A stretch of DNA of 64,000 nt, taken from contig JALLLS010000015.1 in NCBI GenBank assembly GCA_025094145.1, positions 310,001-374,000 on the forward strand. Reading direction: 5' to 3'. The stretch comes from Spinellus fusiger. Its lineage: Eukaryota; Mucoromycota; Mucoromycetes; Mucorales; Phycomycetaceae. The notes beneath the pieces are model-generated. The model did not search any database, was not told where the DNA came from, and worked only from the letters and a program-made list of their open reading frames with translations. The translations under genes and the position numbers were made by a program. Below, piece by piece: positions 1-64,000 of this stretch. The stretch's first letter is position 1; each line of letters begins with the position of its first letter.

Positions 1-1474
<1,474 letters not shown>

Positions 1475-1484
1475 GGTGGACGTT

Positions 1485-2188
1485 TACGCGTGCAACCTGT
1501 TCATCCTCCAAAAAAAAGAGAAAAAGAAATGCATAAATGAGGCAAGACATGACGTCAGTAAAAAGGTCACGCAGATCCTCCTATTCTGTCCATAAGAAAA
1601 GGAACATGGACAAGAAACAGGAAACAAGAGGAGAACGAGAGGGGAACGAGAGGGGAACGAGAGGGAAACAAGAGGAAACATGGCTCAGTGCATTTATTGG
1701 CCAATGATCTGATGGTAATAATGATCCAAAGAACCATCTCCTTAGACAGTACCACTCTATAGCTAGTCACTTGCAGCCAATACATTCATTGGATCATAAA
1801 AGACATTGATAAAGAAAGAATATTCCTGGTGTAGATAAAGTTACTCTTATTGGTCAATCTATAAACAATATCTCTCTTTCTTTCTCTATCTATCTATCTA
1901 TCTATCTCTTTCCAAAAAAAAACAACTTCCTCAGTCTCTTCTCTTATTGTTCTTGGCTGTAGAGACATGGACCTATCTCTTGAAGGCGGAAATGCTATTC
2001 TATACCAATACAACACATATCCTGTGCACTGTCTTCAAACAAAGAGAAAGAGAAGGAAACAGCAAGAGGAACAAGCCAGCTCGCCTCCTTGCCCAACTAA
2101 GCCACAACGGAAAGCAGTCGTAAAGAGATGAGAGTTTTCATCATGTGGATTCTGATCAAGTGCTTCTGATCCACCCTCCACTCTCACC
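1485..2188. other. Divergent intergenic region between PAP1 and NOC2
   Basis: This 0.7-kb spacer separates the head-to-head starts of PAP1 and NOC2, so it must hold both promoters. It contains a purine-rich run of imperfect GGGGAACGAGA repeats (about 1620-1676) and a short TATC microsatellite (about 1885-1912). No further gene is supported here. Confidence 0.5.
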
Positions 2189-4566
2189 ATGGCAAAAGCA
2201 AAGAAAGCAACTATCAAATTCCAAAAGAATAAGCTCAAGCAGACAGTTGAGCATAGAAAGAAGAACAAGAAATTCAAGCAGCAAGTCATTCAGCGTCAGA
2301 AGCGTCGTGGTGGAAATTCAAAGGAGAACAAAGGTTAGAGAAGAAAGACCTCTTTCTTTTTCTTGTTTTTTTCCATGTTACTCACAGACAGCGGTGGTGG
2401 ATGAAGAGGGTGTAGAAGAAACACCAGCAGAAGAAACACCAGCAACAGAAGAGGAAACCAAGACGTTAGTGTGCTATGAACAGTGAATATCAACAGGAAA
2501 TGCTTATTTATGTCCGCTTAGTGAAACACCTGTCAATGTGGAAGACTATTTCTCGGGATTTATGCTTGAAGGAGAAGAAATACTAGACTTGGAGGAGGAT
2601 GAAGTAGGTAGTGGTGGAAGTGTAGGGTTAAAATGATGGGCTTTTATTCATACATGTGTTACTGGTGACTAGGAGAAGGATCTGGATGCACTGGATGTAT
2701 TTGATGCTGTTGTTGATCCTGATGCAGATATGCTGACAGAAGAAGAAGAAAGTGAAGAGGAAGAGGAAGAGAGCGAAGAAGAAGACATGGCCATGGAAGA
2801 AGACAATGCAAAGGTGGTGACAAGTGAAATGCTGGCAAAATGGTCAAAGGCGGTCAGTCAACAGTCACCCCAGGCCTTTAAGCAGATGTTGTTGGCCTTT
2901 AGAGCAGTAGTAAGAGCAGATGAAAACAGTGAAGAACAATACACCTATAGAGTGAACAGTAGCAAAGGTAAGAACGACCTCTTGACGCCATGTATGTCCT
3001 TATGAGCTGTTGGTGTAGTCTATACAAAACTAGTAAAGAAGACCCTTGCTGCTGGCTATCCCATCTTTAGCCAACACATTCTCATCAATAAGAAAGTAAA
3101 ACACCCTGCAAAGACAAGAGATTGGCCCAAGCTAAAAAATGTCATTCACCTCTTTCTTAATAATGCGGTTCGATTCCTGAGAGATCTGGATGAGGATACA
3201 ATGGTGAATCATGTTCTTACTCATCTGGATCCATGTGCTCCTTATTTTGGCTGCTTCCCCAAGACAGCCTACGAATACCTTAGAATCCTATTAGAGCGTT
3301 GGTCTGATGCTACTCTGCATCCGGAAACACGTACACGCTGCTACAACACCCTCCGCAACTTTGCAGCCACCGCCTTGGGTACTGAAAAACAGTCTTACTT
3401 GCCCTCTGCTCTCAAGGGTGTTTATCTGACATTTGCCAAACATGCCACCAAAGTCAATGAAACAACCCTCCCATTAATACAGCAAATGATTGAAGAAGGC
3501 TCTGATCTGTTTAATGTTGATCCTAGAATAAGTCTTGAGCATGCTGATGTTTATATTCGTCAACTTGCAACCCACCTTAAAAAGGCAAAAAAGGCACAGA
3601 CTGTAGAAAGCTTCAAGACCATTTATACATGGCAGTTTATTAACTGTTTGGATTTCTGGTCTTCTGTTATTGGCACAACATGTAATCCCGAGACAGGTGC
3701 CCAGTCTCCTATGCAGTCCATGGTACAGCCTCTTGTGGATATGTCGCTTCATACATTACGGTAAGAGAGTTATAGTTAAGATGAGAGACTAAGGAAGTCT
3801 GTCGACCAGTCTTAATCCTACAGCACAATTCCTTCCATTGCGCATTCATATTCTTCGATCTTTGATTGGTGTATGTGATGCCACTGGCTACTTTATTCCT
3901 CTTGCACCGTTGTTCTTTGAGATCTTTAACCATGAAATATTCAAAACACGGGCTGAGAATGAAGAGTTGGAAGCCTTTGATTGGGATTTACACTTGAAAA
4001 CTCCAAAGACATACATGAAATCTAAAGTATATCAAGTAAGCTTATCCTTTACCAATTTAATATCTATAATAGATACAATGTTGTTAATGACGGGTTCTAT
4101 TTAAAAATCAAAAGGATGCTGTATACAAAGTTCTTTATGATGGTCTTGTTGACTTTTTTGCTTGTTTTGGACTGTCTATTGCTTTCCCAGAACTTGCTAT
4201 TCCTGCCATTGACAAGGTAACCATGGCTATTAGTACTGTTATTATTGTTACTGTTACTCATGCACTATACTATATTATCAGCTGAAAGATCAACAAACAA
4301 AAATGAAAGGCACACGATTTACAAAATCCCTTAGAGTACTCATTGAAAAGGTAAATAGAACCAACACATAGCACATAGCATGACGTTTCTTTTTCTTTCT
4401 TCTTTTACTATAGCTTGAAACACACAAGAATTACATTGAACAGAAGCGTGCACCTATTGAGTATGGTCCTGGCAAATTAGAGCAGGCCCTTTCTTTCTTG
4501 AGAAACACTGCCTTTGAACAGTCACCCCTTGGTAACTTCTTAAGCAAGAGAAGCCAAAGTACATAA
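2189..4566 (+). CDS. NOC2: Nucleolar complex protein 2 (ribosome biogenesis)
   Basis: Noc2 acts in the nucleolus and nucleoplasm with Noc1/Noc3 to mature and export pre-60S ribosomal particles. Exons: 2189-2333, 2392-2464, 2522-2603, 2673-2967, 3019-3760, 3810-4035, 4115-4216, 4282-4350, 4414-4566. They give 628 codons in frame. The lysine-rich start (MAKAKKATIKFQKNK) fits nucleolar targeting and is followed by a long Glu-rich acidic segment. The conserved Noc2 core covers exons 5-9, with motifs such as LRDLDEDTMVNHVLTHLDP, GCFPKTAYEYLRILLERW and QFLPLRIHILRSLIGVCDA. The acceptor of exon 6 at 3809 was chosen because it preserves the core reading (LNPTAQFLPLR). A plausible alternative further downstream breaks frame. 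Codon use is unremarkable. Start choice: first ATG before the basic segment. Confidence 0.94.
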
Positions 4567-7500
4567 TCTCCACTATTGTCCTGCATAAAGATAAAATAAA
4601 TAAAAATAAAGTAATAAAAGCAAAACACCATCTACATTATCTACATTATTTACACTATTCTATCGTATATCTTTTTTTCTTCTTACTATTAGTCATAGTG
4701 TTGTGTATAAGCAATAGTATAGAATAGGACAGGGTAGGAGCAAATGATTTTATTTTAGAGATGAGAATGTATTTGATGGGTTCTTGATGAATAAAGATGA
4801 TTGTGTGTTAGGTGTATATTTTTATGTTTAATAAAAGACAGGGTGTATTCAGTGTTTATTCAACATAACAAATACAGCCATTATTATGATTAGTAGTGGT
4901 AGTGGTAGTGGTGGTAGTGGTGGCGGTGGTGGCAGTGGCAGTAGTAGAAATACAGTCTTCATTATCTCTTCTAGAAACATCGTGCTTGTACATGGCCTAC
5001 AGTAAGGTCACTAGCAATACACTCAACTCCATAATGCCTTGCACTAGCATTCAATGGGTGATAATGCAACACATTCTTATCTACTATGTTTCTATATACT
5101 CTTATGTCTGTCCCATCATAATACCCCCCGTCGATATATATTGATAATTGTGATTCATGTGTCTCCTTCTTACTATGGAATACGAAGCAATAACAAGTGT
5201 GCTACTGTTACCTTTATTTTAAGCTTTTGCTACGAATAGTTTAATGACTGTGAATGCAATTATGTAAGTGAGTAAGTTACACTACTACTTAACAATTTTC
5301 TCATACTTTATTTTCATAAAATAAAAGTGTGCTTTTCTTACATTCATTTACAAAAGAAATCAATACTGTTTCTATGGTTACAGACAATGAGTGTAGATTA
5401 GGCAACAATGTACTACTTGAGTGTCTCTCAAGTCACGAATGCTACTTTACACAGGTACCTACATACGCCTATCTACCTACTTACCTACCCACACACATAC
5501 AAATACACACACATATATTTATACATACATTTATACATACATACATTCATACATACATACACAAGTGTCAACCCAAAAAGAGTGTAGGCGTTATATAAAA
5601 ACACAAGGCATTTTGGTAAAACAAAGGACAAAAAAAGTAAAAATATATATGTCCGTAGCAAATAGCAAATAGCGAATAACAAATGATAAATGATAAATCT
5701 TCCCTTTGGCACCATTCATATACACTACTTCCAAAAATTAATGTCGCGTTTCATAAATATTTATAATACAATATATACGCAGATGTGACAAGTGAATGCG
5801 ACATTACTTTTCGGAAATGGTATATAGTCTGGCAGATGAAGAAATAATTATAAAAAAAAGACTTCAAAACCTACCCGCAGAATTCAGTTGTCGCCTCTAC
5901 GATAAGGCTGCAGTTAGTAGGGGCTTACTAGCTCTAGCTGTCAACTTTGTAACCCCTTGCAAGGACCAAGGAACGAATAAATGGACACAGATAATGCACA
6001 GATTTACACTCCAGTGTTTGTATCTGATTGTGTAATTTTCCATCTTTAAAATAATAATAATAGGATTATAAAGAACTGTGATAATAATAGTTTCGATACA
6101 AAAAAGAATCGTTAGTATTGTTTACTGCCATGAACTCCTTTGTTTTTGGCCAGCAATAAGATTAGCCATTAGAGAGTTGGTTTTCATACACATAAACACT
6201 CTACAACAGAACAAGACATTTCCTGTGTCAATACGAATAAAGAAAAGGCCGCTTTTCATTGAACTCCATCCGACTTTCCTACTCCTTTATTTGGCTTGAT
6301 GAAAGCCCGGCAAGAAAGATAGTGTCTATTCCTATACTAGTTCAAGAACGAAGCACTAAGAAGATTCAGTAATGATGTTTACCAACCAGAATTGTATCAG
6401 CAAAGCCCCATTACAGGAAGAGACGTCTATCTGATTTTACTTTCGAGCCTTTTGCATTATCATTCGACTGCATGTGTTACTACATCATACTGCACTGCGT
6501 AAAACTGAGTTGTACCTAGAAATATCAGTGTCGCATAATCTTCCTCTCCTAGATTTGCCCAACCAAAGATGAAATAACAATAGTGATAACAATAATGATA
6601 ACAATAGAAATAACAATAGAAATAACAATAGTAACAATAGTAACAATAGTAACAAAAATGAATAGAGAGAAAGAGAGAAAGACACCCATGATTGACGGAT
6701 GACTATTGAACATATTTCATAGTAAACAGTGTCTTTTTTCTTCTGTTTTTCTTCTACAACCTATCAGCCAATGCATCTCTGACTTCTCTCTCTCTCTCTT
6801 TTTTCTTTATGAATAAAAATGAAATAAATAAATAGAAGCAGATGTTTGCATTATTCAACTGTCTATGTCTTAATTCTATCTTATAATATAGAAGAAAAAG
6901 GCGTAAAATTGTAAGACTCTTAATAATAACAAAAGAAAAAGCAACCTTTGGCTGATGATTGGTAATGACACTCAGTAAATATATAGGTTTATGTCGAGAT
7001 TTGATATCCTCATTGTCACACCTTTACACTACGCAAGAAGTGTTCCCACCCCCTTTTTTTTGTATCTATATCTATATCTATATCTATATCTATATCTATA
7101 TCTATATATTATTATCTATATATTATTATTGTAGACATCTCAATTGAATACAAAAGACAACTTTCATGTTGATTATAATACCCAGTAGGGAAATAGAAGT
7201 GTAGGACACTTTTTGATTTGGATGGTAGAAACTAAAGGTGATTTGTGTCTGAAAGGTAGATAAAACAGAATAGTGAGAAATATAAACTATGGTACACATA
7301 ATATAGAACTGTCTGTAGTTGAATACATAGGCTATTGAAATTGCCATGAAAGGAAGGTCTTCCGGACCCTATAATAAAAAGTGTGCTCTTTTGCATGGAT
7401 CAACTTTAAGCTAGCCCAACTCCAGTGCTTCTGTATCTCTTACCTTTCTATAAGCAGACTATAGTCAGAGAGCACTCGTACTATTATAGTCTCTACATTA

Positions 7501-7814
7501 ATAGCATAAAAGGTAATCTTTCTTAGATCTGTCCATAGATAAGTTAATAAGTTTTTATATATCCATATAAAAGTCAGTGAATTCATACATGAACAGATAC
7601 AAAAGGCAAGTGAAAAAGAAAGGCCACTGGGTTTGAATGGGATGAGTACAGCACCTTTGCCTCTTTTCCAATTTTCCCTTTCCATCCCTTCATATTTCCA
7701 TTTCCCCTCTTGCCTCATTCTTATTAGACTTTATTGCCTTGAACCCACCATGACCACCTTTTCTCGGCTCTTTCCTATCTATATTTCTGTTTCTGCTTCT
7801 CTATCCATTGCTCA
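4567..7814. other. Gene-poor 3.2-kb interval with simple repeats and a small inverted repeat
   Basis: No convincing gene. It contains GTGGTA-type repeats (about 4893-4945), ACATAC repeats (about 5455-5560), a TATCTA hexamer array (about 7062-7106) and a short MITE-like inverted repeat (5721-5823, listed separately). Small open frames such as 5796-6035 show no recognisable domain and no splice partners that I could find. Confidence 0.5.
5721..5823. repeat. MITE-like inverted repeat (about 103 bp)
   Basis: The sequence at 5721-5747 is an imperfect inverted copy of 5798-5823. The arms share GCGACATTA and GGAA cores at matching positions, and a loop of about 50 bp separates them. Both ends abut TA dinucleotides, as expected for a Tc1/mariner-derived miniature element. 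A related end (TTTTCGGAAATGGT) recurs near 32851. The element has no coding capacity. Its family name is unknown. Confidence 0.5.
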
Positions 7815-9894
7815 ATGGGAAACACAGATTCCTCGCCCATCTCTAGTGCCGTCACGTCCAGCCTTTCTCCCGAAGCCCATAAGCGACTGCAGCACGCCTC
7901 TCTTGCACTAAGAAATGAATCCAACCCTGCCCCGTCTGTTGCCTCTGCACGCCCCATACGACCTCCCATGAATGCCTTTTTTGAAGCAGCGGCCGTAGCA
8001 CACGCCTCTGGAGCGAATGTTCGGAAACCACCTCGTCGAAAAGCATCCTCCACCAACAGCACATTAAGTCGCGGAACCAATTCAAGTCTCAAAGTGAACA
8101 CGAACACAGCTCGCGATGATTCTGTCATCTCTGTGACTCCGCACGGATCAACCAGTCACCCACTACTACCAGTCACCTCTCCTACCTCTTCTTTTGCTCC
8201 CACTGCCTTGACAGAGACAGAGACAGCAACAACGACTTGTTTTACCTCTAGTCTGACGACCCGGACAGACTCCGTAGTGATTGGAGGAAGACGCTACCTG
8301 CATCAGAAAAAAGAGTCCTATGTACTTCCATTGGATGATGAAGAATCAGATCGATTGATTGTTATGGCAAGTGTTCCTAGTTTATAGAAATACCCTGTAC
8401 TTTCTATGACTGTTGAAATGGCCAAGCTCATTTTCCAGTATAGCATTTCTTATTGAAGCACGCCTTTGAAAGTAATTTCATGGCACCTGTCGCTAGTGTT
8501 CTGCAAGAGGGACATCCTGAAGGTCAGATATCTAAAGTGCTGGATATTGGCTGTGGTCCTGGTACATGGTAAGAGGAAGTGGTTTCTTTTTTTTTCTTTT
8601 TTTCTTTTTTTCTTTTTTGGGATGGCATGTATCAATAGCATAATATCAATGACTTTGTTTCTTAAGGATTCTTGAAATGGCCACAGACTATCCCAATGCA
8701 GGTGAGACTTATTAAAATCCTCATGGGTTGCCATGACTACCCTTTGTTTGTTTATTTTGACATCAACGTTATTCATCTTTCTTCTTTCATTCTCATCTCT
8801 CTTCTCATGTAGAATTCTATGGAGTTGACTTTTATCCAATGTTCCCTACCACCATCAAACCCAATAACACTCATTTTCAACAGCATGATATATTTGAAAG
8901 TCCACTGCCTTTTTCAGACGCTAGTTTTGATTATATCTATATGCGAACAATGCTTATCTGCATGACTCGGAAAAAATTGGCACAGATTTTGACAGAAATT
9001 GCACGTATTCTTAAGCCAGGAGGCTATCTTGAAATGGTGGATATGGAGTATCATATACAACGCCCTGGTCCTATTTCTGAGTACCTTATCAATCAAAAAT
9101 GTAAGTTCTATGTATGAATCTATGTATGAATCTATGTATGAATCTATGTATGAATCTATGTATAAATCTATGTATAAATCTATGTATAAATCTATGTATA
9201 AATCTATGTATAAATCTATGTATAAATATTCTTTCTATTGTGATCAACATCCCACTGTCCTGCTGCCATCTTACCCACATGTATTCTATCTCTTGTAGTC
9301 TACGATACAATGCGTGCTCATGCAATTGATCTTTATCTCACACATCAAATGTCGACTTTGTTAATGACACAACCTTCTGATGGAGGCTTTGTTGACATCC
9401 AACAACAGCGTGTCGCCATTCCTTTGGGGTGGGGTGGTCCCTTGGGCGAAGTTCATTCCCAGAACATTGGGAGCCTCCTCTCTTCTTTGAACCCCACTCT
9501 CTGTCGTCCCCAGACATCACCCCTCTCGCCCCCTCTCACTCCTACCACACCCGGTGTAGGTGGGCAAGGATTGGATGCTACCACTATCCAGCAGGTTCTG
9601 GAAGAATGTAAAAGGTACCAGTCTCATCTCAACTGGCATGTTTGCTTTGGTCGGAAGTCTACAGTGGGTAGTTCCAATCTTCATCATGGATCTCGGCAGG
9701 ATTCACTCCACTTTTCTACTTCTTATTCTTGTTTGTCCACTACAGCATCAACAACAGCAGCAGCATCAACAAAAGCAGCGGTAGCATCAACAGCATCAAC
9801 AGCAACTTCTTCTTCTCAGGCCAATGATGCGTCTTATTTGGAAGATGGAGCATGGGATCTGATCAATGATTTTGTTTATGGATTTACAGATTAA
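7815..9894 (+). CDS. SAM-dependent methyltransferase with putative N-myristoylation signal
   Basis: Class I S-adenosylmethionine-dependent methyltransferase; substrate unknown. Exons: 7815-8366, 8444-8568, 8667-8701, 8813-9100, 9299-9894, giving 531 aa. The N-terminus MGNTDSS fits the N-myristoylation pattern (Gly2, Ser6), which suggests membrane anchoring. A Ser/Thr-rich disordered segment of about 170 residues precedes the catalytic domain. Motif I is VLDIGCGPGTW (about 216-226), then EFYGVDFYPMFP, and the post-motif region LKPGGYLEMVDMEY. A low-complexity Ser/Thr/Ala stretch comes before the C-terminal end (LINDFVYGFTD). Intron 1 (8367-8443) has a GC donor; the chosen acceptor gives HFLLKHAFESNF, which matches the RLxxQH-type segment usual before motif I in related fungal proteins. 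Intron 4 holds a 12-bp tandem repeat. The enzymatic class is firm; the biological role is not. Confidence 0.88.
9107..9228. repeat. 12-bp tandem repeat inside a methyltransferase intron
   Basis: About ten copies of a TATGTATGAATC / TATGTATAAATC unit fill most of intron 4 (9101-9298) of the methyltransferase gene. Because the unit is a multiple of three, all frames stay open. The resulting peptides (SMYESMYE and the like) are artefacts and not coding. Confidence 0.85.
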
Positions 9895-10403
9895 TATTTC
9901 TTTTTCTGTTTCTATTTTTTATTTTTTTATTTATTTTTTTACTTTATTTTTCGCATTGTGAAAGCCCGTGGATTTTTTGTAGATACTCTTCTCTTTGCTA
10001 CCATAAAAATAGCCATATTAGCCTAGGACCTTAATTTTTTGGATGAATATTTCATAAAATATAAGAAAAAGGACATTGTTGTTCATTTGGCTATTTACAC
10101 AACGCAGCCATCGTATTGTAGTAAGAGGCTAGTGGGTAGGTAATGTTTTTCGTTCTTTCTATTTCTATCTTTTTTCTTTTTTTTTTCTTTTCTTTTTCTT
10201 TTTAGTGGGTGAAATATAGCCATTGGGATCAATAAACAAGTGAATAGATAGATAGATAAATAGATAGATAAATAGATAGACAGGCATGCAGGCAGGCATG
10301 CAGGTAGATAAATAGATGGATAGATAGATGGATAAATAGATGGAATAGAGTAGAGTAGAATAGAATAGAGTAGATAGGTGGATAAATAAAAGAACATCCT
10401 GGA
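9895..10403. other. Intergenic region with GATA-type microsatellite
   Basis: Convergent spacer between the methyltransferase and the minus-strand hypothetical gene. It holds T-rich tracts at 9900-9950 and 10165-10205, then GATA/GATG/GCAGGCAT repeats over about 10235-10390. No gene is visible. Confidence 0.6.
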
Positions 10404-11614
10404 TTAGATAGAGCACCGTCTTGTCAAACAGGGTCGTGGTTGTTCAACAGGAGACCATGATGCTTGAGGACGGGTGCGTCGAATGGCCAAGGGTTGATAA
10501 TGTATGGGTGGCGAGAGAAAGGGTGTGGAGTGGATGGAGTTGTTCTTTTTATGGTGGCGTCGAGAAGGTCTCTTTCTTCTTTGACGCTCTTGTTGGGTGG
10601 TTTGTACATTGTCCTCTTCTTTATAAGTAGGCAAGAGACGAGGAAGGGTGACTGGCTGTTGGAAGGTGCCAGGCAGAGAGAGACGGCGGGTGCGCAGAGA
10701 GAGAGAAGGAAGAGGAGTGGTGGGTTGAGGGACAAGATGATCCACCATCACATTAGCAAACACAAAACAGATGGCCCAAGTGATCATGCTGGTGAGGCTG
10801 GAGGTGGAGGCTGGCGGTTGGAAGGCAGAATGGGTGGATGGCAGAGAGTCGAATACCATAGAGATGAGTGCATGGGGAATATGGAGAAGTGGCAAGAGCA
10901 AAAGACCTGCCAGATGTGTATCGGATGTACTATGTGTGTGAGTGGATGGGTGGGATATCTCTGACGAGGAGGAGGAGGCGGAGGAGGAAGAGGAGGAGGA
11001 GGAGGAAGCCAAATCGCGTGATAAGGAGTCCACCAGAGCCATGGAGGAATCGAGTCGTTTGAAGGATTCAGCAAGGGGATTCTGTACCAACATTGGAGCC
11101 CGCTTGACTGACCGAGGTGTTGCTGATCGTCGCACGACTAATGCAGGGTACGATAGGGGTCTTGCCGTCATGCTCCGAGAGTTGCGTCTTGTCTGTGCTA
11201 TTATTATGGGAGGAGAGGGTGCTGTGGAGGGAGGAGAGATAGGAGAGAGAGGTAGAGAACAGGCGGGAGGATCACGGGTATGTAGACTGGGTGTGCGTAT
11301 TCGCTTGGGTCTTGGTAGTTTAGAACAGGAAGCAGAGTGCATTTTGAGTAGCTTAGAAGAAGTATTTTCATTGCCATGAACAGCCTCGTTGGCTTCTTCA
11401 ATCAGTGTAGAGAGGATGTCTGATATTCGATCAAATGTCTTTTGCTGGTCCTCCTCCTCCTGTGAGTCTCCATAGTCACTCAGGAGACCCAGGGCGGATT
11501 CTGGCCGTGTGATGGTGTGGCGACGTGGCCGTGTGATGGAGGGAGAAGAAACAAGAGGTATTGACTGGGAGGCGGTGGGGACAATGCGCTCAAGTGGAGG
11601 AGTATTCTGGCATA
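10404..11614 (-). CDS. Hypothetical Ser/Pro-rich protein with hydrophobic segments (5' end unresolved)
   Basis: A long minus-strand open frame of about 400 codons that I do not recognise. It is rich in Ser, Pro, Thr and Arg, with basic clusters (RRKRPSRRHHKKNN) near the C-terminus and a poly-Ser tract. Two hydrophobic stretches (LAGLLLLPLLHIPHALISM and SMITWAICFVFANVMV) about 35 residues apart could be membrane spans. There is no in-frame ATG near the 5' end. A good acceptor (TTAACAG, ending at 11615) suggests that an upstream coding exon supplies the start, but none could be fixed. The long open frame could also be partly compositional. Left open: whether it is a single-exon remnant or the 3' exon of a larger gene. 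Confidence 0.5.
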
Positions 11615-11648
11615 CTGTTAATACAAAACGGCAGAAGAACAAGTTACC

Positions 11649-11807
11649 ATGACAACGTCCAGTATGCAAACTGAGAAACAGGCAAGAGCAGAGTGTGTTT
11701 GGGTGTCTTTACAGCAACAAGAAGAACAAAAACAACAAAAACAAGAAGAACAAGAAGAACAAGAAGAACAAGATAAACCTGCTATAGATTCATTATCAGC
11801 AAAATGA
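11649..11807 (+). CDS. Small Gln/Glu-rich ORF (doubtful)
   Basis: A 52-codon frame from ATG (MTTSSMQTEK) through a Q/E repeat tract (QQQEEQKQQKQEEQ) to SLSAK and TGA. It lies between the 5' end of the minus-strand hypothetical and the 3' end of the AAA ATPase gene. The repetitive AAGAACAAG DNA could produce such a frame by chance, and no domain is recognisable. It is listed only because it is short, ATG-initiated and otherwise easily overlooked. Confidence 0.2.
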   Translation: MTTSSMQTEKQARAECVWVSLQQQEEQKQQKQEEQEEQEEQDKPAIDSLSAK

Positions 11808-11923
11808 ATAGAAAGGGCATTTCACAGGATATTATTATGTTCTATAATCCGACCTATTTTTCTCCTCCTTTTTTAGGCATCTTTTTTTCTTCTCTAATCC
11901 CTTTGCAAATTCCACATGACAGA

Positions 11924-14828
11924 TTAGGCAAACCCAATACTTGCTGTCTTCTTTCTCGCATCACCGTACGCCTTTGCCCACTTCCTTATCTCTAAAAATG
12001 CATGGGAATCCTCATTTGCACTGGCTGTGACTTGTTTCATGGCCTCTTTAAAGTGCTCCCATCTTAAGGGATGTTTTTCCCCAGTCAATACTTGTTGCTG
12101 AACTGCTTTCAAGGCCGCCGTCACACACAGGTTTTTCAGATCCGACCCCGAGTAATGCTCCGTTGCCTTTGCTAATTCCGACATAACAATCTCATGGTGC
12201 TCCTCACGCAATAACATGGTAAGAATATGACTGCGGTCTTCTTCCTTGGGCAGATCCACTGCAGACTGTATAAGAAGAGAGGGCCATCCACCAACAAAAA
12301 CTTACCAAGAATACGCTGAGGCATGCGTCGTAGCATGGCATCGTCAAGATCAAAAGGCCTGTTTGTAGCTGCCATTATCACAACCCCTTGATTTTCACTC
12401 GATAGTCCATCCCACTCCACCATGATCTGGTTGATGATCTCTCGATGGACATTTTTATTATCTGCTCCTCTGTTGCCCATAAGACTGTCCACCTCATCAA
12501 TGAAAATAACACAGGGCGACAATTTACGAGCAAGAGAGAAGATCGCCCTGACATTCTTCTCTCCCTCTCCCACATACATATCAAAGATGTCCGAGGCCTG
12601 GATTTCAAGCATACGGCTGCCACTCTCCTTGGCCACTGCTTTGGCCAGCATTGTTTTACCTGTACCAGGTGGGCCAAACAATAACAACCCAGAAATGAAG
12701 TTGCGCTTCAAGATACCGTGTTGGAAGAGATCAGGACGCATCAATGGCAGAGAGATCACTGTTTTGAGGGTATCAATGGTCTCAGGAGACGCTCTCACAT
12801 CGTCAAATGTACACTGTATTTTGGCTAGAAAGATTAAACGACGTGTTGGATCCACTGTCCCCATCCACACCCATAATGCATAGTACATAACCTACCAGGA
12901 TCCACAATACGAGACAATATCCTGGTCTCATAGCTATCACACTTCTCCCTCAGTGCATCCATAGAAAGATCACCCTTCACTTTAAAAGAGGTGTGATGAT
13001 CTTCCATGAGCTTAACAATGGTCTTGCGCTGTGTGACATTCTTATGGACAGTAGCATAGGACGACTGGATATCCTCCATCTCAATGCCCTTTTTTTTGCC
13101 CTCAAGTGCACTGCCTAATGCCATGGTGACGATTCGATAAAGATGCTCCATGGTCAGGGACAGCTTCCCAAGGTCCTTTATCTCTGAAAATGCTTTCATT
13201 AGGTCGGGTCGAGTGCCCTTGAGGGGCTGTAGGCCAGGAATAGGCTGGTACTTTTGCACGGCTAGAATGTGTTTTGAGTTGAGTTCTATGGTTCTTCTCT
13301 CTTCATCTGCGTCCATTCTTCTATGCCATACTTCTGCTCTTCCTGGTTCATAGAGGGGTGGGAGAACACTGACAATCTTCATTCCTGGTACTAAGGACAG
13401 TCCCTGTTCATTTATCCTCTCGCTTATCTCCATCTTGTACTCTGAGGAGGACACTAAGAAAGAATGGCCAGAGACAATCACAATAGGATGCTTTTTCTTT
13501 CTCAGGGACTCCACCGCTGCCACTAGGGATTCTGTCATAAATGTAGTAAACTTATCCGTAGTATCCCCATAATCACGCAAATACACAATCGTAGGCGTCT
13601 TTTGCTCTGTGTCTTTGGATGTCTTGTGAGTCAAGATACGCTCAAACAGACTCGTATAGCGTGCATGAGTGATCCTCAGCTCATTGTGTTCTAATCGCTC
13701 TGTCTTTGTCAAGGGTCGCTGGCCTGCTTCTCTCACTGCCTGTCCAAGAAGTATCTTTTGGATATCTTGTTGTACTCTATCGTGTGAGATATTGTAAACA
13801 AGGACCTCTTCTTCCTCTTGGGGCCTAACATCACCACTATACTCATCCTCCATCAGAGTTCTGTTCAATGGCAAGTAATAAGGGAGAAGAAAGTGAGTCT
13901 TCTTTGTGAGATCCGGTGCCACTGTACTTGTCATAACAATTTTCTGCTTTTCATTCAGACTTGTGAAGTTCATAGAAGGAAGAACTGTATGATCTAATAG
14001 AGTCATAAGCCATCGATGCACCACTCTACTCTACGTTACCAAGGTGGACTTACCCTTTTCTTGATTCTCATGTGCCAGCAAAAGATAGTCCAGGGCATCG
14101 ACTTGATACACATCTGCCCTCACCTTCCGTGCCATCTCCTGCACAATGGCATCTTGGAGATACACAGCTCCTTTCATGGGCATATTCAATGCCATGTGGT
14201 CTGTCGTTTTTATGGAGAGAGAACGTATTTTGGGCGTCAGACCCACACGAGCACTGGTGATCAATTCATCCCACATGGTTTGATCCACCATGCTGCAGTA
14301 GTCAGGGTCTATGGGTAGTAAGTCCTGGGTGGCTGTGTAGGTGGTGCTTAGAAAGGAGTCAATGTTGATAGAAAGGGCAAACGCAGTCTTTAGGGCTTGT
14401 TCTTTTGAAAGAGCCTCAGAAGCCTCTGCTTGTTTCTCTACCATGGACCCTTGTCGATACAAACGCTTCATGGATGTACGTCCATGAGTGTCCTTGTCAA
14501 ACCTGGTGACGGGTGGATCAATGACATTGGCTGTCGAGAGCGTAGGAGGAGGAGGAGTACTTTTGTCGGTGCCAAGGCTAATGGGGCTAGTGTGTTCAGG
14601 GTGCTCAGGGTGCTCAGGGTGTTCAGGAGGACTGGATGTAGGAGGACTATTAGAGTTGATAGGGTTCTCATTACACTGCGGTGTTTGTGGTTGTGGTGTT
14701 TGTGGTGTGTCTATTGAGTCTGAATGGCTAGAGTTGTTGGAGAATAGATAAGCAGAGGTATGGACTGGATTCTTTCTTAGTTGCCAAGACAGTAGCCTTG
14801 GGGTTCTCAGTAGAAGTCTCGCTGACAT
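11924..14828 (-). CDS. Mitochondrial Msp1/ATAD1-like AAA ATPase
   Basis: AAA+ ATPase whose catalytic core resembles Msp1/ATAD1, enzymes that extract membrane proteins at mitochondria. Exons: 14828-14054, 13993-12896, 12824-12306, 12258-11924, giving 908 aa. The N-terminus (MSARLLLRTPRLLSWQLRK) is Arg-rich without acids, as in a mitochondrial presequence. It is followed by a Pro/Thr-rich spacer with EHP repeats and a long N-terminal domain (residues about 110-620) of unknown function. The AAA module has Walker A GPPGTGKT (about 675-682), Walker B CVIFIDEVD (about 729-737), sensor AATNRPFDLDDA and the arginine pair LRRMPQR. It ends with the C-terminal helical domain YSGSDLKNLCVTAALKA. The 60-nt intron 1 was chosen because a 30-nt alternative would be implausibly short. 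The protein is far longer than yeast Msp1 (about 360 aa), so it may belong to a distinct fungal mitochondrial AAA subfamily. Confidence 0.88.
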
Positions 14829-16225
14829 TAGCAGGAGACTGGGGAGAAGGGGAGAAGATTCAATGTCAATTCTCTGTTCTTGTTGTTTCTATGCTTCAGG
14901 ATGTCCTTTCTCTTGTATTTTTTATATTATTTTGAATGGCCGATATGACTTGGAATAAAGAACAAATGAAAAAGATAGCCTACAAAATACATATAGAAAA
15001 GTAGAGGATAGATCTACTCATCAATGATTGTATATAATAAAAGAGAAAAGAAAAGAGAAAAGGCTATATTCTCTGTTGATAGTGGGATGGATAGTAGAAT
15101 GAGTACTAAATAGATATAAAGATGTAGATATATAAAGATGTAGATATATAATGTAGATATATAAAGATAGATCGTAAATAGACAGCGCCGTCTCTTGAAT
15201 CGTCTGATGGGTGGGTGGGTTACCTATTCCTTAGTCATAAGTTATCAGGGAATCTATTTACTGGTAGATAACTTAATTTGATAATGCTCGGTTTTATGAT
15301 CTAATCTTTATTGTCCCACTTAATGTGTGCTAATTCTGCTTCCTTATTGTTATTGTTATTATTGTCCCATCACTATAGAGTAAGATGAGTGTAGGATCCA
15401 CTCCATCTATCCACAGGCTGTGCATCTCTTTATCAAATGACTTGAAAGTACATTTACATGCATAGATGCATTTATATCTTGCCGTTGAAACAAAAGTACA
15501 ATGAAACTTGTAACAATTCTCGGCTTAAAAAGGGATTCCATTTTTGATGATAACAAAGACACATTCAAGATGATAGAGTAAAAGGAGAAATGAAGAATAA
15601 AGACATGATACATCTTTCTTTATTTCTTTTTAATCTATAGAAATAAACACAGCAGATTTAATCATTCTATTTTCATTTGTGTTCATACCAATTCATTGTC
15701 TCTGTACAAAAAGAGTTGCACTTGAAGGGTAAAAAAGAAGAAGAAAGAAAAGGTCAACTGCTTGTATTTTGCATGTCATAATTTATTTTACATCTTCTCC
15801 TTATATGCTTTTATGATTCACAAGACAACTTAAATGGATCAATAACACGGTAGAGTGATGCACAAAGCTTCTCACTAGGAAGCAAAATATCAGGGAGACT
15901 GCTATTCTTTCGACTCAGTACTTTTGACGTGCATAGAAAGTAGATATATTTTCAGTAGGGTCCTTTGTTACAACTCGTATACGTTGAGTCGGCCTTGATA
16001 AAAGAATAAAAATAGTCAACGAGTGAGTGTGTCGAATGGCTTATGATCATTAAGCCGTATCAATGCACATCAATGATAAATGGCTATACTCTCTTTTTAT
16101 CTCTTTGTAATACGGCTACTGCTGTTGTTTTGAAGTATCTTGTCTGTGGTCTCTTTTGTGGACAATCAAAGACCTCTATTTTCATACTCTATACTTTGTA
16201 TTGTTTATGACTAGAGAAAGTATAG

Positions 16226-16227
<2 letters not shown>

Positions 16228-16280
<53 letters not shown>

Positions 16281-16326
16281 ATTTTTATTATTGTTATTAT
16301 TGTTATTATTGTTATTATTGTTATTG
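16228..16326. repeat. TTG/TTATTA trinucleotide microsatellite
   Basis: About 17 TTG units pass into TTATTG/TTATTA units. The array encodes poly-Leu in one frame, which is an artefact. Non-coding context. Confidence 0.9.
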
Positions 16327-19300
16327 TCTTGGAAAGTATGGCAAAGTATGGCAAAGTATAAACTATTTTTTTTTATCTTTTTAAGAAAAACTAATAATTA
16401 TAAATATACAACTAGTAATCTATATGTAGACTATATTTATAGACTCACCTGTAAACTGATTTACTTTAAATCTTGGAGATTCTAACAAGAGTCATCCAAT
16501 CATTTAGTTAATCTATTTCCATAAGATATACATTTCATAACAAGCAAATAAGAGAGTATCTTTATCCTTACAGCAACAGGGCAGGGTGATGCTTTTATAG
16601 TACGAGTGATGTCATACCACTAGAAAGACAATTTGATTGAAATTGATATTTTCTTCAAGAATACTGAATGAATATAAATTACATTCATGTCATTAATTTA
16701 CCAGCCATTGGAATGCCAACAAAAAGGCTGTTGATATATGACTTACTGTTCTTAAGATCACCTTGAGATCCGAAATGATATGTATAGGCTTAACATGGGC
16801 CTTGGTTCTCATTCTAAATCAACATACTTGTAATAGTGAGGCTTAGTGCCATGCCACAGTGCTTTCTGCACAAGTGGTGACCTGAACAGAGCCAAGAAAG
16901 TATTTGTTGCTATACCAGTTTCCAAAGACAGTCCATTCGATCCCCTATCGATGTATTTCTTAATTTCCTTTCCTGGTGATAGCCATCGATCAACTATTTT
17001 ATTGCCAACTAAAGACAGTCCATGCGGTGAGACATTAAACTCTGTTACCATAAGTGCTATCTTACTTTTTGTTATTCCATCTATTTGCTAGTGTAACATT
17101 GTGGGGTGGTTGCTCTTTTCTCCTTTGCAATAGAGTGCGTCATTGACAGCTATTTCTTTATTGTATCTACTCCAAAACATTGATCTTTGAAGGAATTAGG
17201 GGTGATACGATTGCTACAGACTGTGGCTTGCCTATCAACATCTACTACCCTCCTGTTCATGAGATGTTTCAATGGTATACTCTTAGTTCTTTATTAGTTT
17301 TTGCCTCATTCATGCATTATAGAATGATGTGTAGATAATTAAAAACAAATCCCTATTCAATCATCATCCTATATGAAGAGCCCAAGCAATAGAAAGAGAA
17401 ACCCCATTGTGGTCATTGTAATTTATATTGCCTACCAATGCCATCCATAACTCATGTCTTTTACTGTTTTTAGACAGTAGGGTTGCATTCTATAGTTGTT
17501 GTGGATGGATAACAAATTAGCTTTCATAATCTTATATTCACAGACAATACCCGACAATAGATAAATCAAACTTCCATGTGCTCATTGATGAATTGGAACC
17601 TTGTACTCGATAGATTTAGCAAAAAGTGGCTATGTTTATAATTTACAGATATAAACGCCCTGGCCTATTGACATATCTTATTGGCTTACTTTTCCTTATG
17701 AATTTTGCTCAATATAAACACTGATCGCCCATTCTTCATTTTTTAGCACCCCACTAGTCAATTCATGGAGATTTGAGTTCTTGTTCACTCATAATAAAAG
17801 AAATAAACAATGAAGAAAGGATCTATCTATAGTTTGCTGTCAAATCATCATAACTATTAGCCACTACAGTGCATTCAATGATACTTGATCCCACAACAAG
17901 CCCATGAAAAAGACAATCTAAATATTAATTTCTTTTTTACTCTTATCTTTCTAATGAAAATGAACAGAAATCAACAAGGTAATTAAATAAATGTGATGCA
18001 ACTCAATGGATCACAGTTCAAGTCAATAGTGAACAGAGGCACTTTATGCGCTTAGATGTTTGAGATTAAAATGTAATTTTACATTATTACTCCTTTCAAT
18101 GCAAGTTTACTCACATTACAATTCTTCCACTTTTCTTTCTATAAAGGTTAAATTCATGGCCTGGAAAGGCAATAAAATCAAAACAAGCAAAAGACCAAAG
18201 AGTAATTAGGAGATATCTTGACAAAATTTGCAATCATACTTGATGAGATCTATATTTCTTTTCTCTTTCATTTCTTAAGAAAAAGGGGGATATCTAAAAT
18301 GGAACTTGTGCTATATTTTTTATTTTTTTATTTTTTATTTATTTTTACTTTTATCCATTCGGATTCCGCTTTTATCTATTCTCAGGAAGGCACGTCTTTC
18401 AGGTACACATTTTTAGCTTTTATCCCAACCTTTTTTTTTTCTTTCTTTCATATTTTTTTTTCTTTGTGTATATGTCCGTGTACTTACAGAATAATGATAC
18501 AAGTGTTCACAATAATAAAGAAAATAATAAAGATATAAAGTAATTGTGGTTGTGTTAATAATAACTCTTATCAAGAAAAGGGGATAATTTTATGCGATAG
18601 AAGGATCAATAAAGCAGTTTTATTCTGACATTTATAGAGATCAAGAAATCGGTAGCTATAGAATTCAACTGCATATGTTGATAATTACTTAACAAAGGTC
18701 CAGTCTATTGGTTTATATTATTATTTTTTGTTTTTTGTTCTACAGTGATACGGATTTATTGTCCAGTTCTCTTGGCAATAGTGCGTATATGCAGATAGCT
18801 TTGGTAAGATGAACTATATTATATATCATCTCACGTGCAATCATTGAAGTATGTACTATTAGTGGTTGTTTGTGGCAGTGCTTTTCTCACCTTAATGATT
18901 GAATAGCTACTAGTCATTGGTAGGAAATGTATCTTTGTACCAACCAACAGAGGTCTGATTAATTTCTTTTTCCCTTTTTTTTCATCTCTCTTATTGGGAA
19001 TTGTTAGAAATAAAGAATATGGATTTAAGCTAACGTTTTCTATGACAATAAAGAGTTTATTTTAAGCAAAGTCATTAGCGTTGATTAAAAAATTAAGACT
19101 TATTATTCCCCTTTACTATATCGATAGAGCAAATTAGAAAGCGTTAAGGATGAGACAGCAGAGAAAAGGTCCGCTAAGATCTGTGTCCACTCTAAATGAG
19201 GGACAAAGTATCGAAATAGTGAAAGCCACGAGAGAACCCATTTTTTTGGGTTATTCTCTTTATCAAGTTAATGCTTTTAATTATTTAGGAAGAAGCCCAT

Positions 19301-19342
19301 GCTAAAGAATTATTCACTATGACCTATCACCCACAGTAAGCG

Positions 19343-19695
19343 AATGATTAATATTAATATTATTACTACTCTTATTACTACTCTTATTATTACTTTTATT
19401 ACTACTTTTATTATTACTTTTATTACTACTTTTATTATTACTTTTATTACTACTTTTATTATTACTTTTATTACTACTTTTATTATTACTTTTATTACTA
19501 CTTTTATTATTACTTTTATTACTACTTTTATTATTACTTTTATTACTACTTTTATTATTACTTTTATTACTACTTTTATTATTACTTTTATTACTACTTT
19601 TATTATTACTTTTATTACTACTTTTATTATTATTACTCTTATTATTACTCTTATTATTACTCTTATTATTACTCTTATTATTACTTTTATTATTA
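19343..19695. repeat. 12/24-bp minisatellite
   Basis: Alternating 12-bp half-units, TTTTATTATTAC and TTTTATTACTAC, form a higher-order 24-bp period repeated about a dozen times. Variant CTTATTATTA copies lie at both ends. The strict alternation indicates amplification of a dimer. Long frames open through it on both strands (Ile/Thr/Phe or Asn/Lys/Ser repeats) but look purely compositional. Confidence 0.9.
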
Positions 19696-20346
19696 TTACC
19701 ACCACCACCACTACCATCACCACCACCAAGGCAAGTGACGCGATGAGGCTTGGAAGGCTCAAGACGGTTGATAAACACTTACTTTGTTCAGTTCAAGGGT
19801 TAAGTCTCCGAGTGCGGCATCACAAGATCAAAGTGATTTTCTTTTGCTTAAGAGAACTCCGTGAAATGATGCTCATTCTTTAAATGGTATTCTTAGTGGG
19901 CATTGACCTTCCTTTTCTCATCATTGACCAGCTATTTTAAAAAGCAAATAAGTTCGACAGTCTCCTTACGGCCAATTATCATTTTAGAGCCGATATTTTT
20001 TCTTTCTCTTTTCTTTCATTTCACGAGCTTTTCCCTCTCTTTCTCATTTCATCGTTCCTTTACGCCTTGAGATTGTTTCTTTTTCCCTTTCCTTCATTCA
20101 TGACACGATAAAGACAGAATATACAATACCAAGTCCTATATTTATATATTTATATTTATATATTTATATTTATAATAATATACTTCCTTTCTCTCTTGGA
20201 CAAAAGCAGCATCTCATTCCTTTTTAGCTTCTTTGCACCCTTTCCCTTCCTTCATATTCCTATTTTTTTTACTTCCTAACCACCCACTCACCTACTCACC
20301 TACTCACCTACCCACGTATCAATCTATCTACTTTTACTTATTTCTC

Positions 20347-23300
20347 ATGATTTCTCGCTCAGTGACTCGCAACCAGAAAGCAAAGGTAAACAATCTTTCT
20401 TATAGACAATAGACGGACCCTTAAAATAATAGCTATTAAATAATAACACTTCAAGCAATTTTATCATTAAATATATTATTATTATTATTATTGCTGTCAT
20501 TATTATCATTATCACTATCACTATCATTATCATTATCATGATTGTAATTGTAATTGTAATTGTAATTGTAATTGTAATTGTGATTATTACCATTGCCACT
20601 GTTATTATTGATATTGATATTGTCCTTATGATATGATTGTAATTATCATTATCATTATCATCATTAGTTGGCTGCAGACTATAATGAATTGTTAAAGGAG
20701 CTTTCCTCTCAAAAGATGACGTCTGTGGGATGCTACTCTATTGGGTACACAATCGGAACCGTAGGTATCTCATCATAGTCATTCTGCATAATAAAACCTC
20801 ATTTTCAAAGGGAACCTATGGAAAAGTCAAGCTAGGCACGCACAAATTAACAGGACAGCAAGTGGCTATCAAAAAAATCGACAAAAAGCATGCACCATTA
20901 ATGGCCAGAGAAATCCACCACCACCGCCAACTTCGACACCCTAACATTGTCACTCTCTACGAAGTGATTGCCACAGAATCCACCATCCACCTCGTATCAG
21001 AATATTGTCCTAATGGTGAATTGTTCGATGTATTGACAGAGAATGGACGATTCTCTGAGGCAAGAGCTCAGAAATGGTTTCGTCAGATAGTACAGGCTGT
21101 ACAAATGTGCCACCAACAAGGCATTATTCATAGGTAAATGAACGAATAAAATCACTAAGAAGACTGTAGGACTGGTACTTATTCTAATGTCTTGCAGAGA
21201 TCTAAAACTTGAAAATATCCTGCTGGATGCTGATAATAATGCTAAACTCTGTGACTTTGGATTTGCCCGGTATGCGGAAAGCAAACAGCTCCTGGAAACC
21301 TTTTGTGGCAGTCTGGCCTATTCTGCACCCGGTAAATAGCTTATGGACTGTCCTCGTTAGAGAAAAAGGCCAATATTAACTTCTTTACCATTAGAGGTCA
21401 TTCAATGTCAAAAACACATTGGATCAGGTAAGCACTTGCATAGAAGTGCTGTATTAGCATCACCATTGAACAGCCCACTTACTTTATTCTGTGATAGCAA
21501 CCGATATTTGGTCATTAGGTGTTATTTTATTCACTCTTTTGGCAGGCGAACTTCCTTTTGATGATGATTGTGAAGCCATTACCCAAAAGATGATTGTAAA
21601 TGTTGATTATAAAATGCCTAGTTACTTTTCGCTAGGTAAATACTAGTAATAGGAGAGACTGAGCTTTCTCTTTTCTTTTTTTATTTATATTTTATTAACG
21701 CATTTTCTCTTGTATTCACAGAGGCAGCCGATCTTATTCAACATCTTCTTCAACTCAATGCACTTGATCGACTGTCCATTCATCAAGTAGCTAACCATCC
21801 ATGGCTCAATAGAACAATTGAGGAGGATGAGGGTGATGATAGTAGTTTGTCTACGCATAACTCAAGCCACACTGACGTTGACTCCATCTTCTCTGTGAAT
21901 CAAAAGCTTAATGTGTTGGAAGAAGATGATGAAGAAGAAGGACATGAGGAAGAAAGAGAACAAGACACAACAATGATGATGAAGAACACATTGCATCGTG
22001 ACAGTTATGCAAGTGCAAAAATCAACACAGTGTCCTCTGCCTATAGCTTATCGAACATACATCGTCCAGAAGACAGACACAGGTCTCACTCGATCCTTCG
22101 TAATGGAAGTACAAATTCGTATGCCTTTGCAAACCCCACTCCATCTTCCATGAGAGGTTCCATGCTTAGAGAGTCGAATAAACTAGCAGAAGAAACACCA
22201 ATGTCTGCTATAGAACATAAATTGGCTACCTCACTCTATGCAGCTGGATTCGATATGAGTGTCGTAAAGAACATGCGATCAGGCAGTTGTGATACACTCG
22301 GTACTCTTTGGCGCATGTTACTGCAGCAGATAGACCATGAAACAGAAAAGAATCAAGCAGTACAGCCTGTTAAACAACCCCCAGCTTACACTGCTATGAA
22401 TATGGACTCTACACTTCTACCCCCTACAAAAAAAGCAGTTGAGGCAGACGAGAAAGACCATTTATCCATTTCCAGTACCTACTCCGTTGTCTCTTGTTTG
22501 ACCTCTTCTTATTCTCCAAGTTCTGCAAGTATTAGCACTCAAAAGACAGGCTGGCTTGGTTCAGTCAGATCTTGGTTTGGCATGGCCCTTTATGATGAAT
22601 CTTCTAATGAAAAAATTGGCTATCGTGCCTTTGATACCCTTTCACGACCCACATCGGAGCAGTCTATTCTCTCACCCACTTACGGAGGAAATAACCAAAA
22701 GCAGCGCTGCCGAACACTGCAACTGTCTGACCCACCTGTCAATCAACTCGATCAGCTCACTTTCAGCGCCACAAGTCCTGTTCTCTCGCCTGGATCTCAC
22801 CCCTTGCATCAGGCACGGAGATTAGAACAAGAGACCACCAGTGATTGTATTGATACCAACCTAAACACCACACCCACTGCTGCCGTTAAAATTACATCCA
22901 TTGCTGCTGCCACAGCACCCATTTACCCGCGTACCACCACTGACCCACTCTCAATTATCACTACTGACATTCACTTTTCTGGATCTGCTGGAGCCAGAGT
23001 CATTGAAATGGATCATGAGCGATATCGTTCCCGTTCTCATTCATTGATAAGCTCAAAGCTGGAATTCTCGCCTCCACCCTCCCCTCCTAATGTATCTACA
23101 TTTGAAATGGAAACAAATCACTCTGAGCCCTGCCTTTCCTTTGTCCATCCTTACTCTCCAGAAGAAGCCTTCATCTCACCACCTAGATCTCCTCAAGACT
23201 ACTCTTCTGTCTTTTCACATGTCTCGACTGTACACCGTCCACTCTCCATTGGAATACCTAAGAAAGTAATTCCGTGTGCACAGGAGGTATGTTTCTCAAG

Positions 23301-23508
23301 TGATTTTAGTGTTCATGATTTAACTTTATCGATGTGCATGCTTCTTTTTTTATATTTATTTTCTTCCTTAAAGGAATTTACATCCACAAATAAGAGATTC
23401 GATTTTACACCAAGGACTCGATTGAGTACTTATAATATGGGCGAAGACAGTATGCGAACGCGTATGAGCTCCAAGATGATCATTGAAGAGGAAGAGGAAG
23501 AAGAGTAA
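20347..23508 (+). CDS. CAMK/Snf1-like serine/threonine protein kinase
   Basis: Ser/Thr kinase of the CAMKL type. Exons: 20347-20385, 20668-20760, 20811-21133, 21198-21331, 21395-21427, 21498-21635, 21722-23286, 23374-23508, giving 819 aa. The first exon encodes only [13 protein letters not shown]. The kinase domain covers about residues 37-300: glycine loop IGTGTYGKV (42-50), VAIKK with the ATP-binding lysine (about 65), IIHRDLKLEN (catalytic D153), DFG (171-173), SAPE (about 194-197) and [20 protein letters not shown]. The remaining 500 residues are low-complexity, with an acidic patch, many SP/TP sites (possible phosphorylation targets) and a poly-Glu C-terminus. The combination of [15 protein letters not shown] with the domain order recalls fungal Ypl150w/Ppk9-like kinases, but I cannot decide the subfamily. 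All splice phases agree. Confidence 0.9.
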
Positions 23509-24257
23509 ATATATATAGATATATATATTCCTCCTATTCCTCCTATTCCTCCTATTCCTCCGCATGGCTTTTTCTTTATTACTTACTATCTTATCTTATT
23601 TTCTATTTTATATACATACATACACATACTTACTTACTTACTTACTTACTTATGTGTACATACATATCTATACTCCTTTCTTTACAACTTATACATAGTT
23701 TGTAGTTTTTCCATTGGATACAAACATCTCTTTATTCTATAGTGTTACCCTTTTATATCTCATTCTTCATTCTAGAAAAGAAGAAAAGGTTGCATCTTCC
23801 AATGGCATCTTGTATAGAATTCTGATGATTAAATATTCTGTTTTATACACATACCAACATTAGTAGATATACTTCTTTCTAGAATAAGGGGGAGGAGGAA
23901 GATTCTGATACTTTCTATCTATGTGCTGCTACTTCATTTCTTCTATTTTATTATGATCTGTAACATTTCTCCAGAATACTATTATTCAATACTAATATGT
24001 AGTTATATAAAAAGAGTGTCTTTTTTTTTTTCTACTGTCTGTTTTAACCATCTATCCACTTCAAGCATGCTCCCCTTTGTTTTGTTTGTTTGTTATTGTT
24101 ATTGTTATTGTTATTGTTATTATTTAAAAAAAAGAAAAGACATGACTTATTGAGCATAGTATGCATTATATAAAGAATAGATAAGTGGAAAACGAAGCCT
24201 ATTTCTCGTGTTACTCTGCATGGGTTAGGTGAGTGTTCATGGTAGACTGGCAATAAA

Positions 24258-24470
24258 AATGTATTTTTTATTTTATTATTTATTTTATTATTTATTTTAT
24301 TATTTATTTTATTATTTATTTTATTATTTATTTTATTATTTATTTTATTATTTATTTTATTATTTATTTTATTATTTATTTTATTATTTATTTTTATTTT
24401 ATTTTATTTTATTTTATTTTATTTATTTATTTTATTTATTTATTTTATTTATTTATTTTTATTTTACGTC
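24258..24470. repeat. TTTATTTTATTA tandem array
   Basis: About ten copies of a 15-bp TTTATTTTATTATTTA-like unit are followed by simpler TTTTA pentamers and TTTA tetramers. Non-coding. It produces Phe/Tyr/Leu-rich pseudo-peptides. Confidence 0.85.
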
Positions 24471-25582
24471 AAGTGTCTTCTTGTCCTACTTTCAATATAA
24501 ATAAAACAATTACATCACCTGTAACCCTTTTCTAACCAACCTATTTATCTTAGTATAGGCTTAGAGTTGGTTCTTGGATGAGTTTATACTAGGATATTTA
24601 TGGGATATGAACATGGCCATACCACAGACAAATAGTAAGTTTAGATAGGGACAAACAAAATGTAAACAAGCAAACAAGCAAACAAACAAACAAACAAACC
24701 TGTTGAGACTTTACTCTCTGGTAAGTCATTTTAGAACCAAGATCTTACCCTCCTGTAGCAACTGTTATTTTACTGAAATAAAGATACTGATCATTTTTGG
24801 ACTAATATTGATTAACAAGAAGAAGAGAAAAAAAAACATTACAACTTGATAATGTAAAATGATAACAAGAAATATATTAATCTATATTAATCTATAGGAT
24901 CACCTTTTCATCGTGTTTGAGATTGAGATTCAGTCCCCAACAAAGGGATCCTATCACAAACACAAATCAATAGACTCACTCTACAAAAGAAATAAATGAT
25001 TTACGCTTGCTAGTTATTACTCTTTATATTTCTGTATTAGATTCATTATGCTTTTGCAACTAGAAAGGCATTTGTGGTGGAACATTAGCAAATTCAATTC
25101 ATAGTTGCCTAAAAGAAAAAAAGGGAACACAATGCGTCATTCTATGGATCTATAGACGATGGTGTAGGGAATCGACGGGTTTCGTTTTGTTCTATTTTGT
25201 TCTTCTTCTTCCAAATACTATATTAAAATGAAAGACTCTTTACTGAGATGACAAGTAGGAAATAGTCATGCTTTGTCTTCTCCTAGAATCTTTGTTGATA
25301 TATTCTTACATCCTACAAGTTGAATAGATATCTTATAAAACAGAGAAATAAGAGTACTATGGATGGCATAGATAATGTTAACTATACAAGATAGCTATAG
25401 TGTTTATCTATTGGTAATTACATTAAATATGAGCTATTGAGGATGAAGTGTAACGATCTATGTGTCGATCTAAGGAGAGAGAGAGGGAGGGAGAGAGGTA
25501 GTTTACTAATGATGGATACCAACAGTCATTCTATTTATGTGTAGGCATAGGTGTTCACACTAAGTATTATTTTAGTTCAGTC

Positions 25583-25945
25583 TATAATAAGTAGTAATGA
25601 GTGGATGATAAGTAATACTAAGTAGTAATAAGTAGTAATGAGTGGATGATAAGTAATACTAAGTAGTAATAAGTAGTAATGAGTGGATGATAAGTAATAC
25701 TAAGTAGTAATAAGTAGTAATGAGTGGATGATAAGTAATACTAAGTAGTAATAAGTAGTAATGAGTGGATGATAAGTAATACTAAGTAGTAATAAGTAGT
25801 AATGAGTGGATGATAAGTAATACCAAGTAGTAATAAGTAGTAATGAGTGGATGATAAGTAATACCAAGTAGTAATAAGTAGTAATAAGTGGTGATAAGTA
25901 ATACCAAGTAGTAATAAGTAGTAATAAGTGGTGATAAGTAAAACA
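25583..25945. repeat. 41-bp minisatellite
   Basis: The landmark GTGGATGATAAGTAATAC recurs at 25601, 25642, 25683 and 25724, a strict 41-bp period, and continues for several more copies. The last two or three copies are shortened and variant (GTGGTGATAAG, and ACC for ACT). Internally each unit contains smaller AAGTAGTAAT repeats. There is no palindromic unit and no unique spacer, so it is not a CRISPR-like array. Confidence 0.92.
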
Positions 25946-26159
25946 CATCTGGAATCATCCACTCATGCCCACTTCTAAAAGTCAAAACCCATACATTACA
26001 CTCCTTTACACCCTAAAATACATGCTGTAGCAGATCACAGATCTCTTTCATTTATTTTATTTTATTTAAAAATACAAATTCTACATCTTGGGCTCTCTTT
26101 TACTCTTTTTCACATCCATTTGACTGGGGTAGACACTACGACTGTGTTGGGATCTCTGC

Positions 26160-28049
26160 TCAGTAGCTCAGTACAAGTGTCAGAGTATTATTTTCGTTAT
26201 GTGTGGTATTCACATCCATGGCCTGTTCTTCTTTAATATCCTGTACAACTGCATCATCAACACAAACAACAAGCGATTCTCCTTGTTTGGAGACACGCCG
26301 GACTACCTGAGTGACATGTTGAGTTATATTCATTTTGGCTACTATTTTATCAGTGAGCTCTTGGACTGTGAGGTGCTCAAGGTAAATGGCATGATGGACT
26401 TCACTAGCATTAAATCGAGCAAAGAAACTCAGTTCTAGAAGCAAAGAAAAGGTTAAGATCTTGCTTTTATTGTATCTCACTTACTTGCAATTCTTCTTCT
26501 TTGGTGAGGAACATACTCAGGATCAATGTCCAATGTGGGTGGGTGGGGATGGAACCAGAGAGGACGGTTTCTATCTGAAGAGTGTGTATCTGTGAAGAGG
26601 GGGTGTTGCATGGCATAAGGGTGTTGGAAGACGCGCTTAGTGCTATGAGGAGACATGGGAAGTCCATGTTGTGGGGGTGGTAAGGTAATGATCCCGCCCG
26701 TACTTCTGTGGTTTATGCTCTTGAAGCTGTCTACACTGCTGTCTGAGTGCATTCGTAGATGGCCTCCTCTTTCTCCTTCTTCACCACCTCCGTCTCCTGA
26801 ATCCCCTTCTTCCTCTGCTTTTCCTGCTTTTCTTCTTTTTGTCTCTTCTCCACTACTTTCTACTACTTTGCGAAACACAGAGTGGGGCTGGGTTTGAGAA
26901 TATGTCAGCCAAAGAGGATGAGGTTCGCCATTTTTGCCTAATAACAATGGACATGTTTAAGTTTCTTTTTCTTCTTTTTCTTTTCTCTGTAGTGTGGTAT
27001 GACCAGTACCCTGGACTCAACCACTAGGTGGCTTTCATAGAATAGCGTGGACTCATCTGCAGTCACCCTTGTTCTACCTCTTTACCTCTTAGTTTTTCCA
27101 ATTGACGTTCAATATGTCTAGCATCATCTTTATTTTTACGCTCTGCACCCTGATAACACGATCAGATGGCACCTTAACCAAGATCTATGAAACTTACTTT
27201 ATCACGAAACAGCTTGATTCGACAATAGGACTTTTCAGTATAATTCTCTTCTGCCACGCAAGTTGACATTTGCAAACGAAGAGGAATACCTTTTACACCC
27301 TTGATACGTGAAAAGTCGGTAGATAGACAGCTAAAACGAATGCTAATCATGGCCCCCTTTTTTGTATTCCATTCAAAAGTGATACGATCAAAAAGAGAGC
27401 ATTCTGTGTTCAGAACTCCCGCAGATCTTCCATTGTCTGTGAATTGAAGCTGGGTAAGAAACCCAGTTCCATTCTTCCATTGAGCCCCACGTACCAATAT
27501 CAATGGCTCTGGCTGTTTTGGCATTCTTCTGTTGACTTAGCCAGAACCTCCAGTAGTTATTTGCCACCTTGAAATGTGACTCGTCATTGAACATGATCAC
27601 AATGGTGCTCTTCACCACTTGTTCAGGATGAGATGTGTCTGTGTCTTTGAGTGTCATTGTGTAATATTGACCTAAGGACGATGAATCTCCAGATATCTCT
27701 TCTTGTGGGATAAGGTCTCCCTTTCCTTCTCTTCTACAGCCATAGATCTATAGTCATTTACCTTTGTTAAGGTAGGTGAGAGGGGATTCCTCCAACTTCT
27801 GAGCAGCAGCTGTGGGTGCTATAGAATGGAGGGTGGATAGAGTGACGTTAGATACATAGACCCCAAGAAATGAAATTTGGGTGGCATTCTCTTTTACCAT
27901 CAAGTCCGACGTGGAACCTTACGCTATTTTTTAGGAAAAAAAAAGGGGGGGGAGAGAGAAATCCCAGTCAGTTAAAATTACTCTTTTTTTTTTGTGTGTG
28001 TGTGTGTGTGTTGCTTATTCCTATTCAATTCTTCTTCTTTTGGTGCCAT
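26160..28049 (-). CDS. Grainyhead/CP2-family transcription factor
   Basis: Fungal Grainyhead-like DNA-binding factor; animal relatives control epidermal barrier genes, and fungal members have been linked to cell-wall remodelling. Exons: 28049-27982, 27923-27898, 27818-27762, 27671-27495, 27436-27198, 27149-27086, 26937-26485, 26434-26160, about 452 aa. Conserved CP2 motifs: RFHVGLDAPTAAAQKLEE, LTYLNKGQYYTMTLKDT, RFSCLSTDFSRIKGVKGIPL, then ERKNKDDARHIERQLEKLRG and GEPHPLWLTYSQT. The C-terminal ubiquitin-like/dimerisation region (VHHAIYLEHLTVQELTDKI ... CVDDAVVQDIKEEQAM) closes the protein. All phases agree. Exon 1 reads through a CA repeat (QHTHTHTKKK) and gives only about 22 residues before the domain, so the real N-terminus may be longer or differently spliced. 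The DNA-binding core assignment is strong. Confidence 0.9.
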
Positions 28050-31000
28050 GTCATGTTAAAAAGAAAAAAGAAAGAAAAAAAGAAAGAAGCTTCTGTGCCT
28101 GTAAATAAACAAAGAGGAAAACAGAATTGCTTCCATGCCATCAACCATGACTTGAAGTCTTTCATAAATCACCGTGTTTAACATGAACCGCATGAGTTAC
28201 ACTTGTGTTTGGCACACATCGATTATTGTTTTTTTTTACATATATCTTCTTTTCTGTCCATGTTTATCATTTGTTTTCGTTGTCATTGTCCTTTTTGTTG
28301 GTACTCTGACTAGGCATACTAATAACAATGGCAATGGCACCCATAGAAATCGAACCCATAGAAATCGAACACATAGAGAATAGAAAAGAAAGAGATAGTT
28401 ACTCTGTCAAAGTAGGAAGAGGTGAGGACGGTAGCATTGACACCACTGAAGATTGAGAATGAGGCGAGTAAATGTCCATAGTACGGGTGCAGTTGGTTTT
28501 TAGTGATCTAAAGTGAGACTAGGAATGAGACTACAAGCAAGACTACAGGCAAGACTACAAATAATTTAATAGAACCACACAATTGGTTTCCGAGAAAGAA
28601 AGGGAATAGGGTTCAATGTCAACCCACCTGTCTGTGCAATAAGGATTCAAATGAAAGAAAGAAAGAGTAGATGGAAATGAGATTGGCTGTAAATAAGAAT
28701 CGACAAGCATAATGTAAAACAGAATCCAATAAAACATAGGCTTTTATATGTTTATCAAATTTAGTGTTGATCAAAATAAACTATAGAGATAGAAATGTAG
28801 AGCCTTTTAATTTTTGTAATTTACAATTTTTGTAATTTGCAATTTTTGTAATTTGCAATTTTATTTCTTCCATCAGGTTCAATTCAAGTAAAGAACAAGC
28901 CAATGCAATTGAAATAGAGACTAACAAAATAAAAAAGACCACTGGTAGAACCTCCCCCTTCTTTGACTCTAGAGTGGAGAAAGATGAACAGACCATAAGA
29001 GAAAGAGAGAACTTCTTGAATGACATGGCCCATTGATACCATAAAGAGATGCAATAGAATAAAGAGACTGTGATTCTTTACGATGAGAATAAAAAGACAC
29101 ATCAGGTCTTGCTTACAACACGCCTAGTAAAAGAGAAAAAGACCCGTTTCTCTCTTACTCTTACTCTCTTTCTTACTCCTGGTCCTACTCCTAAGCTTGT
29201 TCCTGTGCTTGGTTGTTTTCTTTTTCTTTTTCTTTTCATTTCTTATTACTGAATTCTCTGAATTCTCCATAAATTATTATTTACAGAATAACTACAATAG
29301 CATCAATGTGTCAAATTGCAGTAAAGTTTCACGGTCCATTCAACCTCTCTTATAAGAGTCATCCTCTTTCACATCATCCTGATTCCCTAAATAGGGATCT
29401 TAATTTAGCTAAAATGATTGTTTAGCAATAAAGCACTTGTGCGCTACATGCTTAAAACCTTAATGTGCTTTCGTATGGAGTAACAAGACTGAAATTGCCA
29501 TTTTCTGTTTCCCAAGTCCTCTCTCTTTCTCTTTTAACCATCGAATGCCATATCAATTCTTTGATCTGTTGCATCATAGACTATGGAAGGGTCTGTTCTT
29601 ATGTAGAATAGAATTCGCATGGTTCTACTGCTAGAAGGATATGAATTCATCTTATTTTTATTCTATTCCTCTATAGAGATGGAAAACTCAGCTGTACTAC
29701 AAACCCACTAGAGTCATAGACAGTGGGATGGAGGGGTCGTCATAAAGTGTACGCCACAAGAAATAGAATATAAAAGAATAGCACAAGCAAAATAACATAG
29801 CATGTAGCTTAACATTTTATACTACACAGAGAATCCCCGGATAGGATGTTTCTCTACCTATGGATTGGTAGAAGCATCAGATACTCTATTTTATACACAA
29901 TGGAATCGACACCCACAGTGCAAGACATCAGCCTACACGTGGTACCCACAGGTCATTTCCTCAGTAGATATTTATAGGATCTTCATCTTTTTATAAGAAC
30001 AACAGCCCTTGTATCCATCGAGAGACATGAAGGACAAAGAGGTCGATGGACTTTATTCATCGGAGTGAGCCACTGTCTTGTTGACTTGTTCCTGTCCTCT
30101 CTCCATTGTTGTAGTAGAATCAAGCCCGGCGAGGTTTAGAATGAAGAGAATGAGTGGTTACATTATGCTCCTTATTACCATGCATTTATCATACATCATT
30201 GTATTATATAAATATATAAGGATATTTATATATAAGGATATTTATATATCTTTGTCGTTCCATTGACTGCATCCACACGATAACAATGCTGCTGAACTAA
30301 TGAATATAAAACGAACTTTAAAATCATTTTGTACAACTTATTGAAGGACGATTCTATTTCTAGGGACCCCATTGAAGGGTGAGTATGAGTCTACCTATAA
30401 ATGAGATCTGACTTTTAAGCCACCCACCAACAGAGTCATGGACACTAGTCCTCCTCTTTAAAGAAAGAGAATGACAAGTGAATAATGATTAGGCAATAAT
30501 GATCGCTGGACATGCAGCACATCAGACACGATGACCAGTGAAGGAGTGGTTATGGAGTGAGAAGAAGAAAAAGAGATGTATTTCCAAGTATAAAAGAGAG
30601 AATGAACAGAAAATTGCTATTGACCCACACAGGTAGAGTCTTAGCATGGAAGGAAAATGACTTTATTATTTACAAAAAAGTGATTTTAGTACCCTTTTAT
30701 GAATCACTTTATTAAATACAAAGGAGATAACTTACAAAATGACATACTTTTTTATTTTTATTTTTTATTATTTATTTTTATTTTTTATTATTTATTTTTA
30801 TTATTTATTATTTATTTTTATTTTTTATTATTTATTTTTTATTATTTATTATTTTTATTATTTATTTTGCTCATAGACATACTATTGTATTCTATTACAA
30901 TTGAAATTAAAGTGTTCTATTTTCTACTTTTATCATTTCAGTACAAATGACCATCCTACATGGCATCATTCATGGTTTTATTGCACTGTCCATGGCTCTT

Positions 31001-32190
31001 TTAAAATGTCAATTAGCATGGAGTGAGCAAGAAATAACCTTTTCTCTTTTGACCTGGTATGACTCTGTTATAAAAAGTGGACCCATTGCTATGATGTATT
31101 GCAAGTGTAAAAGTGGATTGTGTGGAGGAAGGGCTTGACTGAGCTTTGTGGGAGTGAATCAGACCCCTTTCTATCTATAAAAAGAGAAAAAGAGAGAGAA
31201 AAAAAGGACTCAGCACCACAAACACACTGTGCACTTGAGAAGGGTTTCCTTTTATGTTCATGGTCTACATAGTGTCTGATAGCATGGTGGGTGTCTTTAC
31301 CTTACCTATGGCCACACTAACATCCTAAGCCATTGCTTATTTCGACAACAGAAATGTCTCTTCTTCTTCTTTTGGCTCTCCTTGAATATGCATTCTAATG
31401 ATGTCCTGGTTCTAAGAAAGGAGTCCTAATGTCTTTTGTTGACGTGTGGAAAGAGGAACACAGAACATATCTTTGATAAAGTAGCGAGTCACAAAAGAGT
31501 CTACATGAGTCTTGAGGGTTATTTAAATCCATACCTGTCACCCACTTTCTGTTGTGATAGTGTAAACCTGTGCTGTCTATTTCTGTCAAACTAAATGAGG
31601 ACATGCTTGATGTGACAGCAGACATCTTTAGCAATAGCATTACCACCAAAAGAGAGAAAGTGTATGCTGTATTCAAGTTCCGATGATCACCTCAAGAAGA
31701 ACCCCTCTACACTGCATTGTTGTGCTACTTTCTCATTCCCCATGAAAAGAGAAGGGTGTCAGGTTCTCCTATTGGACAGTCCTATTCATTCAGGTCAACA
31801 CAAAGTGCTATGAGTGTGTTGGAATCATGAACCAATTCAATTCCATCCTTGCATGTGATTTCTTCATCTGAGCTACACACATGGCAGACTTGCTCCAGGA
31901 TCATTTTCCTTGTGTGTGTGCTATAACGGGAATACTGGGTGAGTCTCAGTCAAGGGGGATTTTACCCTACATGGCGATTTGTCAAGAACAAGAAAAATAA
32001 TAATCAAGAGTATGTCATTCTTCACTGGAGAATAGAGATGGATGGGTAGATATACCATTTATGGAAATAGATTACACAGATAAAGTGATAGAGCAAAAGA
32101 AATTGACCTTTATCTTTTTCTTGTCTCATAACACTCATCTTCTTATCATGACTCATCCAACACCGTAGATCTCTTCTATAGAACCCCAGG

Positions 32191-32515
32191 ATGTATCAAA
32201 GGGAGGCTCCTATCGAGATCCATCTAGCCATCTCATGTCAGGTGCTGAGCATGCACTTCACTGTAGGAGGTACCTTGAATGTTCACTATGCCTTCTACTA
32301 CTGTGAGAGACAGAATAAACTATCTCAAAGAGACAGACTTTGTGGTACCTTTACCCAACAGGTGTCGAATAAAAAAAGATCAACAACAAGACAATGCTAG
32401 GCCCCATACGAGTAAAACAACCCAATGGGAGGGTGGTAAAGAGTGCAGTAGTGACTCTTTAATAGTCCTTATAATACTGATTCCAATTCAATGGAGTGTC
32501 TGTGAGCTTCACTAA
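32191..32515 (+). pseudogene. Relic of a Tc1/mariner-type transposase (C-terminal DDE part)
   Basis: The reading frame contains QDNARPHTSKTTQ, the hallmark around the second catalytic Asp of Tc1/mariner/IS630 transposases. About 30 residues later IPIQWSVCELH resembles the usual NPIEHxWxELD segment, with the catalytic Glu changed to Gln. The surrounding frame is degraded and no terminal repeats were found, so it is an old, inactive fragment. Confidence 0.6.
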
Positions 32516-32787
32516 ATATTATTAGGAAGAAAAAAGAGGGTGTATTTCCACCCAAAAAGAGTTGATGTTTATTATGGTACTGGCATGGGGTAGAATATCA
32601 AAGGCAATAGACACTCTTATTACCAGTGTAGGGCGGAGATGCCATTCAATGATGGTATTTACTAATGAGCCTTGAAATAAAACCATTATTTTGTAGTCTC
32701 AATACTCTTTTATTTAACTAATGAAGACACTACATCTCTAACTATAGTGAATTCATAAAGTAATTACACTATCAAGATAAAGCATAT

Positions 32788-32864
32788 ACCGAAAAAGAAA
32801 TTTACGTCTTAAAAATCACATTTCTTTTGCTCCATTACTTTATTTTCGGAAATGGTGTATGTAT
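32788..32864. repeat. Second copy of the short MITE-like end
   Basis: The stretch ending TTTTCGGAAATGGTGTATG (about 32846-32864) matches the right end of the inverted repeat at 5798-5823. An imperfect inverted partner (TATACCGAAAAAGAAATTTA) lies just upstream at about 32788-32807. It is degenerate, with no coding capacity. Confidence 0.35.
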
Positions 32865-33629
32865 TCATAACATAAATAGTGAATAGTGAATAGTGAATAG
32901 TGAATAGTAAATAATAAATAATAAATAATAAATAATAAATAATAAATAATAAATAATGAATAGTAAACAGCAAACAGCAAATAACTCCAACATCTAATAC
33001 TTAATGACTACTATCATTCATACTATAAGATCTTTAGGTGTGTAGAGTATAATTCAACTATTGTACCATAATTCTATATGTAGATAGATGGTGCATATAG
33101 AAACGCGGATCACTGTCTGGGAGTCATGTCTATAGGAAATACAACTGAGCTTTTCTATTCTGTCAAGAGAGCATTCACCATTAAATACTGCCATTTCATT
33201 TGTTTATTAACAAAATATAGGTTCTTCTTCTTTCATTCTGTTATTTATTGGGTTGTAGGAATGTCATAGTCTTATTAAAAGACACCTTTTCAATGACATT
33301 CACATATCTCTTCTTCCTTCTGTCTCTCATCTACCAATCAGATCTTTCATAGATCAAATTACACGTCATCAACTCTATCCATCTTCTTCTCTGTTTAACA
33401 TAGGGTCCACGGCTAAAGAGGTGTCTGTCAGCCTATCTTCTTTCATGTTGACTCTTCACCAATAAGAAGCAGACAAATACACACTCTAAAGGCAGCAACC
33501 AAATAGCTAATCATCAAGAAAACGCGTTCCATTTTTGGACTATTATTTTTCATTTTCATACTCATTTCTCTCCCATTTTTCGTCACCCTTTTCTTCTTCT
33601 TCCTGTTCTTATCAGCCAAAGCGCTTTTG

Positions 33630-37650
<4,021 letters not shown>

Positions 37651-37789
37651 TTGGCCGATTGTTTCTTCATCATTTTCAAAGTAACCTACATGTTAGCTTA
37701 CGAATTTAAATAAAATAAAATAAAAAATACAACAGGGAATATGGGCAAGGGTTCAAAGGAGTTACTTTATAAAAACATAACACAACACA

Positions 37790-38661
37790 CTAAAGAATGC
37801 CTTGGGGCGTAAGAATATAGTCAAGCTGCTTGTCTGTGGATTCAATAGGAAGAATCCCTGGCTGCAGTATCTGCTCATTCAGGGCCAATGCCACTAAAAC
37901 ACATAGGATGTAAGCACACACATAGATTGATGCAGATGGTACCTGTCGTAGGAGGAGAGCAGCGAGAAGTAGAAGCCCACTGCTGACATTTCTCAATATA
38001 ACGATCGTAGTAGCTTGGTTGTGTTATTCTCTCTGTCCAAGTCAGCCACCACAGCCACTCACCCCTTTCCATGGCCAATTCTTTGGTGGGCAGTGTCAAA
38101 GGCCACACCAGGAACAAGAATAAGATCCAATCCAGATGTCTCCATTGCGGTCTCCATTACTGTCCTCATTAGTCCCTCCAAAGACAAAGAGTCCCCAGTT
38201 ACCTTTGACATTCTCTGCAGTGGGAAGTGGCTCAGGAATACCCCATGCATTGACAGGCAGATCAAGAAACTCCCTCCATGTTGCTATCTTTACCATCTCC
38301 ATTGTGTCTTTAGTGCACATGGGAACATAGAGTGTCTTTTCGCCTGATAACACATCCTAGTCAAAATCACCATTGTATGTGTTTCAATAGATTACCTGTG
38401 TGCAGAATAGACTGAAGAATGTGTCTTGTGTCTATCTCACCATGGGGCATACTAATATACACACTGATAGAACGGCTCTTTTGATAACAGTCCAGCGCAT
38501 GCAGGTGGTTCATAACAGCACAGGCTACCTCCTATTAAGCCCATGGTGGGGGTGGTATGCCTTGACTCACACTGGGACTGCACCAAGGAAGAAGGTAGTG
38601 CACGTAGTTTGTGCTTGAGTTCTTTACGCAATGAGCGCTTAAGGAGTTGGGTGGAGGACAT
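37790..38661 (-). CDS. FAU1: 5-formyltetrahydrofolate cyclo-ligase
   Basis: Converts 5-formyl-THF to 5,10-methenyl-THF with ATP, feeding folate one-carbon metabolism. Exons: 38661-38571, 38524-38396, 38343-38203, 38159-38063, 38013-37943, 37893-37790, giving 210 aa, the usual family length. Recognisable segments are [41 protein letters not shown] and the signature [19 protein letters not shown], continued by [13 protein letters not shown]. Introns are very short (43-52 nt). The acceptor at 38525 was preferred because it restores frame ([13 protein letters not shown]). The gene lies 66 bp downstream of the UBC1-like gene on the same strand and converges on SEC24. Exon 3/4 junction is the least certain. 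Confidence 0.92.
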
Positions 38662-38727
38662 GAAAAAGAAAGAAAAGGAAAGAAGAGTGTTGTGTTGATA
38701 TTTTTATTTTCTTTAAATGGAATGAAT

Positions 38728-39448
38728 TTACAACTGCTCTTTTTGTGCATAGACACGCGTCCAATAGCGAGCCGTACTGTTGAAATCCTCACGGTCTCTT
38801 TTGCAGTGAGCAGCCACCTCGGCGTCCTTTGGGTCACTGTGAATAGGCAGCTTAAAAGGCAATTTACCTGTGGATCCTCAGGCACAGGAGAAGAGAGCAG
38901 CAGAACAAGAGACAGTAATGAGCTCTTGAGCGTCATAATGGGTGTCCAATTGTCTTTAAGGATATCAAGGCAGATGGCCCCCTAGTAATAAGTGAGGATG
39001 AGTCCCTAGAAGAGCTCAGTAGTGTCTATAGAGACTACTTACTGTCTGTGAGCTAATGTTGGGGTGGTAGACACTGGTAATAAACTTCATGTGTGGTGGT
39101 TTGAAGGGAAACTCATTCTTACAGGGTGGATGAGTGAGTGATGAGTCCAGTCGTCCAGGCATACTTACTGCAAGCTTAATATCTACTTTGAAGCGTCCGT
39201 CTAGTCCATATAAGCAAGTGTCTTTTTTTTCTTTCTTTCTTTCTTTAAACATCAGCACTCACCTTCATAAGGTGTTCCTACAGGCCCTGGTATAGTTGCA
39301 ATAAAGTGGCCTGGTTGTCTGTAAGCACTTTTTCTTTGTTGTTATTACCAAACTCATCTGTCAACTCCACATCAATGCCGGCTTCTTTGTCTTGTCGAAC
39401 GTCATTCAGTTCTTTATTGATTCTTCCTGCCATACGATGCAAAGCCAT
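38728..39448 (-). CDS. UBC1: Ubiquitin-conjugating enzyme E2, UBC1/UBE2K type, lacking UBA domain
   Basis: E2 enzyme that carries activated ubiquitin on a cysteine. Exons: 39448-39349, 39310-39263, 39200-39169, 39117-39043, 38981-38868, 38826-38728, giving 155 aa. The UBC fold is clear: [36 protein letters not shown], the active site TGAICLDIL (Cys89) and [20 protein letters not shown], closing with [16 protein letters not shown]. The motif order and the active-site context match yeast Ubc1 and mammalian UBE2K. Those normally carry a C-terminal UBA domain (about 200-215 aa total). Here the frame stops right after the UBC domain. Intron 1 is only 38 nt, selected because the alternatives break frame. 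Assignment to UBC1 versus another class I E2 is probable, not certain. Confidence 0.88.
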
Positions 39449-39835
39449 GATGAAAAAACAAAGACAATGGCGTGGCGTGGACCTACTTGTTTGTCCTTTC
39501 TTATTTCGGCGGGTGGGTTAGGGCGTGCTTAAATCATTCAGTGGCTTGTCCCAAACTGCTTGTTTCTTGGGGAGACACTTCCACAGTAGAGATGATGACC
39601 TCACCTCTACTGATTGCCTTTCTGAGCGTGTTCTTTTCTGTATATGCAAAACACGGTCTGTCTGTAGAATCCTCCAATCAGTGACTGAAATGCAAAAGGG
39701 GGCAGTGGGTGTTTCCTGTTGGACAATCACTTTTGATTGGTGGATACCCTACCTATCACTCAAAAGAAGAAAGAAAAAAAAAGAAAAAAAAGAGAAGCGG
39801 AGTCATCTTTCTGTTATTTATTTTTCCTTTTCTAC

Positions 39836-40255
39836 ACACTACACACCAGGAGATTTTTCTGGCCTTTAAGCGGTGATAGTATCTTCCTTTTACATCATGA
39901 TATAATAGTTCCCTTTTATGAGTATTCAATTTGTCATTTCCTTTTGTGGTATACCTCGCTATCAAATTGTGTTATCATTAAAGAATATTGTTTATTATAA
40001 TACTATAGCTAATACTATATTACGTACTATATTACGTACTATAGCGACTGCCCAAGTGCATTCCCTTCATAGCAATAGAATCTATACCCTAAAGGCCTTG
40101 TTCTTTATTCTTGGGAGAGAGATACCACTAGAGAATATACCTTAGACAGTATATAAAACCACCTGAGACTGACTTGAGAAGAGTCTTTATTTACTAATAA
40201 TACAATAAGTGTCTTGTGAATTACAATGAGCTTAATCCCAGATAAAGACACTATT
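39836..40255 (+). repeat. Dispersed repeat, copy A (decayed TnpB/Fanzor-type element?)
   Basis: About 420 bp aligns with copy B at 57897-58490. Shared landmarks in order: CACACCAGGAGATTTT, GGCCTTTAA, CCCTTTTATG, ATTGTTTATTATAATA, CCTTCATAGCAATAG, CTTTATTCTTGGGA, GACTTGAGAAGA and ATTACAATGAGCT. Both copies are degraded and differ by many indels. In copy B the repeat leads directly into a zinc-ribbon/RuvC relic, so both may descend from the same nuclease-encoding element. Confidence 0.7.
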
Positions 40256-40795
40256 TACCTTCTTTTATATATATATCTCAAGAATAGCCTTTGGTAGTAT
40301 CTATCACTTCTTTCTACTGTTTTACTTTACTGATGATAGCACATTACGTTAAACAATAAATTCGGTGACTGGGTTTAAATATTAACCTCATTTATTCCTT
40401 TTATAGCCAACTTTATAATGTTTCATTGCAAAGTCAATGATCATTGCTAAAATAGGCAAGTATGGTTTGAAATAGTCTATTTAAATATCGAAAACATCTT
40501 TTTAAATACAATAGCCAATTATGGAATAAAATGTGATATTATTGTCCGTGGCTTTTCTAATATATCCCAAACATCTTTAGGTGTGTACCAGTGGCAGTTT
40601 ATTCGTGACGAAGATAAAATAAAATAAAATAGAAAGCAGAATAAAAGACAGAGTACAAAAAAAGAAATATCTCGCGTCTGCCAATAGAAAAACAAATTCA
40701 CAAACAAAAAGAACAACCTCCTTGCCGATACCCTGCTACAAACACTAGAAACCACCACCACAAAAAAATAAATAAATAAAAGAAGAAGCAAGTAG

Positions 40796-40890
40796 TCAAC
40801 AACAACAACAACAACAACAACAGCAACAACAATAACAACAACAGCAACAACAATAACAACAACAGCAACAACAATAACAACAACAACAAA
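40796..40890. repeat. CAA/CAG/AAT trinucleotide array
   Basis: Interrupted CAA repeats with regularly spaced CAG and AAT units lie upstream of TUP1. Non-coding 5' region. Confidence 0.85.
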
Positions 40891-40965
40891 ACCCCTCAAG
40901 TAAGCAAGACACAGGAGAACTGTCTTATTGAAAAAAAAGCGCGTCTCTTTTTTCTTTTGTTAGGC

Positions 40966-43384
40966 ATGTCTGTTTACAATCACCGTCCTATGGTTCCTCC
41001 ACAGCAGAGTCGCATCATGGAAGTGCTTGAGGCTATTCGAGCAGAATTTGATAAAGTATCACAGGACATTTACCTGTACAAAGGAGAGAAGGATGAATTC
41101 GAACATAAAAGTAGTTATCTAATAGATGGACAAAGGGACAATGGGACGGTAGCTTATACTGGACTCTACTGTAGTGGCCCAGCAAACACAGGAAATGGGT
41201 AGTTTTCAGCAGAGTCTGGTGGAACTGGAGCGGTCACAGCAGGCACTAAAAAAGCAGTAAGTCACAGTGGCAGTAGTAGCAGTAGCAGTAGCAGTAGTAT
41301 TGGTATTGGTATTGGTATTAGCTCCAGAATGATTAGCAGAAGCAGCAGCATGTGTCGCAAGGAAGATTGACTTTGTTGCAGGTATGAAGATGAAATTGCT
41401 AGGCTTCGTCAGCAGTTGGAACAGGCACAGGCACGTGCAGGAAATGGGAATGGAAATGGGAACAGCCATCCAGACATGGTGGCAGGACCTCCTGCGTCAG
41501 GACTGCACCCTCCCCCTCCCCCTAACATTGGACCCGGCTCCAACTACTTTGGTGGGATTATGAATGCACATGGACAGGGCCAGGGTCCATTAGGATTGGT
41601 GGCTCCTCCACAAATGAATGAGGCCAGCTATCCTCCCTCTGCTCCTCCCTCAGTCCCTCCCTCTGCTCCTCCCTCTGCTCCTCCTACTGCCACTTCCAAC
41701 TACATGAACAGCAGTGGTCCCATGTACCCCACCAGCAAAGGGATTCCACCCACGTCCAATGCCTATACAAAAGAAGAATGGAACCACAGTAAGTCAGCAC
41801 AGAATAGAAACCCACTCACTATAATGATGACAGGCTATGGCTATCCTCAACGCATGAGCAATCCCAACCAGAATCTCAACCAGAATCCCAACCAGAATCC
41901 AATGGAAATGGCTGTCAATACAAAGCGTAAATCAGGCTCCATGCCACCTGCTCCTCCTGGCCAGATGATCATGCCTACAGGACGACCTAATTCCAAACCA
42001 CCCACTCATCTCGGTATGCCTGGAAATCTAGCAGACGTGGATCCTGATAATGTCCCTGCCAATATGAAGATTGAAGGCAAAGATTGGTTTGCTCTGTAAG
42101 TAATGGTTAGGGTGGGGCATAGCTGTTACTTATCCAAAAGGCACCAGTTTCAACCCCAAAACAACACGCTCACTCAAGGTGGACTTGATGCACTCTCTGG
42201 AACACAACAGTGTAGTGTGCTGTGTCAAGTTCAGTGCTGATGGACGGTATCTTGCTGCTGGTTGCAACCGATCAACCTACATTTATGAGGCAGCCACATC
42301 GCAAAGGATCTGGTAGGTAACACGCCAGGTGTAGAGAGACATCTTATTCTGTGTCTGTCTATTAGTGTGCTCCAGGATGAGGGTGTGCAGAAGGACGGTG
42401 ATCTTTACATTCGTGCTGTATGCTTCAGTCCAGATGGTGCCTATCTTGCTACAGGAGCAGAAGACAAGCAAATCAGAGTAAGTGCTGTGTCCCCTTATTA
42501 AGGTTATTACTGTTCTACTCAATAGCTCACATCGAAACAGGTATGGGACATTGCCAAGCGACGTATCCGCAATGTCTTGTCTGGACATGAACAAGATATC
42601 TACTCCTTGGACTTTAGTCGTGATGGTCGTATTATTGTGTCTGGCTCTGGAGACCGTACAGCACGGATATGGAATATGACAGATGGTGCCTGTTTGCATG
42701 TCCTTCGTATTAAGGACCTTGACCAGAAGGATCCAGGCATTACGAGTGTGGCTGTCTCTCCTGACAGTCGTCTTGTAGCAGCAGGCAGTCTGGATAAAAT
42801 GGTGCGTGTCTGGGATACTCATACTGGCATGCTTGTGGAAAAACTGGAAGGCCACAAAGACAGTGTCTATTCTGTTGCCTTCATGCCTGATGGAAAGACA
42901 TTGGTGAGTGGTAGTCTGGACAAGACATTGAAGTTGTGGCAATTGGGCACGGTGGAAGGAAGAGGCTATGGCATGGACAGAGATCGATCCAAGGGTCCCT
43001 GTAAAATGACCTTCTCAGGCCACAAGGTGAGTTGATGATAGGCACAGGAACAAGAAAAGAGCTATCTAATACTCTGCACCAGGACTTTGTACTGTCAGTA
43101 GCGTGCACTCCTGATGGTAATTGGGTGGTATCTGGTTCAAAAGATCGTGGTGTACAGTTCTGGGATCCTCGAACAGGACAGACACAGTTTATGTTGCAGG
43201 GTCATAAGAATTCAGGTAAACAGTGACAGTAGCAGTGTAAGAGTGTGTGTGTGTGTAATGTATAGTATGTATGGATCGTTTAGTTATCTCTGTGGCCATT
43301 AGTCCTGCTGGAAGGCCCATGTTTGCTACTGGTTCTGGTGATAATCGTGCACGCATATGGAGTTATGAGCCTTTTGGCCCATAG
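40966..43384 (+). CDS. TUP1: Transcriptional corepressor Tup1
   Basis: Global WD40 corepressor that works with Cyc8/Ssn6. Exons: 40966-41110, 41175-41256, 41382-41788, 41834-42095, 42148-42312, 42366-42477, 42541-43026, 43083-43215, 43284-43384, giving 630 aa. The N-terminal tetramerisation helix includes [19 protein letters not shown] and [17 protein letters not shown]. The middle is Pro/Gly/Asn-rich with PPSAPPS and NQNPNQNP repeats. The WD40 propeller starts about residue 300 ([18 protein letters not shown]) and runs through seven blades, e.g. [32 protein letters not shown], and ends [19 protein letters not shown]. Intron 2 holds a GCAGTA/GGTATT repeat patch. Start: ATG just after a TTAG acceptor-like site; an upstream 5'-UTR intron is possible. 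Confidence 0.96.
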
Positions 43385-43815
43385 ACAGGGCTTCTTCTGA
43401 TGTCTTTCTTTTCTTACACACAAACACATACACATTTTCTCTCTTTCTTACACACACAAACACACACATATACATTTTCTCTTTTCTCTTTTCTCTTTTC
43501 TCTCTCTCTCTCTCTCTTATACTTAAGTACAGGAAATGAATCGAGTCTGGTCTTCTAGTTTTAACCAATAGCATGGCTCATTTGTAGGAAAGTAGGCCAC
43601 TTGCCTCTACATACCACCCTCTTTCTTTTGAGATCACTTTCTCTTCATGGCTAATAAACACTATGAATAACCGTCTTTGCGCCTTTCTATCTTAGCCTCT
43701 AGGGAATGATTCTTCACTTAACAAGTTACTTTTTATTTCGAGAACTTCATTACAAAATCACAGTCACAAACTACGGGGAGCTGCTCTGCTCTTTTTAAGT
43801 GCCAGGCACAACAGC

Positions 43816-44218
43816 TTACTCTTGAGCAGAGAAGTTCACCTTGGGGTTGAAGAACAAAGATTCCTTGCCCCAGAAGTAGTCCTACACCTTCCATCAGCCC
43901 ATTGTTGACAGTCACCTATCGCACTTCAAAAAATAAAAAACATTACCTTTGCACGCCAGTTAATGTAAGGGTACTTGATATGCTCCTTGGGGTGGTGGGC
44001 AAGGTGTTCAACGTGGTGGCTGTACAAGTTGTAGGCATTGAAACTAGCAGCAGCAAGACTGCCACAAAAGAGAAGAGTAAGAACACCCCACCTTACAAGG
44101 ACACCTCTTCTTTTCATCACAATAAGCTACTTACGCAGGAATACACACGTAGATGGAGATCTTCAACCAAGTGCTGGCAGCATCTACACAGACCATCATA
44201 TAAGTCTCTCTTATTCCT

Positions 44219-44253
<35 letters not shown>

Positions 44254-44407
44254 TTTATGGGTTGGATAGATACACACCACCAGCATGGTGCTTCACAGCT
44301 TCACGCTGAGCAATAAACTCATTAGTAGTGGCAGTAGAGTGGGCACGAGCACCAGCACGCTTCAAAGCCTGGCTCATCTGAGCACTGAATAAAACACGGG
44401 AAGCCAT
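43816..44407 (-). CDS. COX13: Cytochrome c oxidase subunit VIa (Cox13)
   Basis: Nuclear-encoded subunit of respiratory complex IV in the mitochondrial inner membrane. Exons: 44407-44281, 44183-44135, 44058-43947, 43881-43816, giving 117 aa. The N-terminus (MASRVLFSAQMSQALKRAG) is basic and acid-free, fitting a presequence. TWLKISIYVCIPALLAAAS is the single membrane span, followed by the family motif NAYNLYSHHVEH and EHIKYPYINWRAK, and by DYFWGKESLFFNPKVN. The final exon encodes just 21 residues. It is transcribed divergently from NDUFB7 with 175 bp between the ATGs. Confidence 0.94.
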
Positions 44408-44582
44408 GGCAAAGGATGAACGAGAAATGAACAAAGGAAAACAAAAGAGAGAAAAAGGCCCACACCCTAATTTAAAAAAGCGACTTTGTATCACGTGATG
44501 AGAAGGGCCTGTCTGTTGTGAGTAGAGCTGACGTCGATCTGTTTTGTTTTACTGTCTTTGCTCCCTGTCCCTGTATTGTCCA
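44408..44582. promoter_or_regulatory. Shared divergent promoter of COX13 and NDUFB7
   Basis: Only 175 bp separate the two start codons, so both respiratory genes must share this promoter. It contains a perfect palindrome ATCACGTGAT (44490-44499) with a CACGTG E-box core of the kind bound by Cbf1-type bHLH factors. It also has a CRE-like TGACGTCG (44529-44536), and CCAAT overlaps the NDUFB7 start (44580-44584). The motifs are seen directly. Their use in co-regulation is inferred. Confidence 0.6.
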
Positions 44583-44932
44583 ATGAGCAACGCACCTGGT
44601 AAAGCCCTTCTCTACTTGTGTACTTTCATGGGCAAAATAGTGAAGAATTCGAATGATTCATAGAAATGAAGGTCTCTCAAGAAGAGATGAAAAAGGCTCG
44701 CATTCCCCTTGAATACCGTGACTATTGTGCACACTTGTTGATTCCCTTGAACAAATGCAGAGGAGAGACATTCTATTTACCATGGAAGTGTGAAAATGAG
44801 CGTCATATATTTGAGAAATGTCAATATGACGAGTGAGTGTTTATTTTTATAGAGTGTTTATTGACTTTCTCCCTCTTTAGCTATAAGCGTCGTATGTTGG
44901 TTCTCAAGAAGGCAAAGGAAGCAGAAGAATAG
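44583..44932 (+). CDS. NADH:ubiquinone oxidoreductase subunit B18 (NDUFB7)
   Basis: Accessory subunit of respiratory complex I, imported to the intermembrane space. Exons: 44583-44598, 44664-44832, 44881-44932, giving 78 aa. It shows the diagnostic twin CX9C motif (Cys-AHLLIPLNK-Cys and Cys-ENERHIFEK-Cys), the family segments ARIPLEYRDYCAH and FYLPWKCENERH, and a basic tail KRRMLVLKKAKEAEE. The acceptor at 44663 was chosen because the closer TAG at 44640 leads to an early stop. Some yeasts have lost complex I, so its presence indicates a fungus with a complete respiratory chain. Confidence 0.93.
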
Positions 44933-47199
44933 AAGTCCAGTAGGAATTGTCTTCAATAAAAGGTACGAAGAGAATTTACACAAATTTATTAGTAAAGAAA
45001 AAAAAAGAGAGTGTGTGTGTTCTTTGGTTATTTATGGGATAAACTTAGGCTACAGCAGAGTCACATGAAGGTGGAGGGGTCATTTCGTTGCGATGTAGGT
45101 AGTGGTGGGAACCATAATATATTTGAATGGATTGGATAGAGAGTGGACAAGTCCATGTGTCTATAGTAAATAGAAGTGTAAAAGATAGAATGATCACTAA
45201 CATAACACACATTCATTGATAGAACCAAGTTCAGTGTTTTATATTCCAAGATAATATGTTAACTATAAAATATATGTGTAGAAAACTCTTCTTGTCTTTG
45301 TTTTTTTTTCTTTTCTTTTCTTGTCTTTGTTTTTTTTTAAAAAAAAAAGTTGAATGAGGTGAAGAATAGAATAGAGTATAGTTGTATTGGTAGAGGCGTT
45401 AAAAATCTGCTCTATGGTGTGACCAGCATAGACATGTCTTGAGGAGAAAAAAAACATATCCTCCTGAACTTTGTTATGCCTCTCCATTGAGTTGTGGAAC
45501 AATCCAACACCTCTCAAGAAAAGAACACCAACAGAATGAAGGAAGTATGAAAAGCCTCAAAACATATAAAGAAAAGATCAAACTAGCTTAGACAATGCTT
45601 ATATCCTAACCTAAAGAGGCATCTTTAGACTTTATATTTATTATTATTAATAAAAGCAACCTACAAGCATATAGAGTCTTATGCACCGACAACTAATAGA
45701 TAGGGGATGACCTAATGCTGGAATATAAAAAAAAACACATTTCATTAAGTGGTAGATACTCCCATTATCAACATCAAGTGTTGATATACGATATTAGTAA
45801 AAGACAAAGGTAGACACAGAAATTAATAAGTAACTTGCCAATAATACTATTTTTATGCAAAATACCTTTCTTGACGCTGATGAAAAGTGATAGACCTATG
45901 TCTATGGAATTCTCGGGTTTATACTTATAGAAAGTTATAGTATACAAGCAAAAAGTTGAATGGGAATATAACATACTGCAAATATTTTTGCTGGTAGCTG
46001 TGAAAATCATACAAAAGCTCATACAGATCAAACTGGAAATAACAATAATAAAATATAATATACTTTTATATGTATTGAATGAGGTTTTTTGGTGTGAAAG
46101 AGAGAGAAGATGAATTATTATTAATGAGTCATAAAAATGATACATAGCAGGAATAAATCAAATATATTCAATAAAGCATATGATGTTTTATACATAATAC
46201 AGACTACAATACTAATCTATCAATAGTATGGAAGAAGCAATAGAAGTTGTGATATTTTTTATTGTCTTTACAACTATCATGAAAGTCAACTCACTGTAAT
46301 ATGTAGTTGAAATTTTATTTATCTTATTTAATTGTCTTGTGTGTTTATTCTATTTTATTTCTTTGGTATGTTCCTATGTTGTAAAGTAATATCTTAACCA
46401 CATTGAAAAACATAAACTTCTGTAGAAAAGGCATCATATCAAAATCAATAATTGATTATAGGTGTTTCATTTGTCTTTCTACCAATAAGCACACTAACCT
46501 GAGCGTTTATTTAGACTTGATCTCCAAAGTTCACTTGTGTTTTTCTAGTTCTCTCTTTCATTTTTTGTATTAGTCTTCAAACACTTCTTTTTCCTCTCCC
46601 TTTCCTTTCATTCATTCAACTGAGTTGAAGGATTCACTGCAAATAAATGTCAGTAGTCGATACAGTACAATATATCTATAACATAAATTCAAAACTAAAA
46701 GCAACTTCAATTCTATTATTAGAGTTTTTCAATAGTTTCACGTAAAAAATTCATCAGTGCCCACTACACAATCAATTGGATGTAAGAATCTTATACTTAA
46801 TAATCAGCCATGCTGGCTTTGTAGGTTCCGTTTAATACAACCTTTCTCTCACCATCTCTTTGTCACTGCCACACATGGTGAAAATCCAAAATCTTAGGTA
46901 GATTTTTTACATTCCCTTATGTTCTTGTATTAAGAGATATTTCTTTTTTGTCATAATAACATATACCAAACACATAGTAGATACTTGAAGATTAGATGGA
47001 ATATAAAGAATGTCAATAGAATAATAAGTACAAGTTTATTGAGTAGAATACCCACAACAATTAGTGTGGACCACTCTTCCATAGCAACGATACGCTCATC
47101 TGTCTACCATTTACTGAATTGTTTACTTTCATGACAGCCAAAACTATTCTTTTTCAAAACATAATCAACCACCAGATTTATTGTATCAAGGCGACTCAG

Positions 47200-47660
47200 T
47201 TCGGGGCAGCTAATCTTTTCTAAAGTCTCATTGTATCATTTACTATCTATACTGCCCTTCAAAGGTACCAATCTTTCAATACTTTCACTAGAAAAAACAC
47301 CCACACCACCACCAACAACAATAACAACAATATTGGCTTCACATTCTTTGGGAGAAGTCACCCCTTCTTTCCCTGCACCACCCTGGTACAGTTATTGGTT
47401 CTCATCAACTGGTATTCTGACTCATCAGACCAGACAACCGTATTCCAATCTTCTTGTGGTTAATAGTGAGAGAAGGTTTTCGGATCACCCCGTAAGAAAA
47501 TAGGCCAAGCTTCTTTCACCATTCTTCTGAAGGAGTTCCTAGATACTTGGGTGGTCATTTGCTTGCGAGGCCGACTTATTGTCCTAAGTAAATCCCTTTT
47601 CACTTTGCATGCAGAGTCTCTCTCTCGTCCCTATTACTAAGAATAGACTTATGCCTAATG
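47200..47660 (-). pseudogene. Relic of a Tc1-type transposase related to the element at 53.2 kb
   Basis: On the minus strand the conceptual translation shows TTQVSRNSFRRMVKEAW, close to the same region of the transposase at 53338 (ATQVSMRRFQKMMKKI). It then shows VVWSDESEYQLM, which contains the first catalytic Asp (family WSDESxFxL), and a degraded GGGVGVF segment. Several stops interrupt it and no terminal repeats were found. It is an old copy of the same family as the element at 53233-54586. Confidence 0.65.
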
Positions 47661-49483
47661 ATGAATTAATACAAATAATTGAATAAATGATAATGTGCGG
47701 TGAAATATACAGGGCCATAATCTCAACATCTTATTGTTTTTTCTTCTTTGAACTCCATATTTATATTTATGCCGATTTATAGATCCTTTAGACAAAGCAT
47801 TTAAAATAATTAAACAACAGAATTACATAAGATATCATCTGTCTTGAATCTTATATGCTAATTACAAAAGAATAAAGAATAAAACCATCGGATGCCGAAA
47901 TAAAAAGACTTATTTGATTGAATCACAATATCTGATGTACGATGCTCAGTTTGTTCCGTCAATGTACTCCTCTTTTAATACTCTGGTGGTGCTGAGATGG
48001 CTGAGATGGCTGAGAAATAAATGTAAGGGAGGAGATACACTTAAGAAGAGTCTGCAGAACAGACACATCTTTCTAGTGGCATAAGCGTCTTGTTATTTTA
48101 TCCAGAGGCGTATTCTTTACTGTGGGAACATAACAATAAACACTGATGTATAGTCAAAGTAGCAGGACTAATCAGCACACAGAAGCAGATGAAAATATTT
48201 TCCCACTTGACTCTATCTCTATAGCAGCCACCCACAGCCGTCCTTTTTATTTTCAACAGCCGATTCCTGTGATTCACTCAGCAGTCATTATTAAGTCACC
48301 GATTTGCATCTCCTACTCTAGTCAAAAAGGTATAAATATCCGCTTTATTTCCACACCCTTTCTTTTCTCTCTTTACCATCGGAAGCATTAATTGAAGAGA
48401 CAGTGAGAGTTGACTTTATCATGAAACATTTCTAATCTGAAATTATGCTTGGTGTAATGGGAGTTATTTGCTCTTATGACCTATCAATTCCATAGAGTAG
48501 TCTCTTTTTAAGAGAATACTTTGTGCTTGGTAGTTTATAGTGTGTACTCACCTTCGCCTCTTTCTGCATTCTTGATGTGGTCGCTAGACATGGTTATGCG
48601 TTTATATTATTAAGCATCCTGTCTGCTCCCCTCCATCTTTAGGTTTGTAGGAAGTGTGCTGGGTGGCCTATGGATTGTGACTATGGATTGTGTGGAAGCA
48701 GGAGTGATGGATACAAGTGGGTCGCTCCTGCTTGTAGGCTCAGGATTTTTCAAGGCTCGCCCTTTTTTGCCTGGACCCTTTGTCGTGCTACCTGCGGCAA
48801 TGTCGTAAACAATTAAGAAAATGATAATAAGCAGTCTATTCTACTGTGGCTTTATATATATATATATATGTACAATGAGGATAGAGTAGTTATAATAATA
48901 ATAAACAGTGAAGAAGTGTGTGTATGGTTTACTTGCTAGGTGTAGCTATCATACTGCTTGACTCTGCAAAGGGCTTCTTAGTGAATAGACAATGAGTGCC
49001 ACTTTAACTCTCGACCCTACAACAGAACAGAGTTCAGCTTGCCTTACTTATTCTGCGTACTTCCAATGACCACCGCAGATTAAAAGTGCTGTGTCTGTTG
49101 AGTATGATGTGTAGCCACCGCACAACCACAGCCCTTTCTCGCGAATAGCCAGGCACTGTTTGCTATAGACACCCTTAACAAACAAACAGCACCAGCGCCT
49201 GCACCTGAGCCTGTATTGCCTTTAGTCAACACAGCACACTGGAGTACAACAGCAGCATCATCTCTCATTCACTCACCAGACAAAAAGACTCTAGGACCCT
49301 TTTTGTTTGGAAAAAGTGCTACTCTTTAAGAAGCGTCATCAGTGTCATGAGTCATCCAGAAACACGGCCTCAGTTGTTTGAGTCTATCGCTGCCTATTGC
49401 TCTTTGCACTGAGATATACACTATGCTATTATTCTTTACGACTCTTATAGATAAAATCTACAGGCAATCTACAACCAGTACTC

Positions 49484-49783
49484 ATGGCAACTCAACACCC
49501 ACCACTCGAGTCTTATCATAGACTTTTGTCAGGAACTCCTATGTACTCATGGGTGTCCTCAATACCAAAGCATTATCACCAGCTGTTTACAAAAGAATGG
49601 GCTACAGTAGTAGACCTGTTTCCATTCTTCCTTCTCATTGACTGTATTCTTGGCTGTGGTTCTGTGGGTGCAGCTGCTGTTGATAATTCACAAAGGAGAG
49701 TATATGTAGTTCGTAAACAACATATCTTATTACATATTTCTTTCTTTCTTTCTGTATCGACTGAACTCGCTCTACTTCTATAG
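49484..49783 (+). CDS. Unrecognised open frame, possibly an exon
   Basis: ATG-initiated frame of 99 codons (MATQHPPLESYHRLLSGTP) with balanced, protein-like composition through LLIDCILGCGSVGAAAVDN and RRVYVV. From there it becomes Leu/Ser-rich and looks intronic. A CTATAG acceptor at 49784 is followed by another coding-like stretch (RGVQHIHTVWTDHALVSIY), so a spliced gene is possible. I do not recognise the family. It may be a decaying gene. Confidence 0.3.
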   Translation: MATQHPPLESYHRLLSGTPMYSWVSSIPKHYHQLFTKEWATVVDLFPFFLLIDCILGCGSVGAAAVDNSQRRVYVVRKQHILLHISFFLSVSTELALLL

Positions 49784-50991
49784 TCAAGAGGTGTCCAGCA
49801 TATACATACTGTTTGGACTGATCATGCCCTGGTTTCTATCTACTTGTCTTTTAGCTCCTTACTCTACAGCTATGGCCTAGAAAGAGTCAATCCAGTTTTT
49901 CTATCAGTACTTATAGACATAAGATCCAATAGAGTGGACTGCGGTGAATTGTATTCTAGAAGTTATCTAAGAAGAGTGTCGTACGTTTGGACTTAGAGGA
50001 CTATTACAGTGGGTGCTCAAGACACTTTCTGGTAGTAGTCCTGACTCAGACGTCACACTCTATGACAATCAATACTTGGTGTAGGTATAACCACTTTCTA
50101 TGGGTTAGAGGCAGACAGTGAGTAATAGGTAGTGTGATTTAGTAACATGTAAAATAAAAGATACTTGTCAGGATAAAAAAAATAGACATTAAACTGATTG
50201 TCTATCTAATACATCTAAAACCATCTGTACCTATCTGACAAGGATGAATGAGCAATAAGAGTTGTAATGAATTTTCATGTTATCGCAACACTTGTGCCAA
50301 ATTGCTTCAGTATACTGCTTGTATAGGTTTGTTCTGGTGATCGTTGCATTGAAATAAGTGCAACCACTAATGTGTATAGCCGACGCTTTCTTTCTGTTTG
50401 TAATTGAACTATCACTATCAACTATTTCAGCATATTATTATCATCTCACTAATTCCACATCCATCATGTTGTTTCTTTTAGACTATCATTAGTAACTTGT
50501 TTATGATGGACATGCTTCTCTATGTTGGCTTTTATATACCAGTAATATATTATTCTCTTTACTATATATGTATTCTGTCTTTTCTCCCTTTGACATATCT
50601 GATACTTATCCAAGTTACAGACATCTTTTAATAGGAACTTACTGTGAGGTTGGCCTTCTTATGGGTCCTATGGGTCAGTTGAATATTAGAATTAACACAA
50701 ATGATTTTTCTCTTGTCATAGCCACTACTTTTTCTGGTATCCTATTTTATTAATAAGCACTGCTATTTAAATATGGATTAATATTTGTCTCAATTTCAAG
50801 TTAGAGAGCTGTACTGTATTAGTAAAGACTCATTTCAGTAAATATGGGGTGTAGTGGCATTGCTTTCTTTTGTAAAAGCGTACTATTCCCATAAATTGAT
50901 TTGTGGATAGAATGTTAGATGATCTTGGTACTATATTTATCAATTAAGTGAGCGTTTCAAATAATATATGTTGAATAATGTTTGTCATGTA

Positions 50992-52363
50992 GTCCCACGT
51001 AATAAGTGACTGGAAAAATATTAATTTTTTTGAATTTTTTTTTTTGAAAAATAAAGGTATTTCTATCAGTCCAAGATGTTCATAATAAAAAGTTCATGGA
51101 ATAACACGAGATTTGGAACAGTTGTTCTTTAGATGATTATCTACATTTCCATTATATAAATATTTCTCAGTACTTTGTAGCAAAGCCTTTATTCTTTATC
51201 ACAGCAGAGCACCTCCTTGGCATGCTATCAACTAAATTTTCCAAAAATTCATTTGGAATCTTCTTCCATTCACTACGCAAGCATTGTTCAAGCTATTGTG
51301 AATTGGCTATGCTTGTTCGATGAGTATTGATCTTCTTTTCAAGATAAGCCCAAACATGTTCAATTGGGTTAAGAGCTGGACTTTGTGCAGGCCAAAAATC
51401 AAAACCTTTGATCCTACATCTCTCCTGTTTGTACCATCTGCTATATTCTCCAGTATGGCAAGGATCACCGTCTTCTTGGAAGAGCATGGTCTCATTGAGG
51501 TTCTTTTTCAATTTATGGAACCAGGGAAGAAATTATTTGGCAAGTACATTGACATAATTGTCTTGATCAACTGACCCCTCCAAGAGTACAAGAGGTCCTA
51601 CACTTCCACGCCAAAAGCAACCCCAAACCATGACTGAACCTTTGCCATACTTGTATGTCCTTTGCGTATGAAGCTCCTCATATCTCTCACCCATTTCTCT
51701 GATCACTCTAGTTCCTTTATCGTTGCCCACAACTGTGAAACGAGACTCATCAGACCAAACGATGTTACTCCACCTATCTACTGGCCAATCAACCTTGTTT
51801 CTACACCATTCCAATCGCCTTTGCTTATGAATAAGTGTCATACCAGGTTTTCTTGATGGTGAGCATGAAAAAAACCTGAGTTCATTCATGTATTTTACAA
51901 ATGTGCTACGGCAAATATCCACGCCTGCATCATTGATATTCTTCAAATGATATGCGATTGTTTGCATAGGGTTTCTGCGAATAGATAAAACAATTGCCAG
52001 TTTTGAAGTAGATCAAATCTTTTCAGGTCTTCCTGTATGCACTTTAGGTCGAGTTATGCCTTCGTTCTTATACAATTGGATAATCCTGCCCACTGTACTC
52101 ACTGGGATGTCAAGATCGTCAGAAATCTCTTGATAAGTAGCATATCTTTTCCGTTGTCCAATGATTTGACCTCTAATAAACATATCATGCTCCCTTCTTT
52201 TAATATAAGTATCTTCATTTTCTTGGCTAAGAGTTGGCTGATTTTCATTGCTTGAAGACATTTTTTGAATAAGTTATAAAAGAAAAGAAAAGAGGTCTAT
52301 TTTATTTTTGAAGAATAAAAAAAGGAAATTAATATTTTTCCAGTCACTTATTACGTGGGAGTG
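50992..52363. mobile_element. Tc1/mariner-type transposon (element 1, inactive)
   Basis: About 1.37 kb bounded by inverted repeats that share a perfect 34-bp core beginning CCCACGTAATAAGTGACTGG, with TA dinucleotides immediately outside (50990-50991 and 52364-52365). The few outermost bases differ between ends (GT versus CACT before the core), so one end may have lost two bases. It encodes a single transposase on the minus strand. The insertion site lacks other genes. Confidence 0.88.
51167..52261 (-). pseudogene. Transposase of element 1, DD36E spacing, three nonsense codons
   Basis: The frame runs from ATG at 52261 (MSSSNENQPTLSQENED) to TGA at 51167 without a frameshift, about 364 residues. 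An N-terminal HTH region (ATYQEISDDLDIPVSTVGRI) is followed by NIVWSDESRF (first Asp), SVMVWGCFWRGSVGPL, FQEDGDPCHTG (second Asp) and SPALNPIEHVW (Glu). Counting the residues between the second Asp and Glu gives 36, versus 34 in classical Tc1. The frame is broken by TGA (52015-52013), TAA (51535-51533) and TAG (51294-51292). Each could arise by a single C-to-T change. Otherwise the gene is intact, so inactivation looks recent. Confidence 0.85.
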
Positions 52364-53232
52364 TAGTGTATACGTTCAGAAATATATATAAAAACAAAGG
52401 AAAATAGTCACTGAATCAAAATAAGAATACACTAATTAAAAATTAAGTGTGATATCCAAATAAATATAGAGAAGAAAAATATTTCAGAGACTATACGTTA
52501 ATCAGATAGTGGACCTGAAGCTTAACAATAGAAAAGAATGATGCATATCATGTTTATTGCAAACAATTGTTCGTTACTATATACACTTCTCTGAAAAAAC
52601 ACATTAATTTAAATAAATAAAAATAGGTAACTGTTAAAATACTAAGTGATAGGTATACACAATGGTAACAATAGAAATAATACAGCTCTATATAAAACTA
52701 GTTATTGTTTTTGATTTTGGTAGTCTTCCAACCATATACATATCAATGGAATACCTAAACATCATTTATTGACTCTATGTTTAAACATAGGGCTTGATAA
52801 GACTGAAGTTTCTAAAGGCTGATAAAGAAAAAGTAATAAGTCTGGTGGTGACCATGACTACTAAACACCTTGAAATGGTCTATTGTGTATATTATATGAG
52901 AACCGCTTCTGTGCTTGAACTAATACACTACGGTTAAGAAATAGACCATGATTGTTTGTTCAATAGTAGCTTTTATATACTTCTACTACTGTGACTCTAT
53001 CGATGTGATGAATTCATGCACATTTGTTACATCTGAGTTACCATGTGCATAATGAACATAATGACTGATCAGAAAGTAATGTGCTTATTAAAGTGCACTC
53101 TAAATTAGACACGTTCTTCTAATCTGATGCCAGTATCATTATAGATATATAAACAAAGAAATAGTGCTTAATATACATACAAAAACAGCATCTTTCCTAT
53201 GTGCCTATTAATGCCTAGTGATACATGTACTA

Positions 53233-54586
53233 CAGTGTCAGGCAAAAAAATAGTCAAAATTTTCGTTTTCCGACCTCTATTTTGGTCAAAAAATCTTTTT
53301 TTTTGCTTATTCTTCTTTTTCCGCTATATCATTTGATATGTCTGACACCACTGAACAAACCACCAAGCCTTTTGGAAAAAGAAAGAAGAATATCGACGAC
53401 TTTACTCGTAAACCCATTGTACATGAGGCCACTCAACATGGCACTAGCCAAGTGGAGATTGCAGCCATGTTTGGCATCAGTAATTCCACTGTCAGTCTTA
53501 TTGTGAAGAAGTACAGAGAAACTGGCTGTTTCAAAGCAGGGAAAAGCTCTGGGCGCAAGTTCATTCTGAAGGAGAGGGACGAGAGAGAAGTCTCTCGCGA
53601 GGTGGCAAGGGATTCATTTCAGAGCATGAAGGAGCTCCACCAAGGAATGGCCACCCAAGTGTCCATGAGGAGATTTCAGAAGATGATGAAGAAGATTGAC
53701 TTGTCTTCCTGCAGGGTGATCAGAAAGCCTGCTCTCACTGACAAGCACAAGAAGTTGAGGCTTGCTTGGGCCAAGGTCCACCTACACTGGGTAGAAGAAG
53801 ACTCGAAGGCGGTCATCTGGTCCGATGAGTCGAAGTTCCAGCTAATGAGCAACAACCACCGCAACAGGGCGGTACTTAGGAAGAAGGAGAGACTGCTCCC
53901 AAATAATCTGAAGCCAATGATGAAGTTTGGTGGTGGTGGGGTGATAGTGTGGGGTTCTCTTTTCTGGTGAAGGTGTTGGTAGACTTGCTGTGGTGGTGGG
54001 GTTCATCAATACTGCCAAATACACCAGTATTTTAGAAACGGCCTATTGCCCTGAACTGGCTTGTCTTTTGGCACTGAATCCAGTGGTATGCTATGTTCTT
54101 CAAGAAGACAATGTCAGTTGTCATACTAGTAAGGAGACTAGGAAATGGAAGGATGAGAGGGGCATAGTCACGATGGAGGGGTGGCCCTCTCAAAGCCCTG
54201 ACTTGAACCCAATTGAGCATCTTTGGTAGGAACTTGACAGAGCAGTTCGGAAGAGGATGACCCCAGAAAGAACCCTCTAGGATTTGAAGGCTCTCCTGGT
54301 CTAAGAATGGGACAAGATCCCTAAGGAGGTTACCAACAACTTCATCAATAGCATGTATCGGAGATGTAGGGCTGTCATTGAGGCCAAGGGTGGAAACACC
54401 AAATATTAAGGGTTTCCACACAATAAATTTTTATATAATATCCTGTTGACCTTCTTTATACTTCATCCAATTTTGAAGTCTCTACTGTGTGTTTAATGTG
54501 TGTTTTTATTACAAGGAATAAGTATTGCCCCAAAAAAGAATCCTATGGGAAAATGAAATAAATTATTATTTTTTTGCCTGACACTG
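53233..54586. mobile_element. Tc1/mariner-type transposon (element 2, inactive)
   Basis: About 1.35 kb flanked by TA target duplications (53231-53232, 54587-54588). Terminal inverted repeats share 20 bp beginning CAGTGTCAGGC followed by an A tract. It encodes one transposase on the plus strand. The HTH of that transposase is the closest relative of the tandem HTH array that starts 540 bp downstream of the element. Confidence 0.92.
53338..54409 (+). pseudogene. Transposase of element 2, DD35E spacing, frameshifted
   Basis: ATG at 53338 (MSDTTEQTTKPFGKRKKN) opens a frame with an HTH (QVEIAAMFGISNSTVSLIV), a second DNA-binding segment and AVIWSDESKFQL (first Asp). It then reaches GGGGVIVWGSLFW and hits a frameshift around 53966. 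The +1 frame continues with YVLQEDNVSCHTSKE (second Asp) and SQSPDLNPIEHLW (Glu), 35 residues apart. Three further in-frame stops follow (after EHLW, after PERTL and after LKALLV) before the natural-looking end KGGNTKY. Clearly inactive, but recent enough for all motifs to be readable. Confidence 0.88.
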
Positions 54587-54611
54587 TATGTATATCTTTC
54601 GAATCGCCACA

Positions 54612-55009
54612 GGATGACGGTTATCTTTTTAGTCCTGGTTTCCTTGCTGACTTTATGGCCTTTTTGGATGTCTATTCATAATTCTTATTTTGCCATCATT
54701 TCTCATTTTTCATTATTTTTCCCTCATTTGAGGTTTTGTATTTCTCTGTCCTTGTGTTTCCTTTCTCTTTGCATTATTTTTTCACTTTCGTATTTGAAGT
54801 GTTTATATGTTTATTCTTATTTATTTCACAAAAGTTCTCATAGGGTGGCTAATATGCCCAATGCGCGAATAGCACCTCACACCTGAAAAATAAAAATACT
54901 TTGAACTGTATGTATATCTTAATTGTTCAAAAGGATATCATAAGGTGACTATTAGGCTCAATGCACGAATAGCATTTACACCTAAGATAAAATAATATAC
55001 TCTGGACTG
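54612..55009 (+). repeat. Inverted-repeat arm, left of the HTH array (two tandem right ends)
   Basis: This segment is the inverse of 56978-57240. Both contain, in opposite orientation, GACGGTTATCTTTTT, CCTGGTTTCCTTGCTGAC, GGCCTTTTTGGATGTCTATT, TCATAAGGTGACTATTAGGC and the terminal TATACTCTGGACTG. Two right ends occur in tandem: one stops at 54908 (TTTGAACTG, then TA) and one at 55009 (CTCTGGACTG, then TA), 101 bp apart. This looks like rearranged or nested copies of one TIR transposon. Confidence 0.8.
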
Positions 55010-55123
55010 TATGTTATGTCTTAATATGAAAACAGTTCGGAATCTGAAATATCCAGGTTTGCTTTCTGTTTACTTTATTTACACCGGAGCGTAGCTATAT
55101 CAATTCTCTAACTTCATTACTCA

Positions 55124-56737
55124 ATGTCTATTTCATTCACTGAAGAAACAAATGACATTGAAAAAGCCTTCACGAATGAAGAAGCGAAAATGACTGAACA
55201 ACCAACCAACATAGAGAAAACGGACACCAATAAACAGAATTTCAGTGATGAAGATACCCATAAGACTCGTAAAAAAGGGAAGCGTGTTGATGAAGACATG
55301 CGCAAAACTATCGTACATGAACACAAGGTCAATGGACTCACTCAAGAAAAGATAGCTGCCATGGTGGGCACTAGCATAGCTACTGTTTCCAAAATATTGA
55401 ATGAACATACACTTAGTACTGGAATTCCCCATAAGACTCGTAAAAAAAGGAAACGTGTTGATGAAGACATGCGCAAAACTATTGTACATGAAAACAAGGT
55501 CAATGGACTCAGCCAAGTGAAGATAGCGGCCATGGTTGGCATTGACCAAGCGACTGTTAGTGAAATATTAAGGAAACATACACTTAGTACTGGAATCCCC
55601 CATAAGACTTGTAAAAAGGGAAAACGTGTTGATGAAGACATGCGCAAAACTATCGTACATGAACACAAGGTCAATGGACTCACTCAAGAAAAGATAGCTG
55701 CCATGGTGGGCACTAGCATAGCTACTGTTTCCAAAATATTGAATGAACATACACTTAGTACTGGAATCCCCCATAAGACTCGTAAAAAGGGGAAACGTGT
55801 TGATGAAGACATGCGCAAAACTATCGTACATGAACACATTAACAATGGACTCAGTCAAAGGAAGATAGCTGACATGATTGGTGTTAGTGATGTAACTGTT
55901 GGTACAATATTGAAGAAACATACACTTAGTACTGGAATCCCCCATAAGACTCGTAAAAAGGGAAAATGTGTTGATGAAGATATGCGCAATACTATTGTAC
56001 ATGAACACATTAACAATGGGCTCAGTCAAGAAAAGATAGCTGACATGATTGGTGTTAGTGATGTAACTGTTGGTACAATATTGAAGAAACATACACTTAG
56101 TACTGGAATCCCCCATAAGACTCGTAAAAAGGGAAAATGTGTTGATGAAGACATGTGCAATACTATCGTACATGAACACATTAACAATGGGCTCAGTCAA
56201 GAAAAGATAGCTGACATGTGGGCACTAGCCAAATGACTGTTAGTAAAATATGAAGAAACATACACTTAGTACTGGAATCCCCATAAGACTCGTAAAAAGG
56301 GAAAATGTGTTGATGAAGACATGTGCAATACTATCGTACATGAACACATTAACAATGGGCTCAGTCAAGAAAAGATAGCTGACATGGTGGGCACTAGCCA
56401 AATGACTGTTAGTAAAATATTGAAGAAACATACACTTAGTACTGGAATCCCCCATAAGACTCGTAAAAAGGGGAAACGTGTTGATGAAGACATGCGCAAC
56501 ACTATTGTACATGAGTACAAGGTCAATGGACTCACTCAAGAAAAGATAGCTGCCATGGTTGGCACTAGCATAGCTACTGTTTGCAATATCTTGAAGGCAT
56601 CCAGGAAGAATGAAAGTCTTGAACCTACAAAAGATATCGAAACCAAGTCCATAATTACCGATGAAGTTGAGCCATACTCACAAGTGGAATCACAGACCAC
56701 TACAGACAATGAAGAAATTAAGCAGGAGCATGATTAA
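55124..56737 (+). CDS. Tandem-HTH protein: eight 57-aa helix-turn-helix modules
   Basis: ATG at 55124 (MSISFTEETNDIEK) opens a frame with an acidic leader of about 45 residues, then eight tandem modules. Module starts lie at 55259, 55430, 55601, 55772, 55943, 56114, 56282 and 56453 (171-bp period). An acidic tail ends ...EEIKQEHD. Each module has a basic linker (KTRKKGKRVDEDM), a helix (RKTIVHEHKVNG) and an HTH (QEKIAAMVGTSIATVSKIL). The fold is that of Tc1-type transposase N-termini; the transposase at 53338 shows RKPIVHE and QVEIAAMFGISNSTVSLIV at the same spacing. No DDE domain is present. Module 6 carries three 1-bp deletions (about 56218, 56251, 56281) that put 63 nt out of frame and introduce a stop at 56234-56236. 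Their sum is 3, so the frame resumes. Function unknown; a DNA-binding array is inferred. Confidence 0.75.
55259..56620 (+). repeat. Eight-copy 171-bp coding tandem repeat
   Basis: The DNA underlying the HTH modules repeats every 171 bp (168 bp for copy 6). Copies 1 and 3 are almost identical over long stretches, as are copies 4 and 5, and copies 6 and 7 apart from single-base gaps. This implies recent duplications or gene conversion. Every boundary carries CTTAGTACTGGAAT followed by CCCCATAAGACT. It is a coding repeat, not satellite DNA: synonymous and non-synonymous changes are spread unevenly, with most amino-acid changes in the recognition helix. Confidence 0.92.
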
Positions 56738-56977
56738 TCCAGCTGTACAATTCACCTTTTACAGGCCAATGATGAGACTTGAACTTATCCTATAAATAAA
56801 TGTGTTTGATCTTATCTTTATTGGTGAATATGAATATTAAACTATATTCTACTGTCTACAATGAGGTCAGAGTAGTAGTTTATTATTAAGAATAGCCGTG
56901 GAAGTATGCTTTAAGATATAGAAGCAATAGTATACTAGCAAGTCATATAAAGTCCACCCATAAATACGGTAGTACTA

Positions 56978-57705
56978 CAGTCCAGAGTATATTATTTTAT
57001 TATTTTGGGTGTAAATGCTATTCGCACATTGAGCCTAATAGTCACCTTATGAGATCCTTTTGAATAATCAAGATATACATATAACCACTCTAAATACAAA
57101 AATGAGGAAGAAAAAAACAACCAAAAAAGAGTAGAAATGATGGTAAATAATTATGAATAGACATCCAAAAAGGCCATAATGTCAGCAAGGAAACCAGGAC
57201 ACCAAAAAAAAGATAACCGTCGTTCTATGGTGATCTGAAATTCAACGAGGGATACTTAGAGCAACTCGGACAATCCTGAGGATACAGCTACAGCAACTAC
57301 ACCAGCAGCTTCTGGCTTTGATAAACAGGTTATGAATGGGTGGTAGAAAAGTCTTTGCACTCTATGATAGTGTTGGTATTCCTAATCAACACACCCATCA
57401 GCAGCCTCAATGAGCAAACTACCAGATGATGGCTCTATTTAGGGTACATTATTGCTCTCTACTTTGGCTCAAGCATTGTCACACCCTGTCTACCCACCAT
57501 TGCCTTTGAGAATCTTGTGGAGTCAAGCCCAGACTAATGTCTATTCTTAACCTGGCATTTACTGTCATTTATTTCTCCACTTGAGTATTTAGAGTGTTTA
57601 TATGTATATCTTGATTATTCAAAAGGATCTCATAAGGTGACTATTAGGCTCAATGCGCGAGTAACATTTACACCCAAAATAAAAATAAAAGTATACTCTG
57701 GACTG
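56978..57705. mobile_element. Non-autonomous TIR element, about 728 bp
   Basis: Bounded by TA (56976-56977 and 57706-57707) and by inverted repeats of about 105 bp that start CAGTCCAGAGTATA. The subterminal parts share GCCTAATAGTCACCTTATGA and AAGATATACATATA, inverted at the right end. The interior has no transposase motif. Frames within it are broken but partly coding-like (YIIALYFGSSIVTPCLPTIA), so it may carry a captured host fragment. Its left half is the inverted counterpart of 54612-55009. Confidence 0.75.
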
Positions 57706-57896
57706 TATATACTTATTACCAGTAAATGTATTATTGTGTATGATGTACAATAAAAAGACAAATAGATACAACATTCATTCTAATGATACAGTGGGTTTTA
57801 TCTAGTCAAAGCACCCTCTTCTTATGTTTAGATTTATAAATAAGCCTAAATAATTGAATCTTGTCTTAGCAATTTGGTTTACATTCTTTCTGTTCT

Positions 57897-58490
57897 ACAC
57901 ACCAGGAGATTTTCGGGCCTTTAAAGGTGCACAGTATTACCTGTTAAGTAATAAAAATATTGCCCTTTTATGGAACTGTGTTTAAAATCAAAGGTTTGCA
58001 AGTATCTAAATTTCTATTTCTTTTTATGGAATACATCAATATCAAATTATATTATCAATAAATAATATTGTTTATGAACAAAATTGTTAATAGATAAAAT
58101 TGTTTATTATAATAATATAGCTAATAATACTGTAGCTAATACTATACTATTACTATAGCTACTGCTGTTTTAGGCGTATTCCTTCATAGCAATAGTAAAT
58201 ACACTCTAAAAGCCTTATGCTTTATTCTTGGGATATATATTACTATGCTTGGGAATACACCCTAAACATTATTGATAATATAGAAGGAAGAAGACCACCT
58301 AAGGCTGACTTGAGAAGAATATTAACTTATCTAATATCAAAAGAGTGTATTAGTAATAATTCAATCAAGAGAGATAGTATGCTTACCTTGTACTTAATAC
58401 TTGTCATAAGAATAATAAGCCATATGTTATCTATTAGAAGAAGAGTCAGTACTATGTCTTATGGATTACAATGAGCTCAAGCCCAGATGA
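57897..58490 (+). repeat. Dispersed repeat, copy B
   Basis: Longer and differently decayed partner of copy A (39836-40255), in the same orientation. It includes extra sequence such as ATAATATTGTTTATGAACAA and TAATACTGTAGC, so copy A has lost (or B gained) internal blocks. In one frame both copies read a YNEL segment (MDYNELKPR in B, VNYNELNPR in A) immediately before the zinc-ribbon region of copy B. Confidence 0.7.
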
Positions 58491-58529
58491 AAAGCTCTTC
58501 TAACAGTTACTCTTATTTTTGTTCTCAAG

Positions 58530-58715
58530 ATCTGCCACACTTGCAACACAAATATCCTCACTGAGGTATTAGTGAATTTCAACAATATCCGCGCTTGCCA
58601 AAGTTGCGGAATTGTTTGGAACAGAGATATGAATGCATCAAAGAATATCTATACAATTGCAGAAGAGGGATTAAAGGGTCGCCACCGACCAGTTCCATTC
58701 TGTAGAGAAGAATAG
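58530..58715 (+). pseudogene. C-terminal relic of a TnpB/Fanzor-type RNA-guided nuclease
   Basis: A 61-codon stretch ends in TAG and contains two zinc-knuckle pairs (CHTC and CQSC, 24 residues apart), then GIVWNRDMNASKNIYTIAEE. A CxxC...CxxC ribbon followed by RDxNAxxNI is the hallmark of the third RuvC segment in TnpB (IS200/IS605, IS607) and its eukaryotic relatives, the Fanzors. Upstream in frame, the YNELKPR segment precedes a stop, so the rest of the protein is degraded. The identification rests on motif order alone. Confidence 0.65.
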
Positions 58716-59063
58716 ATACTCTTTGATGCATTCATATTATATATTGCCACATCGAAAGTGGTTTCCTCCAGAATTCAGATATTTACAGGTAAATCTACAT
58801 AATAATCTTTATTTAAGAACTAACATGAATACATCTCAATCTATTTTCACACCTTTTCAAATCGATGTCATTTTTAAACAATTGTATTTCGACTATTTCT
58901 TTTTATATCCTAAAGACCTCCTGGTGTGTAATGAAAGAGCAAGACTTGTCAATAAGATTACCAGTCCTACTTCACACCAGACAAAAAATTAAAGCGTCAT
59001 TGAATCGGAATAACAAAGCTCGACTGACTTGGCACTGATGATAGACTTCACCTTTGCTCTACT

Positions 59064-59453
59064 ATGGAATCCAACACAGTTCAAAAGATGAAAATGGGTG
59101 CTCTTATGGGGGGCACTGTAGGGTTGTGTGTGGGCTTTGTATTTGGAACTGTCAGTCTAATAAGGTAACATGACTCTGTTCATGCATCATCTAACGCGTT
59201 GACTGTATAGATTTGGAGGTGGCAAGAAAGGATCCTTGACACTTCTTAGTCAGTATATGCTTGGATCAGCAGCTTCTTTTGGCTTTTTCATGTGTAAGGT
59301 GTTATTTTTTTTTGTAGTACATAAGTGACAATGTGTATAGCTATTGGTTCTGTTATTCGCACAGAAGGTCGTCCCATGTCCACACTGGAGTGGCAAACCC
59401 AGTCAAAATTGCCTGTTGTTATTCATCAACAAAATAAGTCGGCAAAGCCTTAG
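59064..59453 (+). CDS. MGR2: Mgr2/ROMO1-like mitochondrial inner-membrane protein
   Basis: Small subunit associated with the TIM23 protein-import machinery (yeast Mgr2; human ROMO1). Exons: 59064-59164, 59211-59293, 59341-59453, giving 98 aa. Two glycine-rich hydrophobic segments: KMGALMGGTVGLCVGFVFGT and LLSQYMLGSAASFGFFMSIG, joined by RFGGGKKGS. This reproduces the family layout (GG...G...G, then QYMxGSAxxFGxFM). The C-terminal tail (EGRPMSTLEWQTQSK) is longer than in animals. Start: first ATG (MESNTVQKMKMG); downstream Met codons at residues 9 and 11 are alternatives. Confidence 0.92.
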
Positions 59454-59556
59454 TCTATTTTTCTCTACCTGCCAAGTGAAGTTTAGAATAACTACAAGCC
59501 AACCTATATATATATATACATTTAAATATATACTCCTTCTTTTCTCTCTTTCTTTG

Positions 59557-60881
59557 ATGACGACAGAAGCAGTGTTTGAGACCAACCTGACAGGAGTGCA
59601 GGCTAATGTTAACAGAACAGTACCACCATTACCAAGTACATGGAAACACACTTATCAGCAGGGATTTGCACCTATTTGCACTCACGATGATCATAAAACA
59701 CATTTCTATTATGAGCTGCATGGCACAGGTCCACGCAAAGTTGTATTTCTGATGGGTACTATTGATACAAAAAGACTAGAATGTTTATTAGAAACCTATT
59801 TGAATAGGTCTTAATTCCTCTTGTCAGGCGTGGGATTACCAAGTAAGTAGATAGGAGTTGGTGTAGATGCTTATGAAGTAGACACTGTATTTTGGTGCTA
59901 TGGAAGAGTATACTGTTCTGGTGTTTGATGCGCGTGGTGTGAGCTGGACAGGTAAGGAGTCTTTCTTCTTATGCCACCCAGTAGTAGTTATAACAACAAC
60001 AAGCATAGCAATAACAACAACAAAAATACTACTGCTTATACATATACACTAGGAGGATATTGGGATTGGTACAACACAACGGACTGGGCCCAAGATCTCT
60101 TTGGTCTTTTAGATCACCTTGGATGGAGCCAGCCTATACATGCAGTAGGCTACAGTGCAGGTGGCCAAGTGTTACTAAAGGCCCTCTTGCAAAGTCCACC
60201 TCGCTTTTCATCAGCAGTACTTATGTGTACTACAGCAGGAGGCACTCGTCCATGGACAGGAGCGTATACTCTTCTATCTAACATGTGGCAGAGTCATCCT
60301 AAACAGCAGATAGAACGACTTATTCGTATCAATTACAGACAGGTAATGTTGATGATCAAGAGCAGACATTTACCCTAAGAATGGGCTCAATAGGAATGGC
60401 TCAATGCACGTCCTAAAGATACAGTAGCTCACGAAAATAACTTTGAGATGGTCTACAATGTAAGCTATTGAAGATAGATTCCTACACATCTCTATAGATT
60501 AGACTGATACTTCCCTACAGAAAGTCCTGGAGAGAAATAGTCGTAGTCGGCCCCAGAGCTTGGGTGGGATGCTGAGTCAAGCAGTGGCCTCTCTACGCCA
60601 TTGGGTTACTGCAAGTGATCTAGAGAAGATCAAATCCACTGGGATTCCTCTAGTGGTGATTACTAGTAAGTAGAGATGTGGTTAATTTCACACTTCAACA
60701 ATTACTTATTCAATGGATAGATGGCTGTGATAATTTTGTGCATACAAGACACAGTCTCTATCTTAAGGAGCATCTACAACCACAACAGTTTGTGGTATTT
60801 GAGGATTCTGGACATGTCGTACCTACTGCTAAGCACGAAGAGCTCAATGAGTTACTGCACCACTTCTGGAGTAAGCTATAA
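59557..60881 (+). CDS. Alpha/beta hydrolase (exon 1/2 junction unresolved)
   Basis: Alpha/beta-hydrolase fold enzyme; substrate unknown. Exons: 59557-about 59755, 59828-59842 (15-nt microexon AWDYQ), 59882-59951, 60053-60342, 60394-60459, 60521-60665, 60721-60881. Motifs: VVFLMG on the oxyanion strand, EYTVLVFDARGVSWTGG, the nucleophile elbow GYSAGG (Ser), GCDNFVHTRHS (probable Asp) and EDSGHVVPTAKHEELN (His). From the microexon onward all phases agree. The join from exon 1 does not: donor ATGG|GT ends in phase 1, while the microexon must begin in phase 0. Either another small exon is hidden in 59756-59827, or the gene has a 1-nt lesion. Most of the protein is well supported. Confidence 0.85.
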
Positions 60882-61087
60882 TAAACACCTTACAAAAAGA
60901 ATTAAAACAAAAACAAAAACAAAAACAAAAAAGAGGCGACGGAATGCCGCTAGTTTATTATCTTTTTTTTTCTTTTTTCTATTCATTCATTCATCACTCG
61001 ATACTATTATTACATAAAGATGTATCCATTTATTTTTCTCTTATACACACAACGCCATACCCTTCTTTTGTTCTGTCAATATACACT

Positions 61088-63750
61088 TTAAAGCTCAAGA
61101 CCAAGCTCAGGAACATAGCCAGCCTTCTCAAAGTGAGCAATCACCTTGTGGGCCTTGGCAACAGCTGCCTCAGCAGTAATACCAAACTTGTTATAAAGAT
61201 CCTTGATAGGAGCAGAGGCACCAAATGTCTTCATACCAATGTGGGCATGGGCATAACGCTCCCAACCAAGGACACCAAGAGCCTCGATAGAGATCACGGG
61301 AAGACCGGCAGGGAATACAGATTGCTTGTACTCCTTGGCCTGGTCCTCAAACAAGTCTGAACATGGCATGGAAATCACACGAGCAGCTACGCCCTGTGCC
61401 TCCAATGCCTTGGCAGCAGCAACGGCAATCTCGACTTCAGAGCCTGTGGCGACAAAGGCAATCTTGGCATTGGGAGCATCACGGAGAACATAGGCACCCT
61501 TGCGAACGATCTCTACAGAAGAACCCTCAAGCTGAGACAAGTTCTGGCGAGAAAGAGCAATGACAGAAGGACGGTGCTTGTTCTCGATAGCAGCAAGGTA
61601 GGTACCAGAGACCTCGTTACCATCAGCAGGACGGAAGGTAAGCATGTTGGGAGTAGCACGCGACAAGACGAGGGTTTCGATAGGCTGGTGAGTAGGGCCA
61701 TCTTCACCCAAGCCAATGGAGTCATGGGTCATTACGTAGATGACACGGTGGTGAGAGAGAGCAGAGAGACGAGCAGCACCCCATCCGTAGGTCAAGAAGT
61801 TCAAAAAGGTGCCGCCAAAGGGAATAATGGCACCGTAAGCACAGAGACCGTTCATAATGGCAAACATGGCATGCTCACGTACACCGTAGCGCATGTAGCG
61901 ACCAGAGTAATCACCAAGACCGGTGGAAGGCTATAGGGATGGGGTCAGGATGAGTTACAAAACACATTGCATTTCTTTCTCTCTTTCTCTCTCTGTAGCT
62001 ATTATAATAAATAAATAAAAAAACACAGCTTACATGTTGGAAATCCACAGCCTTCTTCCAGCGAGTAAGGTTGGAACCAGTCAAATCAGCAGAACCACCC
62101 AACAACTCGGGAAGAACTTCAGCAAGAGAGGTCAATACATTCTCAGACAGCTTTCTTGTGGCTACAGCAGGATCGGCAGGAGTGAAGCGAGGAAGAGCCT
62201 TTTCCCAGCCGGCAGGAAGTTCATTGGCAATACGACGGTTCAATTCAGCAGCCTCTTCAGGGAACTGTTGGGTGTAGGCACTGAACAGAGCATTCCATTC
62301 AGTCTCCACCTTGGCACCGTGAGCAGCACGGCCAGCCCAGAAATCATAGACTTCCTGAGACACTGCGTAGTCTTGCTCAGCATTCAAGCCGAATTTCTCC
62401 TTCACCTGCTTAATATCGGCAGCTATGTCATATAATAAAAATAGGGGAATAAAGAGGCGAATGAGTCAATGAAAATGGGCTGCAAGGCTGTTCTCTTGTT
62501 TTCCTTACCAGAAAGGGGAGATCCGTGCACTTTCTCTTCACCCTGGTTTAATGAGCCGTAACCTGTACAAAAGAAGACCAGCAACCTCATTATTATAGAA
62601 TTCATATCATATTGCACTGAATAGAACACTAGCTTACCGATGGTGGTGCGGATCTTGATCAATGTGGGCTTGTCAGTGACTGTCTTGGCTTCTTCAATAG
62701 CCTTGTTAATGGCCTCGATATCATTGTCACCATCTGTCACAACAACGGTGTGCCATCCGTAAGCATGGAAGCGTTCAATCACATCCTCAGTGAAGGATAC
62801 AGCAGTGTCACCATCAATGGTGATCTTGTTGTCGTCATACAAGGCAATGAGCTTGCCAAGCTTCCAGTGACTAGATGAAAACAAGACAATAAGCACTGTT
62901 TCTTCCTTGTCTCCCCATGTCTTATTGGCTTACCCAGCAATGGACACAGCCTCGGCAGCGACACCTTCCTGCAGACAACCGTCACCCAAGATGGTGTATG
63001 TGTAGTTGTTGAAGAGCTCAAAGCCAGGCTTGTTGAAAGTAGCAGCCAAATGGGCCTCAGCAGCAGCCAAACCAACAGCATTGGCAATACCTAACAATAT
63101 AAAGTCAGTAGGTATTCTACGGACTGCTGCCATTCTCTCTTCTAATCTCTCTCTCTGTGTGTGTGTTTATAAATAGGTTACCTTGACCAAGAGGACCGGT
63201 GGTGACCTCAATACCAGGTGTGTCATTGGCCTCGGGGTGGCCGGGTGTTCTATAGGAGAATCAGTCATCTACTTTCTTATCGCTATAAAGCCATAGACAT
63301 CTCTCTCCTAGACAAGAGGGAATTCTACAGAGATGAAATCTACACTCACTTGCTGTCCAACTGACGGAAGTTCTTCAAGTCATGAATGGACACATCATAG
63401 CCCAACAAGTGAAGATAGACATATTGAAGAGCACAGCCGTGTCCGTTGGAGAGCACAAAGCGGTCACGGTTGATGAACTTTGGGTTCTTGGGATTGGCAT
63501 TGATATGCTTGCTGAACAAGACATGGGCCATGGGAGCACACCCCATAGGAGCACCTATTGATTTGGAGTGTTGGTTTAGTCTGTCCCATTGTTGGTGCGT
63601 TGCTATGCTCAATGCCACTGACAGCCTCTTTTTCCCTTTCCCTTAAATCCCTGTGTATTTACCAGGATGACCAGAATTGGCACCGCGCACCACGTCAGCA
63701 GCAAGAGCACGAACAGTATGAATGGAAATCTGTTCAATCGATGCAACCAT
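61088..63750 (-). CDS. TKL1: Transketolase
   Basis: Thiamine-diphosphate enzyme of the non-oxidative pentose phosphate pathway, transferring two-carbon units between sugar phosphates. Exons: 63750-63663, 63554-63350, 63249-63182, 63090-62934, 62870-62638, 62562-62509, 62422-62034, 61930-61088, giving 678 aa, the normal length. Motifs: [29 protein letters not shown], the ThDP-binding stretch [10 protein letters not shown]...[25 protein letters not shown] and FGGTFLNFL, plus the transketolase signature [11 protein letters not shown]. All eight exons keep phase. Start: ATG with [19 protein letters not shown], typical for cytosolic transketolase (no presequence). Confidence 0.97.
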
Positions 63751-64000
63751 GTTTGAGAGAATATAGAAAGAGAAGAATAAGAAAAGAAAAAAAGAAAAAA
63801 CAAAGGCTAAAACAAAGTGTGTTCTTATAATGATGCATTCAGGCACCTATCGGAGTGTTAAAAGGGTGAACAACCAGCCGAAAATGTTGAGTAAGAGAGA
63901 TTTAAAACAAGTGCTTCCTTTTCTCCGATTGGCCAATGAAATGAAGAAGGGGGAGGGTTTCTACTTTGCACTGCTATTCCCCTCCCCACCCCCAAAAAAA
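63751..64000. promoter_or_regulatory. Upstream region of transketolase with ATTGGCCAAT palindrome
   Basis: A perfect palindrome ATTGGCCAAT (63928-63937) presents CCAAT on both strands about 180 bp upstream of the start codon. This is the position and motif expected for a CCAAT-binding (HAP/NF-Y) complex. A poly-A/purine tract (63776-63815) lies just 5' of the start. The motif is seen; its function is inferred. Confidence 0.45.

What the first reader, a model, noticed from the sequence alone, without database searches (positions are those of the whole stretch)
55124..56737. A protein built from eight transposase-type HTH modules
The frame encodes eight tandem 57-aa helix-turn-helix modules joined by identical basic linkers, with acidic ends and no DDE catalytic domain. 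Tc1/Tc3/Pax-like proteins normally have one or two such HTHs; I know of no described protein with eight. The modular layout is reminiscent of zinc-finger or TALE arrays and suggests a long, sequence-reading DNA-binding array. It could repress or mark transposon ends, or be a domesticated regulator.
Basis: partly seen in the sequence, partly recalled or inferred. Interest (0 to 1): 0.9.

Follow-up and report, generated by a model that had tools for sequence, protein, structure and literature searches.

The report
Tandem helix-turn-helix DNA-reading protein family
One probably fungal genome carries about fifty genes, one of them (damaged) in this window, whose proteins are strings of up to ten copies of a transposon's DNA-gripping domain, and the copies differ most at the few residues expected to read the DNA bases, so the family looks like a home-grown toolkit for recognising many DNA sequences.

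Summary
The repeats are real: eight 57-codon HTH modules with acidic ends. They are not one open frame: module 6 is frame-broken and leaves two in-frame stops. The same genome holds 53 such loci by my merge. Of 42 arrays read, 37 keep all detected modules in one continuous frame, 1 to 10 modules; L014 is an unbroken 8-module protein. Frame-breaking indels are absent from the coding ends but frequent in the flanks, and the framework is under purifying selection (pN/pS 0.42). Seven older arrays keep a tail homologous to the second DNA-binding subdomain of the Tc1 transposase next door, so the arrays derive from a Tc1 DNA-binding half. Variation is concentrated in the recognition helix: positions aligned with the three base contacts of E. 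coli CRP are the most variable of 8436 triples. Best reading: modular DNA-reading proteins diversified for specificity, working like KRAB zinc fingers or TALEs, perhaps aimed at repeats or transposons. Targets, expression and structure are untested; positive selection is suggested, not proven.

The parts
55124..55258 (+). acidic N-terminal segment (45 aa, net charge -8), the same length in all 15 young-family loci aligned
55259..55429 (+). HTH module 1 (recognition residues 40,41,44,45 = I,A,S,K)
55430..55600 (+). HTH module 2 (Q,A,S,E)
55601..55771 (+). HTH module 3 (I,A,S,K)
55772..55942 (+). HTH module 4 (D,V,G,T)
55943..56113 (+). HTH module 5 (D,V,G,T)
56114..56281 (+). module 6, 168 bp, frame-broken by single-base deletions; otherwise identical to module 7
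56282..56452 (+). HTH module 7 (Q,M,S,K)
56453..56623 (+). HTH module 8, last module (I,A,C,N), running into the C-terminal segment
56624..56737 (+). acidic C-terminal tail and stop (net charge -9 over the 38 aa scored)
54909..55011 (.). fragment of a 732-bp Tc1-type MITE just upstream; in eight copies on contig C110 a MITE ends at the matching position (within 2 bases), so the insertion is probably ancestral
54597..54910 (.). abundant repeat related to that MITE (40 copies scored of 832 candidates genome-wide)
56976..57707 (.). full 732-bp MITE with about 123-bp terminal inverted repeats (93%) and TA at its ends, downstream of the array
53231..54588 (+). Tc1-like element (41-nt inverted repeats; transposase frame 53254-53970), the family whose HTH1 and second DNA-binding subdomain match the arrays

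Best explanation
One (frame-broken) member of a large family of modular DNA-reading proteins. Origin (shown by homology): the DNA-binding half of a Tc1 transposase without its catalytic half, the first HTH (PAI-like) tandemly amplified; seven older members keep the second subdomain (RED-like) at the C-terminus, younger ones have an acidic tail. Mechanism (inferred): each module sets its recognition helix in the major groove with a conserved scaffold and reads a short subsite with residues 40, 41 and 45 (44 probably helps); basic linkers of about 19 residues carry the chain to the next subsite, so a 4-10 module protein would read a long composite site; the acidic ends probably contact partners. 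Specificity changes by gain, loss and exchange of modules and by substitutions at the contact residues, as in zinc-finger clusters. The most likely role, and the least certain step, is recognition of repeated DNA or transposons so that they are silenced or managed.
For: 53 loci; 37 of 42 arrays read keep all detected modules in one continuous frame, 1-10 modules. No frame-breaking indels in the coding ends against 5.4 and 10.3 per kb of pairwise-aligned flank. Framework pN/pS 0.42 (bootstrap 0.27-0.62); pN at positions 40, 41, 44, 45 is 2.1 times framework pS (1.6-3.3). The triple aligned with the CRP base contacts (Arg180, Glu181, Arg185; PMC12531629 passage; register) is the most variable triple of 8436 in 72 strictly young modules and in all 172 distinct sequences, and ranks 2, 94, 15 and 62 of 8436 in four other sets. 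Within single frames those four positions exceed the rest in 32 of 32 tested, p<0.05 in 28; among the 19 frames labelled old, 15. 116 distinct four-residue combinations in 172 distinct modules, against a median of 45 (maximum 94 in 2000 draws) for random core quadruplets. R, K or N at position 45 in 134 of 172. The tail profile hits the neighbouring Tc1 transposase at 6e-11. Clustering on contig C110, 12 of 53 loci.
Against: Formal positive selection is weak: N/S at the contact codons is 1.43, 1.53, 4.31, 1.30 and 0.77 in five sets; per-site tests reach only p about 0.03 at positions 40 and 45 of the young set and fail at 41 and 44, while linker positions 4 and 9 score lower p (0.0013, 0.013); synonymous counts are also raised at the contact codons; by amino-acid-changing rate the contact triple ranks 1, 5, 76 and 4 but only 610 of 9139 in L033+L038. 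So relaxed constraint, hypermutation or exchange of short tracts could contribute. No relative outside this genome was found, though those searches had little reach. The window copy itself is frame-broken. Nothing names the targets.
Confidence: 0.62

Rival explanations
1. Non-specific architectural DNA binder: the arrays coat or compact DNA (chromatin or centromere protein), the basic HTHs grip the backbone, and the base-facing residues drift because nothing selects them.
For: N/S at contact codons is near 1 in some sets and 0.77 in L033+L038; the seven window modules scored are basic; the CENP-B HTH is a weak relative (1bw6, E=0.0098).
Against: Contact positions stay rich in hydrogen-bonding residues (R/K/N 134 of 172 at 45; polar or charged 135 of 172 at 40); N/S is above 1 in four of five sets, which overlap in part.
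Confidence: 0.18
2. Selfish accessory: the array gene travels with flanking MITEs and binds their ends to promote or protect their transposition.
For: Inverted MITE copies flank L019, L024 and, in part, the window copy; copies are dispersed among Tc1 remnants.
Against: No array-flanking inverted repeat in 23 of 39 loci tested (window included; L028 and L031 not tested); no MITE match in the fetched flanks of several arrays, e.g. L025, L033, L038, L040, L042; C110 copies share flanks of over 1 kb including decayed Tc1 pieces, which looks like segmental duplication.
Confidence: 0.12
3. Neutral satellite-like amplification: a 171-bp repeat that happens to be open.
For: Tandem 171-bp units and a frame-broken copy here; 5 of 42 arrays are frame-split.
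Against: 37 of 42 keep their detected modules in one frame; zero frame-breaking indels in the coding ends; framework pN/pS 0.42; variation follows protein function.
Confidence: 0.04
4. Competitive inhibitor of resident Tc1 transposases: arrays occupy Tc1 terminal repeats without cutting.
For: Modules and older tails are homologous to this Tc1 family. Fifteen of 21 sampled Tc1-type HTHs, of other families, have R, K, N, I or S at position 45, residue types that arrays also use.
Against: The six HTH1s of the closest Tc1 family have Leu at 45, seen in 2 of 172 array modules; none of the contact combinations of the 21 sampled HTHs occurs among 180 array modules. The sample is small and the arrays carry 116 combinations.
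Confidence: 0.1

Closest known systems
Tc1/mariner (Tc1-like) transposases
   Same: HTH1 matches the array-module profile (E to 5e-17) and the second subdomain matches the tails of seven older arrays (6e-11).
   Different: No DDE domain found in arrays; HTH1 is repeated up to ten times; no TIR-bounded autonomous element.
Pipsqueak (Psq) of Drosophila, pogo-transposase-derived
   Same: A protein with several HTHs of transposase origin: four HTH domains (PMC10379775 passage); pogo origin of the HTH-Psq family (PMC10027918 passage).
   Different: Four rather than up to ten modules; has a BTB domain; the HTH_psq profile has no match in this genome. No family-wide hypervariable contact residues known to me (recalled).
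KRAB/C2H2 zinc-finger clusters and PRDM9
   Same: Clustered, duplicating genes, variable module number, conserved linkers, base-contact residues the most variable (comparison recalled).
   Different: Unrelated fold; no zinc finger or KRAB among the Pfam families shown.
TAL effectors
   Same: Conserved repeats with variable DNA-reading positions (repeat-variable diresidues; abstract of PMC6650089 in the listing).
   Different: Different fold, bacterial, one base per repeat (recalled); here HTHs that should each read several bases.
TnsD of Tn7-like transposons
   Same: Long region folding into multiple HTHs (PMC10293859 passage). The Pfam TnsD model passes its cut-off of 32.4 bits in two arrays (L028 46.9, L040 43.7) but not in the window ORF (29.7), probably through the repeated HTHs.
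   Different: Bacterial, linked to a transposon, not a near-identical tandem array; no TniQ core among the families shown.
CENP-B and fission-yeast Cbp1 family
   Same: Domesticated pogo-type transposases with N-terminal tandem HTH domains (PMC10085805 passages).
   Different: Keep a (partly degenerate) DDE domain; no long HTH array.

Membership tests
Tc1-like transposase | N-terminal HTH1 of Tc1 type | tested here: met
   Homology of modules to the HTH1 of six Tc1 transposases; HTH_SB in 18 of 32 modules at E<=0.01, single genome matches below the HTH_SB cut-off
Tc1-like transposase | second DNA-binding subdomain after HTH1 | tested here: inconclusive
   Met for seven older arrays by an in-house tail profile (6e-11 to the window Tc1), not seen by Pfam in those tails; young arrays have an acidic tail instead
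Tc1-like transposase | DDE/D catalytic domain | tested here: not met
   Not among the families shown for the window array and six others (best 25 of up to 37); none of the listed DDE_3 places (capped list) lies inside an array frame read
Pipsqueak (HTH_psq) family | match to the psq HTH profile | tested here: not met
   PF05225: 0 matches at E<=0.001 in this genome, 12 candidates scored
Pipsqueak (HTH_psq) family | several tandem transposase-type HTHs in one protein | tested here: met
   1-10 modules per frame
C2H2 zinc-finger arrays | C2H2 zinc fingers | tested here: not met
   None among the families shown (best 25 per protein)
Modular DNA-reading array (works like ZNF/TALE) | hypervariability focused on base-contacting positions of otherwise conserved repeats | tested here: met
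   rate-based ranks (extreme in four of five sets)
Modular DNA-reading array (works like ZNF/TALE) | sequence-specific DNA binding predictable from the repeat residues | not testable with these tools
   needs SELEX/DAP-seq
MITE-borne or TIR-bounded mobile element | array bounded by its own TIRs in all copies | tested here: not met
   No array-flanking inverted repeats in 23 of 39 loci tested

The most novel reading that the evidence does not exclude
A natural class of reprogrammable DNA-reading arrays built on HTHs, besides C2H2 zinc fingers and TALEs: about fifty paralogous genes in one fungus, diversifying at a small set of code residues (40, 41, 44, 45 of a 57-residue module) and shuffling modules in a KRAB-zinc-finger-like race with repeats or transposons; the HTH code could be learned and reused for design.
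Probability: 0.35. Interest if true: 0.95.

Novelty: new variant of a known kind. Interest (0 to 1): 0.8.

Why it matters
If the arrays read DNA as inferred, an ordinary transposase HTH has been turned into a modular, rapidly re-targeted DNA-recognition system in a eukaryote, probably a fungus. That would be an independent analogue of KRAB zinc fingers, a test case for how hosts keep pace with transposons, and a new scaffold for DNA-binding design with a compact module and identifiable code positions. It also gives an evolutionary series from Tc1 transposase, through arrays that keep the second subdomain, to pure arrays with acidic tails.

Tried and rejected
TIR-element idea: the inverted repeats around the window copy first looked like a 2.6-kb element. 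They belong to an abundant 732-bp MITE family and its relatives, and 23 of 39 loci tested have no array-flanking inverted repeats (L028 and L031 not tested), so I dropped the idea that the array is the cargo of one element.

Neutral satellite: rejected.

Search for relatives: protein search with L014 and with alignment A1 gave nothing (7999 candidates scored each); viral contigs 41 and prokaryote genomes 312 pattern matches, none confirmed. As a control the window's transketolase exon found best hits mostly at 70-81% identity, and the best named fungi at 57-59% (best 120 of 6635 listed; only proteins of 0.55-1.75 times the exon's length are candidates), so the collection seems to lack close relatives and absence elsewhere cannot be claimed. 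Host lineage not determined; 'early-diverging fungus, perhaps Mucoromycota' is my guess from gene content. Pfam on seven array tails found nothing better than E 0.04, although the in-house tail profile did find the Tc1 transposase.

Literature: eight searches aimed at such arrays listed no paper that, by its title or the start of its abstract, describes them; two more were for Pipsqueak and CRP. PMC open-licence papers only.

Per-site positive selection: not established. Positions 40, 41, 44, 45 were first picked from the young set, so tests on young frames are circular; I re-tested in other subfamilies and with the CRP contact definition. The sets overlap: 19 of the 91 'young' modules come from loci of the other sets, 9 of 75; without them the triple still ranks first. 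L045 (near-duplicate of L044) was labelled 'young' by a slip; L045 and L048 (near-duplicates) were dropped, in the young set and. Modules with gaps against the profile were left out (180 ungapped kept). One search saw only frames of 60 residues or more.

Full report
Observation. TRF reports a 171-bp tandem repeat at 55257-56569, 7.7 copies, 89% matches. Translation gives an acidic 45-residue N-terminus, eight HTH modules of 57 residues and an acidic tail, but with two stops in module 6; the ORFs are 55124-56236 (370 aa) and, from its first ATG, 56321-56737 (138 aa). Module 6 is 168 bp and aligns to module 7 without a substitution, differing only by single-base gaps. Indels only, in an exactly duplicated stretch, is what an imperfect long-read consensus could give; that is an inference I could not test.

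A gene family. The window's genome (38.1 Mb, 197 contigs) has 118 matches to the open part. Merging rows with E up to 3e-25 by hand gives 53 loci, the window included, on 27 contigs. Twelve lie on the 1.17-Mb contig C110 (1.6 expected, binomial P 6e-8) and five on C137 (0.4 expected, P 5e-5). I fetched 40 stretches; with the window they hold 42 of the 53 arrays, since L028 has two. Thirty-seven keep all detected modules in one continuous frame and five are split (window, L010, L019, L021, L039). Modules per continuous frame run from 1 to 10: 31 of 37 have three or more and nine have six or more. L014 is an unbroken 8-module protein of 537 residues from its Met; L033 has ten modules. Caveats: L017, L025 and L027 lack a Met upstream of module 1 in the same frame, L031 starts at a contig edge, L024 has GTG for the ATG, L013 stops just after module 4 and L020 lacks the usual tail, and the matches at the places of L013 and L037 cross a stop. 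So not every continuous frame is certainly a gene.

Coding constraint. Pairwise alignment of 15 N-terminal and 12 (of 15) C-terminal coding segments of the young subfamily shows no frame-breaking indel, against 5.4 per kb upstream and 10.3 per kb downstream (pairs are not independent). Between modules that differ by at most 10%, the framework has pN/pS 0.42 (bootstrap over loci 0.27-0.62; 75 modules, 24 loci, 91 pairs).

Variation sits on the recognition helix. Among 91 distinct young modules the most variable core positions (10-47) are 41 (3.13 bits), 40 (2.81), 45 (2.64), 30 (2.10) and 44 (1.98); most of the framework is far lower. The linker after position 48 also varies, in part because last modules end differently. 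A profile of 32 modules aligns over profile 28-49 to E. coli CRP (1i5z_A, chain 168-189), and a CRP peptide fixes T168 to Q193, so 40, 41 and 45 fall on Arg180, Glu181 and Arg185, listed as the specific base contacts of CRP (PMC12531629, passage). Of the listed backbone contacts inside the alignment (Arg169, Gln170, Ser179, Thr182, Lys188; Lys166 and His199 fall outside), the matching positions 29 and 42 are conserved, 39 is intermediate, and 30 and 48 vary. With this outside definition the base-contact triple is the most variable of 8436 triples in 72 strictly young modules and in all 172 distinct sequences, and ranks 2, 94, 15 and 62 of 8436 in four other sets, of which the first overlaps the young set most. 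Within single genes, positions 40, 41, 44 and 45 differ more between modules than the rest in 32 of 32 frames, p below 0.05 in 28 (misses L025, one L028 frame, L037, L041); of the 19 frames labelled old, 15. There are 116 distinct combinations at these four positions among 172 distinct modules, against a median of 45 for random core quadruplets.

How strong is selection? For close pairs, pN at the four positions is 0.243 against framework pS 0.113 (ratio 2.1, bootstrap 1.6-3.3). Tree-based counts give N/S at 40, 41 and 45 of 1.43 (young), 1.53, 4.31, 1.30 (ten old loci) and 0.77 (L033+L038). Per-site P is about 0.03 at 40 and 45, not significant at 41 and 44, and lower at linker positions 4 and 9, where Arg to Cys/His dominates at 4; synonymous counts are raised at the contact codons; by N rate the triple ranks 1, 5, 76, 4 and 610 of 9139 in the five sets. 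So contact residues change far faster than the scaffold in most sets, which is compatible with diversifying selection but does not prove it. The residues kept there are mostly of base-reading type (R/K/N at 45 in 134 of 172; polar or charged at 40 in 135 of 172).

Origin. The Tc1-like element beside the array (53231-54588) has an HTH1 that matches the module profile (2.7e-15; sisters to 5e-17). A profile built only from the tails of seven older arrays finds that transposase's second subdomain (6e-11, in a small set of window and locus ORFs). The arrays therefore derive from the DNA-binding half of such a transposase. The six HTH1s of that family have Leu at 45, found in 2 of 172 array modules; 15 HTHs of other Tc1 families have R, K, N, I or S there; none of the 21 combinations occurs in the arrays.

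Turnover. Several copies on C110 share flanks of over 1 kb, and L009 sits next to what I recognise as a ribosomal protein L10 gene. Array length differs among close copies. For 126 of 176 modules the nearest relative lies in another locus, and 24 of 37 last modules pair with a last module of another locus, so modules descend by position and are also exchanged. A 732-bp Tc1-type MITE lies beside many young copies, but 23 of 39 loci tested have no array-flanking inverted repeats.

Mechanism and comparison. I infer a chain of three-helix HTHs whose conserved scaffold and basic linkers place variable recognition helices in successive major grooves, reading a long composite site. It works like zinc-finger or TALE arrays but is a member of neither. 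It resembles Pipsqueak (four HTHs; PMC10379775 passage) and TnsD (PMC10293859 passage) in architecture, has no HTH_psq match, and differs by module number, gene number and focused variability. Eight literature searches listed nothing that describes it.

Limits. No structure model, no transcripts, no relatives (the protein collection appears to lack close relatives), no named host.

Noticed in passing
L019, L024, L037: Arrays flanked by long perfect inverted repeats (731, 727 and 1551 bp, 100% identical). The capped DDE_3 list also shows about a dozen pairs of equal-scoring transposase places in opposite orientation 2-17 kb apart on one contig. Either this genome is rich in recent palindromes or the assembly makes them.
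   Followed up: partly
L028:1985-3013 (-) and 3206-4819 (+): Two arrays (4 and 7 modules) lie head to head and begin with the same translated leader, as if the promoter and 5' end were duplicated as a palindrome.
   Followed up: no
module positions 4 and 9 (linker): At position 4, R51, C20 and H9 of 91 distinct young modules; these look like CpG transitions and hint at cytosine methylation of the arrays.
   Followed up: no
window 56114-56460: Modules 6 and 7 are identical except for single-base deletions in module 6; may be a consensus error in an exact duplication rather than decay.
   Followed up: partly
window 56976-57707 and 54597-54910: Abundant Tc1-type MITE family; 40 of 832 candidates scored, mostly 89-93% identical over about 313 bp.
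   Followed up: partly
L049, L051-L054, L056-L058: A second Tc1-like family with identical or near-identical HTH helices at eight sampled sites (QEISDDLDIPVSTVG), perhaps recently active.
   Followed up: no
window 19348-19695 and 25585-25941: Long minisatellites (12/24-bp unit; 41-bp unit, 8.8 copies, 99%).
   Followed up: no
contig C110 of G000: 12 of 53 array loci on one 1.17-Mb contig, spaced mostly by tens of kb, while none of the 40 best MITE matches is on it (capped list; diverged MITE copies do flank C110 arrays).
   Followed up: partly
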